A stretch of 64,000 nucleotides of DNA, from contig NZ_CP083760.1 of NCBI RefSeq assembly GCF_020149915.1, positions 1,426,001 through 1,490,000 of the forward strand. The letters run 5' to 3'. A program made the position numbers and the translations under genes. The stretch comes from Candidatus Sulfidibacterium hydrothermale (GTDB lineage Bacteria; Bacteroidota; Bacteroidia; Bacteroidales; F082). Below the pieces are notes generated by a model, which ran no database searches, had not been told where the DNA came from, and saw only the letters and a program-made list of their open reading frames with translations. This document shows, piece after piece, positions 1 through 64,000 of this stretch (position 1 is the first letter of the stretch; the number at the start of each line of letters is the position of its first letter).

Positions 1-931
1 GATATTTTTCGGGCTCCAGCACACTGTCGAGTACGCTAAGTTTTGAAACTTCCTTGGTTTTGAATGAGCCGGCATCATCCAATACTTCACCGTCACGGTT
101 TCCGAGAATGTTTGTGGAGAACCATCCGTTAATGCCTAATAAACGGGCTTTTAAACCAGGACCGAGAATGGTTTTCATCAGGGTTTGTCCGGTTTTAAAG
201 TCTTTTCCTGCAATGGGAAGACCTTCTTTATGTGCCAGTTCCACAATGGCAGGAACATCATTGGTAAGGTTTGGAGCGCCGTTTACGTAAGGAACACCGC
301 TTTTTAATGCGGCATAGGCATAAATCATACTGGGTGAAATTCCGGGATCATTGTTTTCCAATCCTTTTTCAAAATTTTCCAGTGTTTGGTGTACATCAGA
401 CACTTCAACATATACTTCGGTAGAAGCGGTCCAAATCATGATCAACCGGCTGCAACCGTTTTTTTCTTTAAAGCGGGCGATGTCGTCCATCACTGCCTGG
501 GCCAGCTCCATCTTGGTGGGGGCTTTTTTTACATGTACGCCATGTAATCTTTTTACGTAATCCGGATCAAAAACGGCAGGCATGGGTTCAACAGCCGAAA
601 GCTCGTCTTTGATTTTATTGAGTAAATCTTTTTCAAGTACTCCGGCATTTAGCGCCGCTTCGTAAGCATTATCTTTAAAAATATCCCAACCGCCAAAAAC
701 AATATCATCTAACGATGCCAAAGGGACAAAATCTTTTACTGCCGGTTCACGATTCTCGGTACGTTTTCCCAGCCTTATTTTCCCCATTTGAGAGATTGAA
801 CCCACGGGACGGCCCAAATCTTTCCGGGCAGCAAAAACACCGGCCATAAAAGTGGTAGATACAGCGCCGATTCCCGGCATAAGGATTCCTAATTTCCCTT
901 TGGGTTCCTGAATGTCTTTTCCTATTTTCAT
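1..931 (-). CDS. ino1: myo-inositol-1-phosphate synthase, 3' end outside window
   Basis: Converts glucose-6-phosphate to inositol-3-phosphate using an internal NAD redox cycle, the first step of inositol lipid synthesis. About 310 residues are visible from the ATG at 929-931, and the frame stays open to base 1, so the C-terminus lies outside the window. The N-terminus has the nucleotide-binding glycine motif (GILMPGIGAV), and the visible end carries the KEVSKLSVLDS stretch that I recognise from the synthase catalytic domain. Only 20 bases separate it from the upstream CDP-alcohol phosphatidyltransferase on the same strand, so the two are probably co-transcribed. Bacteroidota are known to make phosphatidylinositol from this enzyme plus a CDP-alcohol transferase, and the pairing fits that route. 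The family call is strong; the pathway role is inferred from the neighbour. Confidence 0.88.
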   Translation of the reverse strand, partial: MKIGKDIQEPKGKLGILMPGIGAVSTTFMAGVFAARKDLGRPVGSISQMGKIRLGKRTENREPAVKDFVPLASLDDIVFGGWDIFKDNAYEAALNAGVLEKDLLNKIKDELSAVEPMPAVFDPDYVKRLHGVHVKKAPTKMELAQAVMDDIARFKEKNGCSRLIMIWTASTEVYVEVSDVHQTLENFEKGLENNDPGISPSMIYAYAALKSGVPYVNGAPNLTNDVPAIVELAHKEGLPIAGKDFKTGQTLMKTILGPGLKARLLGINGWFSTNILGNRDGEVLDDAGSFKTKEVSKLSVLDSVLEPEKY

Positions 932-951
932 TTTAATTGATGTTTAAATAA

Positions 952-1644
952 TTACATTATTTTTTTGCAATGATGCAGTCGTTGCCATGCGGTATAATTC
1001 GTAAGAATGGCCATCACAAAGATGGGAATGGTAAAAAAGGAGATGTTTTCGAATAACGGAAACGGTAGCCAGTTTACCGTGATTTTAAAAGTGCCTAAAT
1101 AGAAAGATATGATACCATATACAATGGCACTGATCCCGATAGTAAGAACTCTTTCCGGACGTTGCATGAGCCCTACTTTACATTCAAAACCCAGCCCCTC
1201 GGCACGTGCACGAATGTAACTTACCATAATAGAGCCAATCATGGCCAGAAAGGTGAAAACCGAACTTAAAAAGTAGTGAAACGATACCAAATAATAAGCA
1301 ATGCCAAAAAACATGACCAGTTCGCTGTACCGGTCGATTGTGGAATCGTATAGTGCGCCAAAAGCCGTTTTTTTGTTGGTTTTTCGTGCCAGCTGTCCGT
1401 CAAGCATGTCAAAAATGCCCGCTGATAATAGTACAATACCAAACCAGAAAATATACCGGTAATCATTTCGGTTTCCCGTGTTGGCACCATGAATCAGGAT
1501 GATTGTCGAACCAATAGTTATTAAAAAACCAATGGTGGTAATGGCGTTAGGAGTAATTCCGGTTTTTGCCAGTATGTTAATTGCCGGGTTGAGTGCGTTA
1601 TAAGCACTTTTTTTCAACAGATTCCAGTAGTTGCCTTTTTTCAT
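952..1644 (-). CDS. CDP-alcohol phosphatidyltransferase, probable inositol-phosphate lipid synthase
   Basis: Integral membrane enzyme of 230 residues that transfers a phosphatidyl group from CDP-diacylglycerol to an alcohol. The full family signature D-x2-DG-x2-AR-x8-G-x3-D-x3-D is present (DMLDGQLAR followed by GALYDSTID, about residues 78-103), with all metal-binding aspartates intact. Several hydrophobic segments lie on both sides of it. Family members differ in the acceptor: glycerol-phosphate, serine, inositol or inositol-phosphate. The adjacent ino1 gene 20 bases downstream makes inositol-phosphate the likely acceptor here, giving phosphatidylinositol-phosphate, but the acceptor cannot be read from sequence alone. 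The ATG at 1644 is followed by a plausible cytosolic N-terminus. Confidence 0.85.
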   Translation of the reverse strand: MKKGNYWNLLKKSAYNALNPAINILAKTGITPNAITTIGFLITIGSTIILIHGANTGNRNDYRYIFWFGIVLLSAGIFDMLDGQLARKTNKKTAFGALYDSTIDRYSELVMFFGIAYYLVSFHYFLSSVFTFLAMIGSIMVSYIRARAEGLGFECKVGLMQRPERVLTIGISAIVYGIISFYLGTFKITVNWLPFPLFENISFFTIPIFVMAILTNYTAWQRLHHCKKIM

Positions 1645-2029
1645 GCGTTTCGAATTTCGTATTTTACTTTTTTGTGGTCAAATCAGTGTTCCCTTTGAGA
1701 AAATCTAGTTGTTCAAGTTCTTTTTTTTCTCTCTTTCGTCACGTTTTTTTTATCCGATTTGCTTACCACAAATTCTCGGCAAATATCCTCCTTTTTTGCA
1801 AATTGCGGCAAAGTTAGTTAATATTTACTAATCTGTGAATTTTTCCCTTATTTTTAATTCTATTTTTAGATTATCGTTAACTAATTATCATATAAAGTAT
1901 TAGTAATTAGCACTTATTCGTTGCGCGTGGAGTTTGTATTCTGATTTTTGCTGTTTAAGTCAAAATAGATTGAGGCTTGAATGAAAAAATTTTTGTTCAA
2001 AAAAATTTTTATTTCCACCCAATTTTGAG
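1645..2029. other. divergent intergenic region
   Basis: About 400 AT-rich bases separate the minus-strand inositol-lipid genes from the plus-strand gene at 2049. It holds a candidate -7 box for each direction (1809-1816 on minus, 2030-2037 on plus). The minus transcript would have a leader of about 160 nt in which I see no clear riboswitch or leader peptide. No gene is supported here. Confidence 0.5.
1809..1816 (-). promoter_or_regulatory. -7 box for the inositol-lipid pair
   Basis: Reads TAACTTTG on the minus strand, matching the Bacteroidota TAnnTTTG -7 element. It lies about 165 bases upstream of the phosphatidyltransferase start. No clear -33 TTTG was identified. Confidence 0.4.
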
Positions 2030-2037
2030 TATTTTTG
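2030..2037 (+). promoter_or_regulatory. -7 box for the 2049 gene
   Basis: TATTTTTG lies 11 bases before the ATG at 2049. It argues against the in-frame TTG at 1977 as a start, because that codon would lie upstream of transcription initiation. Confidence 0.5.
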
Positions 2038-2048
2038 AAGAGATTGAA

Positions 2049-3377
2049 ATGAAAAAGCTGTTCATCCCGAAATTAATACCAAAAGCCATGAATTTAAACC
2101 GTATAATGAGTCGTTTTCTGCCTGCTGTTTTTATTTTTCTTTTGGCTCTGACTGTTCATGCGGCATCCGGTACTTTTATGGAGCATGATACTACCCGGTT
2201 TACGGCTGTCAGGGGAGAAATTCTTGATAATACCAGCCATCGTCCTGTTGTTTTTGCGTCTGTTTTTATTCAGGGAACCAACATCGGGACCGTATCGAAT
2301 TCCAATGGGAAATTTTTAATCAAGATTCCGTTGCGTTATAGTAAGCGTAAGCTGGCTTTTAGCAGCATTGGTTACAAAATGAAAGTTGTGCCGATTGCTT
2401 CGCTGAACAAAGTAGTAAATAAAATTTATCTTTCTCCGGCGGTCATCCCCATTAAGGAAGTGGTTATCCGGCATCTCGATCCGGTACATCTTTTGGAAAC
2501 AGCGGTTGACCGGATTCCTGAAAATTACTCAGACAAACCGGTGAACATGACGGGTTTTTATCGGGAATCGATCAAAAAGAACAGAAAATATCTCTCGGTA
2601 GCTGAGGCGATCTTGAAAATATATAAAGCAGCTTATGCCAAAGGGGTATTGAATAACGACCGGGTAACGATCTTAAAAGGCCGTAAGGCACAGTATGTAA
2701 AGAAACAAGATACCCTGGCGGTAAAATTTCAGGGTGGTCCGTTGAGCCTTTCTTATCTTGATGTGGTGAAAAATCAAGGGGATATTCTTGGAAAAAGCAT
2801 GTTCCCGTATTACAACTACCATCTTGACGGCGTAATTATGCTGGATAACCGCGAAACATATGTGATTAGCTTTGACCAGAAAGATACGGTGCAATTGCCC
2901 CTCTTTAAAGGGAAAATCTACTTGGATGCACAGAACCTGGCGGTGGCCGGACTGGAAGTGGAAGTTAGTCCCAAGCAAATTCAAAAAGCGGTAAACTACG
3001 TAATTCGTAAGAAACCGGCCGGATTAAAAGCCTCTTTGTTGGGCGTGCATATTTTGGTGAAATACCGCAAAATCGGAGACAAATGGTATCTGAATTATCT
3101 GCGTAACGAAACCGACCTGCGCTTTAAATGGCCCAAAAAACTGTTCCATTCCGATTACACCATTACCGCCGAAACGGCTATTACCAATATCTCAACAAAA
3201 AATGTGGTTAAGCCGAAGTTCAGTACGCGGTTTAAACCCAATGAGGTTTTCTCTGAAAAAGTCAGCAACTTTAGCGATCCGAACTTTTGGGGTGCCAACA
3301 ATATTATTGAACCGGAAGTCTCCATTCAGTCGGCAATTAAAAAGCTGAGCCGTAAGCTGAAACGGTTACAACGATAG
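2049..3377 (+). CDS. exported carboxypeptidase-D-regulatory-like domain protein
   Basis: Protein of 442 residues, function unknown. The N-terminus is basic, then hydrophobic (FLPAVFIFLLAL), ending in a signal-peptidase-like site near AHAAS-type residues, so it is exported. An N-terminal beta-sandwich domain of the carboxypeptidase regulatory-like family follows (RGEILDN, then GTVSNSNGKF and FSSIGYK). This domain is common in Bacteroidota outer-membrane and TonB-linked proteins. The remaining 300 residues are rich in alternating beta segments and resemble the large uncharacterised part of similar Bacteroidota proteins. I chose the ATG at 2049 because a -7 box sits 11 bases upstream; ATGs at 2088 and 2106 are alternatives that would shorten the signal peptide n-region. 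It converges with the lipoprotein gene at 3379 with one base between stops. Confidence 0.7.
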   Translation: MKKLFIPKLIPKAMNLNRIMSRFLPAVFIFLLALTVHAASGTFMEHDTTRFTAVRGEILDNTSHRPVVFASVFIQGTNIGTVSNSNGKFLIKIPLRYSKRKLAFSSIGYKMKVVPIASLNKVVNKIYLSPAVIPIKEVVIRHLDPVHLLETAVDRIPENYSDKPVNMTGFYRESIKKNRKYLSVAEAILKIYKAAYAKGVLNNDRVTILKGRKAQYVKKQDTLAVKFQGGPLSLSYLDVVKNQGDILGKSMFPYYNYHLDGVIMLDNRETYVISFDQKDTVQLPLFKGKIYLDAQNLAVAGLEVEVSPKQIQKAVNYVIRKKPAGLKASLLGVHILVKYRKIGDKWYLNYLRNETDLRFKWPKKLFHSDYTITAETAITNISTKNVVKPKFSTRFKPNEVFSEKVSNFSDPNFWGANNIIEPEVSIQSAIKKLSRKLKRLQR

Positions 3378-3378
3378 T

Positions 3379-3717
3379 TTATTTTCTGGAAAGCCACGTG
3401 GTATCGTTGTCCGGATTTTCAACGATAGCAGATGAATATCCGTCTTTATAAATTTCAACATAAAGATCAGGGCAACTGCCGGTACAAACCTGTGGGTCGC
3501 TCGAAACAAAATATCTTCCTTGATCGTCAGTGGTGGTTTGCATTTGATAGGTATCCGGTGACGGATGATCGAGATATGCGTTGACCGTAGCCTCTTTCAG
3601 CGGCATTCCGGAGGTTTTGTCCATGACTACCCCATTTCCTGAAATCGTCTTTTCGCAGGAAGCGAAAAACAACAAGGCGACGATGCCGAGTAGCAAAATG
3701 ATGTTCCGCTGAATCAT
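3379..3717 (-). CDS. small lipoprotein with carboxypeptidase regulatory-like fold
   Basis: Protein of 112 residues with a type II signal peptide: hydrophobic LLLGIVALLFF followed by the lipobox ASC, lipidated at Cys 21. The mature part reads as a single Ig-like regulatory domain (GNGVVMDKTSGMPLKEATV, then DDQGRYF), a fold often used in Bacteroidota surface proteins to carry or present other domains. Two further cysteines (CTGSC) may form a disulfide. Transcribed from its own -7 box, 14 bases upstream of the ATG. The function is unknown; no partner gene is evident. Confidence 0.7.
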   Translation of the reverse strand: MIQRNIILLLGIVALLFFASCEKTISGNGVVMDKTSGMPLKEATVNAYLDHPSPDTYQMQTTTDDQGRYFVSSDPQVCTGSCPDLYVEIYKDGYSSAIVENPDNDTTWLSRK

Positions 3718-3731
3718 AAAATTTGTTTTGC

Positions 3732-3739
3732 CAAAAATA
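3732..3739 (-). promoter_or_regulatory. -7 box for the small lipoprotein
   Basis: TATTTTTG on the minus strand, 14 bases upstream of the ATG at 3717. Confidence 0.5.
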
Positions 3740-3817
3740 CAAAAAGCCTTTCAGGTGTGTTGGCTGCCTACAGCTTTTTTTCTATCTTGCATAAAATTAT
3801 TAACAGAATGTAAGTGT

Positions 3818-4720
3818 ATGAAACCCACATTATTAATTCTTGCGGCAGGCATAGGAAGCCGTTATGGCGGCGTAAAACAGATGGATAAAATAGGTCCTTC
3901 AGGCGAAAGTATTATTGATTATTCGGTATATGATGCCCTTCGGGCCGGATTTGAAAAAGTTGTTTTCGTTCTTAATCCGAAAATTATTGATGATTTCAAA
4001 GCGGTTTATGAGCCGCGGTTATCCGGAAAAATTCAGACGGCTTATGTCTTGCAGGAGCTTGACAATATCCCGCCCGGGGTTGAGTTTAATCCTGAAAGGG
4101 TAAAACCCTGGGGAACAGGTCATGCGGTTTTGGTAGCCAAAGATGCAATTGATACGCCTTTTGCCGTGATCAATGCGGATGACTTCTATGGTCGCGAAGC
4201 GTTTGACGTTCTCGGAAAGTTTTTGTCTGAACGAAAAAATAATGAAACGCATTATGCAATGGTCGGTTATCAGCTGGCCAACACCCTTTCTGAAAATGGC
4301 AGCGTTTCTCGGGGTATTTGCCGTGTGGTGGACGGTTTATTGTCCGATGTGGTAGAACGAACCAAGATTTATAAAAATGACGATGGAACCATTGTCTATG
4401 AAGAAGACGGAAAAATCGTTCCGGTAGATGACAAAAGCTTGGTCTCGATGAACTTTTGGGGATTTACTCCGAAATATTTTGAACAGTCGGAAGCCTTTTT
4501 TGTTGATTTCATTCGCCAAAATGCCCAGCAGCTGAAAGCCGAATTTTATATTCCCTTTGTTGTTAATCAGCTGATTAAACAAAAGAAAGCCGATGTCCGT
4601 GTGCTGGAAAGTCATGATCAGTGGTTTGGCGTAACCTACCGGGAAGATAAACCGGTAACCATTGCCCGGATCAGGGAACTGATAAAAAACGGCGTTTATC
4701 CTGAATCGCTTTGGAAATAA
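3818..4720 (+). CDS. sugar-1-phosphate nucleotidyltransferase
   Basis: Transfers a nucleotidyl group to a sugar-1-phosphate to make an NDP-sugar. The 300-residue protein has the Rossmann-like nucleotidyltransferase fold: the N-terminal nucleotide-binding motif LAAGIGSRYGG with a lysine shortly after (KQMDK), and the metal-binding NADDFYG near residue 117. The reading frame is open further upstream, but conservation begins at MKPTLLILAAG, which fixes the start at 3818. It lies 6 bases before an anomeric sugar-kinase-like gene and 1.1 kb before a secreted glycosidase on the same strand. The kinase-then-nucleotidyltransferase pairing parallels the AmgK/MurU and NahK-type salvage routes known in other bacteria. 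The sugar and nucleotide are not determined by the sequence. Confidence 0.82.
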   Translation: MKPTLLILAAGIGSRYGGVKQMDKIGPSGESIIDYSVYDALRAGFEKVVFVLNPKIIDDFKAVYEPRLSGKIQTAYVLQELDNIPPGVEFNPERVKPWGTGHAVLVAKDAIDTPFAVINADDFYGREAFDVLGKFLSERKNNETHYAMVGYQLANTLSENGSVSRGICRVVDGLLSDVVERTKIYKNDDGTIVYEEDGKIVPVDDKSLVSMNFWGFTPKYFEQSEAFFVDFIRQNAQQLKAEFYIPFVVNQLIKQKKADVRVLESHDQWFGVTYREDKPVTIARIRELIKNGVYPESLWK

Positions 4721-4726
4721 CTTCCG

Positions 4727-5782
4727 ATGAAAGAAATCCTGACAGCATATCCGGTTTTAAAAGGTTGTGATCAGCCCGAACCTTTTGGTAACGGGCATAT
4801 TAATGATACTTTTTTGGTGAAATCTCCTTCCGGGAAGTTTATTTTGCAACGGGTAAACCGGAAAGTCTTTGATATTGCTGTGTTAACAAAGAATCTCTCT
4901 TTTCTTTTTGCCGCACTTGCCGATTATGAAAAAGAAAATAAAGTGAAGCTAATGCCGGCGGTATTAAAGAACGAGAAAGGAGATTACCATACAATGGATT
5001 CGTCGGGAGCTGCCTGGCGGGTGGTGGAATTTTTCCCTGATTGTAAAACGTATCTTACTGCTCCTGATGAAGAAGTGGCGTACCAGGGCGCAAAAGCCAT
5101 GGGGGCTTTTCAACGGTTTATGAATACCTTGCCGGTTGAGAAACTGCAGCCCACTATTCCTGGTTTTCATGATACTCCGGCCCGTTTAAGTACCTTTTTA
5201 GAAACGGTAAAGCGTGTTTCTGGTACCACGAAAAAACAGGCGGTTCCTGAAATTGATTTTTTACTGGACAACCGTCACATTGCCCAGGAATTGCAACAGG
5301 TTTTACGGGAAAAGGTACTCCCGGTGCGGGTCACCCACAACGATACAAAACTGGAAAATATTTTATTTACGGCCGACGGACAGGTGTTGGTTATTGATCC
5401 GGATACCATTATGCCGGGAAGTGTTATCTATGATTTTGGCGATATGGTACGGACTTTTACCAGCCCGGCTGGTGAAGATGAACCCGATTTAGACCGGACA
5501 ATATTCCGGGTAAATTTTTTTGAAGCTTTGACACGCGGGTATCTCGAGTCGTTAAAAGACGTGCTGTCAGCACCGGAAAAACAATATCTTTTGTTGGGGG
5601 CCAAAGCCATTCTTTACGAACAGGCCCTTCGTTTTTTGAATGACTTTTTGCAGGGAAACATTTATTACAAAGTGGATTATCCCGAACATAATCTGGTCCG
5701 TACCCGTACGCAAATCAAATTACTCACAGAAATTCTGCAACACGAAAAACAACTCCGGAATATCATTGCACATATTCTTTAA
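4727..5782 (+). CDS. aminoglycoside-phosphotransferase-family sugar kinase (NahK-like)
   Basis: Predicted to phosphorylate a free sugar at the anomeric carbon, as N-acetylhexosamine 1-kinase (NahK) does. The 351-residue protein shows the kinase-like fold: N-terminal FGNGHINDTF and FILQRVN (nucleotide-binding lobe with the lysine-bearing strand), the catalytic loop HNDTKLENILF (H-x-D-x4-N, about residue 204) and the metal-binding DPDT about 20 residues later. It starts 6 bases after the nucleotidyltransferase, and the glycosidase start follows 10 bases after its stop, so the three form one transcription unit. The substrate is inferred from family and context; GalNAc, GlcNAc or galactose are candidates. 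Members of this fold also include choline and aminoglycoside kinases, which the context makes unlikely. Confidence 0.78.
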   Translation: MKEILTAYPVLKGCDQPEPFGNGHINDTFLVKSPSGKFILQRVNRKVFDIAVLTKNLSFLFAALADYEKENKVKLMPAVLKNEKGDYHTMDSSGAAWRVVEFFPDCKTYLTAPDEEVAYQGAKAMGAFQRFMNTLPVEKLQPTIPGFHDTPARLSTFLETVKRVSGTTKKQAVPEIDFLLDNRHIAQELQQVLREKVLPVRVTHNDTKLENILFTADGQVLVIDPDTIMPGSVIYDFGDMVRTFTSPAGEDEPDLDRTIFRVNFFEALTRGYLESLKDVLSAPEKQYLLLGAKAILYEQALRFLNDFLQGNIYYKVDYPEHNLVRTRTQIKLLTEILQHEKQLRNIIAHIL

Positions 5783-5792
5783 AATCCATGTT

Positions 5793-8651
5793 ATGAAAAA
5801 AATTACCGTCTTTGCTTTGTTTCTTCTTATGGTTTCCGGCGGAGTGTATGCCGGCAACGTTCGCTTTATTTTTAAAAAAACCAAAACCGATACCTGTTTT
5901 GTTTTGGAAAATGCCAAAGTCAGACAGTCGGTAGTCATTCGTCACGGAAAACTATTTTCAGACACTTTACAGTTGCAAAAAGCTTATGCTGCGGCTTTTC
6001 ATCGTCCGGTGGCCCGTTTGATCAGTGATGCCAATTTTTCTGTTCGTGTGGTATGGACCGGACTCCGGGCACCGGGAATGAACAATAATGCAGAAAACCC
6101 GGTGCAGTTTGACCGGTCTGATTTTGTTTTTAGTCGTTATGCGGTTACCGATAGCCTTGGCGGGAAACAGTTGTTTCTGTTTTTTAAAGGAAAAAATAAT
6201 CCTTTCACGTTGTGCGTAACGTATAGTCTGCTTCCCGAAAAATTTTATGCCCGCCGGAGTCTTGCGGTTAATGATCCGAAACTTCACGGCCATTTTTTGG
6301 ATCGCATGGACCCAAGAAAAGGAAATTTTCTTTTTACTACAGGCAATAAAAATAAAACATCCAAAGTAAGTATCGGAGTTGAAGGGATGGGTTTTGCGAA
6401 TGCCGAAGAAGTTACCCTGAAAAAAACTTCCGGTAGCGGGATTCGTTTTTTAAAGAAAGGCGGGTTTGGTCAGCCGGTGGCTTTTGCCAGTCAAAATGAC
6501 GGGGGATTTATCGGATTGGAGTATCCGGCCGGTACCAGCGAAGTACGGTTTTCCGGTAAAAGCACTTTTTTTGTTGACAGCTATCAGTATTTTGGCGAAA
6601 GAATAGAAAACCAGCCCATTAGAAGTAATACGGTGGTTACGGCGGTTACTCCGCAACCCTATGTGAAAAATTGGTTTTTTGATTACGTGAACGATATCCG
6701 GGTGGCCCCGGCAAAACCTTATATTCTCTACAACAGCTGGTACGATTTACGCTCGGAAGCATATGCTAAGGTGGATAAAAAAATTCCGCCGGATGCGGTG
6801 ATGAACGAAAAAAATACCTTGCGGATTATTCATCTTTTGCAGAAAAACATGATTCAAAAATATCATATTCATCTGAATGCCGTGGTATTGGATGATGGTT
6901 GGGATAATTATGAAAGTGCCTGGTCGTTGAATAAGAATGAATTTCCGCACGGTTTACGGCCGCTTGCCGACACGTTGGCGAAAACCCATACCCGTTTAGG
7001 AATTTGGTATGGCCCGATGGGCGGTTACTCTTTTGCCATGCGACGGGTAAAATGGATGGGAGAACATGGCTACGAAGTAACCGGGCACAAGTATGTGTAT
7101 GGCTCTGCAAAGTTGTGCCTTGCCGGGAAAAATTACAGCCGTCTTTTTCAGCAACGGGTAACTTCTATGGTTCGTAACGATCATGTGGGATATTTTAAAT
7201 GGGATGGTATCCAGTTTAGCTGTTCCAATCCGACGCATGGTCACCCGGTAGGAATTTATTCCCGTCGGGCGGTTTTGCAATCGGTCATTGCAAAATGTAA
7301 GGCTGTCCGGGCTATTGATTCCAGTGTGTATCTGAATATTACTACCGGAACCTGGCTTAGCCCGTGGTGGTTGCAGTATGCCAACCAGATTTGGATGGAT
7401 GCCGCGGATTACGCTTTTTCGGATGTGCCTTCTGTCAGCCGGCGCGACAATGCCATGACCTATCGCGATTATGCCCTGTATGATGATTTTAAAGTGCGGA
7501 ACATGTGGATTCCGATGGCTAATCTGATGACGCACGGAATTATCAAAGGCAGACTGGAAAATATTTCGAAAGGCGGGGAGCCGCTGGATCGCTTTACCAA
7601 TAATGTTGTGCTTTATTTTGCCCGGGGTATCAGTATGTGGGAGTTGTATATTTCGCCTGATATTCTGACTACGGCAGAGTGGGAAGTGCTTTCGCAGGCC
7701 ATCAAATGGGCTGAGTCGGTACAGCATGTGATGCCGGTAACGTATATGACGGGTGGCAATCCTGCCAAAGGAGAGGTGTACGGCTATCTTCATTTTCAGG
7801 GTGACAAAGGGCTGATTGCCGTGCGAAATCCTAAAGTAGAGCAAGATACCATTCGTATCATTCTTAAACCGGATTATGGCTTAAATGAAAATGCAGCCAG
7901 CCTTGTGGTAGAGCAAGTTTACCCTTACCGCCGGATTTTACCGGATTTGTATTCTGCCGGTGGCCGGTTATCCATTCCTCTGAATGGTTTCGAAACGGCT
8001 ATTTTTAACGTGTACCCTTTGCAAAGCAGTAACCGGCCGCTGTTGGCTGATGCTGTTTTCTCCTTGCAACAGGAGGGCAATCAGCTGTTCTATAAAGTTT
8101 ATCAAACCGGACCGCGTTCCCGTTTTTTGCAACCCCAAAAAATAGCAACCATAAAACGTACCGGCGGAGAAAATAAATCGTTTACCCAATTGGATTATCA
8201 GCAATTGTCGGCCCGGATAAAATCAGATTATCTTTTTTCTGTGAAAAAAGGGAAGAAAACAGTGGCATTTCAGGTCGTTCCTAAAAAGGAAAAAACAGTG
8301 ACTCCCCATGAAGTCGCTTTGTTGCTTACCCATCCTGCACCGAACAGCGATTTCCCGGAAGTGACAGCCCGGCAAAACGGAAAAGTTCTTCCTGTTAAAA
8401 AACAGATGATCAAAGGAAAATGGGCCTGGTATTCGGTAATTCCAAATGGCAGCGATGAGATCACAATTACGGTAAATCGTGCCGATTGGCATGGAAAAGC
8501 TCAACTTTGGATTGATAATATTACCGTGAATAAGCCGTTGACGCTGGAAGTGGTGACTACCCATCCTTTGCCAAAAGCAATTCTTCCGCCTTTACCTTTC
8601 CCGGAAAACGAAAGCCGGCATTATATTTTAATGAAAAAGCTCGATTTGTAA
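5793..8651 (+). CDS. secreted clan GH-D (GH36/GH27-like) glycoside hydrolase
   Basis: Large exported hydrolase of 952 residues, predicted to cleave an alpha-linked galactose-type sugar. A signal peptide is clear (FALFLLMVSGGVYAG). A beta-sandwich N-terminal region precedes a TIM barrel with clan GH-D hallmarks: YNSWYD, VVLDDGWDNYESAW, LGIWYGP, and YFKWDGIQFS, whose Asp is the expected nucleophile. The later segment with SDVPSVSRRDN is where the acid/base aspartate would lie. A C-terminal beta domain of about 250 residues follows. I chose ATG 5793, which directly begins the signal peptide; the frame is open upstream inside the kinase gene. Its place behind a sugar kinase and a nucleotidyltransferase suggests that the released sugar is imported, phosphorylated and activated. 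The exact GH family and specificity are uncertain. Confidence 0.72.
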   Translation: MKKITVFALFLLMVSGGVYAGNVRFIFKKTKTDTCFVLENAKVRQSVVIRHGKLFSDTLQLQKAYAAAFHRPVARLISDANFSVRVVWTGLRAPGMNNNAENPVQFDRSDFVFSRYAVTDSLGGKQLFLFFKGKNNPFTLCVTYSLLPEKFYARRSLAVNDPKLHGHFLDRMDPRKGNFLFTTGNKNKTSKVSIGVEGMGFANAEEVTLKKTSGSGIRFLKKGGFGQPVAFASQNDGGFIGLEYPAGTSEVRFSGKSTFFVDSYQYFGERIENQPIRSNTVVTAVTPQPYVKNWFFDYVNDIRVAPAKPYILYNSWYDLRSEAYAKVDKKIPPDAVMNEKNTLRIIHLLQKNMIQKYHIHLNAVVLDDGWDNYESAWSLNKNEFPHGLRPLADTLAKTHTRLGIWYGPMGGYSFAMRRVKWMGEHGYEVTGHKYVYGSAKLCLAGKNYSRLFQQRVTSMVRNDHVGYFKWDGIQFSCSNPTHGHPVGIYSRRAVLQSVIAKCKAVRAIDSSVYLNITTGTWLSPWWLQYANQIWMDAADYAFSDVPSVSRRDNAMTYRDYALYDDFKVRNMWIPMANLMTHGIIKGRLENISKGGEPLDRFTNNVVLYFARGISMWELYISPDILTTAEWEVLSQAIKWAESVQHVMPVTYMTGGNPAKGEVYGYLHFQGDKGLIAVRNPKVEQDTIRIILKPDYGLNENAASLVVEQVYPYRRILPDLYSAGGRLSIPLNGFETAIFNVYPLQSSNRPLLADAVFSLQQEGNQLFYKVYQTGPRSRFLQPQKIATIKRTGGENKSFTQLDYQQLSARIKSDYLFSVKKGKKTVAFQVVPKKEKTVTPHEVALLLTHPAPNSDFPEVTARQNGKVLPVKKQMIKGKWAWYSVIPNGSDEITITVNRADWHGKAQLWIDNITVNKPLTLEVVTTHPLPKAILPPLPFPENESRHYILMKKLDL

Positions 8652-8663
8652 AGGGCTCTTTGT

Positions 8664-8671
8664 TAATTTTG
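8664..8671 (+). promoter_or_regulatory. -7 box for the PLP-homeostasis gene
   Basis: TAATTTTG, 15 bases before the ATG at 8687 and just after the glycosidase stop. It supports independent transcription of the downstream gene and an ATG at 8687 rather than the in-frame codon at 8660. Confidence 0.5.
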
Positions 8672-8686
8672 CAAAAAACAAAAGCT

Positions 8687-9352
8687 ATGGATGTTCAAGC
8701 CAATCTGAAAAAGGTTTTACAGGATATTCCGCCCCACGTTCGGTTAGTGGCGGTATCAAAAACCAAACCGGTAGAGATGATACAGGCAGCTTATGATGCC
8801 GGTCAGCGCGATTTCGGGGAAAATAAAGCCCAGGATATGGCAGCTAAATATCCGCAGCTTCCGTCGGATATTCGCTGGCATTTTATCGGCCATTTGCAAA
8901 CCAATAAAGTAAAATATATTGCTCCGTTTGTAACGTTAATTCATGCTGCCGACAGCCTGAAGATCTTAAAAGAAATCAACAAACAAGCCATAAAGAACAA
9001 CCGGGTGATTGATTGCCTGTTGGAATTTCATATTGCCCGTGAAGAATCAAAGTTTGGACTTGACCGGGAAACTGCCGAAGAAATTCTTTCGTCAGAAGAA
9101 TATAAAGCGTTGAAAAACATTCGCATTTGTGGTGTAATGGGAATGGCAACTTATACGGATGATACGGCTCAGATCAGAAAGGAATTTCAAACGTTGCGCG
9201 CCATTTTTGAAGAGCTGAAGGATAAATATTTCAAAGAAGCCGATTATTTTAAAGAAATCAGCATGGGGATGTCCGGCGATTATCCCATTGCTATTGAAGA
9301 AGGAGCAACCCTGGTACGAATTGGCTCTAAGATTTTTGGTGCCCGTTATTAA
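8687..9352 (+). CDS. yggS: YggS-family pyridoxal-phosphate homeostasis protein
   Basis: Cytosolic PLP-binding protein of 221 residues that buffers pyridoxal phosphate and influences amino-acid metabolism; the family has no established catalytic activity. The fold-type III barrel is recognisable from VAVSKTKP (PLP-binding lysine), DFGENKAQ, WHFIGHLQTNK, and the C-terminal SMGMSGDYPIAIEEGATLVRIG, in which the SGD and RIG residues hold the phosphate. The length matches the family. The start at 8687 gives the usual N-terminus and sits behind a -7 box. It converges with the Bat operon, and a short palindrome lies between the stops. Confidence 0.93.
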   Translation: MDVQANLKKVLQDIPPHVRLVAVSKTKPVEMIQAAYDAGQRDFGENKAQDMAAKYPQLPSDIRWHFIGHLQTNKVKYIAPFVTLIHAADSLKILKEINKQAIKNNRVIDCLLEFHIAREESKFGLDRETAEEILSSEEYKALKNIRICGVMGMATYTDDTAQIRKEFQTLRAIFEELKDKYFKEADYFKEISMGMSGDYPIAIEEGATLVRIGSKIFGARY

Positions 9353-9409
9353 TGCGCATCATCACATCAGCGTGCCATTACTAAAAATCGTATAATTCCA
9401 AGTCTTCTT

Positions 9410-9427
9410 ATCCGCCATCTGGCGGAT
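9410..9427. repeat. short perfect palindrome between convergent genes
   Basis: ATCCGCC-ATCT-GGCGGAT, a 7-bp perfect stem with a 4-base loop, lies between the yggS and batE stops. There is no adjacent T tract on either strand, so it is not a canonical intrinsic terminator. It may be a minimal REP-like element or a factor-aided transcription end. Confidence 0.5.
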
Positions 9428-9437
9428 GATCGGGTTG

Positions 9438-10202
9438 CTATATTTCTTTCATGGAATCTTTAGGCAGCCAGCCAATGCTGCCATTTTGTAACCGTATTTT
9501 TTCCCATCCGTCTACTTCGTCAAGCAACTGGACTTTAGTTCCCTGGTGAATGACAAACAAATCAACGGAATTAGGAGTAGGAGAGCTTTTGGCCGTTATG
9601 GTCGGTGTGAAGATGATGGCCTCGTTGTGGTGCTTCAGATAGTAAGCTTTTTGTGATGCCAACCCGAAAGCGGCGATAGTGACCAATAGCATGAATAATC
9701 CGGCAAAAAAGGATATTTTTCGGGTTCCACGCCCTTGTGACAAAATGAAAATACCTACAAATAAAACGAATACAGCAAAGGAAACAATAGACAATATAGC
9801 CCAGGTGTTGGCATCAAACAGGTTATAAAAATAGTTCCACCATCGTTTTAAGAACATGGGAGGGACCTTGTCTATTTTATCCGGAATCATGGTGTTGGCC
9901 AAAGCCAGATTATATTGAATATCCGGATCGTTGGGTGCCAGTTTTTTGGCTTTTTCAAAGTAAAGGATGGCCGAAGGCATATCTTTAAGCCGGAAATAAG
10001 CGTCGCCCAGATTAAAGTATAATTTAGGAGAAACCAATCCTTGTTTTAAAACCTGCTGGTAAAGATTTACCGCCGTGTCGTATTGCTGATGGTCATAAGC
10101 CCGGTTAGCCTGCATCATCAGCGAATCAGGATTTATGGCTGAAACGTTGAACGAGCCGGCCATCAGTAAAAACAAGATGATATATTGATGTATCCTTTTC
10201 AT
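9438..10202 (-). CDS. batE: BatE: TPR, transmembrane and SH3-like protein
   Basis: Last gene of the Bat operon, 254 residues. A signal peptide (IILFLLMAGSFNVSA) is followed by TPR motifs (QANRAYDHQQYDTAVNLY, AYFRLKDMPSAILYFEKA). Two hydrophobic helices follow (about residues 137-155 and 165-180). The C-terminal SH3b-like domain includes VQLLDEVDGWEKIRLQNGS and ends GWLPKDSM. SH3b domains bind peptidoglycan or peptides, so the C-terminus probably lies in the periplasm. It starts 7 bases after batD. Bat proteins were linked to oxygen tolerance in Bacteroides fragilis, but their molecular role is unresolved. Confidence 0.85.
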   Translation of the reverse strand: MKRIHQYIILFLLMAGSFNVSAINPDSLMMQANRAYDHQQYDTAVNLYQQVLKQGLVSPKLYFNLGDAYFRLKDMPSAILYFEKAKKLAPNDPDIQYNLALANTMIPDKIDKVPPMFLKRWWNYFYNLFDANTWAILSIVSFAVFVLFVGIFILSQGRGTRKISFFAGLFMLLVTIAAFGLASQKAYYLKHHNEAIIFTPTITAKSSPTPNSVDLFVIHQGTKVQLLDEVDGWEKIRLQNGSIGWLPKDSMKEI

Positions 10203-10209
10203 TTTTCAA

Positions 10210-12099
10210 TTATTTTAATGACTTTTCTGCCTGCATGATGGCTTGTAAAGCCTCCGAATAAATGTTTTCCATTTTTCCTTTGGTATCGCCAGGAGCAAAC
10301 CGTGCATACTCAATGTTGTTGAGCGTGTTGATGAATGCCTGGATGGTTTCAGAATCTACTTTTTTCTCTTCAAGCAGTTCTTTTACCGTATCCATTGACA
10401 GATTAGCCTTTTGTAAGTTGAATTTATCGGAAATATATCCCCACAACGCTTGTGCTATCTCATCATAGAATGCTTTGTCGTTGCCTTGCCGTTTCATTTT
10501 CTGTGCTTTGGTCAGGCGGTTGCGGGCAATCTTTTGTGCTTTTCTGTTCTTGATGAGCGAGATATTGGCTTTCCGTTTTTTCATGGAACCAATGATCAAA
10601 ATGAGAATGAGCAGTAAAATGACAGGCAATGCCATGAGCCCGTAGTATAACGGAGTGCCAAACAGAAAATCATTGGCCGGATGCAGGTCGAAAGGTCCTT
10701 CTTTAATATGACGGATATCCCGGCCGAGAATGTGAATGCCTTCCTGATCGGTTGTTGTGTATACCACGCCGGTTCCTTTTCCTTTCTTTACATGAATATG
10801 GAATGTTTTTGACTGGACGACGTGATATTGTTTATCCGCCGGATTAAAAAAGCAGAATTTTACCGGTTTAATGACAAAGTCTCCGGCTGTTCGTGGAATA
10901 GCAAGATAGTCAAAGCTTTTTGTCCCGGAAACTCCCTGGGATGATTTATTGATTTTAGTGGAAATTTTCGGGTCGTATGTTTCAAAATCAGAAGGGAAAG
11001 TAATTTTTGGTGCACTGATCAGCTCAATGTTTCCTTTTCCGCTGATTTCAATATGCAGCGTTAAAGCGTCGTTGGTTGTTAAATCGGTTTTGTCAATGCT
11101 ACTTTTAAAAGTAAAATTGCCTACTGCTCCGGCAAAGCAAGCCGGTTTGCCTTTTTCAGGAAGGGGTTTTACATTAAAATGCAGTGCATTGGAAACCAGT
11201 TTCCGTTGAACGGTTCTCACATTGTTGTTAAAGAACGGATCGTTGAAGAACGCGTCAAACGGATCGTTGCTGCTGGTATTGGATTTTACCCGGATTTGTA
11301 CCGAACAGTCTAATTCCATCGGGTCAATCACCAGCTTTCCGGTTTGCTGGGGAATAAGAGCCAGTTTCCGGATGACCGCCACGACATACCGTTTGCCATT
11401 AATTGTTTCGTTATGCTGTTGTAACGATGAATTGTCAGCCAGCAGATCTTTTGACCAAAAGCCTTTAAAAGATGCTACTTTGTTGATGCTCAGGTTGGAA
11501 ACCGGAACACGGGTGTAGATTCTGTAAGTTACGACAACTTGTTGCCCTAGGTAAGGATGGGTATTGTTTACGGTAGCTCTTACAAAAACATCCTGATTGT
11601 TTCCGGTAACCGGAGCCGTTTTCGTTGGAGATGAAGTATTCCGGGCAGTTTGGTTTGGGGTATTATTGCCCGTTGTGTTCTTTCCGGAAGCTGTAGTAGC
11701 AGAGTTATCGGCCAATACTTTGATGGTTAAACTATTCGATTGGTAACGATGTCCTTTTACTTTGATGCTGGCCGGTCCGATATGAATCGTTCCCGGCTTG
11801 GTAGCCATCACAATGTACGAGTAAGTCATTGTGTATGACTGGCTCATTTTTCCGTTAATAAACTGGATGCTGGAACTGCTTGATGTATTGGGCCCGGAAA
11901 GAATTTCGAGCCCTCCAAAGTCGGAAGGGGGTACAAAACCTTTTCCGTTGGCATTCACTTCATAAAGTATTTGAAACTGCTGTCCTACCAGTACCTGCTG
12001 GCGTGAACGGGCAGTAAAAGTTACGTTATCATTGCCGGCCCATACTCCTTGCCAGACCATCAACAATAGAAATAATATGTTAACCCCCCTTTTTATCAT
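10210..12099 (-). CDS. batD: BatD: large periplasmic protein with C-terminal membrane anchor
   Basis: Protein of 629 residues, the oxygen-tolerance BatD family. It has a signal peptide, then repeated beta-sandwich domains (for example FTARSRQQVLVGQQFQILYE near the start, and a second domain around TDLTTNDALTLHIEISGKGN). A Ser/Thr/Asn-rich linker lies at about residues 130-170. A transmembrane helix (LPVILLLILILIIGSM, near residue 490) precedes a basic cytosolic tail with TPR-like or helical character. The length matches the family. In the operon it sits between batC and batE. The domain layout suggests an extracytoplasmic scaffold tethered to the VWA proteins BatA and BatB; this is an inference. 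Confidence 0.85.
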   Translation of the reverse strand: MIKRGVNILFLLLMVWQGVWAGNDNVTFTARSRQQVLVGQQFQILYEVNANGKGFVPPSDFGGLEILSGPNTSSSSSIQFINGKMSQSYTMTYSYIVMATKPGTIHIGPASIKVKGHRYQSNSLTIKVLADNSATTASGKNTTGNNTPNQTARNTSSPTKTAPVTGNNQDVFVRATVNNTHPYLGQQVVVTYRIYTRVPVSNLSINKVASFKGFWSKDLLADNSSLQQHNETINGKRYVVAVIRKLALIPQQTGKLVIDPMELDCSVQIRVKSNTSSNDPFDAFFNDPFFNNNVRTVQRKLVSNALHFNVKPLPEKGKPACFAGAVGNFTFKSSIDKTDLTTNDALTLHIEISGKGNIELISAPKITFPSDFETYDPKISTKINKSSQGVSGTKSFDYLAIPRTAGDFVIKPVKFCFFNPADKQYHVVQSKTFHIHVKKGKGTGVVYTTTDQEGIHILGRDIRHIKEGPFDLHPANDFLFGTPLYYGLMALPVILLLILILIIGSMKKRKANISLIKNRKAQKIARNRLTKAQKMKRQGNDKAFYDEIAQALWGYISDKFNLQKANLSMDTVKELLEEKKVDSETIQAFINTLNNIEYARFAPGDTKGKMENIYSEALQAIMQAEKSLK

Positions 12100-12199
12100 T
12101 ATTCAGAAGCCTTTAAATTTATTCAAAAATAGGATAATATTCCTTTTTTTGCTTCACTTTATCAAATATTACACCAAAATAACACCTGTCAGTCATATT

Positions 12200-12964
12200 T
12201 TACCAATTTATAACATTTGCTTTGGCTTTTATGGCCTTGGCTTTTTGTTTTTCCAGCTTCTTCAGCGTATTTTTTTCATTGTTTTTCAATGCATTTAAAA
12301 TACGTTGTGCCTCTTGCGGCGAAATTTGCTGTTTTTTCTTTTGACTTTGGTTTTTCTGTTGTTTTTGCTGTTGCTTTTTATTTTGTTGATTTTGTTTTTG
12401 CTGATTTTTCTTGTTCTGGTTCTTCTTGTTTTGGTTCTTTTTATTCTGATTTTGTTTGTTCTTCTGGTTTTGTTTTTTGTTCTTTTTCTTGTTTTGTTTG
12501 TTTTTCTTTTGCTGCTGCTTTTGTTTTTTCAGCATTTTACGGGCATAAGTCAGGTTGTATTTGGCATCCATGCTTGTCGGATCATTTTTTAGCGATTGGA
12601 TGAATGCCGAAATACTTTTTTCATATTGTTTTTGTGATAAATAAGTATTTCCCAGATTGTACCATGCATTGGCTTTGTATTCCGGGGTTTTGGTTTTTTC
12701 AGCCAAATGCCCGAAAAAGTTTTCTGCTCCTTTAAAGTTTTTTTGTTGATATAAGGCATCGCCCAGGTTGAAAGTACTTTTTTCGTATTTCGGATTTTTT
12801 GCCTGGGCTTTCCGATACATCACTTCTGCTTCGGGATATTTTTTCTGGTCGTAAAGTTTGTTCCCTTTTCGCACCAGCGATTTAACACTTTGTGCCGAAA
12901 CAGCGGCTGCCCATAATAACGGCAGCATGGTTAAAACCAGTTTTATGTTTGTTTTGCTTCTCAT
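12200..12964 (-). CDS. batC: BatC: TPR protein with a K/Q/N-rich low-complexity tail
   Basis: Protein of 254 residues with a signal peptide (VLTMLPLLWAAAVSAQS) and about three TPR units (YDQKKYPEAEVMYRKAQ, YQQKNFKGAENFFG, LSQKQYEKSISAFIQS). From about residue 150 to 215 it is almost only lysine, glutamine and asparagine, a strongly basic, probably disordered segment. The C-terminal part is helical and again basic. Its start overlaps the batB stop by four bases (ATGA), indicating translational coupling. The tail could bind acidic polymers such as teichoic-like or nucleic acids, but nothing in the sequence shows this. The complementary strand shows long Phe/Leu-rich reading frames that are artefacts of this repeat. 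Confidence 0.82.
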   Translation of the reverse strand: MRSKTNIKLVLTMLPLLWAAAVSAQSVKSLVRKGNKLYDQKKYPEAEVMYRKAQAKNPKYEKSTFNLGDALYQQKNFKGAENFFGHLAEKTKTPEYKANAWYNLGNTYLSQKQYEKSISAFIQSLKNDPTSMDAKYNLTYARKMLKKQKQQQKKNKQNKKKNKKQNQKNKQNQNKKNQNKKNQNKKNQQKQNQQNKKQQQKQQKNQSQKKKQQISPQEAQRILNALKNNEKNTLKKLEKQKAKAIKAKANVINW

Positions 12965-13992
12965 TTCCCAAAAAAATCAATTTTTTCAGCCCATTTCGAC
13001 TGACGTTCAACCACCAGTAATTCAAGTACAAGGAAAAACAGTGCCAGCGCCAAGAACAGTTGAAAATGGTGTTCGTAATCGGTAAACTGTTTGGTTGCCA
13101 GCTCTTGTTTCTGAATGCGATTCAGATTTTTCAGGATTTTGGACAGGCCAACACTGGCATTATTGGCTCTGGCATAAGTGCCGTTGCCGGCTGCTGCAAT
13201 TTCCTGTAGCATTTGTTCATTTAACTTGGTAATGACTACTTTGCCGCTTTTGTCTTTTAAGAAAGTACGGTTGCCTTGTGCATCGTAAATAGGTATTGGG
13301 GCGCCTTCTGGCAGTCCCATCCCAATGGTAAAGACCTTAATGCCTTCGGCAGCCGCTTTTTTTGCTGCCAGTACCGGATTGTCCTGATGGTTTTCTCCAT
13401 CCGTAATGACGATGATGGCCTTGTTGTGTTTGTCTTTTTCAAAAGAACGGGCGGCCAGATTAATGGCTGAGCCGATAGCCGTTCCCTGAACCGGGACTAT
13501 TTTTGTATCTACGGACGAAAGAAACAGTTTGGCAGCCGAATAATCGGTTGTTAAAGGAAGCAGCTTATAAGCTCTTCCGGCAAAAACAATCAATCCGATC
13601 CGGTCTCCGTCCAGTTTGTCAATTAAGTTGGATATCGCCATTTTGGCACGACTCAAGCGGTTGGGCTTGATATCTTCGGCCAGCATGGAGTTTGAAACAT
13701 CCAGCGCAATGTAAAGGTCTATTCCTTTTCGTTTTACGGTTTCTACTTTTGATCCCACTTTGGGGTCAATGATTCCGGAAATAAGAAAAAAGAGTGCAAA
13801 AAGAAGTAATAAGAATTTGAATGCCGGACGTGATTCGGAACGGTGTTTTATCAGCTGTCCGTTTACCAGAGTGACATCTCCAAATTGCCTGATGGCTCTT
13901 TTTCGCCAACCTTTATAAATCTGGTACAGCAAAACGAAAAAGAGCAGCAGCAGATAAGCCCAAAAAAATTCTTTATGTTGAAACTGAATCAT
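12961..13992 (-). CDS. batB: BatB: membrane-anchored von Willebrand factor A protein
   Basis: Protein of 343 residues with an N-terminal membrane helix (FFWAYLLLLFFVLLYQIY), a second helix near residue 60 (FLLLLFALFFLISGI), a VWA domain and a C-terminal helix (FQLFLALALFFLVLELLVV). The metal-ion-dependent adhesion site is intact: DVSNSM (D-x-S-x-S), a threonine in the next motif, and the ITDGENH aspartate. Protein-protein interaction through the bound metal is expected. It follows batA at an interval of 11 bases and overlaps batC by four. Confidence 0.9.
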   Translation of the reverse strand: MIQFQHKEFFWAYLLLLFFVLLYQIYKGWRKRAIRQFGDVTLVNGQLIKHRSESRPAFKFLLLLFALFFLISGIIDPKVGSKVETVKRKGIDLYIALDVSNSMLAEDIKPNRLSRAKMAISNLIDKLDGDRIGLIVFAGRAYKLLPLTTDYSAAKLFLSSVDTKIVPVQGTAIGSAINLAARSFEKDKHNKAIIVITDGENHQDNPVLAAKKAAAEGIKVFTIGMGLPEGAPIPIYDAQGNRTFLKDKSGKVVITKLNEQMLQEIAAAGNGTYARANNASVGLSKILKNLNRIQKQELATKQFTDYEHHFQLFLALALFFLVLELLVVERQSKWAEKIDFFGK

Positions 13993-14003
13993 TTTCTCTC
14001 TTT

Positions 14004-14999
14004 TTAAGGTAATCTTCTAAAGAATACATACCGTAAACTTACTTCCAAAACGAACAACAATAATGCAGCCAATGCAAACGGGAAAAAGAGTTCGTATTTT
14101 CGTCTGAATTGTTGTACGTTGATTTTTGATTTTTCCAATCGGTCAATTTCTTTAAAAATAGCCGATAGCTTCCGGTTATTATTGGCTCTGAAGTATTTTC
14201 CTCCGGTTTCCCGGGCAATTTTTTTCAACAGGGCTTCGTCAATTTGTACTTTCATTTGTTGCATCTGGATGCCGTAAGGGGTTTGCACCGGATACGGAGC
14301 ATAACCATACGAACCCACACCGATGGTATATACCCTGATGCCATACATTTTAGCCAGTTCGGCTGCTGTTTCAGGATCGATAGCTCCGGAGTTGTTTACC
14401 CCGTCGGTAAGCAGAATGATGACTTTTGAACGGGCTTTGGAATCTTTTAACCGGCTTACTGCAGTAGCTAATCCGTCACCAATGGCTGTTCCGTCCTGAA
14501 TCATTCCGCTTTTTACTTCGCGCAAAAGGCTGATTAAAACCGAGTGGTCTAAAGTAAGCGGAGCTTGTGTAAAGGCCTCTCCGCTAAAAATAACCAATCC
14601 AATGCGGTCGTTGGGCCGGCCTTTGATAAAACGGATCGCAATATTTTTTGCCGCTCCGATACGGTCGGGCTGAAAATCGCGGGCGCGCATACTTCCCGAA
14701 ACATCCAATGCAATAACAATGTCTATTCCTTCAATGTTGATGTTGCTTTTGGAAGAGACTTTTTGAGGCCCGGCCAATGCGATGATCAAAAAAGACAAAG
14801 CCAGCATTCGCAGTACAAACAAACTGTGGATGAGTTTTGCTTTTAGCGAGGGAGTTGCATTTTCAAACGGCTTTAGTCCCGAAAAAAGCAATTCCGGTGT
14901 GCTTTTGCGAAAACGGTACACATACCACGCCGTAAGTACCGGTATCAACAGGAACAGATAAAAATAATCCGGATTTCTCCATGTATCTATACCAAACAT
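14004..14999 (-). CDS. batA: BatA: membrane-anchored von Willebrand factor A protein
   Basis: Protein of 331 residues, homologous in layout to BatB: an N-terminal pair of hydrophobic helices (YFYLFLLIPVLTAWYVY and VLRMLALSFLIIALAG), a VWA domain with an intact metal site (DVSGSM and LLTDGVNNSG), and a C-terminal helix (FFPFALAALLLFVLEVSL). The two VWA proteins in tandem are diagnostic of the Bat operon, and they probably heterodimerise or bind a shared partner activated by the MoxR ATPase. One base separates its start from the stop of the upstream 349-residue gene. Confidence 0.9.
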   Translation of the reverse strand: MFGIDTWRNPDYFYLFLLIPVLTAWYVYRFRKSTPELLFSGLKPFENATPSLKAKLIHSLFVLRMLALSFLIIALAGPQKVSSKSNINIEGIDIVIALDVSGSMRARDFQPDRIGAAKNIAIRFIKGRPNDRIGLVIFSGEAFTQAPLTLDHSVLISLLREVKSGMIQDGTAIGDGLATAVSRLKDSKARSKVIILLTDGVNNSGAIDPETAAELAKMYGIRVYTIGVGSYGYAPYPVQTPYGIQMQQMKVQIDEALLKKIARETGGKYFRANNNRKLSAIFKEIDRLEKSKINVQQFRRKYELFFPFALAALLLFVLEVSLRYVFFRRLP

Positions 15000-15000
15000 T

Positions 15001-16050
15001 TTATTCGTCCTCCTTATTTTCCTGTTTTTTCTCTTCTTTTACTTCTTCAGTCGTAGTCGTTTCCGTTGCCGTATTTTCTTTGTCTTCCGGTGGAAGCGGT
15101 ACTTCCTTTGTTTCATTAACAAAGTCGATGCAATAGTTCAGGCTGGTATCGTTTTCCAGTGGTGAGGGTTTCAGCTTGGCAAATTTTACCAGGTCGGCCA
15201 GCTCAAAAGCACTTTTGACTTTTTCAAGGATTTCTTTATTCACAATCGGTTCTTTCTCCAGATTTTGAATAATCTCTCCGGTTGTCATTTCACGGGCATC
15301 AATACCAAACCGGCGCTGGAAATAATTCCGCATGATATCCGTAATGGCTGAGTGGTAGGCTTTGAGTTTTCCGGCTTGCCACATTCGGGCCAATCGTATT
15401 TCTTCAAGGCGCTGAATCGCTTCTTCAGCAGGCGGTAATTGCGGTTTGGCTTTGCGGGCAAACAGCGGTTGGTTTTTCTTCCGTCTTTGCAAATACCAAA
15501 TCAGGAATATAATTCCGCCGATGATCAACAATCCCAGTAATACCCAAGGTAAAATTTCTCCCAGCGTGTATGGCTCGGTTACCGGGCCAACAATGGGTTT
15601 AAAAGGCTTGGTCGTATCTACTTTTGGCGTGTAAACCTGTAAAAACAAGTCGGAAGTAGCAATTGTATCGGGCTTTGAATTTCCGGGTAATTTTACAGGA
15701 AACTTTATCGGTGTGATGTTGAAATATCCCGAATCGAAAGAAGTAATGGTAAGATGGCGATGGAGAAACCATGCGTTTTCTTTCTGAACGGTATCAATGT
15801 TTCCCCGTTTCATGATTTCGATATGGGGGACCAACGTATCCGGCAAGTGGGGCCACAGTACTTTTGCTCCCCGGGGTACTTCCAGCGAAATGTCCATCCC
15901 AATCTGATCGCCAATCATGATTGCCGTGGTGTCAAGTTTGGCTTTTGCTTTTAACGGAACCATCGTTTGGGCCTGGGAAAATTCCCCGCCCAGCAACAAG
16001 AAAAGCGCGATGATTCCTGCAAAAAATAGGTTATGTCTTTTTGTTTTCAT
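15001..16050 (-). CDS. Bat-operon membrane protein with C-terminal acidic tail
   Basis: Protein of 349 residues. It has a signal peptide (FFAGIIALFLLLGGEFSQA), a periplasmic beta domain of about 140 residues (KAKLDTTAIMIGDQIGMDIS), and one transmembrane helix (ILPWVLLGLLIIGGIIFLIWYL, about residues 170-190). The cytosolic part is helical and includes AITDIMRNYFQRRFG, resembling the cytosolic part of BatD/DUF4381-type proteins. It ends in a Glu/Lys/Thr-rich tail. It lies between the DUF58 gene (1 base) and batA (1 base), so it is certainly part of the operon. Such a protein usually sits at this place in Bacteroidota Bat operons without a standard name. Confidence 0.75.
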   Translation of the reverse strand: MKTKRHNLFFAGIIALFLLLGGEFSQAQTMVPLKAKAKLDTTAIMIGDQIGMDISLEVPRGAKVLWPHLPDTLVPHIEIMKRGNIDTVQKENAWFLHRHLTITSFDSGYFNITPIKFPVKLPGNSKPDTIATSDLFLQVYTPKVDTTKPFKPIVGPVTEPYTLGEILPWVLLGLLIIGGIIFLIWYLQRRKKNQPLFARKAKPQLPPAEEAIQRLEEIRLARMWQAGKLKAYHSAITDIMRNYFQRRFGIDAREMTTGEIIQNLEKEPIVNKEILEKVKSAFELADLVKFAKLKPSPLENDTSLNYCIDFVNETKEVPLPPEDKENTATETTTTEEVKEEKKQENKEDE

Positions 16051-16051
16051 A

Positions 16052-16954
16052 TCAACTTCTGGCCTCTCTTTTGCGAAACATGTTCATGAGTGGTTTCACA
16101 TAATCTTCTCCGGTGTAAACTTTTACCATGTCGACTCCCAATTTTGAAAATAGCGTATCCAGTTCTTTGCTTTTTTGTTGGGCATAGCGTAGCAACCGGT
16201 TTCGGACAGCACTGCTGCCGGTATCTACCCACATTAGTTTTCCGGTTTCGGCATCTACCATGCGAACAAGTCCTACGTTGGGCATTTCGGTTTCTCTTTT
16301 GTCCGTTACCCTGATCGCAATCAGATCGTGTTTGTGATTTGCAATTTGAACGGCTTTTTCAAAATTATCCGCCATAAAATCTGAGATAAGAAAAGCCGTT
16401 GCTCTTTTCTTGATTACGTTGGTGAGATAACGCAGAGCCTCAGCAATATTTGTTCCTGTATTTTCGGCTTTAAAATCGATTAGCTCACGAATAATTCTCA
16501 AAATATGGGATGAGCCTTTTTTAGGCGGAATGAATTTTTCGATTTTATCCGAGAAAAAGATAACGCCTACTTTATCATTGTTTTGGATAGCTGAAAAAGA
16601 GAGCGTAGCGGCTATTTCGGTAATGATTTCTTTTTTGAGCTGTCCTTGTGTTCCGAAAAGATTAGAACCGGAAACATCAATGAGCAACATCACGGTGAGT
16701 TCGCGTTCTTCTTCAAATATTTTGACAAACGGATGATTGAACCGGGCAGTGACATTCCAGTCGATGTTCCGGATATCATCACCAAACTGATATTCTCGTA
16801 CTTCACTAAAAGCCATTCCACGGCCTTTAAAAACGCTGTGGTATTCTCCGGAAAAAATTTGTTTGGAGAGTCCCCGCGTTTTTATTTCAATTTTTCTGAC
16901 CTTTTTAAATAATTCCTGTGCTTCCACTGTGTATGAATTTATCGGCTTGTTCAA
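16052..16954 (-). CDS. DUF58 family protein (VWA-like)
   Basis: Soluble protein of 300 residues. The DUF58 signature is present (GRGMAFSEVREYQFGDDIRNIDW), followed by a VWA-like fold with a degenerate but recognisable metal motif (LLIDVSGS) and FLISDFMADNF. DUF58 proteins are typical partners of MoxR AAA ATPases and are thought to act as adaptor proteins. It follows moxR by 28 bases and precedes the next gene by one, consistent with a single transcript. Start ATG 16954 gives the usual N-terminus. Confidence 0.9.
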   Translation of the reverse strand: MNKPINSYTVEAQELFKKVRKIEIKTRGLSKQIFSGEYHSVFKGRGMAFSEVREYQFGDDIRNIDWNVTARFNHPFVKIFEEERELTVMLLIDVSGSNLFGTQGQLKKEIITEIAATLSFSAIQNNDKVGVIFFSDKIEKFIPPKKGSSHILRIIRELIDFKAENTGTNIAEALRYLTNVIKKRATAFLISDFMADNFEKAVQIANHKHDLIAIRVTDKRETEMPNVGLVRMVDAETGKLMWVDTGSSAVRNRLLRYAQQKSKELDTLFSKLGVDMVKVYTGEDYVKPLMNMFRKREARS

Positions 16955-16982
16955 TCATCGTTCGAAAAAATACCGTTTTATT

Positions 16983-17975
16983 TTACGGAACTTCTACCGA
17001 GTTAAGGATTTCGTTAATGATATCTTCGCTGGTGATATTTTCAGCTTCAGCTTCGTAGGTTAATCCTATCCGGTGGCGCATGACATCATGAGCGATGGAA
17101 CGGATGTCTTCAGGGATGACGTATCCACGCTTTTTGATGAATGCCAGTGCTTTTGCTGCCAGTGCCAGATTGATACTTGCACGCGGAGAAGCGCCGTATG
17201 AAATCATTCCCGAAAATTTACTTAACCCGTAGTCATCCGGATAACGGGAAGCAAAAACGATATCGGTGATGTAAGTTTCAATTTTTTCATCCAAATAAAT
17301 TTGCCGAACCAGTTCGCGTGCTTTGATAATATCTTCCGGTTTCAGGATCGTACTGGTTTTTGCCATTGTGTTGGTGATATTTTGGCGGAGGATGAGTTTT
17401 TCCTCTTCTTTTTTCGGGTAGTTGATCACCACTTTCAGCATGAAACGGTCTACCTGGGCTTCCGGAAGCGGATAGGTTCCTTCTTGCTCGATAGGGTTTT
17501 GTGTGGCCATTACAAGAAAAGGCTCCTCCAGCGGATAAGTACTATCGCCAATGGTAACCTGGCGTTCCTGCATGGCTTCGAGCAGCGCACTCTGAACTTT
17601 TGCCGGAGAACGGTTAATTTCGTCAGCAAGAATAAAGTTGGCGAAAATGGGGCCTTTTTTTACCACAAATTCTTCTTTTTTCATGCTGTAGATGAGTGTA
17701 CCAAGCAAGTCGGCCGGCAACAAATCAGGAGTAAACTGAATCCGGCTGAATTTGGCATCGATGATATTAGCCAAAGAGTTAATGGCTAATGTTTTTGCCA
17801 AACCGGGAACCCCTTCTAACAAAATATGTCCGTTGCCCAGCAGTCCGATAAGCAGACGTTCGGTCATGTGTGCCTGTCCCACAATAACCTTGTTCATTTC
17901 CAGTTTTATCATGTCGATAAACTGGCTCTCTTTTTGAATTTTTTCGTTCAGTTCGCGAATATCTGTTTCTAACAT
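16983..17975 (-). CDS. MoxR family AAA+ ATPase
   Basis: First gene of the Bat operon, 330 residues. Walker A is GVPGLAKT, Walker B ILADEINRSP, with the sensor region ATQNPIEQEGTYPLPEAQVDRF and the C-terminal lid. MoxR ATPases act as chaperones that mature or activate VWA-domain partners by ATP-driven remodelling; here the partners would be the DUF58, BatA and BatB proteins encoded downstream. Its length is normal. A -7 box 26 bases upstream probably drives the whole eight-gene operon down to 9438. Confidence 0.92.
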   Translation of the reverse strand: MLETDIRELNEKIQKESQFIDMIKLEMNKVIVGQAHMTERLLIGLLGNGHILLEGVPGLAKTLAINSLANIIDAKFSRIQFTPDLLPADLLGTLIYSMKKEEFVVKKGPIFANFILADEINRSPAKVQSALLEAMQERQVTIGDSTYPLEEPFLVMATQNPIEQEGTYPLPEAQVDRFMLKVVINYPKKEEEKLILRQNITNTMAKTSTILKPEDIIKARELVRQIYLDEKIETYITDIVFASRYPDDYGLSKFSGMISYGASPRASINLALAAKALAFIKKRGYVIPEDIRSIAHDVMRHRIGLTYEAEAENITSEDIINEILNSVEVP

Positions 17976-18001
17976 GGGTATGATATTTTCAATTGGTCGT
18001 G

Positions 18002-18009
18002 CAAATATA
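18002..18009 (-). promoter_or_regulatory. -7 box of the Bat operon
   Basis: TATATTTG on the minus strand, 26 bases upstream of the MoxR ATG. The next seven genes follow with gaps of 1-28 bases or overlaps, except about 100 bases between batC and batD, so this is the probable main promoter. Confidence 0.5.
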
Positions 18010-18202
18010 TAAACACACTATGAATTAAGTTGTTAATGTTTGTTAAAGGGTGGTGTAAAATGTGAAACGAAAAAAGCAATATCAGGGTAAGCCGGGTAAC
18101 TGCCGGATGATTTGTTTTTGTTTCCCGTCTGTGAAGAATTATAGCGAAAAAAGGAAACGGTTTTTTTCTAAATTTGTTTATAGAAAAGGAGAAAGGTAAA
18201 GG

Positions 18203-19246
18203 ATGTCTGAAAAAAGAAAATTTCGTTTTCGGAAGTTGAATTTAAATGCTCCTGATTACGACAAAAGTCCCCGAATCCGGCGGAGTGTACAGCTTTTTTT
18301 TCTTATGGTTACGCTTTATACCGGTTGGCGTTTTGTGTTGTTTGTAAATTATATACAGCGGGGAGGAACGGCTGTTTCGCGCCCGCCCGGAGTAGAAGCT
18401 TTTTTGCCGATCAGTTCGCTGGTGAGTTTGAAATATTGGATTGTGTCGGGCGACTTTAATACGGTACATCCGGCGGGATTGGTGTTGCTGTTGGCTTTTA
18501 TGGTGATGGGTTTGTTGCTAAAAAGAAGTTTTTGTTCGTGGGTTTGTCCGATCGGCTTTTTGTCTGAATACCTTTGGAAAGGCGGGGAAAAGTTGATGGG
18601 GAAAAACTTTCAGCTGCCCCGCTGGCTGGATTATCCTTTGCGCAGCTTGAAGTATCTGATCCTTCTCTTTTTTGCCTGGGGGATTTTTTTCGGGATGGAC
18701 AGTGCAACGCTAAAATCATTTGTTTACGGCAGTTATAACCGGATAGCGGACATTTCGATGCTGTATTTTTTTACCCGTATTTCGCTTTTTGCTCTGGTGG
18801 TGATTTTGGTTTTACTATTGCTTTCGGTTTTTATAAAAAATTTTTGGTGCCGGTATCTGTGTCCATACGGTGCGCTGATGGGGTTTTTAAGCTTGTTTAG
18901 TCCGGCAAAGATTACCCGGAATGTGGATACGTGTACCGATTGCCGGGCTTGTACCGAAGCTTGTCCCGCCCGCATTATAGTACATAAAAAAACACGTATT
19001 CGTTCAGATGAGTGTACCGCTTGTTTGACTTGTACTTCGGTTTGTCCGGAGCCCGATACGCTTTCGCTGAAATTTTATTCGTCAAAAAAGAGAATCTCAG
19101 CGAAACTTTTAGCCGCTTTAATTCTTTTGATTTTTCTTTTGTTCACCGGATGGGCACGTCTGACAGGACACTGGCAAAATAAAATCTCAGTACAACAATA
19201 CAAAACGGATTTGCGACAGATGGAACAGGTAGATTTTACCCAATAA
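18203..19246 (+). CDS. NapH/MauN-like membrane 4Fe-4S ferredoxin
   Basis: Membrane electron-transfer protein of 347 residues. It has several transmembrane helices (for example LVLLLAFMVMGLLL and FALVVILVLLLLSVFI), two membrane-proximal CxxxCP motifs (CSWVCPIGF and CRYLCPYGA) typical of NapH, and two C-terminal cubane ferredoxin motifs (CTDCRACTEACP, CTACLTCTSVCP). NapH-type proteins pass electrons between quinones and periplasmic or membrane oxidoreductases. No oxidoreductase partner is encoded next to it, so the pathway is unknown. It lies alone on the plus strand, divergent from the Bat operon. The ATG at 18203 is preceded by a purine-rich stretch. Confidence 0.85.
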   Translation: MSEKRKFRFRKLNLNAPDYDKSPRIRRSVQLFFLMVTLYTGWRFVLFVNYIQRGGTAVSRPPGVEAFLPISSLVSLKYWIVSGDFNTVHPAGLVLLLAFMVMGLLLKRSFCSWVCPIGFLSEYLWKGGEKLMGKNFQLPRWLDYPLRSLKYLILLFFAWGIFFGMDSATLKSFVYGSYNRIADISMLYFFTRISLFALVVILVLLLLSVFIKNFWCRYLCPYGALMGFLSLFSPAKITRNVDTCTDCRACTEACPARIIVHKKTRIRSDECTACLTCTSVCPEPDTLSLKFYSSKKRISAKLLAALILLIFLLFTGWARLTGHWQNKISVQQYKTDLRQMEQVDFTQ

Positions 19247-19369
19247 CTTTTGCCCGTACATACTTGTTCAGAAAAACAAAGATGTCACTGTCAAAATTAG
19301 TTTCTTCATAACATTCTTTTTGGGGGTGCACACAACTCCTTATCCCGCAAATCAGTAGGGCTGTTTTTT

Positions 19370-19963
19370 TTAAAACAGACTATGCCCGACAAAAATGTTG
19401 GTTTTATCCGGAGAAACAATTTTTCCGTAAAGGACAACCGGAAAACCTTTAGGCGGTTGAACGATCAGTTGTGCTGTTCCATTGTCAGAAACATTCAGCG
19501 AGATAGCTGGCGATAAACTTTGACCATCGTTTCTGGTAATGTTGGTGTACAAAAAAATGTTGTTTTTCTTTTTCCCCTGATCAATCCGGTAATTGTACAC
19601 CGTGCCGTGTACGGTCATTCCACCTACACCGTTCCAGCTAACTTTTTGATTAAAACCAAGCTGAAGAATAATACGTTTACCATTTACCGACATAAAATTA
19701 ACGTTAGGAGTCAGATAAACAGTTTGTCCACCGGCCCCTGTCAGATAATCAGCCTGAAAAACAAAATGTTTATGTTTTAAAAGCTGTAGATAATACGTCC
19801 GGGAAGCATTATTCTGCACGGCATGTTCTTTCTTTTTTGTGAGCCGTTCCGAATGATGTTTCTCTTTTTTTGTTGGAGTGCTGGTTTGTTGACCGTACGA
19901 AGGAACTGTTAGTAAGAAACCAGCCAGTAGAAAAATCCCGATAAATTCTTTTGACTTTTTCAT
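19370..19963 (-). CDS. DUF4251 exported protein
   Basis: Protein of 197 residues with a signal peptide (GIFLLAGFLLTVPSYGQQ), a Lys/Thr/His-rich linker and a conserved C-terminal beta domain typical of DUF4251 (HFVFQADYL, VYLTPNVNFMSVNGKR, GIGGM-like GVGGMTVHG). The family occurs in many Bacteroidota, often in multiple copies, without a known function. It is monocistronic and converges with the ferredoxin gene. Confidence 0.8.
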   Translation of the reverse strand: MKKSKEFIGIFLLAGFLLTVPSYGQQTSTPTKKEKHHSERLTKKKEHAVQNNASRTYYLQLLKHKHFVFQADYLTGAGGQTVYLTPNVNFMSVNGKRIILQLGFNQKVSWNGVGGMTVHGTVYNYRIDQGKKKNNIFLYTNITRNDGQSLSPAISLNVSDNGTAQLIVQPPKGFPVVLYGKIVSPDKTNIFVGHSLF

Positions 19964-20517
19964 AATGATTAGTTTTTTTAATTATTAAAAATACTGCAAG
20001 AAATATACCAAAATGATTTTTTAATCAATTTATTTTAGTATCTGACTGATGTATTGTGATTTATTGGTTTTGATTATCAATCGGTTGTTAATCAGGGCGA
20101 TATGTTGGTAGTTTTTGTTTTGTTGTCTAGTTAATATATTGATATTTAGTTTTTTAATTTAAAAATTAAATTGTAAAAATATTTAATGTGTGAATTTATG
20201 GTTCAGCATAAGATAAGTGTTTTAAATAATGTATTGAAGCGAAATTTTATTGTTGAATTAATTTGGGTAAAAATTAAGGTGCCGGTTTGCTTGTCTGGAT
20301 TGCAAAATACAGGGGGCTTTATGAAAAGTTTACCGTAATTTTTTTGTTTTCCGGTGGGGTGTTTGGTAAGGAATTATCAGGATAAAATTTTTAATGTAAA
20401 GATGTAAAATAACTCGCAAAAACAGTACCGGTAAATTATACCCAATAATTTTTGTAACAGGCTGTTAAAACCCGATAATTTAGTCGGCTGAATGGTGGGT
20501 ATTCTTTTCAAACTGCT
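19964..20517. other. AT-rich intergenic region upstream of guaA
   Basis: About 550 very AT-rich bases lie between the divergent DUF4251 gene and guaA. I looked for a purine riboswitch or leader ORF and saw neither. The guaA -7 box lies at its end, and the rest holds no recognisable feature. Confidence 0.5.
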
Positions 20518-20525
20518 TATCTTTG
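20518..20525 (+). promoter_or_regulatory. -7 box directly before guaA
   Basis: TATCTTTG ends only four bases before the guaA ATG at 20530. As transcription usually starts a few bases after this box, the mRNA is predicted to have almost no 5' untranslated region. Confidence 0.55.
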
Positions 20526-20529
20526 GGGC

Positions 20530-22059
20530 ATGAAAGAAACCATCCTGATTCTCGATTTCGGCTCTCAATACACGCAGCTTATTGCGCGAAGACTGAGAGA
20601 GTTAAATGTTTATTGTGAAATTCACCCTTTTAATAAAATTCCAAAACTGGATGCCTCTATCAAAGGTGTTATCCTTTCGGGAAGTCCTTTTTCGGTTCAT
20701 GACAAAGATGCTCCCGTTCCTGACCTTTCTTCTATCCGGGGAAAATATCCTTTGCTCGGCGTTTGTTACGGGGCCCAGTATCTTGCTAAACACGATGGCG
20801 GAAGTGTGGAGCCATCCAAAATCCGGGAGTATGGGCGTGCCCGGCTGCATTTTCGCGATACTTCCTGCTTGTTGATGAAAAATATTTCTCCGGAAAGCCA
20901 GGTATGGATGTCGCATGGCGATACCATTTTAAAACTTCCTGAAAATTATCGGGTGATTGCCAGTACCCAGTCGGTCAGGGTTGCCGGATTTAAAATAGAA
21001 GGAGAACCTACGTATGGTATTCAGTTTCATCCCGAAGTATTTCATTCGGAAGAAGGAATGCAGTTGCTGAATAACTTTGTTACGGAAATATGTGGCTGCA
21101 GCCGTAACTGGACACCCGGTTCGTTCATTGAAAATACGTTAAAAGATTTGCGCCAAAAGCTGGGAAATGATAAAGTGGTACTTGGACTTTCCGGCGGGGT
21201 AGATTCATCGGTGGCGGCGGTATTATTACACCGGGCGATTGGAAAAAACCTGTATTGTATTTTTGTGGATAACGGCTTGTTACGAAAAAATGAATTTGCA
21301 ACCGTTTTGGATTCCTATAAAAATATGGGGCTAAATGTAAAAGGGGTAGATGCTTCTGAAGCGTTTATGCAGGCTTTGAAAGGAATCTCCGACCCGGAAA
21401 AAAAACGAAAAGCGATTGGCAAGATGTTTATTGAAGTTTTTGACCGGGAAGCCCACCAAATCCAGGATGTGAAATGGCTGGCCCAGGGAACCATTTATCC
21501 GGATGTGATTGAGTCGGTTTCGGTAAAAGGGCCGTCAGCGACCATTAAATCGCATCATAATGTGGGCGGATTGCCCGATTTTATGAAACTGAAAATCGTA
21601 GAACCGCTGAATACGCTTTTTAAAGATGAAGTCCGGCGTATCGGAAAAGCATTGGGCATGCCGGAACACTTATTAAAAAGACATCCGTTTCCCGGTCCCG
21701 GATTGGGTATCCGTATTCTGGGAGAGATAACCCGTGAAAAAGTCAGGATTTTGCAGGATGTGGATGATATTTTTATCCGGAACTTAAAAGATGCCGGACT
21801 TTACGATAAAGTATGGCAGGCATTGGCTGTTCTGCTGCCGGTGCAATCGGTGGGCGTGATGGGAGATGAGCGTACTTATGAAAATGTGGTTGTTCTGCGG
21901 GCTGTAAGTTCTACTGACGGGATGACGGCCGATTGGTCGCATTTGCCGTATGATTTTTTGGCCAAAGTGTCTAATGAAATTATCAACCGGGTGAAAGGAG
22001 TAAACCGGGTGGTGTATGATATTAGTTCAAAACCACCGGCTACTATTGAATGGGAATAA
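20530..22059 (+). CDS. guaA: GMP synthase (glutamine-hydrolysing)
   Basis: Converts XMP to GMP with glutamine and ATP in purine synthesis. The 509-residue protein has the class I glutamine amidotransferase domain (catalytic Cys in LLGVCYGAQ, His and Glu in [13 protein letters not shown]), the ATP-pyrophosphatase domain with the P-loop [11 protein letters not shown], and the C-terminal dimerisation domain ending [10 protein letters not shown], the family's invariant end. The start is fixed because the conserved [12 protein letters not shown] begins at residue 5. Length is normal. It has no neighbour in its pathway and is followed by a separately promoted envelope gene. Confidence 0.97.
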
Positions 22060-22156
22060 ACTCCGGATTTTGTATAATAAAACCGGATAAATTACGTGAA
22101 TAAAACAAACACCGGTTGAAATCGGAGTGATTTGTCGTCTGAATGAAAAAACTTTT

Positions 22157-22164
22157 TAATTTTG
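22157..22164 (+). promoter_or_regulatory. -7 box for the LysM protein
   Basis: TAATTTTG lies 18 bases before the ATG at 22183. It excludes the in-frame TTG at 22162, which is part of the box. Confidence 0.5.
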
Positions 22165-22182
22165 AAACAGAAGAAGCAGAAA

Positions 22183-24963
22183 ATGATGAGGATAAAAAAT
22201 AGGCTTTTGCTGGGGTTTTTGATGCTTATGGGTGTAGCAGTTTTTGGCCAAACCGTGAAAATTCCCATTAGCACCGATATTCAGACACGGAATGGAAAAC
22301 AGTATTATGTGCATACCGTACGGAAAGGACAAACCCTGTATTCCATAGCCAAAGCTTACCATGTAGGGCTTGATGAGATTTATTATGCCAATCCGGAAAC
22401 CCGCCAGGGCATCAGGATAGGCCAAAAGATATGGATTCCTACGGTCAATAAGGAAACGGAGATTACCCATCAGGTGAAAAATACACATTTTGATTTTTTC
22501 TATCACGTGGCGGCCGAAGGAGAGACCATCGACCATATCGCTTCGATTTATTTGATCCCGAAGCGGTATATTTTGTTGGCTAATCCGGGAATAAAAAGTC
22601 CGTTGAAAGAAGGTGAGTATGTGAAAATTCCGGTGGAAAGTGCTTTTCCAATCCTTGATGGCAAAGAAAAAGGCTCTTCTAAAAGTTACTCCGGCGGACT
22701 TCCTCCGGTAAAACCAGTTCAGGAACCGGTAACCGTAGCCACATCAACCAAAACAACTGTGGCTCCGGTGAAAAAAACAGCTGCAACTCCGGTACCTTCT
22801 TCGGGGAAAAACAAATCAATGACACCGGGGGCTTTTAATCCGAATATTCCGGTGATTAAAGATTACCGGCATGTGGTGGTGGCAGGAGAAACACTGAAAA
22901 GCATCGCTAAAAAATACGGAATTACCGAAAATGAACTAAAAGCGGTGAATCCGGGACTGATCAGTGCTTTTCAGGGAGAAAGACTGCGTTTGCCGGTAAC
23001 CGCTAAAGTGCCGGGATATCATCCTTCGGAAAAAGAGTTGCAGAAGGCTTTAAAATATGAAGCTGCTTCAGGACTTACTCCGACAACACATCCGGCAACT
23101 GCTTCATCCCACTCCAAACCGGCAAAAAAATCTTTTGGGCAGAAGCAAAACAAACAATCCCTGTCGTATATCCGGCATGTGGTAAAAAAGAAAGAAACCT
23201 TGTATAGTATTGCACGACAATACGGGGTAAAATTGGAAGATTTGTACCAGGCCAATCCGGGATTAACCACCAATATTCGAATCGGACAGGTGATACGGAT
23301 TCCAAAAAAAAAAATAAGCACTGACTTTGTTTATTATCATGCCCGGCAGAAAATTTCACTTAAAAAGGTAGCAAAACTTTATCACGTAGACGTTGCTTTG
23401 CTGTATAGTAACAATCCGTCTGCGGGAAGAAAGCTGTTTCCAGGACAAACATTGCGTATTCCGGTAGGTGCCCGGGCGCTGATGCTGGCCGAAGAAGAAA
23501 AAAAGGCTGAGGAAAAGAAAATGCCGGAGAAAAAAACGGAGAGCAGGGGAAATGCTTCAGTAACTCCGTTACTGGGAAAATGCCAGCCTCGTATGCATAA
23601 TCGCACGTTTAAGGTGGCGTTGATGGTCCCGCTTTATCTTGAAGAGACGGACAGCCTGAACATGACGGAGTTTATGATGATGCATCAGAAAAATTTCCTG
23701 CCCTTTCATTTTGTTGAGTTTCTGGAAGGCGCACTCATTGCTTCAGATTCGCTTCGAAGCCAGGGGATGAATTTGCAGCTTTATGTATATGATGTAGATC
23801 AAAAACTGACCAAAACATCAAAGGTGCTTACCCGCCCGGAATTGAAAGAGATGAATCTGATCATCGGTCCTTTTTATAGCCGGAGTTTTCATCAGGTAGC
23901 CCTGTTTGCCAATCATTTTGAAATACCGATCGTGAATCCGCTGACATTTGGCACTGGTATTTTATCGCGTTTTCATCAGGTGGTGAAAGTGACCCCTGAC
24001 GAACATCAGGAGCTTTCGCAGGTGGCCCGGCTGATTGCCCGGCAGTATGCAAATGATAAAGTTTTTGTGATTTCGCAGACCGCCTTTAAAGATGCCCGGG
24101 AAGTGGGCGCATTATGTGACAGTATCCGTCAGGTATTGCCCGATTCGGTTTATTTTTCGAATGATGCATTAGTACAAACGGGAATTGCCGTTACGGAACG
24201 GGATAAAAAAGAAGAAAGAGCGAAAGAAATTAAAGAAGACCCCACGGTTGCTTCCACCCTGCCGCCGTTAAAGAAAGTTACTCTTCAGGATACGCTGGAT
24301 AGTTATTTTCTGGAAAATCACCCTGTTGATCCCGAAGAATTAAAAACATCCCAATTTGACACAACGGCTTTTTCCAATGGCTTGGTTTATATTGATTACA
24401 GTCGCGATACCTTGCATCCGTTTGAAGCCAATGCTTCTGTTTTGCGAAATAATCTGGTAGTGTTATATGGAAACCAAAAGTCATTTATCATGGATGCCAT
24501 GAATCGTTTGAATGTATTGTCAGATACTTTCCATATTCAAATGATCGGATTGCCGGAATGGGAAAATATCCATGGATTAAATCTGTATCAGATGGACAAC
24601 ATGGAGGCAACCTGGCCATCGAGTTATTTTGTTGATTATAACGGACCGGAATACAAACAGTATCAGACAGAATTTTACCGGCGTTTTGCAACGGCTCCGG
24701 GAAAATATGGTGTACTGGGCTTCGATATTACCTATTATTTTATCCAGGCTCTTTATCATTACGGTAACCATTTTTTGAAGTGCTTGCCCGAAAATCAAAG
24801 TCACCGAATCAGTACCCGTTACCGGTTTGCTCCGGTGAACAATGACAATAATAATTATGAAAATACTTATTGGAACTGGCTTCGGATTGAGCGCAAAACA
24901 CTGATTAAAATACCTGATGGTTTTGTGGAAGAAGAAGATACGGTTCCGGCTCAGGAAAAGTAA
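22183..24963 (+). CDS. multi-LysM protein fused to a type I periplasmic-binding fold
   Basis: Exported protein of 926 residues. After a signal peptide (LLGFLMLMGVAVFGQ) come five LysM-like units: HTVRKGQTLYSIAKAY, VAAEGETIDHIASIY, VVVAGETLKSIAKKYG, HVVKKKETLYSIARQYG and a diverged fifth (ARQKISLKKVAKLYHVD). LysM binds peptidoglycan glycan strands. A charged linker follows, then about 430 residues resembling the periplasmic-binding type I fold (RTFKVALMVPLYLEE, LIIGPFYSRSFHQVALF, VNPLTF). This composition recalls LpoA, the regulator of penicillin-binding proteins, but homology is not shown. The stop overlaps the convergent psd gene by 13 bases. The ATG at 22186 is an equally good start. Confidence 0.8.
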   Translation: MMRIKNRLLLGFLMLMGVAVFGQTVKIPISTDIQTRNGKQYYVHTVRKGQTLYSIAKAYHVGLDEIYYANPETRQGIRIGQKIWIPTVNKETEITHQVKNTHFDFFYHVAAEGETIDHIASIYLIPKRYILLANPGIKSPLKEGEYVKIPVESAFPILDGKEKGSSKSYSGGLPPVKPVQEPVTVATSTKTTVAPVKKTAATPVPSSGKNKSMTPGAFNPNIPVIKDYRHVVVAGETLKSIAKKYGITENELKAVNPGLISAFQGERLRLPVTAKVPGYHPSEKELQKALKYEAASGLTPTTHPATASSHSKPAKKSFGQKQNKQSLSYIRHVVKKKETLYSIARQYGVKLEDLYQANPGLTTNIRIGQVIRIPKKKISTDFVYYHARQKISLKKVAKLYHVDVALLYSNNPSAGRKLFPGQTLRIPVGARALMLAEEEKKAEEKKMPEKKTESRGNASVTPLLGKCQPRMHNRTFKVALMVPLYLEETDSLNMTEFMMMHQKNFLPFHFVEFLEGALIASDSLRSQGMNLQLYVYDVDQKLTKTSKVLTRPELKEMNLIIGPFYSRSFHQVALFANHFEIPIVNPLTFGTGILSRFHQVVKVTPDEHQELSQVARLIARQYANDKVFVISQTAFKDAREVGALCDSIRQVLPDSVYFSNDALVQTGIAVTERDKKEERAKEIKEDPTVASTLPPLKKVTLQDTLDSYFLENHPVDPEELKTSQFDTTAFSNGLVYIDYSRDTLHPFEANASVLRNNLVVLYGNQKSFIMDAMNRLNVLSDTFHIQMIGLPEWENIHGLNLYQMDNMEATWPSSYFVDYNGPEYKQYQTEFYRRFATAPGKYGVLGFDITYYFIQALYHYGNHFLKCLPENQSHRISTRYRFAPVNNDNNNYENTYWNWLRIERKTLIKIPDGFVEEEDTVPAQEK

Positions 24964-25604
24964 GCTACAATAGTTCGTTTGGCCCAAACCCGGTCGCCAA
25001 TTTTTACAACAGGGCGTGCTGTAACCGGAAGGAAGAAATCAACACGCGAACCAAAACGGATCATCCCGATTTCCTCTCCTTGTTTCACTTTTTGTCCCAC
25101 TTTGGAATAATAAACGATTCTTCGGGCCATAATGCCTGCAACCTGCCGGATTAAAACATCTTTTCCTTTTTCTTTTTCCAGAACAATCGAGCTTCGTTCG
25201 TTTTCTTCAGAAGATTTTGGATGGCGGGCCAGCAGGTATTTTCCCTCGTGATATTTGGTGTAACGAATGGTGCCGTCAAACGGATACCAGTTTACATGAA
25301 CGTCAAAACCCGACATGAAAACAGAGATCTGCAACCGTTTTTCTTTAAAATATTCAGCTTCGAAAACTTCTTCAATGGCCACAATGGTTCCGTCGGCCGA
25401 AGACAAGATGTGCTCTCCTGCATTTGTTTTACGCCGGGGAACCCGGAAAAAGAAAACAATCCAGGCAAATATAAGAGCAAAAAAGGCAATCAATATGTTT
25501 TTTGCTACAGGAGCAATCGGCAAATAGGCCAGCACGGCAATGATGGCTCCCACAACGAAAAAAGCATTCCGAATGATTTTATATCCTTCCTTGTGAAATT
25601 TCAT
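24951..25604 (-). CDS. psd: phosphatidylserine decarboxylase, short form
   Basis: Makes phosphatidylethanolamine from phosphatidylserine at the membrane. The 217-residue protein has two N-terminal hydrophobic helices (AFFVVGAIIAVLAYLPI and ILIAFFALIFAWIVFFF), the conserved SADGTIV and SGFDVHVNWYP segments, and the self-cleavage site FGSRVDFFLP, in which the serine becomes the pyruvoyl cofactor. The short form with FGSR instead of LGST is the one usual in Bacteroidota and archaea. It begins four bases inside the end of cdsA (overlap), so the two are translationally coupled and supply consecutive steps of phospholipid synthesis; the serine transferase between them is elsewhere. Confidence 0.92.
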   Translation of the reverse strand: MKFHKEGYKIIRNAFFVVGAIIAVLAYLPIAPVAKNILIAFFALIFAWIVFFFRVPRRKTNAGEHILSSADGTIVAIEEVFEAEYFKEKRLQISVFMSGFDVHVNWYPFDGTIRYTKYHEGKYLLARHPKSSEENERSSIVLEKEKGKDVLIRQVAGIMARRIVYYSKVGQKVKQGEEIGMIRFGSRVDFFLPVTARPVVKIGDRVWAKRTIVAYFS

Positions 25605-26413
25605 AAAGTGTAAAGATAGAAAAATACAAATGGTGTGGCAAAAATGACCGCATCAAAACGGTCGAGAACACCGCCGTGTCCCGGAAAAAGAGTTCCCGAA
25701 TCTTTGACTCCGGCATTTCGTTTGAGCATTGATTCGGCCAAATCGCCAATGTTGGCAGAAATGGAAATGATTAATCCCAGCCAAAGCCAGTGCGTTGTAT
25801 CTAAACAGGTTGCCACAAGGCTGAAAAGCCAGGCAAAAACCAGTGTAAAAATAAAACCACCTATACTGCCTTCCCAGGTTTTGTTGGGAGAAAGTTTGGG
25901 GTAAAGTTTGTGTTTTCCTAATGTCATCCCGGTGAGATAGGCAAAAACATCATTGGCCCACACTAATACAAAAAGAGCAATGAGTACCCAGGGAAAAGAG
26001 ATGTTTCCGTTTTGTAATCCGAAAAGGCTGTTCATCATACCAAATGGCAAAGCAATATAGATAAATGCGGTAAACCCGGCAGCAATCTGCATCCACGAAG
26101 GCTTGGGTTGTCTGAAAAGTTCTGTGGCTATCAGGATGAAAAAGCCCAGTAACACAAAAAACAATCTGGAAAAATCAAGAACATTCATCCCGATAAGGCC
26201 TACGATAACATATAAAGCGACCCCCAGGAAATAATAAATGGGGGTTCCTTTTAAACGGGGTTCCGCAGGAAAAAGCCGGATAAATTCCATGAGTGCTAAA
26301 AAAGCAAAAATTCCCATTAGAATAAAAAAGGCCCAGGGCGACCACACCACGGAGCCCATCACCAATAACACAAAGACAACTCCTGTGAATACTCTTGTTA
26401 AAAACTCTTTCAA
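25601..26413 (-). CDS. cdsA: phosphatidate cytidylyltransferase, TTG start
   Basis: Membrane enzyme making CDP-diacylglycerol, the common precursor of all phospholipids, including the substrate of the phosphatidyltransferase at 952. Many transmembrane helices are visible and the C-terminal signature is intact (SPNKTWEGSIGG, then KRNAGVKDSG, FPGHGGVLDRFD). The frame is open up to 26620, but that N-terminus is not conserved, and a -7 box (26438-26445) lies inside it. The first start after the box is the TTG at 26413, giving 270 residues and MKEFLTRVFTG, like family members. An ATG is absent from this part of the frame. The stop overlaps psd. Confidence 0.88.
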   Translation of the reverse strand: MKEFLTRVFTGVVFVLLVMGSVVWSPWAFFILMGIFAFLALMEFIRLFPAEPRLKGTPIYYFLGVALYVIVGLIGMNVLDFSRLFFVLLGFFILIATELFRQPKPSWMQIAAGFTAFIYIALPFGMMNSLFGLQNGNISFPWVLIALFVLVWANDVFAYLTGMTLGKHKLYPKLSPNKTWEGSIGGFIFTLVFAWLFSLVATCLDTTHWLWLGLIISISANIGDLAESMLKRNAGVKDSGTLFPGHGGVLDRFDAVIFATPFVFFYLYTL

Positions 26414-26437
26414 TGAAATGTCTGTTTTTTCAGCGTG

Positions 26438-26445
26438 CAAAGATA
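26438..26445 (-). promoter_or_regulatory. -7 box of the cdsA-psd operon
   Basis: TATCTTTG on the minus strand, 24 bases upstream of the TTG at 26413. It lies within the longer open frame and decides the start. Confidence 0.55.
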
Positions 26446-26801
26446 GCCATTTATGCAAATGCAACCAACCAAACTTATTTTGTTGTGTGTTTTTTGCTAA
26501 AAATGGATAAGAAATAAGAGGATAAGCGCTGTTAAAATTTTTCCTGTAAAAGGGGTTGGTTTTATAAATTGGATCATGGTGTGTAATAAAATCCTTTTGG
26601 GTTGGAAAAATTATTAACAAGTTAAAAAAATAACACTCTGGAATAATGTTGTGAAAAATTTTTAGAAATGTGGTTTTTGAATCTTTTCTATCTATAATTG
26701 CAATGAAATATTAATTAAATACTGTTTTGCGTAAATGAAAAATGTGTTTTCACTACTATATATAAACCTAATTATCAATTATTTATTTAAAAGTTTGTTT
26801 T

Positions 26802-29800
26802 ATGAAAAAATTCTTTACGCAAATTTTGCCAGGACTCCTTTTTGCAGCGCTGTTGCTGGGGAATGGAAATGTTGTGGCACAAAGTGGCTTCGTTACTTAC
26901 CATTTTAAAGGAACGGTTACGGATGCCAAAAACCAGGAACCAATTCCGGGAGCAACGATCCTCATCGTTAATCAAAACATTGGTTCAGCTACTGATCGTA
27001 ATGGTCATTATGACTTTACTGCAAAATTAAAACCCGGAAAGTATCAAATTGCTTTTAGTACAGTAGGGTATAAGACCATTGTAAAAGATTTGACCTTGGG
27101 TAATAATACGAATGTTAACATCGATGTGAACATTTCGCCGGATATTACCCGGCTCAATGAAGTTGTGGTTACCGGAGTATCCGGATTTACCAAAAAAAGT
27201 CATTTGGGAAACTCTATTTCCACGGTGAGTAGTAAAGATATTCAGGAGACCGCTCCATTAAGTATTGGTGCTGCTTTACAGGGAAATGTAGCCGGAGCAT
27301 TGGTAATGCGGAACTCTGGTAATCCTGCCGGTGGTATTACCGTCCGTTTACGGGGAGCCAGTACCGTGGTTGGGAGCTCTGATCCTTTGTACATTATTGA
27401 CGGTGTTATTGTGAATAATAATTCCGATCAGTTGATTAATCTGGGCGGATATACACAAAACCGGTTGGTTGACATTGATCCGAATGAAATTGATCATATC
27501 GAAGTTTTAAAAGGTGCTGCTGCCGCAGCTATTTATGGTTCTCAAGCCAGTAATGGTGTTGTGCAGATTTTTACCAAAAGAGGACAAAACGGAAAACCGA
27601 AAATTACGTTTTCTACCAGTGTTAATATGAACGAGATCAGAAAAGTTCTTCCCTGGAACAATGCCCCGCTGAAATGGGACCCAAATGATCCGACCAAAAC
27701 GATTCCTGCTACCAGGTATAATTATCAGGACTATATTTTTACAAAGGCTTATGGAACAGAAAATTATGTTTCTGTGTCCGGAGGTAAAGGCAATACAAAA
27801 TATATCTTTTCGGCTTCGCAGTTATACAACGGGGGTATTGTAAGAAATACCGATTTTGAACGATATAATTTCAGAGTTCGTGTTGATCAGGTGATAAACC
27901 GCTGGATGTCGGTTTCGGTAGGAACATTGATTTCAAGAAACTCTAGCCATGAAATGCCCAATGGAAAAAATTATGGTCCGATCGTAAGTTTGTTGTTTGC
28001 GGACAACTCAATTGATCCCCGTCCGGTTAATGGTGTTTATCCTAATATTGGCTGGATGGCAAACCCGTACGAAGCAGTTGATCGTATTGAAGCACCACAA
28101 ACCAATAACCGTACTTTGGGAGACATTCAAATGAAATTTACTCCTTTGAAAGGGTTAAACATTAATTATATTTTTGGTTATGACCATGCCTTTAATGATG
28201 CCCGGCTGTATATTCCTGTAGGATTTAATACGAAACCGTATGGAGTTTCTGAAAAAGCAACAATGGCTACTACCATGACGAATTCAGATATTCATGCAGC
28301 TTATTCATTTCATGTTTCCCCCGACATCAGTTCGGTAACTGGGGCCGGATATACTTATCAATACGACGAATCACAGTATTTTGCTATTCGTACAGATCAC
28401 CTGGCACCGGTAGCAAAAGTTACGGATGCCGGTTCATTAACCGGAAGATCGGATTACCGTACACAACGTTCTATTTGGGGCGGTTATTTGCAACAAACTT
28501 TCGGCTATAAAGAAAAAATCTTTTTGACTCTTGCTGGCCGGTGGGATGGTGCTTCTACTTTTGGAAAAGACCAGCGAAACCAATTTTATCCTAAAGCTTC
28601 AGGTTCTTATCTGATTTCTCAGGAGAACTTTTTCAAAAATAGTATAGGAAAATGGGTGAATCTGTTTAAAATCAGAGTTTCTTACGGACAAGCAGGAAAC
28701 CTTTCGGCTTTGGCACCTTATTCTATTTATACCAGTTACGACCTGGCTCCCATTAATGGTCAGACCGGTCTCGTTGCTCCTATTCGTTCCGGAAATCCTG
28801 ATTTAAAACCGGAGCGGCAAACCGAATTTGAAACCGGTTTTGATATGGGCCTTTTCCAAGATCGTTTGGGAATTGAATTTACCTGGTACAATCAGGATAT
28901 TACTGATCTTTTGCTGCTAAGAACACTGGCTCCGTCAACAGGTTATGGAAGCCGCTACGAGAATGTGGGTTCTATGACGAACAAAGGCTGGGAACTGGCT
29001 TTGCGCGGAACCGCAATCCGGAAAAAGAATTTTACATGGAATATAACCGCTACTTTTAGCCAGAATAAAAATGAAGTAACCCACGTGGCAGGGGGAAAAA
29101 TTGATCTGGGCATGTGGGGAACATCCATTGCCCAGTCCGGACAGCCGCTTGGCGTATTTTATGGTTATTTCTATGCGACCAACCCAGATGGCTCATTATT
29201 GTTAGATAGTCAGGGTTTTGTTCAACGGGCAAAAGGTCACTATGAAAACAAAACGCTTCCTGACGGTGAAGTGATTCCGGTTGCTGTTCAGGATTATGAT
29301 CCGGTTACCGGCCAGCCCACTGGCGTTAGCCTGAAGAAAATTATTGGTGACCCGAATCCCAAATGGATCGGCTCCATTTCCAATACTTTTACCTACAAAA
29401 ACCTTTCGCTTTTTGTGAAAATAGATATGGTACAGGGATTTGATGTGATGGATTGGAATAAACGAATGTTTGATCTCTTTCCGGGGGGTGATGCTACGGC
29501 AAAAGAACTTCTTGGCGAAATTCCAAAAGGAAGTTCTTTCCCCAAATTCTTTATTTACCAATCGTTTGTGGAAGATGGCTCTTTTGTAAAACTGAGAGAT
29601 GTTGTGTTGAGTTATGATTTGAAGCTTCACAATAGCAATGTGTTGAGAAGTTTAAAATTCACTTTAAGCGGAAGTAATCTTGTCTCGTGGGATAATTACT
29701 GGGGATATGATCCTGAAGTGAATACCGAAGGCCAAAGTAACGGTGTACGTGGACAGGATATGGCTACTGTTCCGATTCCTAGAGAGTTCCGTTTTGGTGT

Positions 29801-29819
29801 TGTAGTTAATTTTAAATAA
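26802..29819 (+). CDS. SusC/RagA family TonB-dependent outer-membrane transporter
   Basis: Outer-membrane beta-barrel of 1005 residues that imports a nutrient bound by its SusD lipoprotein. Domains in order: signal peptide, carboxypeptidase regulatory-like domain (FKGTVTDAKNQEPIPGA, FSTVGYK), the SusC signature region (LNEVVVTGVSG), the TonB plug (ALQGNVAGALVMRNSG, PLYIIDGVIV, LKGAAAAAIYGSQASNGVV) and the barrel, ending in a Phe-containing C-terminal strand (FGVVVNFK). It precedes the SusD gene by 17 bases. No glycosidase, protease or sensor follows, so the substrate is unknown. About 180 AT-rich bases upstream hold no clear -7 box. Confidence 0.95.
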   Translation: MKKFFTQILPGLLFAALLLGNGNVVAQSGFVTYHFKGTVTDAKNQEPIPGATILIVNQNIGSATDRNGHYDFTAKLKPGKYQIAFSTVGYKTIVKDLTLGNNTNVNIDVNISPDITRLNEVVVTGVSGFTKKSHLGNSISTVSSKDIQETAPLSIGAALQGNVAGALVMRNSGNPAGGITVRLRGASTVVGSSDPLYIIDGVIVNNNSDQLINLGGYTQNRLVDIDPNEIDHIEVLKGAAAAAIYGSQASNGVVQIFTKRGQNGKPKITFSTSVNMNEIRKVLPWNNAPLKWDPNDPTKTIPATRYNYQDYIFTKAYGTENYVSVSGGKGNTKYIFSASQLYNGGIVRNTDFERYNFRVRVDQVINRWMSVSVGTLISRNSSHEMPNGKNYGPIVSLLFADNSIDPRPVNGVYPNIGWMANPYEAVDRIEAPQTNNRTLGDIQMKFTPLKGLNINYIFGYDHAFNDARLYIPVGFNTKPYGVSEKATMATTMTNSDIHAAYSFHVSPDISSVTGAGYTYQYDESQYFAIRTDHLAPVAKVTDAGSLTGRSDYRTQRSIWGGYLQQTFGYKEKIFLTLAGRWDGASTFGKDQRNQFYPKASGSYLISQENFFKNSIGKWVNLFKIRVSYGQAGNLSALAPYSIYTSYDLAPINGQTGLVAPIRSGNPDLKPERQTEFETGFDMGLFQDRLGIEFTWYNQDITDLLLLRTLAPSTGYGSRYENVGSMTNKGWELALRGTAIRKKNFTWNITATFSQNKNEVTHVAGGKIDLGMWGTSIAQSGQPLGVFYGYFYATNPDGSLLLDSQGFVQRAKGHYENKTLPDGEVIPVAVQDYDPVTGQPTGVSLKKIIGDPNPKWIGSISNTFTYKNLSLFVKIDMVQGFDVMDWNKRMFDLFPGGDATAKELLGEIPKGSSFPKFFIYQSFVEDGSFVKLRDVVLSYDLKLHNSNVLRSLKFTLSGSNLVSWDNYWGYDPEVNTEGQSNGVRGQDMATVPIPREFRFGVVVNFK

Positions 29820-29836
29820 TCTAAAAAATAATCACG

Positions 29837-31189
29837 ATGAAATATATATTAAAAATAGTGGGCATCTTTTTTCTGGCAGGATTGATTCTTACTTCCTGTA
29901 AAAAAGATTTTCCGAATATCAATGCCCCGTCAGACGACCAGATCTTTAAAGACAAAGAAGGTCTAGAAGCAGCCAGTATCGGACTGATACAACATTTTTC
30001 TACCTCTACATTGTCTCCTATTGTGGAGATTCCGGGAATAACCACACGCGAATTTGGAGTGTCAAGTACTTATGTTACCCCAATGGAGCTGACCTATGGC
30101 GGAACCGCGTTGAGCGGCGAAAATGCCGGAATCGTCAGATTGTGGTCCCGATTGCTGCGCGATAAGGGAATGGCAGAAAATATTATAGCAAATGTAGATA
30201 ATGTGGAAATGCCGGCAGGCACCAAAAGCGGAATTAAAGCGTTGGCTAAATTTATGAAAGCCATGACTTTGGGATACCTGGTAATGGATTTTCAGGAAGC
30301 CCCGATCAATGATGGTGTGGATGCCGAATTTAGTGACCGTACCGCTGTTTTGACCGAAGCGGTAAATTTGCTGAAAAGCGCATTGAATGATATCGATGCC
30401 GATCCTATTTCCGATGATTTTAAAACGAAAGTCATCCCGACAATTGATTTGAAAAATTCGATTGAAGCTTTTTTGGCCCGGTATTATCTTTATCTTGGTG
30501 ATTATGCCAATGCCATTGCTACGGCCGATAAAGTAGATTTGACTTCTAAATCGGAATGGTGGTATGATGGAAGTGAAAACAAGAATCCGGTTTTTGTGTT
30601 TGCTGTTGATGGGCAACCTGATACCAAACCCAGATGGAATTTTGGAATTATGCTCAATACGGATACCGGATATGTACAATATCAGCCGGAACCGGGTGAT
30701 GGAAGATTGACTTTTTACATGGATACCACGGTTCACGAATATGCATTGCCTGAGTTTGGTGGATATGAAGTGCATAACCTGAAAGGATTTTTCGCCAACG
30801 GAAATACAAAGATTCCGGTTTATCTTCCGGGTGAAATGATTTTGATCAAAGCAGAAGCTTATGCCCGTGAGGACAATCTGGCGGATGCTGTGAAAGAAAT
30901 CAATGTTATAAGAGAAAAAACCAATGACGTGTTTGGCGTGAATGCTGGTCTTGGCCCCTGGACGGGTGATGCTACCAGCAAAGAAGCCGTTCTTAATGAG
31001 ATTTATATTCAGCGATGTATCGAACTTTTCCTGACCGGTCAACGGCTGGAAGACAGCCGGAGAATTCATTCTTCGTTTGTTCCCAGCCCGGATAAAGATA
31101 TTGTGAGCGAGCGGAACCGGAATTTCTATCCTTATTCTTATGAGGAAAGAAATAATAATCCGAATTGTCCGCCCGATCCGGCGATCTGA
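29837..31189 (+). CDS. SusD/RagB family nutrient-binding lipoprotein
   Basis: Surface lipoprotein of 450 residues that captures substrate for the SusC channel encoded just upstream. The lipobox TSC gives a lipidated Cys 21. The SusD fold is recognised by its TPR-like N-terminal half (ALAKFMKAMTLGYLVMDFQEAP), the region AFLARYYLYLGDYANAIATAD and the C-terminal family segment INVIREKTND followed by LNEIYIQRCIELFLTGQR with EDSRR, which is highly conserved. A strong intrinsic terminator follows. Ligand cannot be inferred. Confidence 0.93.
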   Translation: MKYILKIVGIFFLAGLILTSCKKDFPNINAPSDDQIFKDKEGLEAASIGLIQHFSTSTLSPIVEIPGITTREFGVSSTYVTPMELTYGGTALSGENAGIVRLWSRLLRDKGMAENIIANVDNVEMPAGTKSGIKALAKFMKAMTLGYLVMDFQEAPINDGVDAEFSDRTAVLTEAVNLLKSALNDIDADPISDDFKTKVIPTIDLKNSIEAFLARYYLYLGDYANAIATADKVDLTSKSEWWYDGSENKNPVFVFAVDGQPDTKPRWNFGIMLNTDTGYVQYQPEPGDGRLTFYMDTTVHEYALPEFGGYEVHNLKGFFANGNTKIPVYLPGEMILIKAEAYAREDNLADAVKEINVIREKTNDVFGVNAGLGPWTGDATSKEAVLNEIYIQRCIELFLTGQRLEDSRRIHSSFVPSPDKDIVSERNRNFYPYSYEERNNNPNCPPDPAI

Positions 31190-31210
31190 GCAACGTGTAC
31201 TTTTCTCTTT

Positions 31211-31246
31211 AAAGGTTCCTTTCTTTTTGAAAGGAGCCTTTTTTAT
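31211..31246 (+). terminator. intrinsic terminator after the SusC/SusD pair
   Basis: A 12-bp stem (AAGGTTCCTTTC with GAAAGGAGCCTT, one G-T pair) and a T5 loop are followed by a run of six T. It lies about 20 bases past the SusD stop and closes this transcription unit. Confidence 0.8.
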
Positions 31247-31285
31247 TGGAAGAGAGCGAAAAACGGGATAAATCAAAAATCATTC

Positions 31286-31293
31286 TACCTTTG
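31286..31293 (+). promoter_or_regulatory. -7 box for the transglutaminase-fold gene
   Basis: TACCTTTG, 26 bases before the ATG at 31320, downstream of the terminator. The gene is therefore separately transcribed from susCD. Confidence 0.5.
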
Positions 31294-31319
31294 TAAAAAA
31301 CAAACAGAATTCTGTAACA

Positions 31320-32852
31320 ATGAAAATTCGGGGTAAAAGAAACTTGTGGCTTATTTTTCTCCTTTTCTTTCCCTTTTTTAACTGGCATTGTTTGAAATCC
31401 AAACGTCCGGGAATTCCTCTTGCCGTTCAAAAGGTTATCCGGAAAGCAGGCCTTAACCGTCCTGAGCTGATGAAAGCCATTGGTTACTTTGTGGAAGATA
31501 AAGATTCGTTAAAACTGCATGCATTGTATGCGCTGATGGCACAAATGGATAAAAACTACAGTGTGTATTACAGTGTGCAGGATACTTTAGGACATCATTA
31601 TTTTTTTAATCCTGAAAAATATACCGATTATCTTGCGCTTAAACGCGCGTGGGATTCCACCGAACAGATTCGTGGAAATCTGATTTATCATGCCGACAGT
31701 TTTCGTGTGGATGCTTATTCGTTATCCGGAGATTTTTTAATGAGAAATATCAATGAGGCTTTTTCAGCATGGCGAACTTTTCCGTGGGCGAAAAAGTATG
31801 GCTTCAAGCAGTTTTGTCATTATATACTTCCTTACCGGGTGGCCAATGAGCCGGTGGAAGATTTTCGGAAATATTTTATCCGTGAATATGGTCCCCTGCC
31901 CAAGAGATTTTATAAAGACCATGTGCATACCATTGATGTGGCATCATATATTAACCGGTTGGTTAATAAAAAAATAGGATATAAAGATACCTATAATAAA
32001 TGTTTAGATGTACAAACTATCCGGCATCTTGAGAAAACAGGCTATGGAAATTTTTATGATATCAATGTTTATAAGGTAAAAGTATTGAGGGCTTTTGGCA
32101 TTGCTGCGGCATTGGATTATACGCCGTTTTTGGCGGATACTAATTTCGGATATGCCTATACAACCGTTATTCTTCCGGATAGTAACGAGTTGATTCTGGA
32201 GTATCCGAAGCGGGTGAATTTACAAAAGCCGGGGCGTTTGGCTAAACTGTATCGCCGGACGTTTTTCCGCGACAGTGCCAGTCTTTATACCATTAAGAAA
32301 ATTCAGCGGGCTACGCCGCCGTTTCTTGGTGATTTTTATTATAGCGATATTACCAATGCCGTGTCTTCTTTTCCGGTGTGGGTGGGAATTCAGGATACGG
32401 CACGGTATGTTTATCTTTCGGTGTTTAATGATGGTGGCTGGCGTCCGGTAAGTTGGGCCAGGGTGAGGGATTCTGCTGCTTTTTTCCGGAAAACGGGAAA
32501 AGATATTATCTATCTCCCGGTGAGTTACCATCGGCATATGCTGATGCGCGAAGGAACTCCTTTTTTATTGGATAATAATGGAATAAAGCATTTCCTTAAA
32601 GCCGATTTTTCGGTGATGCAACAGGTTACGTTACGAAAAACCAGTCCGTGGAGCCGTTTGGTTCACGGTGAAAACTACACGCTTTATTTTTGGGACGGGA
32701 ACTGGAAAACCCTGACGAGTTTTACTGCCGGCAGAAAAGGAATTACCCTTTCATTACCGGTAGGAGCGCTGTTTTTCCTTACCAATGACGATATAGATTT
32801 CAACGAGCGTATTTTTCTTGTAAATGAATTTGGGAAACAGCAGTTTTACTGA
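31320..32852 (+). CDS. transglutaminase-fold protein lacking catalytic residues
   Basis: Exported or membrane-anchored protein of 510 residues; the N-terminus is hydrophobic (LWLIFLLFFPFF) followed by WHC, a poor lipobox. Residues about 180-300 resemble the transglutaminase-like domain of Bacteroides surface proteins: YILPYRVANEPVEDFR, NKCLDVQTIRHLEK, then VLRAFGIAAALDYTPF. In family members a Cys precedes the FD-type motif and GHxWN carries the catalytic His. Here the equivalents are NFYDI and GYAYTTV, so both Cys and His appear replaced, and the enzyme is probably inactive. The C-terminal half is beta-rich. It could be a binding protein that kept the fold. The alignment is by eye. Confidence 0.6.
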   Translation: MKIRGKRNLWLIFLLFFPFFNWHCLKSKRPGIPLAVQKVIRKAGLNRPELMKAIGYFVEDKDSLKLHALYALMAQMDKNYSVYYSVQDTLGHHYFFNPEKYTDYLALKRAWDSTEQIRGNLIYHADSFRVDAYSLSGDFLMRNINEAFSAWRTFPWAKKYGFKQFCHYILPYRVANEPVEDFRKYFIREYGPLPKRFYKDHVHTIDVASYINRLVNKKIGYKDTYNKCLDVQTIRHLEKTGYGNFYDINVYKVKVLRAFGIAAALDYTPFLADTNFGYAYTTVILPDSNELILEYPKRVNLQKPGRLAKLYRRTFFRDSASLYTIKKIQRATPPFLGDFYYSDITNAVSSFPVWVGIQDTARYVYLSVFNDGGWRPVSWARVRDSAAFFRKTGKDIIYLPVSYHRHMLMREGTPFLLDNNGIKHFLKADFSVMQQVTLRKTSPWSRLVHGENYTLYFWDGNWKTLTSFTAGRKGITLSLPVGALFFLTNDDIDFNERIFLVNEFGKQQFY

Positions 32853-32878
32853 TTTGTGTTTGGACCAAGATATGGTAA

Positions 32879-34105
32879 TTAAAAGATCAGGGGTACTTTT
32901 TGTGTCTGCTGGCTTGGCTTCTTTTGTCCTTTAACGAGTGGAACACGATGGCCATTCCGGTAAGCGACCACAAAAGCATCACGAATTCCTAAATTCCTGA
33001 TCTTTTGTGCCCAGGATAAAGCTTCGGAATATTGACTGAAATTTCCCACCGTATACCGGTAAAGTCTGTTTTCGCGATTTTCGACAGGTGTAAAGGGCAG
33101 ATGATAACGGTTTTGTAATGTTTTTACGGAAACCGGTTGGGTAACTGCCAGAATCTGGACCCTGTATTCCAGCGGAGAAGCCGTTTTCTTTTTTGTCAAT
33201 TCTACTGGCTGGGGATGATGTGCTGGTTTTGCTGCCGGTTTTACAACCGTTGGCGCTGCCAGTGGAACGGCATCATAGTCGTAAATAGGAATCGGTGCTT
33301 TCTCTTTATATTGGTCTTCGTTACAGCAGATTTCTTTTTGTTTGGTTTTTTTCTTTTTGGAAGTACCTGTTCCCCAACCCGGCCGGATGTGATAGGTAAT
33401 TCCAATTTGTGTGGTGAGTACCTGATCGTATTTAAAACCATCATGCCAAACATCCACATCGTCGTTTACTACGGTACGCAGGGTACCGCCAATATTAACG
33501 GCCCAGCGGTTGGAAATCCGCCAGTTTACCCCCAATCCTATAGGAACAACAAAAGCGCTGGTTTTGTATGTATAGCCACCAATGGTTGTTCCGCTTTTCA
33601 GAATGATACCGGTTATTCCGTCGGTCAGCCACGAATCCCAAAAAGCCCATCCGGCTCCAATGGTTCCGTATACCGAGAAACGTCGTGTCGGCTTGTATCC
33701 GGCAAAAAGATGATTGAAATTCACATACAGAAACAATCCGGCATCGTAATAGTTTCCGCCAAGGCTGAAATCCACCTTTGTTCCATCAGCTTTTTGGTCT
33801 TTCAGGCTTTTTAATCCGGCATAACTCAGAAACATGCCGGCGCCCAATGCAGGCATAAACATTTTCCGGGCACTCAGTTCTGCTGAAAAATCAATTTCTC
33901 CACTGAATTTCTGGAAATAATTGTGGTTGGATGCATCGCCGTAGAATTGCGAAAATCCCGGTTGGAATTGTATGGCCCAGTTATCCTTAAAAGCATATCC
34001 CGAAGAGGTATTGAGTTCCTGAGCTTGTAAAAAAGTAGTTCCGGCCAGGAAAAACAGAAAAAGGGAAATCCCCCAACGGATAATATCTTTCCGGTAGCTT
34101 GGCAT
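32879..34105 (-). CDS. outer-membrane beta-barrel protein with C-terminal SPOR domain
   Basis: Protein of 408 residues. After a signal peptide (GISLFLFFLAGTTFLQAQ) comes an eight-strand-like barrel region of about 230 residues (PGFSQFYGDASNH, FSVYGTIGAGWAFWDS, INIGGTLRTVV-type strands) then a Lys/Pro-rich linker and a SPOR domain (EYRVQILAVTQPVSVKTLQ, then YRYTVGNFSQYSEALSWAQ). SPOR binds denuded glycan strands of peptidoglycan, so the protein could link the outer membrane to the wall at sites of cell division. It follows a TPR gene by three bases. Fusion of a barrel and SPOR resembles OmpA-type anchors. Confidence 0.75.
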   Translation of the reverse strand: MPSYRKDIIRWGISLFLFFLAGTTFLQAQELNTSSGYAFKDNWAIQFQPGFSQFYGDASNHNYFQKFSGEIDFSAELSARKMFMPALGAGMFLSYAGLKSLKDQKADGTKVDFSLGGNYYDAGLFLYVNFNHLFAGYKPTRRFSVYGTIGAGWAFWDSWLTDGITGIILKSGTTIGGYTYKTSAFVVPIGLGVNWRISNRWAVNIGGTLRTVVNDDVDVWHDGFKYDQVLTTQIGITYHIRPGWGTGTSKKKKTKQKEICCNEDQYKEKAPIPIYDYDAVPLAAPTVVKPAAKPAHHPQPVELTKKKTASPLEYRVQILAVTQPVSVKTLQNRYHLPFTPVENRENRLYRYTVGNFSQYSEALSWAQKIRNLGIRDAFVVAYRNGHRVPLVKGQKKPSQQTQKVPLIF

Positions 34106-34108
34106 GGA

Positions 34109-35356
34109 TTATTTTTCTTTTTTGTTACAATATTCCATGATATAGTCATGGGCTGGTCCAAAGCCCAGTTCTAATGCCTTATTCCAGTCTTTACAGGCTC
34201 CTTCCATATCACCAAGGTAGTATTTGGCCACGCCGCGATTGAAATAATTCCGTACCCAGTTGGCATATTCCATTACGCTGGTGGGTTGTATGGATAAAGC
34301 CTGATCGTACGAGTTGATGGCATCATTGTACCGGTGTAGTTTGCTTTGGGCATTACCCAGGTAAGCATACAACATGAAATCCTGTGTATTAGGCTTTTGT
34401 GAAATGGCTTTTTCGAAATACTCGATGGCTTTAATATAATCACCCACGCGGTATTTTAGGATTCCCCAATGGTAATTATTTTCAAAAGTGTTGCTGTTGG
34501 AATATTTATTTTCGGGAACTACTTTTACATATTGGTCTTTGGCTGCCTGAACGAAGTTTTTGAAGGTGAAATATTTTACTTCATAGAACTTCCGGTTGAA
34601 AAGATAAGCCCAGTGGTTAGGTGCTGTGTAGATGGATTCGAGATACGAGTTGTCAAAAGATTTAATCAGCCGAAAGCGGCAGACTTCTTTCCCTTTGTTT
34701 TTGATGGGATAAACAGCAATAATCAGGTCGTTTCCGTTAATTCTTTCTCCCAGATGGGTTTGCTCGGCTTGTCCTACCAGCATGCTTTGCCAGTTTTTAT
34801 GTTTGTAATCTTTAATGGTGCCCCGGGTAAGCACGTGCATGGCTACAGCATACGATTCATTAAAAGTAACACTATCCGGCAATAATTTAAATAACCGGGT
34901 AGTAGGGAAAACATAAAAATCCAGGGAGCGATAAGGTTTCCAGTTTTCTTTTAACACGGGGAATTCATATTCTCCGTCGCGGTATTTTTTGATCAGAACA
35001 CTGTATTGTTTATTTCCGATGATCAGGCTACGCATTTCCAGTTCCGTAAAATTATCCTGTCCCAACGTTCTGGCCCCGGAATTGTCTTTATTGGCTTTTT
35101 GGTCGGGAAACGGAATTTCATTTTTCATGGAATACCAGGCTCCGTTGTTTTGTTTGGCCCATCCGGTGGCATGGTTAATTGTAGAAATGGGCGGGCTAAG
35201 GGTGGCGTAATTAATCAGATCCTGTTCCGAAACCGTTTCGCATTTATTTTTGTCTTTTTTCTTTTTGTCTTTTTTCTGTGCGGTTACCAGTGCAGGCAAA
35301 GCAAGAAAAAGAAAAACAAAAAGAATTCGGGAAAATATGGTTTTGTATTTTAACAT
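34109..35356 (-). CDS. exported TPR repeat protein
   Basis: Protein of 415 residues with a signal peptide (ILFVFLFLALPALVTAQ) and a Lys/Asp-rich start of the mature part. The middle is unassigned. The C-terminal 150 residues hold about four TPR units (YRVGDYIKAIEYFEKAIS, AQSKLHRYNDAINSYDQAL, YYLGDMEGACKDWNKALELG). It lies three bases before the SPOR-domain gene and is likely a scaffold for it. I prefer ATG 35356, which gives a normal signal peptide; an ATG at 35374 adds six residues. About 190 AT-rich bases upstream show no clear promoter box. Confidence 0.7.
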   Translation of the reverse strand: MLKYKTIFSRILFVFLFLALPALVTAQKKDKKKKDKNKCETVSEQDLINYATLSPPISTINHATGWAKQNNGAWYSMKNEIPFPDQKANKDNSGARTLGQDNFTELEMRSLIIGNKQYSVLIKKYRDGEYEFPVLKENWKPYRSLDFYVFPTTRLFKLLPDSVTFNESYAVAMHVLTRGTIKDYKHKNWQSMLVGQAEQTHLGERINGNDLIIAVYPIKNKGKEVCRFRLIKSFDNSYLESIYTAPNHWAYLFNRKFYEVKYFTFKNFVQAAKDQYVKVVPENKYSNSNTFENNYHWGILKYRVGDYIKAIEYFEKAISQKPNTQDFMLYAYLGNAQSKLHRYNDAINSYDQALSIQPTSVMEYANWVRNYFNRGVAKYYLGDMEGACKDWNKALELGFGPAHDYIMEYCNKKEK

Positions 35357-35547
35357 AAATGTCATGATCATCATACACTTCTCCTAAAGTCTGTAAATGT
35401 AAGAATATTTATAAACTTTAAAATCGAATAAATTCAATTATTTCCCCGATTTTTCAACACTGTTTTTTTGTTTCAAATTATTGAAAAACAAATAATTGTA
35501 CCTTAAATCGTTAAAAAGCCTTTCCTCTGATTTTGGCAGACTCCTTA

Positions 35548-38169
35548 TTAAAGTAAGTTTTTTGCCGCATTAAAGGCCTGGGGGATGCCAGAAACATCTT
35601 TGCCGCCGGCCATGGCGAAATGGGGCTGTCCGCCGCCACCGCCTTTGATCATCGGGGCAATTTTTCGAATAATCTCACCGGCATGATAGCGCCCGGATTT
35701 TACCAAAGCATCCGAGATTCCCACGGCAAGATTTACTTTTCCTTTGTTTTCAACAGCCAGCACAATGACCAGATTGTCGGCTGTTGCCCGTAACTGAAGA
35801 ACCAGATTTTTTACCTGCGATGGATCAGTATCTGTTTTTTGTGCAAGAAACAGGACATCTTTTACTTTTTCAGCTTTTCCTAACAATTCAGCTGCCAGAT
35901 GCCGGGCTTGTTCTTTTTGGAGTTTTTCCACTTCTTTCCGGAGCGTGTTGTTTTCCTGTATCAGTTGTTCAACAGCCTGAACCGGATTTTGCTGGATCTT
36001 AAAATTGGATTTGATTTTTTTCAGTACTTCCAATTGATCGTCAATGTATTTTTCAGCGGTTTCTGCTGTCACGGCTTCAATACGCCGTACTCCGGCAGCA
36101 ATACCACTTTCCGAGATGATCTTAAAACAACCGATTTGACCGGTAGCCGGAACATGTGTTCCTCCACAAAGTTCTACCGAGTACTCCGGGTCATAAATTA
36201 CCACCCGGACTTTGTCGCCGTATTTTTCTCCAAACAATGCCATTGCGCCCATTTTTTTGGCTTCTTCTATGGGAACATTCTGCAGGATTTTCGCCGGTAT
36301 ATTTTCCCTGATTTTGGCATTGACGATTTGCTCTACTTTCTTTATTTCTTCTTCTGTCATTTTTGAGAAGTGGGAGAAGTCGAAGCGTAAGCGATGGCTA
36401 TCTACAAATGATCCTTTTTGTTCTACATGAGTACCCAATACCCTGCGTAAGGCAGCATGCATCAAGTGTGTGGCACTGTGATTATTGGCAATAAGTGTAC
36501 GTTTCTTTTCATCCACTTGTGCCTGAAATACCACATTGGGATATTGAGGCGCCTCTTTGACGTAATGAATCCGCAGATTATTTTCGTTTTTTACATCGAC
36601 AACATGAAGGGTTTCGATATCAGAAACCAGAACGCCGGTGTCACCGGCCTGCCCGCCCGATTCGGCATAAAAAGGGGTCTGGTCCAGAACCACTTCATAA
36701 AAGGTCTGTTTTTTCTGCTGGATCTTCCGGTAACGGACGATACGTGCCTCGCAGGAAAGACGGGTATAACCGACAAATGTAGTGCCGTTTACTTCGGGAA
36801 GTAAAACAATCCAGTCATCAGCACTTTTTTCAGCATCTTTCCGTGAACGGTTTTTCTGGCTTTCCAGTCCTTTTTTGAAACCTTCCATATCGACAGTTAA
36901 TCCTTTTTCCTGTGCCATGAGTTGAGTCAGGTCAATAGGAAATCCATAGGTGTCAAAAAGTTCAAAAGCAAATAGTCCGTCAATCTGTTTGGCATCCGGA
37001 TGTTTTTCCAGATATTGTTCAAATCTTTTTAATCCCTGCGAAAGGGTGCGTAAAAAAGCTTCTTCTTCTTCTTTAATCACCATGCTGACCAGTTTTTCCT
37101 GGGAAACGATTTCCGGGAAGATTTCACCCATTTGTTTTACCAGAACCGGAAGCATTTTATACAGGAAAGGTTCGTCAAAATGGAGAAAGGTAAAGCCATA
37201 ACGTACCGCACGGCGTAATATCCGTCGGATAACATAACCGGCACCGGTGTTAGAAGGTAATTGTCCGTCGGCAATGGTAAAGGCAACAGCCCGTAAATGG
37301 TCGGCAATCACCCGCATAGCCACATCCTTTTTAGAATCTGTGCCATACTTTTCTCCGGAAAGGTTGGCCAAAAAGTCTATGAGCGGCATGAAAATATCCG
37401 TATCATAATTGGATGTTTTTCCTTGCAATACCATGGTTAACCGCTCAAATCCCATCCCGGTGTCGATATGCTTTTGTGGTAAAGGCTCTAAAGAGCCATT
37501 GGCCAGACGGTTAAATTCAATAAAAACCAGGTTCCAGATTTCAATGACCCGGGGATGATCGGTATTTACCAGTTGTTTTCCGGGGATTTTTGCTTTTTCA
37601 TCTGCCGGACGCAAGTCGATGTGGATTTCAGAACAGGGACCACAGGGACCGGTTTCGCCCATTTCCCAGAAATTATCTTTTTTCGATCCCGGCAAAATAT
37701 GGTCTTCCGGAATATGTTGCAGCCAATGGGCTTTTGCTTCTTCGTCAGCAGATAAATTTTCGGTTTCGTCACCGCCGAAGTAAGTCACATAAAGATCATC
37801 CTTATTGATATGGTAAACTTCGGTGAGCAGTTCCCAGGCATACGCAATGGCTTCTTTTTTAAAGTAATCGCCAAACGACCAGTTGCCTAACATTTCGAAC
37901 AAGGTGTGATGGTAGGTGTCATGGCCTACTTCTTCCAGGTCGTTATGTTTTCCGGAAACCCGTAAACATTTTTGGGTATTGGCTACACGTGGATGCTTTG
38001 CCGGTGCGTTTCCAAGGAAAATATCTTTAAACTGGTTCATTCCGGCGTTAACGAACATTAACGTGGGATCGTCCTTTACTACAATGGGAGCCCCCGGAAC
38101 GATAGTATGTTGTTTAGACTGAAAGAATTCCAAAAATTTCTTCCTTATCTCTAATGATGTCATATACAA
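35548..38169 (-). CDS. alaS: alanyl-tRNA synthetase
   Basis: Charges tRNA-Ala. The 873-residue protein is full length. It has the class II catalytic domain (RKKFLEFFQSK at the start, GMNQFKDIFLG, then TGPCGPCSEIH), the tRNA-recognition helices, the editing domain with zinc residues HSATH and CGGTH, and the C-terminal coiled coil and glycine-rich C-Ala domain (KGGGGGQPHFAMAGG). The start MYMTSLEIRKKFLEFF may be MTSLEIR two codons later. It is divergent from the M23 peptidase gene, with the two promoters only about a dozen bases apart. Confidence 0.97.
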   Translation of the reverse strand: MYMTSLEIRKKFLEFFQSKQHTIVPGAPIVVKDDPTLMFVNAGMNQFKDIFLGNAPAKHPRVANTQKCLRVSGKHNDLEEVGHDTYHHTLFEMLGNWSFGDYFKKEAIAYAWELLTEVYHINKDDLYVTYFGGDETENLSADEEAKAHWLQHIPEDHILPGSKKDNFWEMGETGPCGPCSEIHIDLRPADEKAKIPGKQLVNTDHPRVIEIWNLVFIEFNRLANGSLEPLPQKHIDTGMGFERLTMVLQGKTSNYDTDIFMPLIDFLANLSGEKYGTDSKKDVAMRVIADHLRAVAFTIADGQLPSNTGAGYVIRRILRRAVRYGFTFLHFDEPFLYKMLPVLVKQMGEIFPEIVSQEKLVSMVIKEEEEAFLRTLSQGLKRFEQYLEKHPDAKQIDGLFAFELFDTYGFPIDLTQLMAQEKGLTVDMEGFKKGLESQKNRSRKDAEKSADDWIVLLPEVNGTTFVGYTRLSCEARIVRYRKIQQKKQTFYEVVLDQTPFYAESGGQAGDTGVLVSDIETLHVVDVKNENNLRIHYVKEAPQYPNVVFQAQVDEKKRTLIANNHSATHLMHAALRRVLGTHVEQKGSFVDSHRLRFDFSHFSKMTEEEIKKVEQIVNAKIRENIPAKILQNVPIEEAKKMGAMALFGEKYGDKVRVVIYDPEYSVELCGGTHVPATGQIGCFKIISESGIAAGVRRIEAVTAETAEKYIDDQLEVLKKIKSNFKIQQNPVQAVEQLIQENNTLRKEVEKLQKEQARHLAAELLGKAEKVKDVLFLAQKTDTDPSQVKNLVLQLRATADNLVIVLAVENKGKVNLAVGISDALVKSGRYHAGEIIRKIAPMIKGGGGGQPHFAMAGGKDVSGIPQAFNAAKNLL

Positions 38170-38212
38170 ATAATTAACTTTTGCTGGTTGATATTTTATT
38201 TTTTCAAGAGGG

Positions 38213-38220
38213 CAAATTTA
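38213..38220 (-). promoter_or_regulatory. -7 box of alaS
   Basis: TAAATTTG on the minus strand, 43 bases upstream of the alaS ATG. It lies 11 bases from the -7 box of the divergent M23 gene, so each box sits inside the other promoter's region. Confidence 0.5.
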
Positions 38221-38231
38221 CGGTTATTTAT

Positions 38232-38239
38232 TAATTTTG
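38232..38239 (+). promoter_or_regulatory. -7 box of the M23 peptidase gene
   Basis: TAATTTTG. Its end is only three bases before the in-frame ATG at 38243, so the ATG at 38261 (21 bases away) is the likelier start. Confidence 0.5.
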
Positions 38240-38260
38240 CCGATGAAAAGGATTGCAAAT

Positions 38261-39232
38261 ATGGCTAAAACCAGGTATTTTTTTAATGAAAAAACGCTGT
38301 CGTACGAAGAAATAAAACTCACGCGGGGACAGAAAGTTTTTCGGTTTTTTCTGTTCCTGTTTTCTGCCATTGCTCTGACAGCAGTTTTTGTTTTTATCTT
38401 ATTTAATTTTTTCGACTCTCCTAAAGAGTTAATGCTGAAAAGAGAAATTGCCGAATATAAGCTCCAGTACCGGATGATGAATGATAAGCTCGATAAGCTG
38501 CAAAAGCTGATGGATGAGCTGGAGTACCGCGATGACAATATTTACCGGGTGATTTTTGAAGCGGAGCCTATTCCGAAATCGGTCAGAGAAGCCGGTATTG
38601 GCGGCGTTGACCGGTATGCTAATCTGGAAGGTTATGACGAATCAAAACTGTTGATCGAAACGGCTAAAAAGCTGGACAAACTCACCAGCGAGATTTATGT
38701 ACAGAGTAAATCGTTTGACGAAGTTTTTGCCATGGCCCGCAACAAAGAAAAGATGCTGGCCAGTATTCCGGCCATTCAACCAGTACGGAATATTGACATG
38801 CGGCGGATCTCTTCTTATTTCGGTTACCGTATCGATCCGTTTTACAAAGTAAAAAAGTTTCATGAAGGGATTGATTTTTCTGCTCCGATAGGAACACCGG
38901 TTCACGTTACCGGCGATGGGGTAGTGATCAAAGTTATTCGGTCGAATCGGGGATACGGAAATGAAATTATTGTAGATCACGGTTTTGGATATATGACACG
39001 GTATGCCCATTTAAGTGCATTTAAAGTAAAAAAAGGTGAGCATGTAAAACGCGGACAGGTTATTGGCTTGGTGGGAAATACCGGAAAATCCACAGCACCG
39101 CACCTGCATTACGAAGTGATAAAAAATCATCATCCGATTAATCCGATCAACTTTTTCTTTAACGACCTGACGCCGGCTGAATATTCGAAAATGGTTGCCC
39201 TTTCGAAATATCCTACCCAGTCGATGGATTAA
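38261..39232 (+). CDS. M23 family zinc metallopeptidase, membrane-anchored
   Basis: Predicted peptidoglycan endopeptidase or a regulator of one, 323 residues. A transmembrane helix (FFLFLFSAIALTAVFVFILF) follows a short cytosolic start, then a coiled-coil segment (REIAEYKLQYRMMNDKLDKLQ), then the M23 domain with the zinc motifs HEGIDFSAPIGTP (HxxxD) and APHLHYEV (HxH). Both zinc motifs are intact, so it may be catalytic, unlike EnvC-type activators. The start at 38261 is chosen from the -7 box position; 38243 adds six residues. The MerR gene follows by 12 bases, so they may share a transcript. Confidence 0.88.
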   Translation: MAKTRYFFNEKTLSYEEIKLTRGQKVFRFFLFLFSAIALTAVFVFILFNFFDSPKELMLKREIAEYKLQYRMMNDKLDKLQKLMDELEYRDDNIYRVIFEAEPIPKSVREAGIGGVDRYANLEGYDESKLLIETAKKLDKLTSEIYVQSKSFDEVFAMARNKEKMLASIPAIQPVRNIDMRRISSYFGYRIDPFYKVKKFHEGIDFSAPIGTPVHVTGDGVVIKVIRSNRGYGNEIIVDHGFGYMTRYAHLSAFKVKKGEHVKRGQVIGLVGNTGKSTAPHLHYEVIKNHHPINPINFFFNDLTPAEYSKMVALSKYPTQSMD

Positions 39233-39244
39233 CCTTTGCCTGCT

Positions 39245-39580
39245 ATGGCCCAGAAAATTTATTTCCGTATTGGTGAAGTGGCTAAAAAGTTTGGTGTGAA
39301 GCCTTCACTTATCCGGTATTGGGAAAAGGAATTTTCGTTTATTCATCCGAAAAAAAGCTCAGGCGGAACCCGTTTGTTTACCCGTAAAGATGTGGACAAT
39401 TTTGAGATTGTCTATCATTTAATTAAAGAAAAAGGAATGACCATCCAAGGGGTTCGCGACTATTTCAAGAAACATTACGACAAAGAGTCGTTAGACAAAT
39501 TGCAGGTTATCAATACCTTAAAACGAACCCGAAACCTTCTTCTCGATGTCAGGCAGGTTTTAACGGAGAACCGGAAATGA
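39245..39580 (+). CDS. MerR family transcriptional regulator
   Basis: Small DNA-binding regulator of 111 residues. The winged helix-turn-helix is clear (RIGEVAKKFGVKPSLIRYWEKEF, with the wing at GGTRLFTRKDV), followed by the helical linker (HLIKEKGMTIQGVRDYFKKH). There is no metal- or drug-binding C-terminal domain, so the effector is not evident. This single-domain form next to an M23 peptidase is frequent in Bacteroidota. ATG 39245 matches the conserved N-terminus; the frame opens three codons earlier. Confidence 0.9.
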   Translation: MAQKIYFRIGEVAKKFGVKPSLIRYWEKEFSFIHPKKSSGGTRLFTRKDVDNFEIVYHLIKEKGMTIQGVRDYFKKHYDKESLDKLQVINTLKRTRNLLLDVRQVLTENRK

Positions 39581-39591
39581 CGGTTTAGATC

Positions 39592-40560
39592 CTATTCGAA
39601 GTATTTTCCCGGAACAAGATAATTTTGTACGTAATCGGTAATTCCCTCTTCCAGTGAAGTAAAAGGCCGGATAAAGCCTGCTACCCGCAGCTTTTGCATA
39701 TTGGCTTCAGTAAAATACTGGTATTTGTCCCGGATATCTTCAGGTGTGTCAATGAATTCAATTACCGGTTCTTTGTCCAGCGCGGCAAAAACAGCCCGGG
39801 CCAGATCCAGAAAAGTGCGGGCTTTGCCGGTTCCCAGATTGTACAATCCCGACGCCGGTTGTTGTTTCAGAAGAAATAAAATGACATCCGAAATGTCTTT
39901 TACATAAATAAAATCGCGGAGTTGTTCGCCATCTTTGAAATCCGGACGGTGCGAACGGAACAACCGAACCCTGCCATTGTCACGGATTTGATAAAAAGCA
40001 TGCAATATAACAGAAGCCATACGTCCTTTATGATACTCATCCGGGCCATAAACATTGAAAAATTTAAGCCCGGCCCAGAAAGGAGGTTGGTTTTCCTGCT
40101 TCAAAGCCCATTTGTCAAATTCATTTTTTGATATGCCGTAAGGATTTAATGGTTTCAGCTTTTCCACCACCTCGTGATTGTCATCGTATCCAAATTCACC
40201 ATTCCCATAAGTGGCAGCTGACGATGCGTAAATAAGCGGGATCTGGTATTTTGCACATCGCTCCCAGATTGCTTTGCTGTAGTTTAGGTTAAGCCGGTCG
40301 AAGATCCGCATGTCGAATTCAGTGGTGTCGGTTCGGGCTCCCAAATGGATAACCTGTTTCACTTCGCGGGCATGCTGGTCAAACCAATCAAAAAATTCAT
40401 CGCGATGAATATTCCGGATAAACTTTTTTGATTGCCAGTTTTTTTTCTTTTCAACGGACGAAAAATCATCCACAATTACAATATCTTCGTAACCGGCAAG
40501 GTTCAGCTTGTGCAAAACCACACTTCCAATAAAGCCGGCGGCTCCGGTAAGTACAATCAT
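39592..40560 (-). CDS. hldD: ADP-L-glycero-D-manno-heptose-6-epimerase
   Basis: NAD(P)-dependent short-chain dehydrogenase of 322 residues making the heptose donor for lipopolysaccharide core. The Rossmann motif TGAAGFIGS is near the N-terminus, the catalytic triad is visible (SSAAT and YGISKNEFD, i.e. Ser, Tyr and Lys), and the HldD-specific GARTDTTE, FNVYGPDEYHKG and QLRDFIYVKD segments support the specific call. The start at 40560 is chosen because the conserved MIVLTGAAGFIG begins there and a -7 box lies 21 bases upstream; the frame is open 24 codons further up. It is divergent from the pyrB leader. Confidence 0.9.
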   Translation of the reverse strand: MIVLTGAAGFIGSVVLHKLNLAGYEDIVIVDDFSSVEKKKNWQSKKFIRNIHRDEFFDWFDQHAREVKQVIHLGARTDTTEFDMRIFDRLNLNYSKAIWERCAKYQIPLIYASSAATYGNGEFGYDDNHEVVEKLKPLNPYGISKNEFDKWALKQENQPPFWAGLKFFNVYGPDEYHKGRMASVILHAFYQIRDNGRVRLFRSHRPDFKDGEQLRDFIYVKDISDVILFLLKQQPASGLYNLGTGKARTFLDLARAVFAALDKEPVIEFIDTPEDIRDKYQYFTEANMQKLRVAGFIRPFTSLEEGITDYVQNYLVPGKYFE

Positions 40561-40581
40561 AATTTCTTGTGTTTTGTAGGG

Positions 40582-40589
40582 CAAAAATA
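40582..40589 (-). promoter_or_regulatory. -7 box of hldD
   Basis: TATTTTTG on the minus strand, 21 bases upstream of the ATG at 40560. It supports that start. Confidence 0.5.
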
Positions 40590-40760
40590 CAATAAATGGA
40601 CGGGTTTTGATATTTCCGGAAGCATTATTCAACAGCCTGCCGTAGGAATTTTATATCCATAAACAGAAAATTTGGACAGGTCGCTATTCTGTTCCGGATT
40701 GTTGATAATATTGTCGACATCTTTTTCTGTGCAGAATGAAAAAGCTGTAGTCAATTGTCT

Positions 40761-40768
40761 TATTTTTG
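40761..40768 (+). promoter_or_regulatory. -7 box of the pyrBI leader transcript
   Basis: TATTTTTG, 20 bases before the leader-peptide ATG at 40789 and 142 bases before the pyrB ATG. The predicted leader transcript of about 135 nt contains the pause hairpin, U-rich tract and terminator described next. Confidence 0.55.
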
Positions 40769-40788
40769 TCTTTCGGTAACATAAAACG

Positions 40789-40914
40789 ATGTTAGCGAAA
40801 ACGCATTTCCTTTCAGATAGAATATACTTCCGCAACGGAAGAAAGCTTTTATTTTTTAGACGGTTTCTACCGTCTTTTTTTTTTGTTTTTCCATTTAAAT
40901 TTTTTAATTCATGA
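40789..40914 (+). CDS. pyrL: PyrL-like leader peptide of pyrBI
   Basis: A 41-codon ORF that starts 20 bases after a -7 box and ends in TGA overlapping the pyrB ATG (ATGA). It reads through both hairpins of the leader. The codon run 40846-40857 is CTT-TTA-TTT-TTT, and the C-terminal half of the peptide (LLFFRRFLPSFFFVF) is rich in Phe/Leu/Ser because its codons span the terminator and its U tract. This is the layout of enterobacterial pyrL, whose 44-codon leader is translated through the pyrBI attenuator. Known from Escherichia coli: high UTP lets polymerase outrun the ribosome and terminate. Here the peptide sequence is not similar to E. coli PyrL; only the architecture is. Translation has not been shown. 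Confidence 0.65.
   Translation: MLAKTHFLSDRIYFRNGRKLLFFRRFLPSFFFVFPFKFFNS
40827..40884 (+). promoter_or_regulatory. pyrBI attenuator: pause hairpin, U-rich tract and terminator
   Basis: Hairpin 1 is CTTCCG-CAA-CGGAAG (40827-40841). A U-rich stretch with only one A follows at 40846-40857. Hairpin 2 is AGACGG-TTTCTA-CCGTCT (40858-40875), followed by a run of eight to nine T. No other plus-strand gene ends nearby, because hldD is divergent, so the terminator can only serve the pyrB leader. The order pause hairpin, U-rich tract, terminator, together with the overlapping leader ORF, predicts UTP-sensitive transcription attenuation. A ribosome close behind polymerase would cover hairpin 2 and allow readthrough. 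Confidence 0.65.
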
Positions 40915-41831
40915 ATCGTTTAAAAAACCGAAGTCTGGTTTCTATTACCGATTACGGCAAAGAAGAGATCTTAAAAGTTCTTGACATTGCAGAAGGTTTT
41001 GAAGAAAACCAGCGACAGAAAATCCTTTCCGATTATGTGATTGCCTCTTTGTTTTTTGAGCCTTCCACCCGTACCCGTCTCAGTTTTGAGAGTGCCGTAC
41101 ATTATCTCGGGGGCAGTATTATTGGGTTTGCCAGCGCCGATACGTCCAGTGTGCGAAAGGGGGAATCATTAAAAGATACCATACTTACCGTGAGTAATTA
41201 TTCCGATCTGATTGTGATGCGCAATCCGTTAGACGGCAGTGCCCGCTTTGCCAGTGAAGTTTCACCGGTGCCGATCATCAATGCCGGCGACGGAGCCAAT
41301 CAGCATCCGACACAATGTTTGCTCGATTTGTATTCGATCCGGAAAACACAAGGAACCCTGGAGAATCTCCAGATTGCTTTGGTGGGCGATTTAAAATATG
41401 GCCGTACGGTACATTCGCTGGTACAGGCGCTGAGCCTTTTCGGTGCTACTTTTCATTTGGTTTCTCCCGAGTCGCTGAAACTTCCCAGCGGCGTGAAAAA
41501 GTGGATTAAAGATGCCGGACTGGAATACTTTCAGTATACCGAACTGGCCGATGTTATTCCTTTTGCCGACATTATTTACATGACGCGGATTCAGGGAGAA
41601 CGTTTTCCGGATCCGATGGAATATGAAAAGGTGAAAAATGCTTATGTGCTTGAAAATAAAATGCTTGAAAAGTCAAAAGAGAGTTTGCGTATTCTGCATC
41701 CGTTGCCGCGGGTGAACGAAATCAGCGAAGATGTGGATGATAATCCGAAAGCCTACTATTTTCAACAGGCCAAAAACGGGGTGTATGTTCGTCAGGCTTT
41801 GATTGCTGCTATTCTCGGATTAAAAGAATAG
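40911..41831 (+). CDS. pyrB: aspartate carbamoyltransferase, catalytic chain
   Basis: Makes carbamoyl-aspartate, the first committed step of pyrimidine synthesis. Length of 306 residues is normal. The carbamoyl-phosphate motif FFEPSTRTRLSFE, the 80s-loop lysine region (SSVRKGESLKDT), HPTQCLLDLY and the aspartate-binding RIQGERF and LHPLPRV are all present. The ATG at 40911 overlaps the stop of the leader ORF. The regulatory chain pyrI follows 83 bases downstream, indicating the E. coli-type dodecameric enzyme regulated by CTP and ATP. Confidence 0.97.
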   Translation: MNRLKNRSLVSITDYGKEEILKVLDIAEGFEENQRQKILSDYVIASLFFEPSTRTRLSFESAVHYLGGSIIGFASADTSSVRKGESLKDTILTVSNYSDLIVMRNPLDGSARFASEVSPVPIINAGDGANQHPTQCLLDLYSIRKTQGTLENLQIALVGDLKYGRTVHSLVQALSLFGATFHLVSPESLKLPSGVKKWIKDAGLEYFQYTELADVIPFADIIYMTRIQGERFPDPMEYEKVKNAYVLENKMLEKSKESLRILHPLPRVNEISEDVDDNPKAYYFQQAKNGVYVRQALIAAILGLKE

Positions 41832-41846
41832 TACTCTGAGAAACAG

Positions 41847-41862
41847 CCGCATTTTTATGCGG
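41847..41862 (+). other. hairpin between pyrB and pyrI
   Basis: CCGCAT-TTTT-ATGCGG, a perfect 6-bp stem with a T4 loop. It is followed by an A-rich stretch rather than a T tract, so it is not an intrinsic terminator on the plus strand. It may protect the pyrB end of the mRNA or tune the pyrB:pyrI ratio. Confidence 0.4.
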
Positions 41863-41914
41863 AAAAATTTGAATAAAAAACACCGTAAACCGTAAAAAGT
41901 AAAAAGAAAAACCC

Positions 41915-42382
41915 ATGAAAAATAAAAGAACCGAATTAAAAGTACAGGCCATTCGTACCGGAACCGTAATCGACCATATTCAGGCCGAAAATACCTATCG
42001 TGTTTTTACCATGCTCAATTTGGAAAAAAGTACCGATCATGTTTATTTCGGAACCAATCTTGAAAGTAAAAAACTGGGGAAAAAAGGGATTATCAAAATC
42101 AGCAATAAATTTTTCGAACCGGAAGAAATCAGTAAAATTGCATTGGTAGCTCCGCATGCTACTCTTATTGAAATTCGTGATTATGAGATTATTAAAAAAC
42201 AGCAGGTGGAATTGCCACGAGAAGTGCACAACATTGTAAAGTGTGTAAATCCTAAATGTGTCACCAACAACCAGGAGGTACCTACCCAGTTTAAGATTAT
42301 TCGTGACCACCATGGCAAACTGAAGCTTCTCTGTCGCTATTGCGAAAAAACCATGAGTATGTCGGATGTTCAGTTTTTATAA
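41915..42382 (+). CDS. pyrI: aspartate carbamoyltransferase, regulatory chain
   Basis: Allosteric subunit that binds CTP/ATP and holds the catalytic trimers together. The 155 residues comprise the N-terminal nucleotide-binding domain (VQAIRTGTVIDHI, GTNLESKKLGKKGIIKI) and a C-terminal zinc domain with four cysteines in the order CVNPKC and CRYCEK. The length matches the family. It lies 83 bases after pyrB, with a small hairpin between them. Both subunits are thus expected to be controlled by the pyrL-type attenuator. Confidence 0.95.
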   Translation: MKNKRTELKVQAIRTGTVIDHIQAENTYRVFTMLNLEKSTDHVYFGTNLESKKLGKKGIIKISNKFFEPEEISKIALVAPHATLIEIRDYEIIKKQQVELPREVHNIVKCVNPKCVTNNQEVPTQFKIIRDHHGKLKLLCRYCEKTMSMSDVQFL

Positions 42383-42396
42383 AAAATCTTTTCCGT

Positions 42397-42404
42397 TATT
42401 TTTG
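42397..42404 (+). promoter_or_regulatory. -7 box for the AlbA_2 gene
   Basis: TATTTTTG, 28 bases before the GTG at 42433, just after the pyrI stop. Confidence 0.45.
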
Positions 42405-42432
42405 CACCCTCACGTAAAAAGGGAAAATAACG

Positions 42433-43086
42433 GTGAAGTATTCCGGAAAACGTCATCCTGTCCTTCGCCTTATTGCACAAGGCGAAGGATTACATCTCGA
42501 TTTTAAATTTGAAATATCGGATGCGCCTAAAATTGCCCGGTCGTTATCGGCATTTGCCAATACCGAGGGCGGAACACTGTTGATTGGGGTAAAAGATAAT
42601 GGGAAAATTTCCGGAATCCGCTCGGAAGAAGAGTTTTACATGATACAAAATGCGGCCATGCGCTATTGTAAACCGGAAGTTTCTTTTCAATCGAAAGAAT
42701 GGCTTGTCGAAGGGAAAAAAGTGCTGGAGATTACGATTCCCAAAGGTTCCCGGCAGCCGTACAAAGCATCGGACAAACAAGGCCGTTACCGGGCTTATAT
42801 CCGAGTGAAAGATGAAAATATCCTGGCCGATGGTGTGCAGATGAAAATCTGGCAGCAGTTAAAAAGCCATAAAGAAATCCGGTTTATGAATAGTGCTGAA
42901 GAGCGGAATCTTCTTCAGTGTCTTGATGCCGATGAAATGCGGGCTTTGTCTTTTCTTAAAAAGCAATGCGGACTTTCTCCGTATAAAGTGGAAAAACTGC
43001 TTTCTGAATTTGTTCTGTTGGGATTGGTAGAAATGAAAACCACTACCGAAGACAGTTTCTTCTCATTGTGTACTTTATCTTCCTGA
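42433..43086 (+). CDS. AlbA_2 (Schlafen-type) domain protein, GTG start
   Basis: Predicted nucleic-acid-binding protein of 217 residues. The AlbA_2 signature is clear: GEGLHLDFKFEISDAPKIAR, then AFANTEGGTLLIGVKDNGKI. A conserved IPKGSRQPYKA segment follows. The C-terminal 70 residues look helical and may form a winged helix (SFLKKQCGLSPYKVEKLLSEF). AlbA_2 domains are found in putative transcriptional regulators and in some defence-related proteins; nothing else here suggests defence. The GTG at 42433 is the only good start before the domain, and a -7 box precedes it. Function unknown. Confidence 0.75.
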   Translation: MKYSGKRHPVLRLIAQGEGLHLDFKFEISDAPKIARSLSAFANTEGGTLLIGVKDNGKISGIRSEEEFYMIQNAAMRYCKPEVSFQSKEWLVEGKKVLEITIPKGSRQPYKASDKQGRYRAYIRVKDENILADGVQMKIWQQLKSHKEIRFMNSAEERNLLQCLDADEMRALSFLKKQCGLSPYKVEKLLSEFVLLGLVEMKTTTEDSFFSLCTLSS

Positions 43087-43137
43087 TTGCTGTAAAAAAA
43101 TCTGGTTCAACCGTTTTCTGTTTTGTTAATTTTTATT

Positions 43138-43145
43138 TACTTTTG
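43138..43145 (+). promoter_or_regulatory. -7 box for the 43171 gene
   Basis: TACTTTTG, 25 bases before the ATG at 43171. Confidence 0.45.
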
Positions 43146-43170
43146 TGAATTATACATTAAATGTTGATTC

Positions 43171-43785
43171 ATGAAAGGGAGAGTTTTTATTCTTTTGATT
43201 CTTGTTTTGGCTATGCAGACGCTACAGGCGCAGCGTTTTGGTGATGATCAAAAACAGGATACATTAAAGGATGGACGTCTCTCTCAACCGCAGGTACAGC
43301 TTTCGTTGGGAACATCAGTTGCCTTTTTTTATCCCGGAATAAATGGATTTGGTACTTATGTGGCTCCGATGGTGACTTTCCCGGTAAATAAGAAATGGAG
43401 TTTTGCTGCCGGTATGGCCTATACCAATTTTTTTACAAGCGGAATCCCTTATGTGGAAGGAACCCGTGTTGACAATCAAGCCCAAAGTTATGGAACAATT
43501 TATTTGTCGGGAAGCTATCAGATCAATGAAAAACTTTCTGTAACAACGGCAGGGTACAAAACTTTTTTGCTTAACCCACTTTCGCCTGCCCAGGAGAAAA
43601 TAAATCCGGGAGCAGCAGATTTTAGGAATAGCGGAGCTTCGGTACAGTTCGATTACAAGGTAAGCGATCATTTTCATATCAATGCGGCTTTTTCCGTGCA
43701 AAAACATCCTTCCGGATATTATTTGCCTTTTGGTTATGGCGGTGGAAATGGATTTTTTTACAGTACACCGATGCCTCCGTTTTAA
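43171..43785 (+). CDS. small outer-membrane beta-barrel-like protein
   Basis: Exported protein of 204 residues, function unknown. The signal peptide is ILLILVLAMQTLQAQ. The mature part alternates hydrophobic and polar residues as in short outer-membrane barrels (QVQLSLGTSVAFFYP, WSFAAGMAYTNFF, YGTIYLSGSYQI, ASVQFDYKVSDHFHI). The last 15 residues are Gly/Phe-rich, ending in PMPPF. It is transcribed alone from a -7 box and is followed by a palindrome at 43790. Confidence 0.65.
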   Translation: MKGRVFILLILVLAMQTLQAQRFGDDQKQDTLKDGRLSQPQVQLSLGTSVAFFYPGINGFGTYVAPMVTFPVNKKWSFAAGMAYTNFFTSGIPYVEGTRVDNQAQSYGTIYLSGSYQINEKLSVTTAGYKTFLLNPLSPAQEKINPGAADFRNSGASVQFDYKVSDHFHINAAFSVQKHPSGYYLPFGYGGGNGFFYSTPMPPF

Positions 43786-43789
43786 CCGG

Positions 43790-43827
43790 TTTTTTATCCG
43801 GAATTCTGAAAAATCCGGATAAAAAAA
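43790..43827. repeat. long perfect palindrome after the 43171 gene
   Basis: T6-ATCCGGA, an 11-base loop, then TCCGGAT-A7: a 13-bp perfect stem in which T-rich and A-rich arms flank a GC core. It resembles a terminator, but the 3' side is A-rich in both orientations. Its position between two plus-strand genes fits an mRNA 3'-end structure. Confidence 0.5.
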
Positions 43828-43926
43828 TACCTTTCCAGCTCCTTGGTTTTTAACGTTTATTCCGATTCCCTTACCGGGAATTTTCCGTAATTTTACCCCA
43901 AAATATAAATTAAAAAAAGTAAAACA

Positions 43927-45348
43927 ATGTTTGACAAATCAGTTTATACCCGCAGACGTGAGCAATTAAAAAAAGAACTTCAATCGGGCGTGGCACTCTT
44001 CCTCGGTAATGTGGATGCCGCGTTTAATTATCCTGCCAACCAGTATCATTTCAGGCAGGACAGTAATTTTTCCTATTTCTTTGGACTGGATAATCCCGGC
44101 TTTGCCGGCGTAGTCGATGTAGACAACAATAACGATTATATTTTCGGTAATGATGTAGATATTGATGATATTATCTGGATGGGAAAACAACCGTTGGTGA
44201 AAGACCTTGCCGCACAGGTTGGCGTGGAGCAGAGTTTCCCTTATTCCGAACTGGCCGGATGGATTTCCAAAGCGTTAAAAGAAGGACGAAAAGTCCATTT
44301 TCTGCCGCCTTATCGCGGAGAGACAATCATTGAATTATCGGCTTTGTTGGGAATTCCCAACGCCGAAGTAAAAGCTGCGGCTTCTGTTGAATTAATAAAA
44401 ACTGTGGTGAAACTTCGCGAAATAAAAGACGATTTGGAAATTGCTGAAATCGAAAAAGCGTTGCTTACGGCTTATTACATGCATACCACCGCCATGAAAA
44501 TGGCCATGCCCGGAATGGTGGAACAGGATATTGCCGGAACCATCGAAGGAATTTCACTTGCCATGACCGGTCCGGTTTCTTTCCCGATTATTCTGAGTGT
44601 GGATGGTCAGACACTACATAATCACAGTCATCATAATACTTTGAAAGAAGGCCGGATGATGGTGACGGATGCCGGTTCTGAAACCGCTTTGCATTATGCC
44701 AGCGATATTACCCGTACCGTTCCTGTGGGCGGAAAATTCAATACCCGGCAGGCCGAAATTTATCAAATTGTTCTCGATGCCAACCTGAATGCCATTGATG
44801 CCATAAAACCCGGTGTGCCTTATCGCGATATCCATTTTTTGGCTGCCCGCACGATCGTGGACGGACTGAAAGCAGCCGGATTGATGAAAGGAGATACGGA
44901 AGCTGCGGTACAGGCGGGTGCTCATACGCTTTTCATGCCACACGGACTGGGGCATATGATGGGATTGGATGTGCATGACATGGAAGGCCTTGGCGAAGAT
45001 TATGTGGGATATGATGATACGATCCGGCGCTCTACAGAGTTCGGAACAGCTTACCTGCGCCTGGCCAAAGCCCTGAAGCCGGGATTCGTTCTCACCGTAG
45101 AACCGGGAATTTACTTTATTCCCGATTTGATTGATAAATTCAGGACCGAAGGGAAATTCCTTGATTTTGTCAATTACGATAAACTGGAATCGTACAAAGA
45201 TTTTGGTGGTATCCGCATTGAAGACGATGTGCTGGTTACCGACGAAGGAAAACGTGTTCTCGGAAAACCCATTCCGAAAACCATTGCCGACGTGGAAAAG
45301 ACCATGGCTGAACCACGCGAATGGCTTAAACGCGAAGGATTTATATAA
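43927..45348 (+). CDS. aminopeptidase P family metallopeptidase (Xaa-Pro)
   Basis: Cytosolic dinuclear-metal peptidase of 473 residues that removes N-terminal residues before proline. The N-terminal creatinase-like domain includes ALFLGNVDA and SNFSYFFGLDNPGF. The pita-bread catalytic domain has all metal ligands: VTDAGSE and YASDITRTVP (two Asp), HGLGHMMGLDVHD (His), TVEPGIYF (Glu) and GGIRIEDD (Glu). The size agrees with class II aminopeptidase P. A near-consensus box (TAATTTTA at 43888-43895) lies upstream. The 3' side is followed by a GC-rich palindromic element. Confidence 0.93.
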   Translation: MFDKSVYTRRREQLKKELQSGVALFLGNVDAAFNYPANQYHFRQDSNFSYFFGLDNPGFAGVVDVDNNNDYIFGNDVDIDDIIWMGKQPLVKDLAAQVGVEQSFPYSELAGWISKALKEGRKVHFLPPYRGETIIELSALLGIPNAEVKAAASVELIKTVVKLREIKDDLEIAEIEKALLTAYYMHTTAMKMAMPGMVEQDIAGTIEGISLAMTGPVSFPIILSVDGQTLHNHSHHNTLKEGRMMVTDAGSETALHYASDITRTVPVGGKFNTRQAEIYQIVLDANLNAIDAIKPGVPYRDIHFLAARTIVDGLKAAGLMKGDTEAAVQAGAHTLFMPHGLGHMMGLDVHDMEGLGEDYVGYDDTIRRSTEFGTAYLRLAKALKPGFVLTVEPGIYFIPDLIDKFRTEGKFLDFVNYDKLESYKDFGGIRIEDDVLVTDEGKRVLGKPIPKTIADVEKTMAEPREWLKREGFI

Positions 45349-45359
45349 GATGATTTTTT

Positions 45360-45570
45360 AGGGCGCCTTTTAGGCCTGCCCGACTGCGTCGTTCAGGCGG
45401 GCTGTCCGTTTTAGTGGCGGCGGGGCAAACGGTGTTTCGCTACGGCGGCATACGAGCTTCCATAGGTCGCTGTATGCCTGCCCGCTCGAAATCCCCTCGC
45501 GGGCCTGCTGCACATCCGTTGGCACCGCCGCCAGCTGTCACTGCCATCCCGGGCGCTTTTCGTTGTGCCA
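45360..45570. repeat. GC-rich palindromic element
   Basis: About 210 bases far richer in G+C than the surrounding DNA, between the convergent aminopeptidase and acyl-CoA ligase genes. It contains nested inverted repeats: a copy of the 31-base palindromic motif at 45373-45403, outer arms TGGCGGCGG and CCGCCGCCA about 110 bases apart, and inner arms GGCATAC (45447-45453) and GTATGCC (45472-45478). Reading frames across it are artefacts. It looks like a REP/BIME-type mobile intergenic element. Confidence 0.6.
45373..45403. repeat. 31-base palindromic motif, copy 1
   Basis: Begins GGCCTGCCCGACTGCG and ends CAGGCGGGCT; the two ends form an imperfect palindrome. The same 31 bases recur at 56497-56527 with two substitutions, 11 kb away in an unrelated intergenic region. 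Confidence 0.75.
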
Positions 45571-45580
45571 GGATTTTCTG

Positions 45581-47266
45581 TTATCCTGTTGCATTTTCTC
45601 TTTTCCGGCGTTCTTCGTCGCGAAGAATCCGGCGCAACAATTTTACGCCTTGTTTGGGCAATTCTTTTCTGAATTCTACATAAGCCGGCACTTTGTGCGA
45701 CGAAAGATTGTTTTTGGCCCACCGGATGATTTCATCCGTCGTTATTTTGTCCCGGAACTCGGGCTTTAATACAATAAAGCTTTTAATCACTTCTCCTTTC
45801 CGGCTGTCCGGTACAGGAATTACCGCGTTTTCCAACACTGCCGGATGTTGGTTGATCAGCGCTTCAACTTCTTCAGGAAAAACAGAAAATCCGGAAACTT
45901 TGATCATCTCTTTGTACCGGCCCAGCCAGTACAGGTAGCCGTCTTCGTCAAATTTACCCACATCGCCGGTGTACACCCAGCCATCTATCAATGTTTCGGC
46001 TGTTTTTTCCGGATTGTTCCAGTATCCTTTCATACATCCCGGGTTGCGTAACACAATTTCACCTTCTTCACCAATGGGAAGTTCTTTGGTCTTATCGTTA
46101 AAATCCACAATTTTAAATTCTTCGTCAAAGCTGGGAATTCCCATGCTGCCATATTTAATTTTGTGTCTTGGGCAAAAAGTATCCAGCGTGTGCGTTTCGC
46201 TCAATCCGTAAGCGCCTTCCAGCAAAGGACAGCCTCCGGTAAATGTTTCCCATTGTTTGGCAATTTTTTCATCTAAAGCAACGACAAACGAGGTGGTTAA
46301 ATTCAGTTTCAGGCTGCTGAAATTGTATTGTGAAGCCTCCGGGTGTTTCATGATAGCCAGATTCATGGGAACCATGCTGTACCATTCGGTTACGCGGTAG
46401 GTATCTATAGCCTGCATTACGGCCAGCGGGTCAAACTGGGTAAGCATGATGTTGGTTGCTCCCCGCAATACCGGTCCAATGAGAAAAAGCATTCCTGCGA
46501 TATTGAAAAACGGCATGGTGGTCAGTACCCGGCTGTCTTTTCCGATATGCATAATGGTATCGGCTGCCGAAGGTTTGTACAAATGGGCAAAATGGCTGAG
46601 CATGGCGCCTTTGGGCAATCCGGATGTTCCGCCGGTATACTCAAATAAGGCAATGTCCTGATCTAAATCAATGGTGATTTCCGGAAGTTCTTCCTTCATC
46701 GGTGTTTGCATGATTGCCATAAAATCATCGGTATGCGGATCGGTTTGTTTGGGAACTTTCAAACTGTTGTGTAAAGTTAGGGTAGGAGATGGGGGCAGAT
46801 AATCCTGAAAGCTGGTACTGACTATCGATAACAATGTGGGCATCTCTTCGCGCACGTGGTTTACAATGGGCATAAACTGGTCCAGTGCCACCAAACATTT
46901 CATTCCGGCATTATTAACTTCGTATTTGAGTTCCATCTCTTTGAACAGGGGCGAACACGGACAAACAATTCCCCCCATCTTCAGGATGCCAAAATGCGCA
47001 ATGGCATATTGTGGACTGTTCCCAAGAAATAAACCTACACGATCTCCTTTTTCAAGGCCGAGTTGTTGTAAATATTGAGCAAATTTATCAGACGATTCAT
47101 CCAGCTCGCGGTAGCTGATTTCACGGCCGTAATAGATAATGGCCGGTTTTTCTGGTGTGCGGCGGGCATGAATCTTCAAATACTCAAAAACAGGTTTTTT
47201 GCCTTCGGAAAGAACAACTTCTTTTGGGATGTCGGAAGGCCAGTGTTTCATCCAGATTTTTTCCAT
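45581..47266 (-). CDS. AMP-forming acyl-CoA ligase
   Basis: Activates a carboxylic acid, probably a fatty acid, to its CoA thioester through an acyl-adenylate. The 561-residue ANL enzyme shows FEYTGGTSGLPKGAML (P-loop), GLSETHT, YTGDVGKFDEDGYL, GRYKEMIKVSGFSVFPEEVE and the C-terminal PKQGVKLLRR with the catalytic lysine. No signal peptide or membrane segment is present, so it is cytosolic. Its substrate is unknown; no other fatty-acid gene is nearby. A -7 box lies about 86 bases upstream, and a GC-rich palindromic element follows its stop. Confidence 0.9.
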   Translation of the reverse strand: MEKIWMKHWPSDIPKEVVLSEGKKPVFEYLKIHARRTPEKPAIIYYGREISYRELDESSDKFAQYLQQLGLEKGDRVGLFLGNSPQYAIAHFGILKMGGIVCPCSPLFKEMELKYEVNNAGMKCLVALDQFMPIVNHVREEMPTLLSIVSTSFQDYLPPSPTLTLHNSLKVPKQTDPHTDDFMAIMQTPMKEELPEITIDLDQDIALFEYTGGTSGLPKGAMLSHFAHLYKPSAADTIMHIGKDSRVLTTMPFFNIAGMLFLIGPVLRGATNIMLTQFDPLAVMQAIDTYRVTEWYSMVPMNLAIMKHPEASQYNFSSLKLNLTTSFVVALDEKIAKQWETFTGGCPLLEGAYGLSETHTLDTFCPRHKIKYGSMGIPSFDEEFKIVDFNDKTKELPIGEEGEIVLRNPGCMKGYWNNPEKTAETLIDGWVYTGDVGKFDEDGYLYWLGRYKEMIKVSGFSVFPEEVEALINQHPAVLENAVIPVPDSRKGEVIKSFIVLKPEFRDKITTDEIIRWAKNNLSSHKVPAYVEFRKELPKQGVKLLRRILRDEERRKRENATG

Positions 47267-47352
47267 ACTTTTTTGGGTTTGATTTCCAAAGACCGCTTTG
47301 TCCGAAAGACGGAAATACGAATGCCGTTCCCTGGAAAAGGTTCTTAAACAGA

Positions 47353-47360
47353 CAAATATA
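47353..47360 (-). promoter_or_regulatory. -7 box of the acyl-CoA ligase
   Basis: TATATTTG on the minus strand, 86 bases upstream of the ligase ATG. Confidence 0.4.
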
Positions 47361-47500
47361 CATCTTCATCCGGATAAAACCGAATTTTTTGTGAAAAAAT
47401 AACATGGACCATAAAAAATTTTGTGTTTGTAACCCCAATGATTAGCGTTCTGGGTTTTGCGTTTAGGCGTCTGGGATTTTTCCTGGGATTTGTTTTTTGC

Positions 47501-47650
47501 TTTTTGGGATTTCCAGCTTGGTCATTGGGAAACGATGAACGATAAATGTTGAGTGATGAATAGTGATTGGTGAATAATGAATGGTGATTGTTGATTTTCA
47601 GTATTTTAACCATGCTTTCACTGTCATCCTGAACGAAGTGAAGGATCTCA
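47501..47650. repeat. interspersed repeat unit, copy 1
   Basis: About 150 bases: a T-rich head ending GGGATTTCCAGCTTGG, a middle of degenerate TGA-rich words, and an end CCTGAACGAAGTGAAGGATC. The end segment pairs imperfectly with 47674-47700 to form a hairpin of about 27 bp. A head-only copy lies at 47763-47800. Confidence 0.75.
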
Positions 47651-47919
47651 AAAGTAATTACAGTTGTTAAAAAAGATGTTTCACTACGTTCAACATGACA
47701 AAACAGTTAGTTTTGGCGTTTTGTATTTGGCGCTTGTGATTTTTTTGTGATTTGCTTTTTTGCTTTTTGGGATTTCCAGCTTGGTCATTGGTCATTCGGA
47801 ATGATGAACGATAAGTGTAGAACGATAAATGATGAATGATAAACGGGATGAGATTTGTTACATTTCCTTGGAGCTCCTTTGTGATGTCCTTTGTGAGACT
47901 TTGTGGTAAAAAGAATCAC

Positions 47920-48050
47920 TGGTCATTCGGAATGATGAACGATAAATGTTGAGTGATGAATAGTGATTGGTGAATAATGAATGGTGATTGTTGATTTTCA
48001 GTATCTTAACCATACTTTCGCTGTCGTCCTGAACGAAGTGAAGGATCTCT
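47920..48050. repeat. interspersed repeat unit, copy 2
   Basis: Lacks the T-rich head but matches copy 1 almost base for base from the TGA-rich middle to the CCTGAACGAAGTGAAGGATC end, with a few substitutions. Confidence 0.75.
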
Positions 48051-48133
48051 TGGGATGGAAGGATATGAGGATGGAAGATGTTTGAAGTTAAAAGTACTTA
48101 AAGTTAATAGATTCGTATCTCGGGTTTATAACT

Positions 48134-48274
48134 AATCCCGAAGGGATTAAACCAAAATAACCCTGTACGAAGTGCAGGGAAATAAACCCATCAGAGAATC
48201 ATAACCCCGAAGGGGTTGAACACTGGCCTCTGAATAAATTCAGCGTCAATGGTAATAAGTCGTCCCTACGGGAC
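48134..48274. repeat. cluster of small GC hairpins
   Basis: Four compact hairpins in 140 bases: AATCCC-GAA-GGGATT (48134-48148), CCCTG-TACGAAGTG-CAGGG (48161-48179), AACCCC-GAA-GGGGTT (48203-48217) and GTCCC-TAC-GGGAC (48262-48274). They share the CCCxxxGGG plan with three-base loops. I believe similar motifs recur between genes in other Bacteroidota, but I cannot verify this here. Confidence 0.65.
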
Positions 48275-48340
48275 TCCAATGCATCACATCTTATCGGTGC
48301 TTCGCGTTTAGGGTTTGGGATTTTTTGTCATTTGGTTTTT

Positions 48341-48492
48341 TGCCTTTTGGGATTTCCAGCTTGGTCATTGGGAAACGATGAACGATAAATGTTGAGTGAT
48401 GAATAGTGATTGGTGAATAATGAATGGTGATTATTGATTTTCAGTATCTTAACTATACTTTCGCTGTCGTCCTGAACGAAGTGAAGGATCTC
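48341..48492. repeat. interspersed repeat unit, copy 3
   Basis: Full copy including the T-rich head, very similar to copy 1; its end pairs imperfectly with a sequence near 48520-48545 (CTTCGCTACGCTCAGAAGGA). A further head-only copy lies at 48572-48606. Confidence 0.75.
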
Positions 48493-48806
48493 AAAAAACT
48501 GGCAGTAGTTAAAATAGATTCTTCGCTACGCTCAGAAGGACAAAAAAGCTGATTATTACTATTTTATTTGTTTTGTCATTTGGTTTTTTGCTTTTTGGGA
48601 TTTCCCACTTTAGGCACTTTAAACTTTAGGCATTTGAAGTACTTAAAGTGTGAAGTTTGGAGTACTTAAAATAGTTGCTTCACTGTGTTCCGCAGGACAA
48701 ATCAACTAATCTTCAACATCCTCCCATCCAAAATCAAACATCTCCATATTCCTTCATCGTCCGAGCGGAATCCCCCCGAAAAGGGCATCTGGTTTTTGCA
48801 CGAAAA

Positions 48807-49208
48807 CTATAACCGGTTTACCAGTTTCAGCAGGTTTTCAATGTCGGCATCAAATGTTTTGGCCAGTTCGGGCGGAAACTTCCCAAACCCGCTCATCCGT
48901 TTGGAAAAAGAGTCGTTTAATATTTCCCATGCCTTTGATTTCCGGGCATTCAGAAAATGACTTTCTACCAGTTCCTGTGGCGGAAGCTGGTATTTATCGG
49001 CCAGGCGGGCAATTTCTGCTTCCAGTGCATCCAGCACTTTCATGACTGATTCTTTTTTTGCCTCATCCAGGTCTTTGTCTACTTTTTGCATCCGCAGTTT
49101 TTTTTCGGATAACAATGTTTCCCGGATTTCTTCGGTCATTTTCTCCAATAAAAAAAGGGTAGAAGAGAAAGACCTCCGGTGATTGGCTGGCAAATCAATT
49201 TTGTCCAT
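48807..49208 (-). CDS. small helical protein of unknown function
   Basis: Protein of 133 residues, not recognised. It is rich in Lys, Glu and Leu, and appears entirely helical, with a possible coiled coil (TEEIRETLLSEKKLRMQKVDK to DEAKKESVMKVLDALEAEIARL). No signal or membrane segment. The ATG at 49208 overlaps the end of the S9 peptidase gene by 14 bases in another frame, so it is probably its operon partner; the frame is open to 49253. The real extent of the N-terminus is uncertain. Confidence 0.6.
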   Translation of the reverse strand: MDKIDLPANHRRSFSSTLFLLEKMTEEIRETLLSEKKLRMQKVDKDLDEAKKESVMKVLDALEAEIARLADKYQLPPQELVESHFLNARKSKAWEILNDSFSKRMSGFGKFPPELAKTFDADIENLLKLVNRL

Positions 49209-51999
49209 CTTTTTTCCTTTCTGTTTCAAAACCAAAATCGTGGCCTTTTTCAATTGCCGGAATTCCCTGTTTCATCCATTTAGGCTCGGGCGCACCTTTC
49301 AGGTAATAATCAAAAAACTGCTGAAAGCGGCGGGTCAGGTCTTTTTCGTCTGCACGGCGACTCAGATTGTGTGGCTGTCCGTTGTACACCAACATCCAAA
49401 CCGGCTTGTTAAGCCGGCGCATGGCATTAAAAAGTTCGATGCCCTGATACCACGGCACGGCATTGTCTTTGTCGTTGTGCATAATGAGTAACGGCGTGTG
49501 AATACGCGGAACGAAAAACAGTGGTGAATTTTGCATATACAGCGGCAGTTTGTCCCATAGCGTTCCTCCGATACGGCTTTGGGTATGCTCGTACTGGAAC
49601 TCACGGCTCATTCCTGATCCCCAGCGGATTCCGCCATAAGCTGAGGTCATGTTGCTGACGGGGGCTCCGGCTTCAGCACAACGGAATAAATCGGTTTGGG
49701 TAATGATATAAGCCGACTGGTAGCCGCCCCAGCTTTGTCCTTGCATTCCAATATGGTTTCTGTCAATGAACGGATAACGGCTGATCATGGCTTCTGTTCC
49801 GCTGACCACACAATTGTATGCACTGGCTCCCGGCCAGCCTACACGGTATTTAATGTCAGGAATGAAAATGACATACCCGTTGCTGGTGTAATAGCTAAAG
49901 TTGATCACCGAACGGATAGGACGGGGAGCATAGTAACGATGCAGCCGGTTGGAATACCGTTCGTAGAAGTAAACAATCATGGGGTATTTTTTCGCCGGGT
50001 CAAAGTTTCCGGGAGTGTATAAAAGTCCCTGCATGGTGTCGCCGTTAAAGGTGACCCATTGCACCAGTTTTACATTTCCCCATAAATAGTTTTTTTGTTG
50101 CAGATTGGCATGGGAAATTTGCCGGGCATCTGAAAAATTCAGGTTGCTGACATACAAATCGGGGTAAACCCGAAAGCTCTCTTTTCTCCAGATAATGACA
50201 GGTGCTTTTTTTGCTTTGATGGGGGTGCGGAAAGCATAATCTTCCAGAAGAAGTTTCCGGGGATTCCGATTTTTTATTTGTAGAGAATAAAACCCGGCTT
50301 TTTTGTTTTTCAGTTGAAAAGCGGAAAGCAGCATTTTGTCCGGTAAGGTCTGTGCTTCTTTGTCAAGTTTCACATACCGGAAACGCAAATCTTTTTTACG
50401 GCCCATGCCGGAAGTAAGATTGACCGGTTTTTGTTTTCCAGAAGGATCCAGTGACCACAAATCGTAGCGGTCGTATACCACAAAGCGGTTGTTTTTTGTC
50501 CATCCGGCCATTCCGTAAGGCGGGGCCATGTTTGGAACATCGTTCAATACATCGTAAAAGGCTACCGGAATTGTTTTGGTCAGATTGATGTTTTTTCCGG
50601 TTTTTACCGAATAAGCATACCAAGCGCTGTCCTGTACATTATACCAGGCCACGTATTGCTGATTTGGTGAAAGATAGGCGTTTCCTGACACTTTCCGGAT
50701 GATGCGTTTTCTTTTCCCGGTTTCCCGGTTGATCAGGTAAACATCTTTATACCATTGTCCTGCCCATGAAGTCATCTTCAGATAGGGCCGATTGTCAAAT
50801 CCCAGGCTGAGATTTCCTTTGGCTTTAGGATTGATCCGGACTTCCCGCAGCTGTGGTGTGGCCAATTGAACCAGACGGTTTTCTTTTGGAAAATAAACAG
50901 CGGTATAATTGCGCTTTTTCTCTTTTTTCAGTTCGACTTTTTGTTGCGGTTGTAGCAGGGTGTCATGGTAAGTCCAGATGTCGAGACTCACTTTTTCCAA
51001 AGGTGCCAGCGTGTCTTTCAGCGGAGGTAAAGGTTTGGGAGCTGTCCCAAAATAGAGTTCCGATCCGGCTTTGTTAAAGAAAATCTTTCCGTGTGTACTG
51101 ATGGCCCATCCTTTTCGCAGGTTTTTAAAGTCAGTTCCTGAAACCAGGTTCTTCGTGTTTTTATCCAAATCGACATAATACAATCCGAAAGCTTTGTTGG
51201 GAACAGTGTCTGTTGAAAAAGTAAAAGCAGCCTGTTCTCCTTTTTCGTCCACGGCTACATTTTTTACCACAGCATTTCCGGTGAAAAGGGTATCGGTTTT
51301 TTTTGTTCCGGTGTGAAAAGCCAGAACAATAACCTGGTTTGTGGTGTCCGACGGGCGAACGGAAAACACGCAGCTTTTCCCATTTTGGGAAAATGCAAAG
51401 GTGGTTACATTACGAAAACCGGTGGAATCCATTGTCGCCGTGTTAAATAACAGAAGTACCCCTTTTTCTGTTTTCTCCGATGGCTTTTTCGTTTTCTTTT
51501 TCGGCGTATTGTCTTTTTTTTCTGATTTTTTGGGGTTGCTTTCTTTCATCAGAGCGGCAATCCAGGGAGAAGATTTTTCTGGAATGGCCACTTTCAGTAT
51601 TTGCCCAAATTTTCTCCATTTTCCCGATTCGGTGTAGAAACAGGCCAATGAATCTTTGGGGAGTTTATCCTTTTTTACTTTTTGGCGTTCTAAGTGGAGA
51701 ACCTGGGCAAAAGGAGCCTTAATCGTATAAACCAAAACTTTCCCATCCGGTGTAAAATGGGCCTTTCTTCCACGGGGCAGGGAGTCCAGTTGATGGGTTT
51801 TTACTTTATACAGGTATAACCAACCATCGCCTTCTTGCGGATTGACTTCATAGGATATGTAATTTCCATTATCTGAAATAATGGGATGCTGTAAATCTTT
51901 CCAATGGTCGTAAACAGAGTGATCTAACGGTTTTTTTTGTTGGGCCAGGAGAGTGGCCGCTACGAAAAAGGTGGCGAAAAAAAGAAAGAGCTGTTTCAT
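49195..51999 (-). CDS. S9 family (prolyl oligopeptidase type) serine peptidase, exported
   Basis: Large exported peptidase of 934 residues. A signal peptide (LFLFFATFFVAATLLAQQ) precedes a long beta-propeller region and a C-terminal alpha/beta-hydrolase domain. The catalytic Ser is in GMQGQSWGGYQSA, with Asp in HNDKDNAVPW and His in YNGQPHNLSR, in the usual order. A Lys/Ser-rich stretch (about residues 154-185) interrupts the propeller. It begins 14 bases after the DUF5683 gene in the parAB operon. Family members cleave oligopeptides; the substrate is unknown. Confidence 0.92.
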   Translation of the reverse strand: MKQLFLFFATFFVAATLLAQQKKPLDHSVYDHWKDLQHPIISDNGNYISYEVNPQEGDGWLYLYKVKTHQLDSLPRGRKAHFTPDGKVLVYTIKAPFAQVLHLERQKVKKDKLPKDSLACFYTESGKWRKFGQILKVAIPEKSSPWIAALMKESNPKKSEKKDNTPKKKTKKPSEKTEKGVLLLFNTATMDSTGFRNVTTFAFSQNGKSCVFSVRPSDTTNQVIVLAFHTGTKKTDTLFTGNAVVKNVAVDEKGEQAAFTFSTDTVPNKAFGLYYVDLDKNTKNLVSGTDFKNLRKGWAISTHGKIFFNKAGSELYFGTAPKPLPPLKDTLAPLEKVSLDIWTYHDTLLQPQQKVELKKEKKRNYTAVYFPKENRLVQLATPQLREVRINPKAKGNLSLGFDNRPYLKMTSWAGQWYKDVYLINRETGKRKRIIRKVSGNAYLSPNQQYVAWYNVQDSAWYAYSVKTGKNINLTKTIPVAFYDVLNDVPNMAPPYGMAGWTKNNRFVVYDRYDLWSLDPSGKQKPVNLTSGMGRKKDLRFRYVKLDKEAQTLPDKMLLSAFQLKNKKAGFYSLQIKNRNPRKLLLEDYAFRTPIKAKKAPVIIWRKESFRVYPDLYVSNLNFSDARQISHANLQQKNYLWGNVKLVQWVTFNGDTMQGLLYTPGNFDPAKKYPMIVYFYERYSNRLHRYYAPRPIRSVINFSYYTSNGYVIFIPDIKYRVGWPGASAYNCVVSGTEAMISRYPFIDRNHIGMQGQSWGGYQSAYIITQTDLFRCAEAGAPVSNMTSAYGGIRWGSGMSREFQYEHTQSRIGGTLWDKLPLYMQNSPLFFVPRIHTPLLIMHNDKDNAVPWYQGIELFNAMRRLNKPVWMLVYNGQPHNLSRRADEKDLTRRFQQFFDYYLKGAPEPKWMKQGIPAIEKGHDFGFETERKKDGQN

Positions 52000-52013
52000 A
52001 TGTGGTTATGGGT

Positions 52014-52616
52014 TTAAAATTTCAAACGGAGACAAATGCCCTGCCAGGCCGGTTGATTCCGGACAGGAACAGGGTGATAAACCGGTGAAATATCTAACGA
52101 AAGATCGTCAGAAACATTCCAGTGGGAGAGATGGGCATCTACATTGGCATCAATTAGTTGTAACAAATACCAGGCGCCACCAATGATGTAAGACAATTGC
52201 ATGTTGCGCCGGTAATAGTCACGGATATATTTTAGTGTTTCTTCTGAATATTTTTCAGCCAGCGGATTTTTACAATCAGGATCGGTTACTTTGCAGTTAT
52301 AAGCATCCTTAAAGTCTTGGTAATACTGAGTATTGGTGACCACAAAATAACCGATAACGCCAAAACCGGTATATACAATGGGTAATTTCCAGTATTTATG
52401 GTTGTAAATTTGTCCTAGCCCGGGGACCAAAGCCATCAGGGTTGCTTTTTTTGGATCGCGCGGAAGCGGTTTCTTCTTCTTTTTTCTGTGCGTAGTCGTT
52501 TTTGTGGTTTTGTTTTGATGGGAAGTTTCCTGGGCTGTAACGGACTGTATTCCTCCTGCCCAAAAAAATAGCAGGATGAGAAAAAGGAAGATTGATGGTT
52601 TTTTCAATTCATTCAC
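52014..52616 (-). CDS. DUF5683 protein, GTG start
   Basis: Membrane-associated protein of 200 residues: a signal-anchor-like N-terminus (FLFLILLFFWAGGIQSVTAQ), a basic segment (HRKKKKKPLPRDPKKA), then two hydrophobic helices in the conserved DUF5683 region (ALVPGLGQIYNHKYWKLPIVY). The family is regularly found right after parAB in Bacteroidota, with unknown role. I chose the GTG at 52616, four bases after the parB stop, because the open frame further upstream overlaps parB; a TTG five codons later is possible. Confidence 0.72.
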   Translation of the reverse strand: MNELKKPSIFLFLILLFFWAGGIQSVTAQETSHQNKTTKTTTHRKKKKKPLPRDPKKATLMALVPGLGQIYNHKYWKLPIVYTGFGVIGYFVVTNTQYYQDFKDAYNCKVTDPDCKNPLAEKYSEETLKYIRDYYRRNMQLSYIIGGAWYLLQLIDANVDAHLSHWNVSDDLSLDISPVYHPVPVRNQPAWQGICLRLKF

Positions 52617-52620
52617 CGAA

Positions 52621-53520
52621 TTATTTTTTTTCCAACGCAGAAACCACACGGGATAGCCCTTCATCATTTTTAAAAGAAATAACGAGTGTACCGGCGCCTT
52701 TAGTATTTCTTTTTAAACTCACTTTTGTTCCCAAAATATCGCTTAGCCGGCGTGTTATTTCCTTGTATTTTTCAGGTAGTTCCTGCTTCTTTTGTTTTTT
52801 TGATGGGGTTTCCCGGTGATTTATTTCCCGAACCATGTGTTCTACCTGCCGTACGCTGAGCCCTTCGTCCAAAACCAGCTTTAAAAGCCGGAGCTGAGTA
52901 GCTTCTTGTTCGATGGATAAAAGCGCACGCGCGTGTCCCATGGTGATGGTTCCATCGCGTAAAGCAATTTGTATTTCGGGCGGAAGTTTTAAAAGGCGCA
53001 AAAAATTGGTGATGGTGGTCCGGTTTTTCCCCACTTTTTCACTGAGCTGTTCTTGGGTGAGCTGACATTCTTCAATCAGTCGTTTGTAGCTGATGGCTAC
53101 TTCGATGGCGTTTAAGTTCTGCCGGTGTATGTTTTCTATTAATGCCATTTCGAGCATCTGCTCGTCATTGGCTACCCGGATAAAAGCCGGAATGGTTTTT
53201 AATCCGGCCAGCCGTGAAGCTTTTAACCGGCGCTCACCGGCAATCAGCTGATAATGCTCGCGCCCCATTTTGCGTACGGTTACCGGTTGAATTACGCCCT
53301 GACTTTTGATGGATTCTGCCAGCTCTTGCAGCATGGTTTCGTCAAAATCGGTACGCGGCTGGAAAGGATTAGCCTCAATCTGGTCTAAATCGAGTTCGGC
53401 AATGGCTCCGGCTACATAGTTTCCTGATATGTCTTTGGATGTAATATCCGTTTCCGGGCTGCTCAATATCGCATCCAGTCCACGGCCTAACACCCGTTTT
53501 GTTGTTTTTTTAGTTGTCAT
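52621..53520 (-). CDS. parB: chromosome partitioning protein ParB
   Basis: CTPase clamp that loads at parS and partitions the origin region. The 299-residue protein has the N-terminal GRGLDAIL tag typical of chromosomal ParB, the domain with IEANPFQPR and the GERRLKASRLAG nucleotide motif, the HTH region (LTQEQLSEKVGKNRTTITNFLRLLKLP) and a C-terminal dimerisation helix. Its start overlaps parA by 11 bases. I could not find a parS-like site (TGTTTCACGTGAAACA) in this window. Confidence 0.95.
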   Translation of the reverse strand: MTTKKTTKRVLGRGLDAILSSPETDITSKDISGNYVAGAIAELDLDQIEANPFQPRTDFDETMLQELAESIKSQGVIQPVTVRKMGREHYQLIAGERRLKASRLAGLKTIPAFIRVANDEQMLEMALIENIHRQNLNAIEVAISYKRLIEECQLTQEQLSEKVGKNRTTITNFLRLLKLPPEIQIALRDGTITMGHARALLSIEQEATQLRLLKLVLDEGLSVRQVEHMVREINHRETPSKKQKKQELPEKYKEITRRLSDILGTKVSLKRNTKGAGTLVISFKNDEGLSRVVSALEKK

Positions 53521-54325
53521 CCGCCGTTTTTATTTGTTTATCGGAATTTTTCATTCCGGTCATTTCATTTTTTTGTAATAATTCTCTGGCTAGGTTCAAA
53601 TAGTTGATGGCCCCTGTGCTTTGAGCATCGTGCATGATGATGGATTTCCCAAAACTCGGTGCTTCGCCAAGCCGGGTGTTCCGGTTGATGATGGTGTCGA
53701 AAACAAGATGTTGAAAATGGGTTTTTACTTCTTCGACTACCTGTTTTGAAAGGCGTAAGCGAATGTCGAACATGGTCAGTAAAATTCCTTCAATATCCAG
53801 GTCTTGATTTAAATTGCTCTGTACAATTTTGATGGTGTTTAGGAGTTTTCCCAGCCCTTCCAATGCAAAATATTCGCATTGTACCGGGATGATGACCGAG
53901 TCGGCAGCGGTAAGGGCGTTGATGGTGATTAATCCAAGCGAGGGGGAGCAGTCAATGATAATCATATCATAATTATCCTTGATTTTGTCGATGACCCGTT
54001 TCATTTTTTTCTCCCGGTTGGGTAGATTAATCATCTCAATTTCAGCGCCCACCAAATCGATATGTGAAGGGAGAAGGTCAAGATGGGGAGTGGATGTTTT
54101 CAGAATAACATTTTCAGGATTGACATCATCGATCATGCATTCGTAAATACTGGTTTGAATGCTTTTCGGGTCTATTCCGATTCCTGACGTGGCATTGGCC
54201 TGCGGATCGGCATCCACAAGCAATGTTTTATATTCTAAAACAGCCAAACTGGCAGCGAGACTAATAGCGGTAGTGGTTTTTCCTACTCCGCCCTTCTGAT
54301 TGGTTATGGCAATAACTTTCCCCAT
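53510..54325 (-). CDS. parA: chromosome partitioning ATPase ParA
   Basis: Walker-type ATPase of 271 residues that, with ParB, segregates chromosome origins. The deviant Walker A motif KGGVGKTT starts at residue 11, with switch I DADPQANATSG and Walker B DMIIIDCSPSLG. Start at 54325 gives the usual GKVIAITNQKGG beginning. Short-form (Soj-type), lacking an N-terminal DNA-binding domain. A -7 box lies 15 bases upstream. Confidence 0.96.
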   Translation of the reverse strand: MGKVIAITNQKGGVGKTTTAISLAASLAVLEYKTLLVDADPQANATSGIGIDPKSIQTSIYECMIDDVNPENVILKTSTPHLDLLPSHIDLVGAEIEMINLPNREKKMKRVIDKIKDNYDMIIIDCSPSLGLITINALTAADSVIIPVQCEYFALEGLGKLLNTIKIVQSNLNQDLDIEGILLTMFDIRLRLSKQVVEEVKTHFQHLVFDTIINRNTRLGEAPSFGKSIIMHDAQSTGAINYLNLARELLQKNEMTGMKNSDKQIKTADDN

Positions 54326-54340
54326 AGTTTGTTTAGCTTA

Positions 54341-54348
54341 CAAAAATA
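54341..54348 (-). promoter_or_regulatory. -7 box of the parAB operon
   Basis: TATTTTTG on the minus strand, 15 bases upstream of the parA ATG. Confidence 0.55.
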
Positions 54349-54448
54349 CAACTTCCTTCTCTCTTTTTTCAACAAAACCGGTAATGCACTCACCTTCTCC
54401 ACAGTAATTGTTTCCGGGAGTTCATGTTAAACACTGGTCTGATACGGG

Positions 54449-54835
54449 TTATTCGGATGACGGAGTTTCGTCGTCTTTCCCCAAATCGTCAAAACTCAGG
54501 TCGATTTCAGTCTCGACTTTTTCTTCTCTGGTTACCGTTTCTTCCGGAGCGGTTTCTTCTTCCGGAATTTCACCGGTTTCAATAAAACGAATGGCGGCAT
54601 CCAACCCGTTTACGAACTTCTCAAAATCTTCACGATACAAAAATATTTTGTGCTTTTCGTAAAAGAATTTTCCCTGTTCATTCTGAAAGCGACGTTTGCT
54701 TTCAGTAATGGTCAGGTAATACTGGTTGTTGCGTGTAGCCTTTACATCGAAAAAGTAGGTTCTCTTTCCTGCTCTCACGGCCTTGGAAAAAATGTCTTCC
54801 CTTCGTTTCGGTTTTTCTTGTCCTTCCATGGGCAT
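54449..54835 (-). CDS. DUF3276 (PUR-alpha-like) nucleic-acid-binding protein
   Basis: Small cytosolic protein of 128 residues. The DUF3276/PUR core is clear: RREDIFSKAVRAGKRTYFFDVKATR, then YYLTITESKRRF and KIFLYREDFEKFVNGL. PUR-family proteins bind single-stranded DNA or RNA; related spirochaete and Bacteroidota proteins act as transcription or translation modulators. The C-terminal 45 residues are acidic and probably disordered. ATG 54835 is used; ATG 54829 is equally possible. Transcribed from its own -7 box. Confidence 0.85.
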   Translation of the reverse strand: MPMEGQEKPKRREDIFSKAVRAGKRTYFFDVKATRNNQYYLTITESKRRFQNEQGKFFYEKHKIFLYREDFEKFVNGLDAAIRFIETGEIPEEETAPEETVTREEKVETEIDLSFDDLGKDDETPSSE

Positions 54836-54865
54836 GCACTCTTTTTTTAAGGTTTCTTAACAATA

Positions 54866-54873
54866 CAAAAATA
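54866..54873 (-). promoter_or_regulatory. -7 box of the DUF3276 gene
   Basis: TATTTTTG on the minus strand, 30 bases upstream of the ATG at 54835. Confidence 0.5.
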
Positions 54874-55041
54874 AGAATTATCCGATAAATCAAAATCCTT
54901 TTGCTCCGAATGTTAATAAATTCACCAAAATGTTCATATGAATTTTTACTCTCTTATTTTTCAGTGTTTTGCAAAATCTTTAAAGGATGGCTTCTCCCAA
55001 AAGTTTTTATTTAGATTTATTCTACATTAATGAATTTTTCG

Positions 55042-55049
55042 TATTTTTG
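55042..55049 (+). promoter_or_regulatory. -7 box of the E2 gene
   Basis: TATTTTTG, 56 bases before the ATG at 55106. Confidence 0.5.
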
Positions 55050-55105
55050 CCTCCTGAAAATCAAGCAGAAAAATTAACCGGGCTTACGGAACCCGGAAAC
55101 AGAAT

Positions 55106-56410
55106 ATGGCAAAATTTGAAATTGTAATGCCCAAAATGGGCGAAGGGATTATTGAAGCAGCCATTACGAAATGGTTGAAAAGGGAAGGCGATCTTCTGGA
55201 AGAAGATGATGCCCTGGTGGAGATTGCCACCGACAAGGTCGATTCGGAAATTCCCAGTCCGACAGCGGGTAAGCTGACACAGATTCTTTTCGAAGAAGGA
55301 GCTGTTGTGCCGGTCGAAACAGTCATTGCTATTGTGGAAACCGAGGGGGAAGATGTACCGGAACCGGTTTCGGACGAAAGTAATGTGCCGGACAAGCCGG
55401 AAGAAGACAAGGAAACATCTGCCGGAAAAGAGAATGCCCGGAAATTATCAGAAAACCATCGTTTTTATTCGCCCCTGGTACGGAGCATGGCCCGAAATGA
55501 AAATATTTCGCCGGCGGAGTTAGATAATATTCCCGGAACGGGAAAAAATGGCCGGGTAACCAAAAGAGATGTGCTTGCTTATCTTGAAAACAGAAAAGGA
55601 ACAACGGCAAACCGTAGCCGGAAAATTTCAGCAGATGTTCCGGAGACGACAGAAAAAGAAGAAAAGGTGATTTCGTCCCTTCCTTCGGTTAATACCGATT
55701 CCGGGGACCAAGTTGTGGAGATGGACCGTATGCGCCGGTTAATTGCGGATCATATGATTCAGTCTAAACGGATTTCGGCCCATGTGACTTCTTTTATTGA
55801 TGTGGACGTCACTTCCATTGTAACCTGGCGAAACAAAGTGAAAAACGGTTTTTTGCAGCGTAATGGCGAGAAAATAACGTTTACTCCGGTTTTTATTGAT
55901 GCGGTGGCCAAGGCATTGCATGAGTTTCCGCAAATCAATGCTTCGGTAGATGGGTATAAAGTGATTTACCGGAAAAACATCAATATTGGCATGGCTACGG
56001 CACTTCCCAACGGAAATCTGATTGTGCCTGTTATTAAAAATGTAAACGAAAAGAGTCTTTTAGGCATTGTAAAAGCGGTAAACAGCCTGGCTCAAAAGGC
56101 CCGCCAAAATGCGCTTGTTCCGGATGAAATTCAAGGGGGAACTTTCACGGTAACCAATTTTGGCTCTTTTGACAGTTTAACCGGAACGCCCATAATCAAT
56201 CAGCCACAAGTGGCGATTCTTGGTGTCGGTGCTATCCGGAAAAAACCGGTGGTGCTGGAAACTTCGCAGGGAGATGTGATTGCCATCCGGCACATCATGA
56301 TTCTTTCACTGGCTTATGATCATCGTATAGTAGATGGTGCACTTGGTGGCTTGTTTCTGAAGCGGTTGAAAGAAATTCTCGAAAACTGGGATGTAAACAC
56401 AGAAATTTAA
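55106..56410 (+). CDS. dihydrolipoyl acyltransferase (E2 of a 2-oxoacid dehydrogenase)
   Basis: Core enzyme of a pyruvate or branched-chain oxoacid dehydrogenase complex, 434 residues. One lipoyl domain with the lipoylated lysine in ATDKVDSEIP, an E1/E3-binding domain (FYSPLVRSMARNENI, GRVTKRDVLAYLE) and the catalytic domain ending with DHRIVDGALGG, where the histidine is catalytic. Linkers are rich in Pro, Glu and Ala. No E1 or E3 gene is adjacent, so which complex it serves is open; the branched-chain type is favoured by the single lipoyl domain and sequence flavour. Confidence 0.9.
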   Translation: MAKFEIVMPKMGEGIIEAAITKWLKREGDLLEEDDALVEIATDKVDSEIPSPTAGKLTQILFEEGAVVPVETVIAIVETEGEDVPEPVSDESNVPDKPEEDKETSAGKENARKLSENHRFYSPLVRSMARNENISPAELDNIPGTGKNGRVTKRDVLAYLENRKGTTANRSRKISADVPETTEKEEKVISSLPSVNTDSGDQVVEMDRMRRLIADHMIQSKRISAHVTSFIDVDVTSIVTWRNKVKNGFLQRNGEKITFTPVFIDAVAKALHEFPQINASVDGYKVIYRKNINIGMATALPNGNLIVPVIKNVNEKSLLGIVKAVNSLAQKARQNALVPDEIQGGTFTVTNFGSFDSLTGTPIINQPQVAILGVGAIRKKPVVLETSQGDVIAIRHIMILSLAYDHRIVDGALGGLFLKRLKEILENWDVNTEI

Positions 56411-56496
56411 TCCGGCATACTTTTTAACTCAACTTTTGCAGGTTTATTTTCTCAAAGGCAAGGTTGTAAGTTGTGGGTAGGCCTACCGAAACGGCG

Positions 56497-56527
56497 GGCC
56501 TGCCCGACTACGTCATTCAGGCGGGCT
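56497..56527. repeat. 31-base palindromic motif, copy 2
   Basis: Same as 45373-45403 except for two transitions (GGCCTGCCCGACTACG at the start, CAGGCGGGCT at the end). It begins a longer structured island ending at 56699. Confidence 0.75.
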
Positions 56528-56541
56528 GGCGAGAGAGTGAA

Positions 56542-56631
56542 TGCCGAAAAGTTTACAGCATCGTGCAAAAGTGCTTGCATTTCTCTTGTGTGAGCAAGAG
56601 ACTCTTTTGCCGGAGATGTTGCTTTTCGGCA
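56542..56631. repeat. 90-base nested hairpin
   Basis: A four-tier inverted repeat: TGCCGAAAAG (56542-56551) with CTTTTCGGCA (56622-56631); CATC (56559-56562) with GATG (56615-56618); GCAAAAG (56565-56571) with CTTTTGC (56604-56610); and a terminal stem CTCTTG (56583-56588) with CAAGAG (56595-56600). All tiers are in register. It could be a structured RNA, a REP/MITE-like element, or a fold in the DNA. Confidence 0.65.
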
Positions 56632-56669
56632 GAGTGGGAAGAAGCATTCGTTTCGGTGCGTCTTCTTTG

Positions 56670-56699
56670 GTTCCTTTCTTGACGAGACAAGAAAGGAAC
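56670..56699. repeat. 12-bp perfect hairpin
   Basis: GTTCCTTTCTTG - ACGAGA - CAAGAAAGGAAC. It is not followed by a T tract. It closes the palindromic island upstream of lolD. Confidence 0.7.
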
Positions 56700-56961
56700 A
56701 GAAAACACTTCAAAAATTCTTTTTCACTTAAAGTAAAAAGCAATTTTACCTGGAATTAATGAATGTCATTAAAAAGTAAAATGATTACTACGATATCTGA
56801 ATAAATAGAGCATAGAATATCAATAGATTCCGTTTTATTAAACTTTGCAAAGTTTTTGCGTTTAACATCTTATCAAGCTTGTAAAGGTTAAATTTTTAAC
56901 AGAGAGCTGGGGTACTTTCTTTAAAAGGAAAAAGGAGAAGAACCGAATTCATTAGTTTTCC

Positions 56962-56969
56962 TATCTTTG
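56962..56969 (+). promoter_or_regulatory. -7 box directly before lolD
   Basis: TATCTTTG ends six bases before the ATG at 56976, predicting an mRNA with practically no leader. Confidence 0.5.
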
Positions 56970-56975
56970 CTGATT

Positions 56976-57629
56976 ATGGTTTTGGCAGAGAATATTCATA
57001 AATCGTACGGTCAGGTAGAAGTCCTGAAAGGGGTTGACCTGCAGGTAAATGAGCAGGAGATTGTCTCCATTGCCGGTGCTTCCGGAGCAGGAAAATCCAC
57101 TTTACTGCAGATCTTGGGAACCATTGAAAAACCGGACAAAGGAAACGTTTTACTTGACGGAGTCAATGTGAGTACCTTAAATGATAAAGCCTTGTCGAAA
57201 TTCCGGAATGAAAAAATAGGCTTTGTCTTTCAGTTTCATCATTTGCTGCCGGAGTTTACTGCACTTGAAAACATTTGTATCCCGGGATTTATTGCCGGGA
57301 AAAGCCGGAAAGAAGCCGAAAAGAGAGCTTATGCTTTGCTGGATTTTATCGGGTTGAAAGAAAGAGCAGCGCATAAACCGGCTGAATTGTCTGGTGGTGA
57401 ACAGCAGCGTGTTGCCGTTGCCCGTGCGCTGATGAATAATCCTTCGGTGGTGTTTGCCGATGAACCTTCCGGTAATCTTGATTCCAAAGCTTCTGAAGCT
57501 TTGCATGAGTTATTTTTTGACTTAAGAAAAAACTTCGGACAGACTTTTGTGATTGTTACCCATAACAAAGAACTGGCTGCCAAAGCCGACCGGCAATTTT
57601 TTATCCGGGACGGAATGATTACAAAATAA
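56976..57629 (+). CDS. lolD: LolD/MacB-type ABC transporter ATPase
   Basis: ATPase of 217 residues that would energise lipoprotein release to the outer membrane. Walker A is GASGAGKST, the signature LSGGEQQRV, Walker [10 protein letters not shown], and the H-loop is TH in VTHNKE. The region [13 protein letters not shown] is typical of LolD. The permease (LolC/E-type) is not next to it; a TPR protein follows instead. The start at 56976 is fixed by conserved [14 protein letters not shown]; the frame opens three codons earlier inside the promoter box. MacB-type efflux is the alternative role. Confidence 0.87.
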
Positions 57630-57670
57630 AATATTGAACCCTAAACAGCGTTACAGGAAAACCACGATAG

Positions 57671-60364
57671 ATGAACCAAGCGATGAGCCGTAAGGGAAAG
57701 TTTTTTTATTCATTTTTGATTTTTATGCTGTGGGGATTCCTTCTTGCTCCGGCAGCGCATGCCCAGCAGGCAAAAAGTTACGAAGAAGCGATTGCTAAAG
57801 GAAACCAACTGCTGAAACAAAAAAAATATCTTGATGCCAAGGCTTATTTCCAGATGGCTTTGCGATACCGGCTGCACGACCCGTTGGCTACGAAAAAGAT
57901 GAATGAAATCGTTCAGCATTTAAAAGCCGGTGAAAAAAAGGAAGAAGCGTATTACAATATTATTGACCAGGCCGATAACTATTATGATAAATCCATGTTG
58001 GATCTGGCTTTGAAGAGTTATCAAAAAGCATTATCTGTTATCCCTGATGATACTTATGCCCTGGGAAAAATAAAAGAAATACATAAGCAACAGATTTTGT
58101 TGAAAAAGAAACTTTTGCAATACAACCGGTATATCCGGAGCGGCGATTCTTTATTGGCTAAAAATCTTTTTCAGGAAGCAATTGCTACCTATGAGAAAGC
58201 TCAGAACTTGTTTCCGGCCAGACCTGTGGCATCCAATAAAATTATTTTGGCCCGGCAATGGCAAAGCCAATATATGAAACGGAAAAAAATTGCTGAACAG
58301 GAAATTAAAACAGCCAACCGTTATTTGTTAATCCGTCATTATGCTGATGCCTTGGCTCATTATAAAAAAGCCGATTCGTTAATGCCCGGGAATCCGGAGA
58401 TTGCCCAGAAAATCCGGATTCTGGAGCCCAAAGCCCGGATGCAGAAAAAGTACAATCAGGTGGCTAATGAAGCCGACCGTCTTTATATGGCTAAAAATTA
58501 CATGGCTGCACTCCAAAAATATCAGGAAGCACAGAAGCTATGGCCCGAAAACAGTTATCCATCGGAGATGATGGAAAAAGTAAAACAACAACTGGCGTTG
58601 CAACGTCAGCATCTCGAAAAGAATTACCAGACAGCCATCCGGCAGGCCGACAGCTTGTATGAACGTCAGGAAATGAAAAATGCCCGGGCTCAGTATAACC
58701 TGGCACTGAATCTAAAACCCAATGAAACCTATCCGGCCCAACGGTTAAAAGACATCAAACGCTGGTTTGTAAAACAGCAGCAATTGTTACAGGCAAATTA
58801 CCAAAAGGTAATACGGGAAGCGGACAGCTTGTTTAATCACAAAGATTATCTTGCGGCCCGTGAGCGGTATGACGAAGCCCTGAAAACCCGGCCTGATGAT
58901 CCGTATCCTGCCCGAAAGCTGAAAGAAATTGATGTGAAACTGGCTGCTTTGGCTAAAGAAAAAGAGAAAGAAGCAAAGTATCAGGCACTCATCGCCGAAG
59001 CACAAAAGCTTAAAGCTGCCGGCCACTTTGATTTGGCCATTCAAAAATATCGTCAGGCCCAGACCTTAAAAGGGTCTGATGCATTTAGCGAAGCGCAAAT
59101 TGCTAAAATCAACCGTTTGTTGGCACAAATGCAGAAACAAAAGGAACTGGATGCGCAGTATGCGAAACAAATTATTCTGGGACAGAAACTGATGCAGCAA
59201 GAACAGCTGCAAGAAGCCAAAAAAGCTTTTCAGCAGGCGTTGGCTTTGAAACCTGACGAAAAAGTACCGGCCCAACAGATCCAAACCATCGACAGCCTGA
59301 TTGCCGTTAAAATAAAAGCAGCACAAATTGAGAAAGCTTATCAGGCAGCTATGCGTGATGGAAAAAAGGAACTGCAACAAAAGAATTATGAAAAAGCCCT
59401 TGCCGATTTTCAGAGAGCACAAGCCTTGAAACCTGATGATGCGGTGGCCGGAAAAATGATACAAAGTGTGCAAACAACATTGGCAGCGATTGCCCGTGCC
59501 AAAGCATTGCAACAGGCTTATGCCGAAAGTACGGCCAAAGCCGATCAGCTTTTTAAGGAGAAAAAATATGAGCTGGCCAAAGCACAATATCAAAATAGTT
59601 TGACCATTAAACCGGACGAATCGTATCCGAAAAAACAAATTGCCGAAATCAATACGTTATTGATTCAGTTGGCCAAAGAACGAGACCAGCGTTATGCTGC
59701 AGCCCTTTCAAAAGCCGATAATTTATTTAACAGCCGGCATTACCGGAAAGCGTTGTTGCAATATCAGGAGGCAGCCAGCATTAAACCGGACGAGCCTTAT
59801 CCCAATGAACAAATAACGGCTTGTAAAACCTACATTGCCCAGATTGTGGCTGAAGAAACGGCACGGTATCAACAGGCGGTTACGGAGGCCGACCGGTTGT
59901 ATAAAGCCAAGATCTTCGACAAGGCCATTAAAGCCTATCATAAAGCAGAAAAAGCTAAACCGGATGAAACTTATCCGGCAGAGATGATCAAGAAAATTAC
60001 CGATTATATTGAAAAAAATGCGATTGTTGATTTGATTCATCAAAAAACGCTGCTTCCGGCCGGAAAAACAGAAATGCTTCATTTTAAAGTGCTTCCGGTG
60101 AACGTGCGGAAAAGTAACTACATCTACATCCGGGCCCGCAATGTGAGTGGAAAACCGTTTCGAATGATTGTTACTTACGGAAAAGACAAAACCAAGAACG
60201 GTGGTTTCTTTGTTCAGGTTCCTCCCGGAAAGGATGTGCAGGATTTCATCATTCGTGTAGGCGTACAGTACAAATGGTTCTCGGATGATAACAACTGGAT
60301 TGGAATCTACCCGGAAAATCAGCCGGTTGAAATAGAATTGGTGCGGATTTCCAAAAGCGATTAA
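57671..60364 (+). CDS. exported 13-repeat TPR protein with C-terminal beta domain
   Basis: Protein of 897 residues, unknown function. A signal peptide (FLIFMLWGFLLAPAAHAQQ) is followed by about 13 TPR-like units at a period near 60 residues, e.g. ADSLYERQEMKNARAQYNLAL, ADNLFNSRHYRKALLQYQEA and ADRLYKAKIFDKAIKAYHKA. Each ends in a conserved KPDE(T/S)YP-type linker. Such regular long helical arrays make a superhelical scaffold. The last 110 residues form a beta domain (FKVLPVNVRKSNYIYIRARN, VGVQYKWFSDDNNW). It follows lolD by 41 bases and is probably co-transcribed. The alternative start ATG at 57683 drops four residues. Possible envelope scaffold linked with lipoprotein traffic; this is inference. 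Confidence 0.8.
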   Translation: MNQAMSRKGKFFYSFLIFMLWGFLLAPAAHAQQAKSYEEAIAKGNQLLKQKKYLDAKAYFQMALRYRLHDPLATKKMNEIVQHLKAGEKKEEAYYNIIDQADNYYDKSMLDLALKSYQKALSVIPDDTYALGKIKEIHKQQILLKKKLLQYNRYIRSGDSLLAKNLFQEAIATYEKAQNLFPARPVASNKIILARQWQSQYMKRKKIAEQEIKTANRYLLIRHYADALAHYKKADSLMPGNPEIAQKIRILEPKARMQKKYNQVANEADRLYMAKNYMAALQKYQEAQKLWPENSYPSEMMEKVKQQLALQRQHLEKNYQTAIRQADSLYERQEMKNARAQYNLALNLKPNETYPAQRLKDIKRWFVKQQQLLQANYQKVIREADSLFNHKDYLAARERYDEALKTRPDDPYPARKLKEIDVKLAALAKEKEKEAKYQALIAEAQKLKAAGHFDLAIQKYRQAQTLKGSDAFSEAQIAKINRLLAQMQKQKELDAQYAKQIILGQKLMQQEQLQEAKKAFQQALALKPDEKVPAQQIQTIDSLIAVKIKAAQIEKAYQAAMRDGKKELQQKNYEKALADFQRAQALKPDDAVAGKMIQSVQTTLAAIARAKALQQAYAESTAKADQLFKEKKYELAKAQYQNSLTIKPDESYPKKQIAEINTLLIQLAKERDQRYAAALSKADNLFNSRHYRKALLQYQEAASIKPDEPYPNEQITACKTYIAQIVAEETARYQQAVTEADRLYKAKIFDKAIKAYHKAEKAKPDETYPAEMIKKITDYIEKNAIVDLIHQKTLLPAGKTEMLHFKVLPVNVRKSNYIYIRARNVSGKPFRMIVTYGKDKTKNGGFFVQVPPGKDVQDFIIRVGVQYKWFSDDNNWIGIYPENQPVEIELVRISKSD

Positions 60365-60383
60365 ACCGTAGTGAAATCAGCTT

Positions 60384-61022
60384 TTATTCTCTCTCTTTCA
60401 ATAAGGCATACAGTTCGCTTAATATCATGGCGGTAGCTCCCCAAACAATTTTATTATTCAGTAAAAAACAGGGAACCAGTACTGGTTTTCCTGTCCGGTG
60501 CCAGATGGTTCTTTGGGTTTGGTTTTCCGGGTTCATCAAATCATCAAGACGGATTTCCAGTACCTCTTTTGTTTCGGTTTGATCGGCCTGTAAAGGGGGG
60601 CGGTTGTTACAATATCCCACAAATGGATAGACGTCAAAATGGCTGGGAGGGATGTAAACCGGAGTGAGCTGGCCTGCGATGGTTACTTTTTCCGGATCAA
60701 TATTTATTTCTTCCTGTGCTTCGCGTAAGGCGGTGGTTTGCAGGTCTTTGTCGCTAGAAACATATTGGCCGCCCGGAAAGGCAATCTGTCCACTGTGTAC
60801 GCCGTTGTAAATGGCTCTTTCGATTAATACAAAACGGATTTCATCATTAACAGGATAAAACAGAATCAAAACAGCACTTAATTTGGCTTTTTCGGGAATC
60901 TTATTTTCCTGAAAAGCCTTTTCGCGCGTAGGAGGAACCATGGGCTCTTGTGCGTCTCTTCCAGGTAACGGCATCATCAGCCGTTGTTTTAGCTGTTGGG
61001 TGAAATGCTGAAATTTATTCAT
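60384..61022 (-). CDS. NUDIX hydrolase, CoA pyrophosphatase-like
   Basis: Cytosolic hydrolase of 212 residues. The NUDIX box is intact: GGQYVSSDKDLQTTALREAQEEINI (G-x5-E-x7-REUxEExGU). The FPGG just before the box and the later PFVGYC region match CoA-type (YeaB/NudL) enzymes, which clip coenzyme A to 4'-phosphopantetheine and ADP. It starts eight bases inside the ttcA end, so it is translationally coupled. Other NUDIX substrates cannot be excluded. Confidence 0.85.
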   Translation of the reverse strand: MNKFQHFTQQLKQRLMMPLPGRDAQEPMVPPTREKAFQENKIPEKAKLSAVLILFYPVNDEIRFVLIERAIYNGVHSGQIAFPGGQYVSSDKDLQTTALREAQEEINIDPEKVTIAGQLTPVYIPPSHFDVYPFVGYCNNRPPLQADQTETKEVLEIRLDDLMNPENQTQRTIWHRTGKPVLVPCFLLNNKIVWGATAMILSELYALLKERE

Positions 61023-61785
61023 CTTTTTTATTTACTTTCTGAGGTAAGTATTCAGTGTCAATATTTTGCATGGCATGAAAGATATTGGCGTCGGCTTTTG
61101 GATGAATTTCCCGCAGGGATTGGAGTAATTGTCGGGCTGTGGTACGTTTGGTCTGGTCGGCATACGGACACTCATTGATTAGTGTCGGAAACTGCTTGAT
61201 AGCCGCATATTGCCGGGTGTCATTGTCTGTTAATAAAAGCAGTGGACGTATGAGTTCCATTCTTCCGTTAAACATGCGCAGTTTTGCCGGGAGTGATGAG
61301 ATGTGCCCGTGGTAAGCCATGTTAATCAGCAGGGTTTCTACTGCATCGTCGCGGTGGTGCCCCAGTGCCAGCTTTTGGAAATTATTGTCTTTGGCAAATT
61401 CGAATAATGTTTTACGGCGATGCCATGAACAGACAAAACAAGGGGCTTTTTTTCCTCGGTCTTCAATGTGGGCACGGACCGTGACAAAGTGTAAAGGGAC
61501 CTGTAGCTGACCGGTCCATTCTGTCAGCCAATTTTTATCCACTTGATAAGGAACATCTTCTACTTCGATGTGGATGGCCTCCAGATGAAAGGAAACCCGG
61601 TTAAATTTCCGGTACTCGGCAAGTGCATCCAGCATGACCAGCGAATCTTTTCCTCCGCTGATAGCAGCCAAAACCCGGTCGCCATCCTGTAGCAATGAGA
61701 ATTCATCAATGGCTTTGGCCACAAAATTCTTAACGTGTTCGATCTGCCGTTTTTGCCAGTATCCCGGTTTTTCATTCATGCTCAT
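61015..61785 (-). CDS. ttcA: TtcA-like tRNA 2-thiolation enzyme
   Basis: Adenylates and thiolates cytidine 32 of tRNA. The 256-residue protein has the PP-loop AISGGKDSLVML, the Cys pair CFVC, and a third Cys in NECPYADQ: the three ligands of the [4Fe-4S] cluster in TtcA. The LGHHRDDAVETLL motif is also conserved. It is shorter than E. coli TtcA (about 310 residues) at the N-terminus. The frame is open to a TTG at 61794 inside the promoter box; ATG 61785 or 61779 is preferred. It pairs with the NUDIX gene. Confidence 0.88.
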   Translation of the reverse strand: MSMNEKPGYWQKRQIEHVKNFVAKAIDEFSLLQDGDRVLAAISGGKDSLVMLDALAEYRKFNRVSFHLEAIHIEVEDVPYQVDKNWLTEWTGQLQVPLHFVTVRAHIEDRGKKAPCFVCSWHRRKTLFEFAKDNNFQKLALGHHRDDAVETLLINMAYHGHISSLPAKLRMFNGRMELIRPLLLLTDNDTRQYAAIKQFPTLINECPYADQTKRTTARQLLQSLREIHPKADANIFHAMQNIDTEYLPQKVNKKDE

Positions 61786-61791
61786 GGGATG

Positions 61792-61799
61792 CAAAAGTA
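61792..61799 (-). promoter_or_regulatory. -7 box of ttcA
   Basis: TACTTTTG on the minus strand, 6 bases before ATG 61785 or 12 before ATG 61779. It rules out the TTG at 61794 as a start. Confidence 0.5.
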
Positions 61800-61844
61800 C
61801 ACGAAAAAATTAGCCGGGAAAAGTGACCCTTGCCGGATGTACAA

Positions 61845-63434
61845 CTATCGAAAATTTGAATCGATCCACGGAATCAACGGAGAACGGTAGAAGTTGACAT
61901 AGAGCATGTCCAGACGAAGTGCCTGGGCACCAAGCCGCATGCGGTAATTATTCCAGTTTCTTAAACTGTCGGGAGTCCAGCCGATTTCGGCATGGCCGAT
62001 CAGTCGCGGAAAAGCCATGTATTCAATGTCCTGTAGATTGGTGACGGTTTCGCTCCATAAAGGCGATTCAATCCCGGCGATATCTTTTTTTGAGATTCCC
62101 GGTATCAGGGTGTCGGGCTCCCAGTTATAAGCTTTCTTTACATTGACGTATCCGGCCCAGTGCAGCCCGAGTTTAGTTTGTTTATTGTATTTCATATCAA
62201 GATAACAGCGTCCGCCGGGAGAGAGAATGACTTTGGCTCCTTTTTTTACAGCCATTTGGACATTTTTTTTATTGGCCCAGAATTGTACCATGGTTCCGGG
62301 TTGTAAAGGCGTTTGGGCAATTTCATCCCAGCCAATGACTTTTTTGTGATGGGCAGCCACAATTTTCTGTACCTTTTCAATAAAAGGCAGGTAATCTTTT
62401 TTTGGGGTAGCATGTGATTCATCACCACCAATGTGGAACCACGGACCGGGAGAGATGGCGGCAATTTCACCAACCACATCATTAATAAATTTATAGGTAA
62501 TGGGTTTGTGTGTGCATAGCGTACTGAATCCTACCTGGATGCCAGTGAAAAGTTTTTTCTTTTTATTGTTACAGTTCAACGTGTCGTACGAAGCCAAAGC
62601 CGCATGAATATGTCCGGGCATATCAATTTCGGGAACAATGGTGATGTAACGTTTGGCTGCATATCGTACCAGTTCTTTAAATTCTTTCTGAGTATAATAC
62701 CCGCCTTTTCCGCCTCCTACTTCGGTGGAGCCGCCAATCTTGGTCAGATTGGGCCACGATTTGATCTGGATGCGCCATCCCTGGTCGTCCGAAAGATGAA
62801 GATGCAAAACGTTGAGTTTGTACAAGGTCATTAAATCCATATATTTTTCTACCGTTTTTACATCAAAAAAATGACGGGCTACATCCAGCATAGCGCCCCG
62901 GTAAGCGTAAGTGGGGTAGTCCGTAATTTTTACGGTTGGGATGTTCCACGGTCCGCTTTGTAACAGGCGTTTTTCAACCTGGGCAGGCATCAGTTGCCGT
63001 AAAGTTTGTATTCCTCTGAAAACCCCCTCCGGCGTATTGCCGGTAAGGTAAATTTTCTTTTTGGTTACGATAAGTTCATATCCTTCTTTTCCCAGTATTT
63101 TGTTCTTTTTTGATATGTCGAGATAGAGATAGATACATTTTCCGGAAGGTTTTCCTTTGAGTGCTATCACAGGAACCGGATAACCGGTTGATGGTCGTAA
63201 AAGCCGGGCAAGAAATTGTGCTGGATCCTTTAATCCGGGTTGCTTTTCCGGATAAAAAATGGATGTGTTGTAGTCAATGGTAAAATCTTTGCCGGTATAT
63301 TGTACAGAAACCGGAAGAGGAATCAAACTGGTGGGATTCAGGGTAATGTCTTTCGATGGGGTCCATGCCAGCAGCGTTCCTGCCAGGAGTAAAATAATAA
63401 CGGCTGTGAATTTGGGGATACCTGTTCTTTTCAT
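61845..63434 (-). CDS. exported beta-N-acetylhexosaminidase (GH20)
   Basis: Releases terminal GlcNAc or GalNAc from glycans. The 529-residue protein has a signal peptide (FTAVIILLLAGTLLAW), the GH20b N-terminal domain and the catalytic TIM barrel: YRGAMLDVARHF, LHLHLSDDQGWRI, EIDMPGH, and FHIGGDESH with the catalytic Asp-Glu pair. The length is typical. The open frame starts at 63443; I use ATG 63434 (three codons on), which is 16 bases from the -7 box at 63451. It is alone here, though the sugar salvage operon at 3.8-8.7 kb could use its products. Confidence 0.93.
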   Translation of the reverse strand: MKRTGIPKFTAVIILLLAGTLLAWTPSKDITLNPTSLIPLPVSVQYTGKDFTIDYNTSIFYPEKQPGLKDPAQFLARLLRPSTGYPVPVIALKGKPSGKCIYLYLDISKKNKILGKEGYELIVTKKKIYLTGNTPEGVFRGIQTLRQLMPAQVEKRLLQSGPWNIPTVKITDYPTYAYRGAMLDVARHFFDVKTVEKYMDLMTLYKLNVLHLHLSDDQGWRIQIKSWPNLTKIGGSTEVGGGKGGYYTQKEFKELVRYAAKRYITIVPEIDMPGHIHAALASYDTLNCNNKKKKLFTGIQVGFSTLCTHKPITYKFINDVVGEIAAISPGPWFHIGGDESHATPKKDYLPFIEKVQKIVAAHHKKVIGWDEIAQTPLQPGTMVQFWANKKNVQMAVKKGAKVILSPGGRCYLDMKYNKQTKLGLHWAGYVNVKKAYNWEPDTLIPGISKKDIAGIESPLWSETVTNLQDIEYMAFPRLIGHAEIGWTPDSLRNWNNYRMRLGAQALRLDMLYVNFYRSPLIPWIDSNFR

Positions 63435-63450
63435 GGGTTTCATTTTTCCC

Positions 63451-63458
63451 CAAAATTA
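63451..63458 (-). promoter_or_regulatory. -7 box of the GH20 gene
   Basis: TAATTTTG on the minus strand, 7 bases before ATG 63443 and 16 before ATG 63434. Confidence 0.5.
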
Positions 63459-63499
63459 AAAACTTTTGTTCGACTGGCAGGACAAAAACAGACAGAAAA

Positions 63500-64000
63500 T
63501 TATTTTAATCTTCCTGCCCGTTTCATGGCACGTAAAAAGTTGACGACACGGGTTCGGGTGGTCAGTACGTATTCGTAATAATCCGTGTCGCTGTTGGGAT
63601 GCAATACCCGTTTATCCTCTTTTAAATTGTCAATGATATCATTGAATTGAATGTCGGAAGAGAGTACCTGCATGATGCCGTTGGCGTAATTGAAATAATA
63701 CCATTGCCGTTTCCCGTGTTGGAGAATCATTTCAATGGAGGTTCCGCTACGGTTCTTTTTGATCTGAATAATCCCGTTCATGTACTTGTTCAGGGTATTG
63801 TTTCCAATATTGCCAATTCCGATGGGTCCTTTTGAAATAAAAGAGCGTGTCAGCGGATCCCAGATCAGCGTAACATCATTAAGAGAAATGGTATTTTGTA
63901 ACGCCGGGGGAAGTTTTTTGGTTTGTCCGTATAATGAGAGTTCCGTAAGAATATTTTTTGCTTTGTCCGGCCCTAATAATTTATCCAAAGCCATGGGATA
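63500..64000 (-). CDS. C-terminal part of an unrecognised protein, 5' end outside window
   Basis: The last 166 or so codons of a minus-strand gene whose frame stays open to the window end. The visible region is mostly beta-like segments (VTLIWDPLTRSFISKGPIGI, GTSIEMILQHGKRQWYYF) and ends with a basic helical tail (VVNFLRAMKRAGRLK). No catalytic motif, signal or membrane segment is visible. Whether the internal methionine at 63994 is the start cannot be told; an upstream extension is more likely. I do not recognise the family, though similar C-terminal regions occur in large Bacteroidota hypothetical proteins. Confidence 0.6.
   Translation of the reverse strand, partial: YPMALDKLLGPDKAKNILTELSLYGQTKKLPPALQNTISLNDVTLIWDPLTRSFISKGPIGIGNIGNNTLNKYMNGIIQIKKNRSGTSIEMILQHGKRQWYYFNYANGIMQVLSSDIQFNDIIDNLKEDKRVLHPNSDTDYYEYVLTTRTRVVNFLRAMKRAGRLK

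What the first reader, a model, noticed from the sequence alone, without database searches (positions are those of the whole stretch)
40761..40914. PyrL-type UTP-sensitive attenuator in a Bacteroidota pyrBI operon
Seen: a -7 box, then a 41-codon leader ORF (40789-40914), a pause-like hairpin (40827-40841), a U-rich stretch (40846-40857), a terminator-like hairpin with a U tract (40858-40884), and an ATGA overlap of the leader stop with the pyrB start. Known: this is the arrangement of E. coli pyrBI attenuation, where UTP levels set polymerase-ribosome coupling. Inferred: independent or ancient occurrence of the same control logic in Bacteroidota, where I know of no description. The peptide is dissimilar to PyrL, so convergence is plausible. 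The ATGA overlap adds possible translational coupling.
Basis: partly seen in the sequence, partly recalled or inferred. Interest (0 to 1): 0.78.

Follow-up and report, generated by a model that had tools for sequence, protein, structure and literature searches.

The report
Leader-ORF attenuator before Bacteroidales pyrBI
In front of the pyrimidine genes pyrBI of this Bacteroidales bacterium lies a short, apparently translated leader with a pause-type hairpin, a run of U and a terminator, which probably switches the genes on when UTP is scarce, as in E. coli but with an unrelated leader peptide.

Summary
In detail: a TATTTTTG box, a 41-codon ORF, a hairpin, a U-tract, an intrinsic terminator inside the ORF, then pyrB and pyrI. 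By automatic criteria the layout recurs at 65 of 71 fetched pyrB loci of the window's family and 10 of 68 from other Bacteroidales families. In 45 leader clusters under 70% identity the ATG frame reaches the terminator stem in 35; the other two frames in 2 and 8. The peptide is not conserved (16-35% identity where PyrB is 85-92%) and the stem is read in all three frames, so translation itself seems selected. U peaks 11-12 nt after the second hairpin (0 of 2000 permutations as high); E. coli pyrL and the window both have their main U-run from +11. PyrR is over cut-off in 0 of 149 Bacteroidales against 107 of 119 genomes sampled from the class. Best reading: a ribosome-relieved, UTP-paced attenuator that works like E. 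coli pyrBI but is not a demonstrable PyrL homologue. UTP dependence is inferred; I had no expression data. I found no description in the searches listed.

The parts
40761..40768 (+). TATTTTTG, Bacteroidota -7 box (TAnnTTTG)
   Evidence: consensus as in PMC7366714 passages
40771..40800 (+). P1: 5'-terminal hairpin, arms 40771-40782 / 40789-40800, one internal G.G mismatch; leader ATG lies in the 3' arm
   Evidence: fold; 96.3% of cells paired in 9 leaders, one UA-CG double change; paired 5' arms recur in other leaders
40789..40914 (+). leader ORF, 41 codons, runs through P2, U-tract and terminator; stop overlaps pyrB start
   Evidence: frame counts
40827..40841 (+). P2: pause-type hairpin CTTCCGCAACGGAAG
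   Evidence: 3 of 6 pairs with changes on both sides in 9 leaders; P2 stability versus shuffles
40847..40857 (+). U-tract TTTTATTTTTT; the T6 lies at +11 to +16 from the base of P2
   Evidence: U peak at +11/+12 in 36 leader clusters; E. coli pyrL U-run at +11
40858..40884 (+). intrinsic terminator: 7-bp stem and T run
   Evidence: 100% paired in 9 leaders
40911..41831 (+). pyrB, aspartate carbamoyltransferase catalytic chain
   Evidence: TIGR00670 369.5 bits; 50% identical to E. coli PyrB
41915..42382 (+). pyrI, aspartate carbamoyltransferase regulatory chain
   Evidence: TIGR00240 161.5 bits; 35% identical to E. coli PyrI

Best explanation
A ribosome-relieved, UTP-paced transcription attenuator of pyrBI. 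Transcription starts just downstream of the -7 box (inferred) and P1 forms at the 5' end. A ribosome starts the leader ORF at the ATG in or beside P1. RNA polymerase makes P2 and, with P2 at its RNA exit, adds a run of U 11-16 nt beyond P2. When UTP is low it pauses there and the ribosome closes up. The ribosome then covers the 5' arm of the terminator, the hairpin cannot form, and pyrBI is transcribed. When UTP is high the polymerase runs ahead, the terminator forms and transcription stops. Sequence evidence supports selection for an open frame through the terminator, the P2 and terminator hairpins, and U at pause distance. The pausing, its UTP dependence, the start site and the role of P1 (perhaps delaying ribosome loading) are inferred. 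The leader stop near the pyrB start may add reinitiation; this is weak.
For: (1) Open frame: of 232 distinct pyrB upstream regions, 103 have box, ATG within 45 nt and terminator. They form 45 clusters under 70% identity; the ATG frame reaches the stem in 35, frames +1 and +2 in 2 and 8; if stops up to 16 nt before the stem are allowed, 43 against 4 and 16. In the 37 clusters used for the later profiles it is 33 against 1 and 6. (2) The peptide is not conserved: 16-35% identity to the window's leader in 8 relatives whose PyrB is 85-92% identical; the stem core is read in all three frames (19, 10 and 8 of 37). (3) U at +10 to +12 from the base of P2: 62% against 42% with permuted spacing, 0 of 2000 as high, while A does not rise; 57% against 34% in dinucleotide shuffles, 0 of 150, and P2 mean energy -5.1 against -3.0, 0 of 150, with a slightly stricter hairpin rule. 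(4) In family f22, whose fetched loci with a leader have 43-51% GC, a run of at least 4 U starts at +8 to +12 in 7 of 8 leaders; E. coli pyrL: +11. (5) Base pairs change on both sides in P1, P2 and terminator: 9 cells against 3.4 shuffled, 0 of 500. (6) PyrR over the cut-off in 0 of 149 genomes of the order and 107 of 119 of the class sample.
Against: No RNA, reporter or pausing data. P2 is weak or absent in some clusters (L066, L067, L119, L165) and the U-run is poor in others (for example L043, L044, L047, L129, L147, L231, L313). Single-leader fold scores are modest: P1 mean z -0.62 and P2 -0.89 over 39 clusters, p at or below 0.05 in 6 each. The leader is patchy: 10 of 68 loci fetched from other families of the order met the automatic criteria, and of those L185 lies behind a co-directional gene and L188 and L026 look atypical by eye, so most of the sampled families do without it. 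In 6 of 71 loci of the window's own family it was not called: 3 'no terminator' (at least L173 is a miss of my detector), 1 early stop, 1 without ATG, 1 contig too short. U is generally higher near the stem, which the permutation control answers only in part. The two clusters that fail it (L029, L069) are the two I later set aside as upstream coding sequence. Clusters are not phylogenetically independent.
Confidence: 0.74

Rival explanations
1. A ribosome-availability (growth-rate) attenuator: translation of the leader opens the terminator, but nothing senses UTP; readthrough follows how often ribosomes load, as recalled for E. coli ampC.
For: Frame openness and terminator overlap fit equally well. 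P1 holds or abuts the start codon, so ribosome loading could be the limiting step. U-run weak in several leaders.
Against: U rises at the hairpin-pause distance more than spacing permutation and shuffles allow, while A does not; same register as E. coli pyrL.
Confidence: 0.15
2. A protein- or ligand-dependent attenuator (PyrR type or riboswitch) in which the RNA folds, not translation, decide; the ORF is incidental.
For: Three hairpins before the gene, and PyrR control of pyr operons is common elsewhere (recalled).
Against: An incidental frame would not be open in 35 of 45 clusters against 2 and 8. No PyrR over the cut-off in this genome or in 149 of the order. No Rfam match in the window. The minimum-energy fold keeps the terminator without a competing partner.
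Confidence: 0.04
3. Amino-acid or nascent-peptide dependent attenuation: the ribosome stalls at particular codons or by its own peptide.
For: Leader ORF with terminator is also the plan of his and trp leaders (recalled).
Against: The peptide is not conserved and the stem is read in all three frames; no shared codon run seen by eye in the translations.
Confidence: 0.03
4. An ordinary terminator, for instance of a short RNA or of upstream transcription, with a chance ORF; pyrB has its own promoter downstream.
For: In other families a terminator often lies before pyrB without a box in the leader position (28 of 68); by eye many of these follow a co-directional gene.
Against: Here the upstream gene (heptose epimerase, 39592-40632) is on the minus strand, so the leader promoter is the only evident source of transcripts reaching this terminator. 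Frame test and pause geometry. Only 26 nt lie between the T run and pyrB.
Confidence: 0.04

Closest known systems
E. coli pyrBI attenuator with leader peptide PyrL (K-12, L286)
   Same: Immediately upstream of pyrBI; leader ORF through an intrinsic terminator; pause-type hairpin followed by a U-run at +11; ATG to stem 88 nt (69 here).
   Different: Leader peptide unrelated (18% identity); Bacteroidota -7 box; 5'-terminal hairpin P1 with the start codon in it or beside it, which I did not look for in E. coli; U-tract directly abuts the stem here; leader stop overlaps pyrB here and lies 3 nt before it in E. coli.
pyrR-pyrB arrangement of other Bacteroidia
   Same: Same enzyme step, same class.
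   Different: PyrB of another branch: 25 of 26 compared loci are 33-39% identical to E. coli PyrB, one 44% (L260), against 50-54% for window, L227 and L257-L259; PyrR gene next to pyrB in pairs I compared, e.g. G395 and G389.
Short leader ORFs reported in B. thetaiotaomicron 5' UTRs (PMC7366714, passages)
   Same: Authors call some sORFs reminiscent of attenuation leader peptides.
   Different: The passages seen name no pyr biosynthesis gene; the supplement with the list was not read.

Membership tests
enteric pyrBI (PyrL) UTP-sensitive attenuator | lies directly upstream of pyrBI | tested here: met
enteric pyrBI (PyrL) UTP-sensitive attenuator | leader ORF running into the terminator, conserved | tested here: met
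   35 of 45 clusters against 2 and 8 in the other frames; translation itself not measured
enteric pyrBI (PyrL) UTP-sensitive attenuator | pause hairpin followed by U-rich pause region | tested here: met
   sequence only, no pausing assay
enteric pyrBI (PyrL) UTP-sensitive attenuator | intrinsic terminator just before pyrB | tested here: met
enteric pyrBI (PyrL) UTP-sensitive attenuator | leader peptide homologous to PyrL | tested here: not met
   18% identity in a global alignment
enteric pyrBI (PyrL) UTP-sensitive attenuator | readthrough rises when UTP falls, and needs translation | not testable with these tools
   needs reporter and Term-seq
enteric pyrBI (PyrL) UTP-sensitive attenuator | UTP-sensitive reiterative initiation at the promoter (recalled) | not tested
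   start site not mapped
PyrR-dependent attenuator | PyrR protein present | tested here: not met
   NF003549: best 20.2 bits, cut-off 138; 0 of 149 in the order over cut-off
amino-acid leader-peptide attenuator | conserved regulatory codons in the leader | tested here: not met
   peptide identity 16-35% to the window's leader in 8 relatives; translations read by eye
any Rfam family | covariance-model match at gathering score | tested here: not met
   0 matches in the window

The most novel reading that the evidence does not exclude
Bacteroidales, having no PyrR and an E. coli-like PyrBI in place of the PyrR-linked PyrB of their class, arrived independently at a UTP-paced, ribosome-relieved attenuator with the same pause geometry as E. 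coli, and added a second gate: a 5'-terminal hairpin around or beside the leader start codon, which in one geometry lies only a few nucleotides from the presumed 5' end, and which sets when the first ribosome loads. The carA transcript of the same genome may share such a 5' hairpin. If so, transcription and translation must run coupled in this phylum, which does not rely on Shine-Dalgarno sequences (recalled).
Probability: 0.25. Interest if true: 0.8.

Novelty: new variant of a known kind. Interest (0 to 1): 0.62.

Why it matters
[quoted passage not shown] It also points to a regulator swap within one class: PyrR with pyrB in most sampled genomes of Bacteroidia outside Bacteroidales, leader attenuation with pyrBI in part of Bacteroidales. 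The shared hairpin-to-U spacing in two phyla turns the pyrBI pause into a comparative, testable rule.

Tried and rejected
Rfam scan of the window: nothing. Sigma-70 promoter scan: not suited to this phylum, no excess. A conserved leader peptide: rejected. PyrR control: rejected. Translational coupling: modest only; the first stop after the stem lies within 30 nt of the pyrB start in 26 of 33 for the leader frame, 19 of 37 in each of the others; exact ATGA overlap in 7 of 33, 0 of 37 and 3 of 37. Covariation in family f22: one P2 pair with changes on both sides, 48 of 500 shuffles as high on the score, so inconclusive there. Other leaders of this kind in the genome: none convincing in the sample scanned, about 14% of it. 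carA: no leader ORF or terminator seen by eye upstream. A covariance-model search was not made, because I judged the leaders too divergent for one model. Alignment A3 was made but its pairs were not counted. Rows dropped: 129 of 232 upstream regions without the constellation are not in the frame counts. For fold and U-profile work, of the 45 clusters six with ATG-to-stem under 60 nt (L026, L039, L098, L158, L185, L188) and two judged to lie in upstream coding sequence (L029, L069) were left out, giving 37; 36 of them had a hairpin. One search left out only the six, so its 39 include L029 and L069.

Literature: listings (PMC open library only); passages seen in PMC4824070, PMC5021804, PMC4833913, PMC7366714, PMC9291695. 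None of what I saw describes a pyrB leader attenuator in Bacteroidota. The original pyrBI papers and reviews were not read; what I say of their mechanism beyond those passages is recalled.

Full report
What is in the window. The operon is pyrB-pyrI by curated models, PyrB 50% and PyrI 35% identical to the E. coli chains. The gene upstream, a heptose epimerase, points the other way, so the leader promoter is the only evident source of transcripts meeting this terminator. Folding shows a further strong hairpin, P1, at the presumed 5' end, 40771-40800, with the leader ATG inside its 3' arm. The distance from the -7 box to P1 suggests that the transcript begins with P1; the start site itself is inferred.

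Comparative set. I searched pyrB in 149 genomes of the order, 173 of the family, 3, 56, 7 and 9 genomes of four other families, 119 of the class and the named genome collection (best 80 loci kept of 575). I fetched upstream DNA from a part. By the automatic criteria the leader is present at 65 of 71 fetched loci (70 genomes) of the window's family, 10 of 68 from other families of the order, 17 of 30 in family f106, 6 of 9 in f22, 6 of 6 in f69. These counts are rough both ways: L173, L314 and L317, called negative, show the leader by eye, while L185 among the ten sits behind a co-directional gene and L026 and L188 look atypical. In many of the other families pyrB follows a co-directional gene with an ordinary terminator (by eye).

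Is the ORF real? Among 103 regions with box, ATG and terminator, chosen without regard to openness, the ATG frame reaches the stem in 89, the other frames in 3 and 21. In the 45 clusters under 70% identity it is 35 against 2 and 8; counting stops up to 16 nt before the stem, 43 against 4 and 16. The peptides are not conserved, and the stem core is read in all three frames (19, 10, 8 of 37). So what is kept is that a ribosome can run through or up to the terminator.

Is there a pause site? I took the most stable hairpin between ATG+15 and the stem, blind to U content, in 36 clusters. Counting from its 3' base, U is 63% at +11 and 75% at +12, against 19-28% at +1 to +3. For +10 to +12 it is 62% against 42% when the hairpin-to-stem spacings are permuted among leaders (0 of 2000 as high), with no rise of A. 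With dinucleotide-shuffled leaders it is 57% against 34% (0 of 150), and real hairpins are more stable than shuffled ones (0 of 150). In family f22, less AT-rich, the hairpin core is followed by a U-run starting at +8 to +12 in 7 of 8 leaders; L313 has none. E. coli pyrL has its U-run at +11, hairpin 32 nt after the ATG and stem 88 nt after it. In the window the T6 is at +11 to +16. This spacing is what I recall for hairpin-stabilised pauses; a pause there would be waiting for UTP. That is the strongest sequence argument for UTP sensing, and it is still only sequence.

Structures. In nine leaders of the window's group, 94.9% of cells pair; 9 cells have changes on both sides against 3.4 in shuffles (0 of 500), with three of the six P2 pairs among those affected. 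Sliding the partners drops pairing to 35-55%. P1 recurs with different paired arms, for example CTGAA/TTCAG, CTGAT/ATCAG, CTAGA/TCTAG, TTGAT/ATCAA: 27 of 67 leaders of one geometry pair perfectly over five positions, and the mean match is 4.3 against 3.7 for shuffles. In some leaders P1 lies wholly before the ATG (L108, L179, L182, by eye), so its constant feature is the 5'-terminal place, not the burial of the start codon. Fold scores of single leaders are modest. The role of P1 is unknown; delaying ribosome loading, holding the polymerase early, or protecting the 5' end are all possible.

Evolutionary setting. PyrR scores over the cut-off in 0 of 149 genomes of the order and in 107 of 119 of the class sample, which includes 4 members of the order. 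In compared cases pyrR ends just before pyrB (for example G395: pyrR 55538-56071, pyrB 56088-56984). PyrB in 25 of 26 compared class loci (L260-L285) is 33-39% identical to E. coli PyrB, one is 44% (L260), against 50-54% for the window, L227 and L257-L259. So this order differs from its class in both enzyme type and, at least in part, regulator. Whether the attenuator came with an ancestral pyrBI or arose anew cannot be said from these data: I made no gene tree, and the leader peptide shows no similarity to PyrL.

Verdict. The element most likely works like the E. coli pyrBI attenuator: translation through the leader prevents termination when the polymerase is held in the U-tract by scarce UTP. 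The translated-terminator part I hold at about 0.9, UTP pacing on top of it at about 0.74. It is not filed as a PyrL homologue, because peptide homology was tested and not met. It is a new variant of a known kind: other phylum, other peptide, and a 5'-terminal hairpin at the leader start.

Noticed in passing
L322:2540-2660 (minus strand), upstream of carA of the same genome: A TATCTTTG box is followed by a hairpin CCCGGAAC...GTTCCGGG, resembling the 5' end CCCGGTAACAT...ATGTTAACGG of some pyrB leaders, but with no leader ORF or terminator seen (by eye). It may be a shared 5' element of pyrimidine genes.
   Followed up: partly
L247-L256 (family f106): In eight of these ten loci a terminator is called but no -7 box in the usual place; L252 has a 44-codon ORF through the terminator. 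Possibly a different leader geometry or a non-ATG start.
   Followed up: no
L036, upstream of pyrB: Leader ATG beside a 5' hairpin and a through-going ORF are seen by eye, but the terminator hairpin is poor: perhaps a decaying attenuator.
   Followed up: no
42433-43086: A Schlafen AlbA_2 domain protein (PF04326) follows pyrI by 50 nt on the same strand.
   Followed up: no
L129, L130: Two close relatives where one leader starts with ATG GTG and the other apparently with GTG, the frame otherwise kept to 5 nt before the stem (by eye).
   Followed up: no
L222-L224: In two other families the leaders begin M(K/R)Q...KY..L.F, more alike in peptide than elsewhere (by eye).
   Followed up: no
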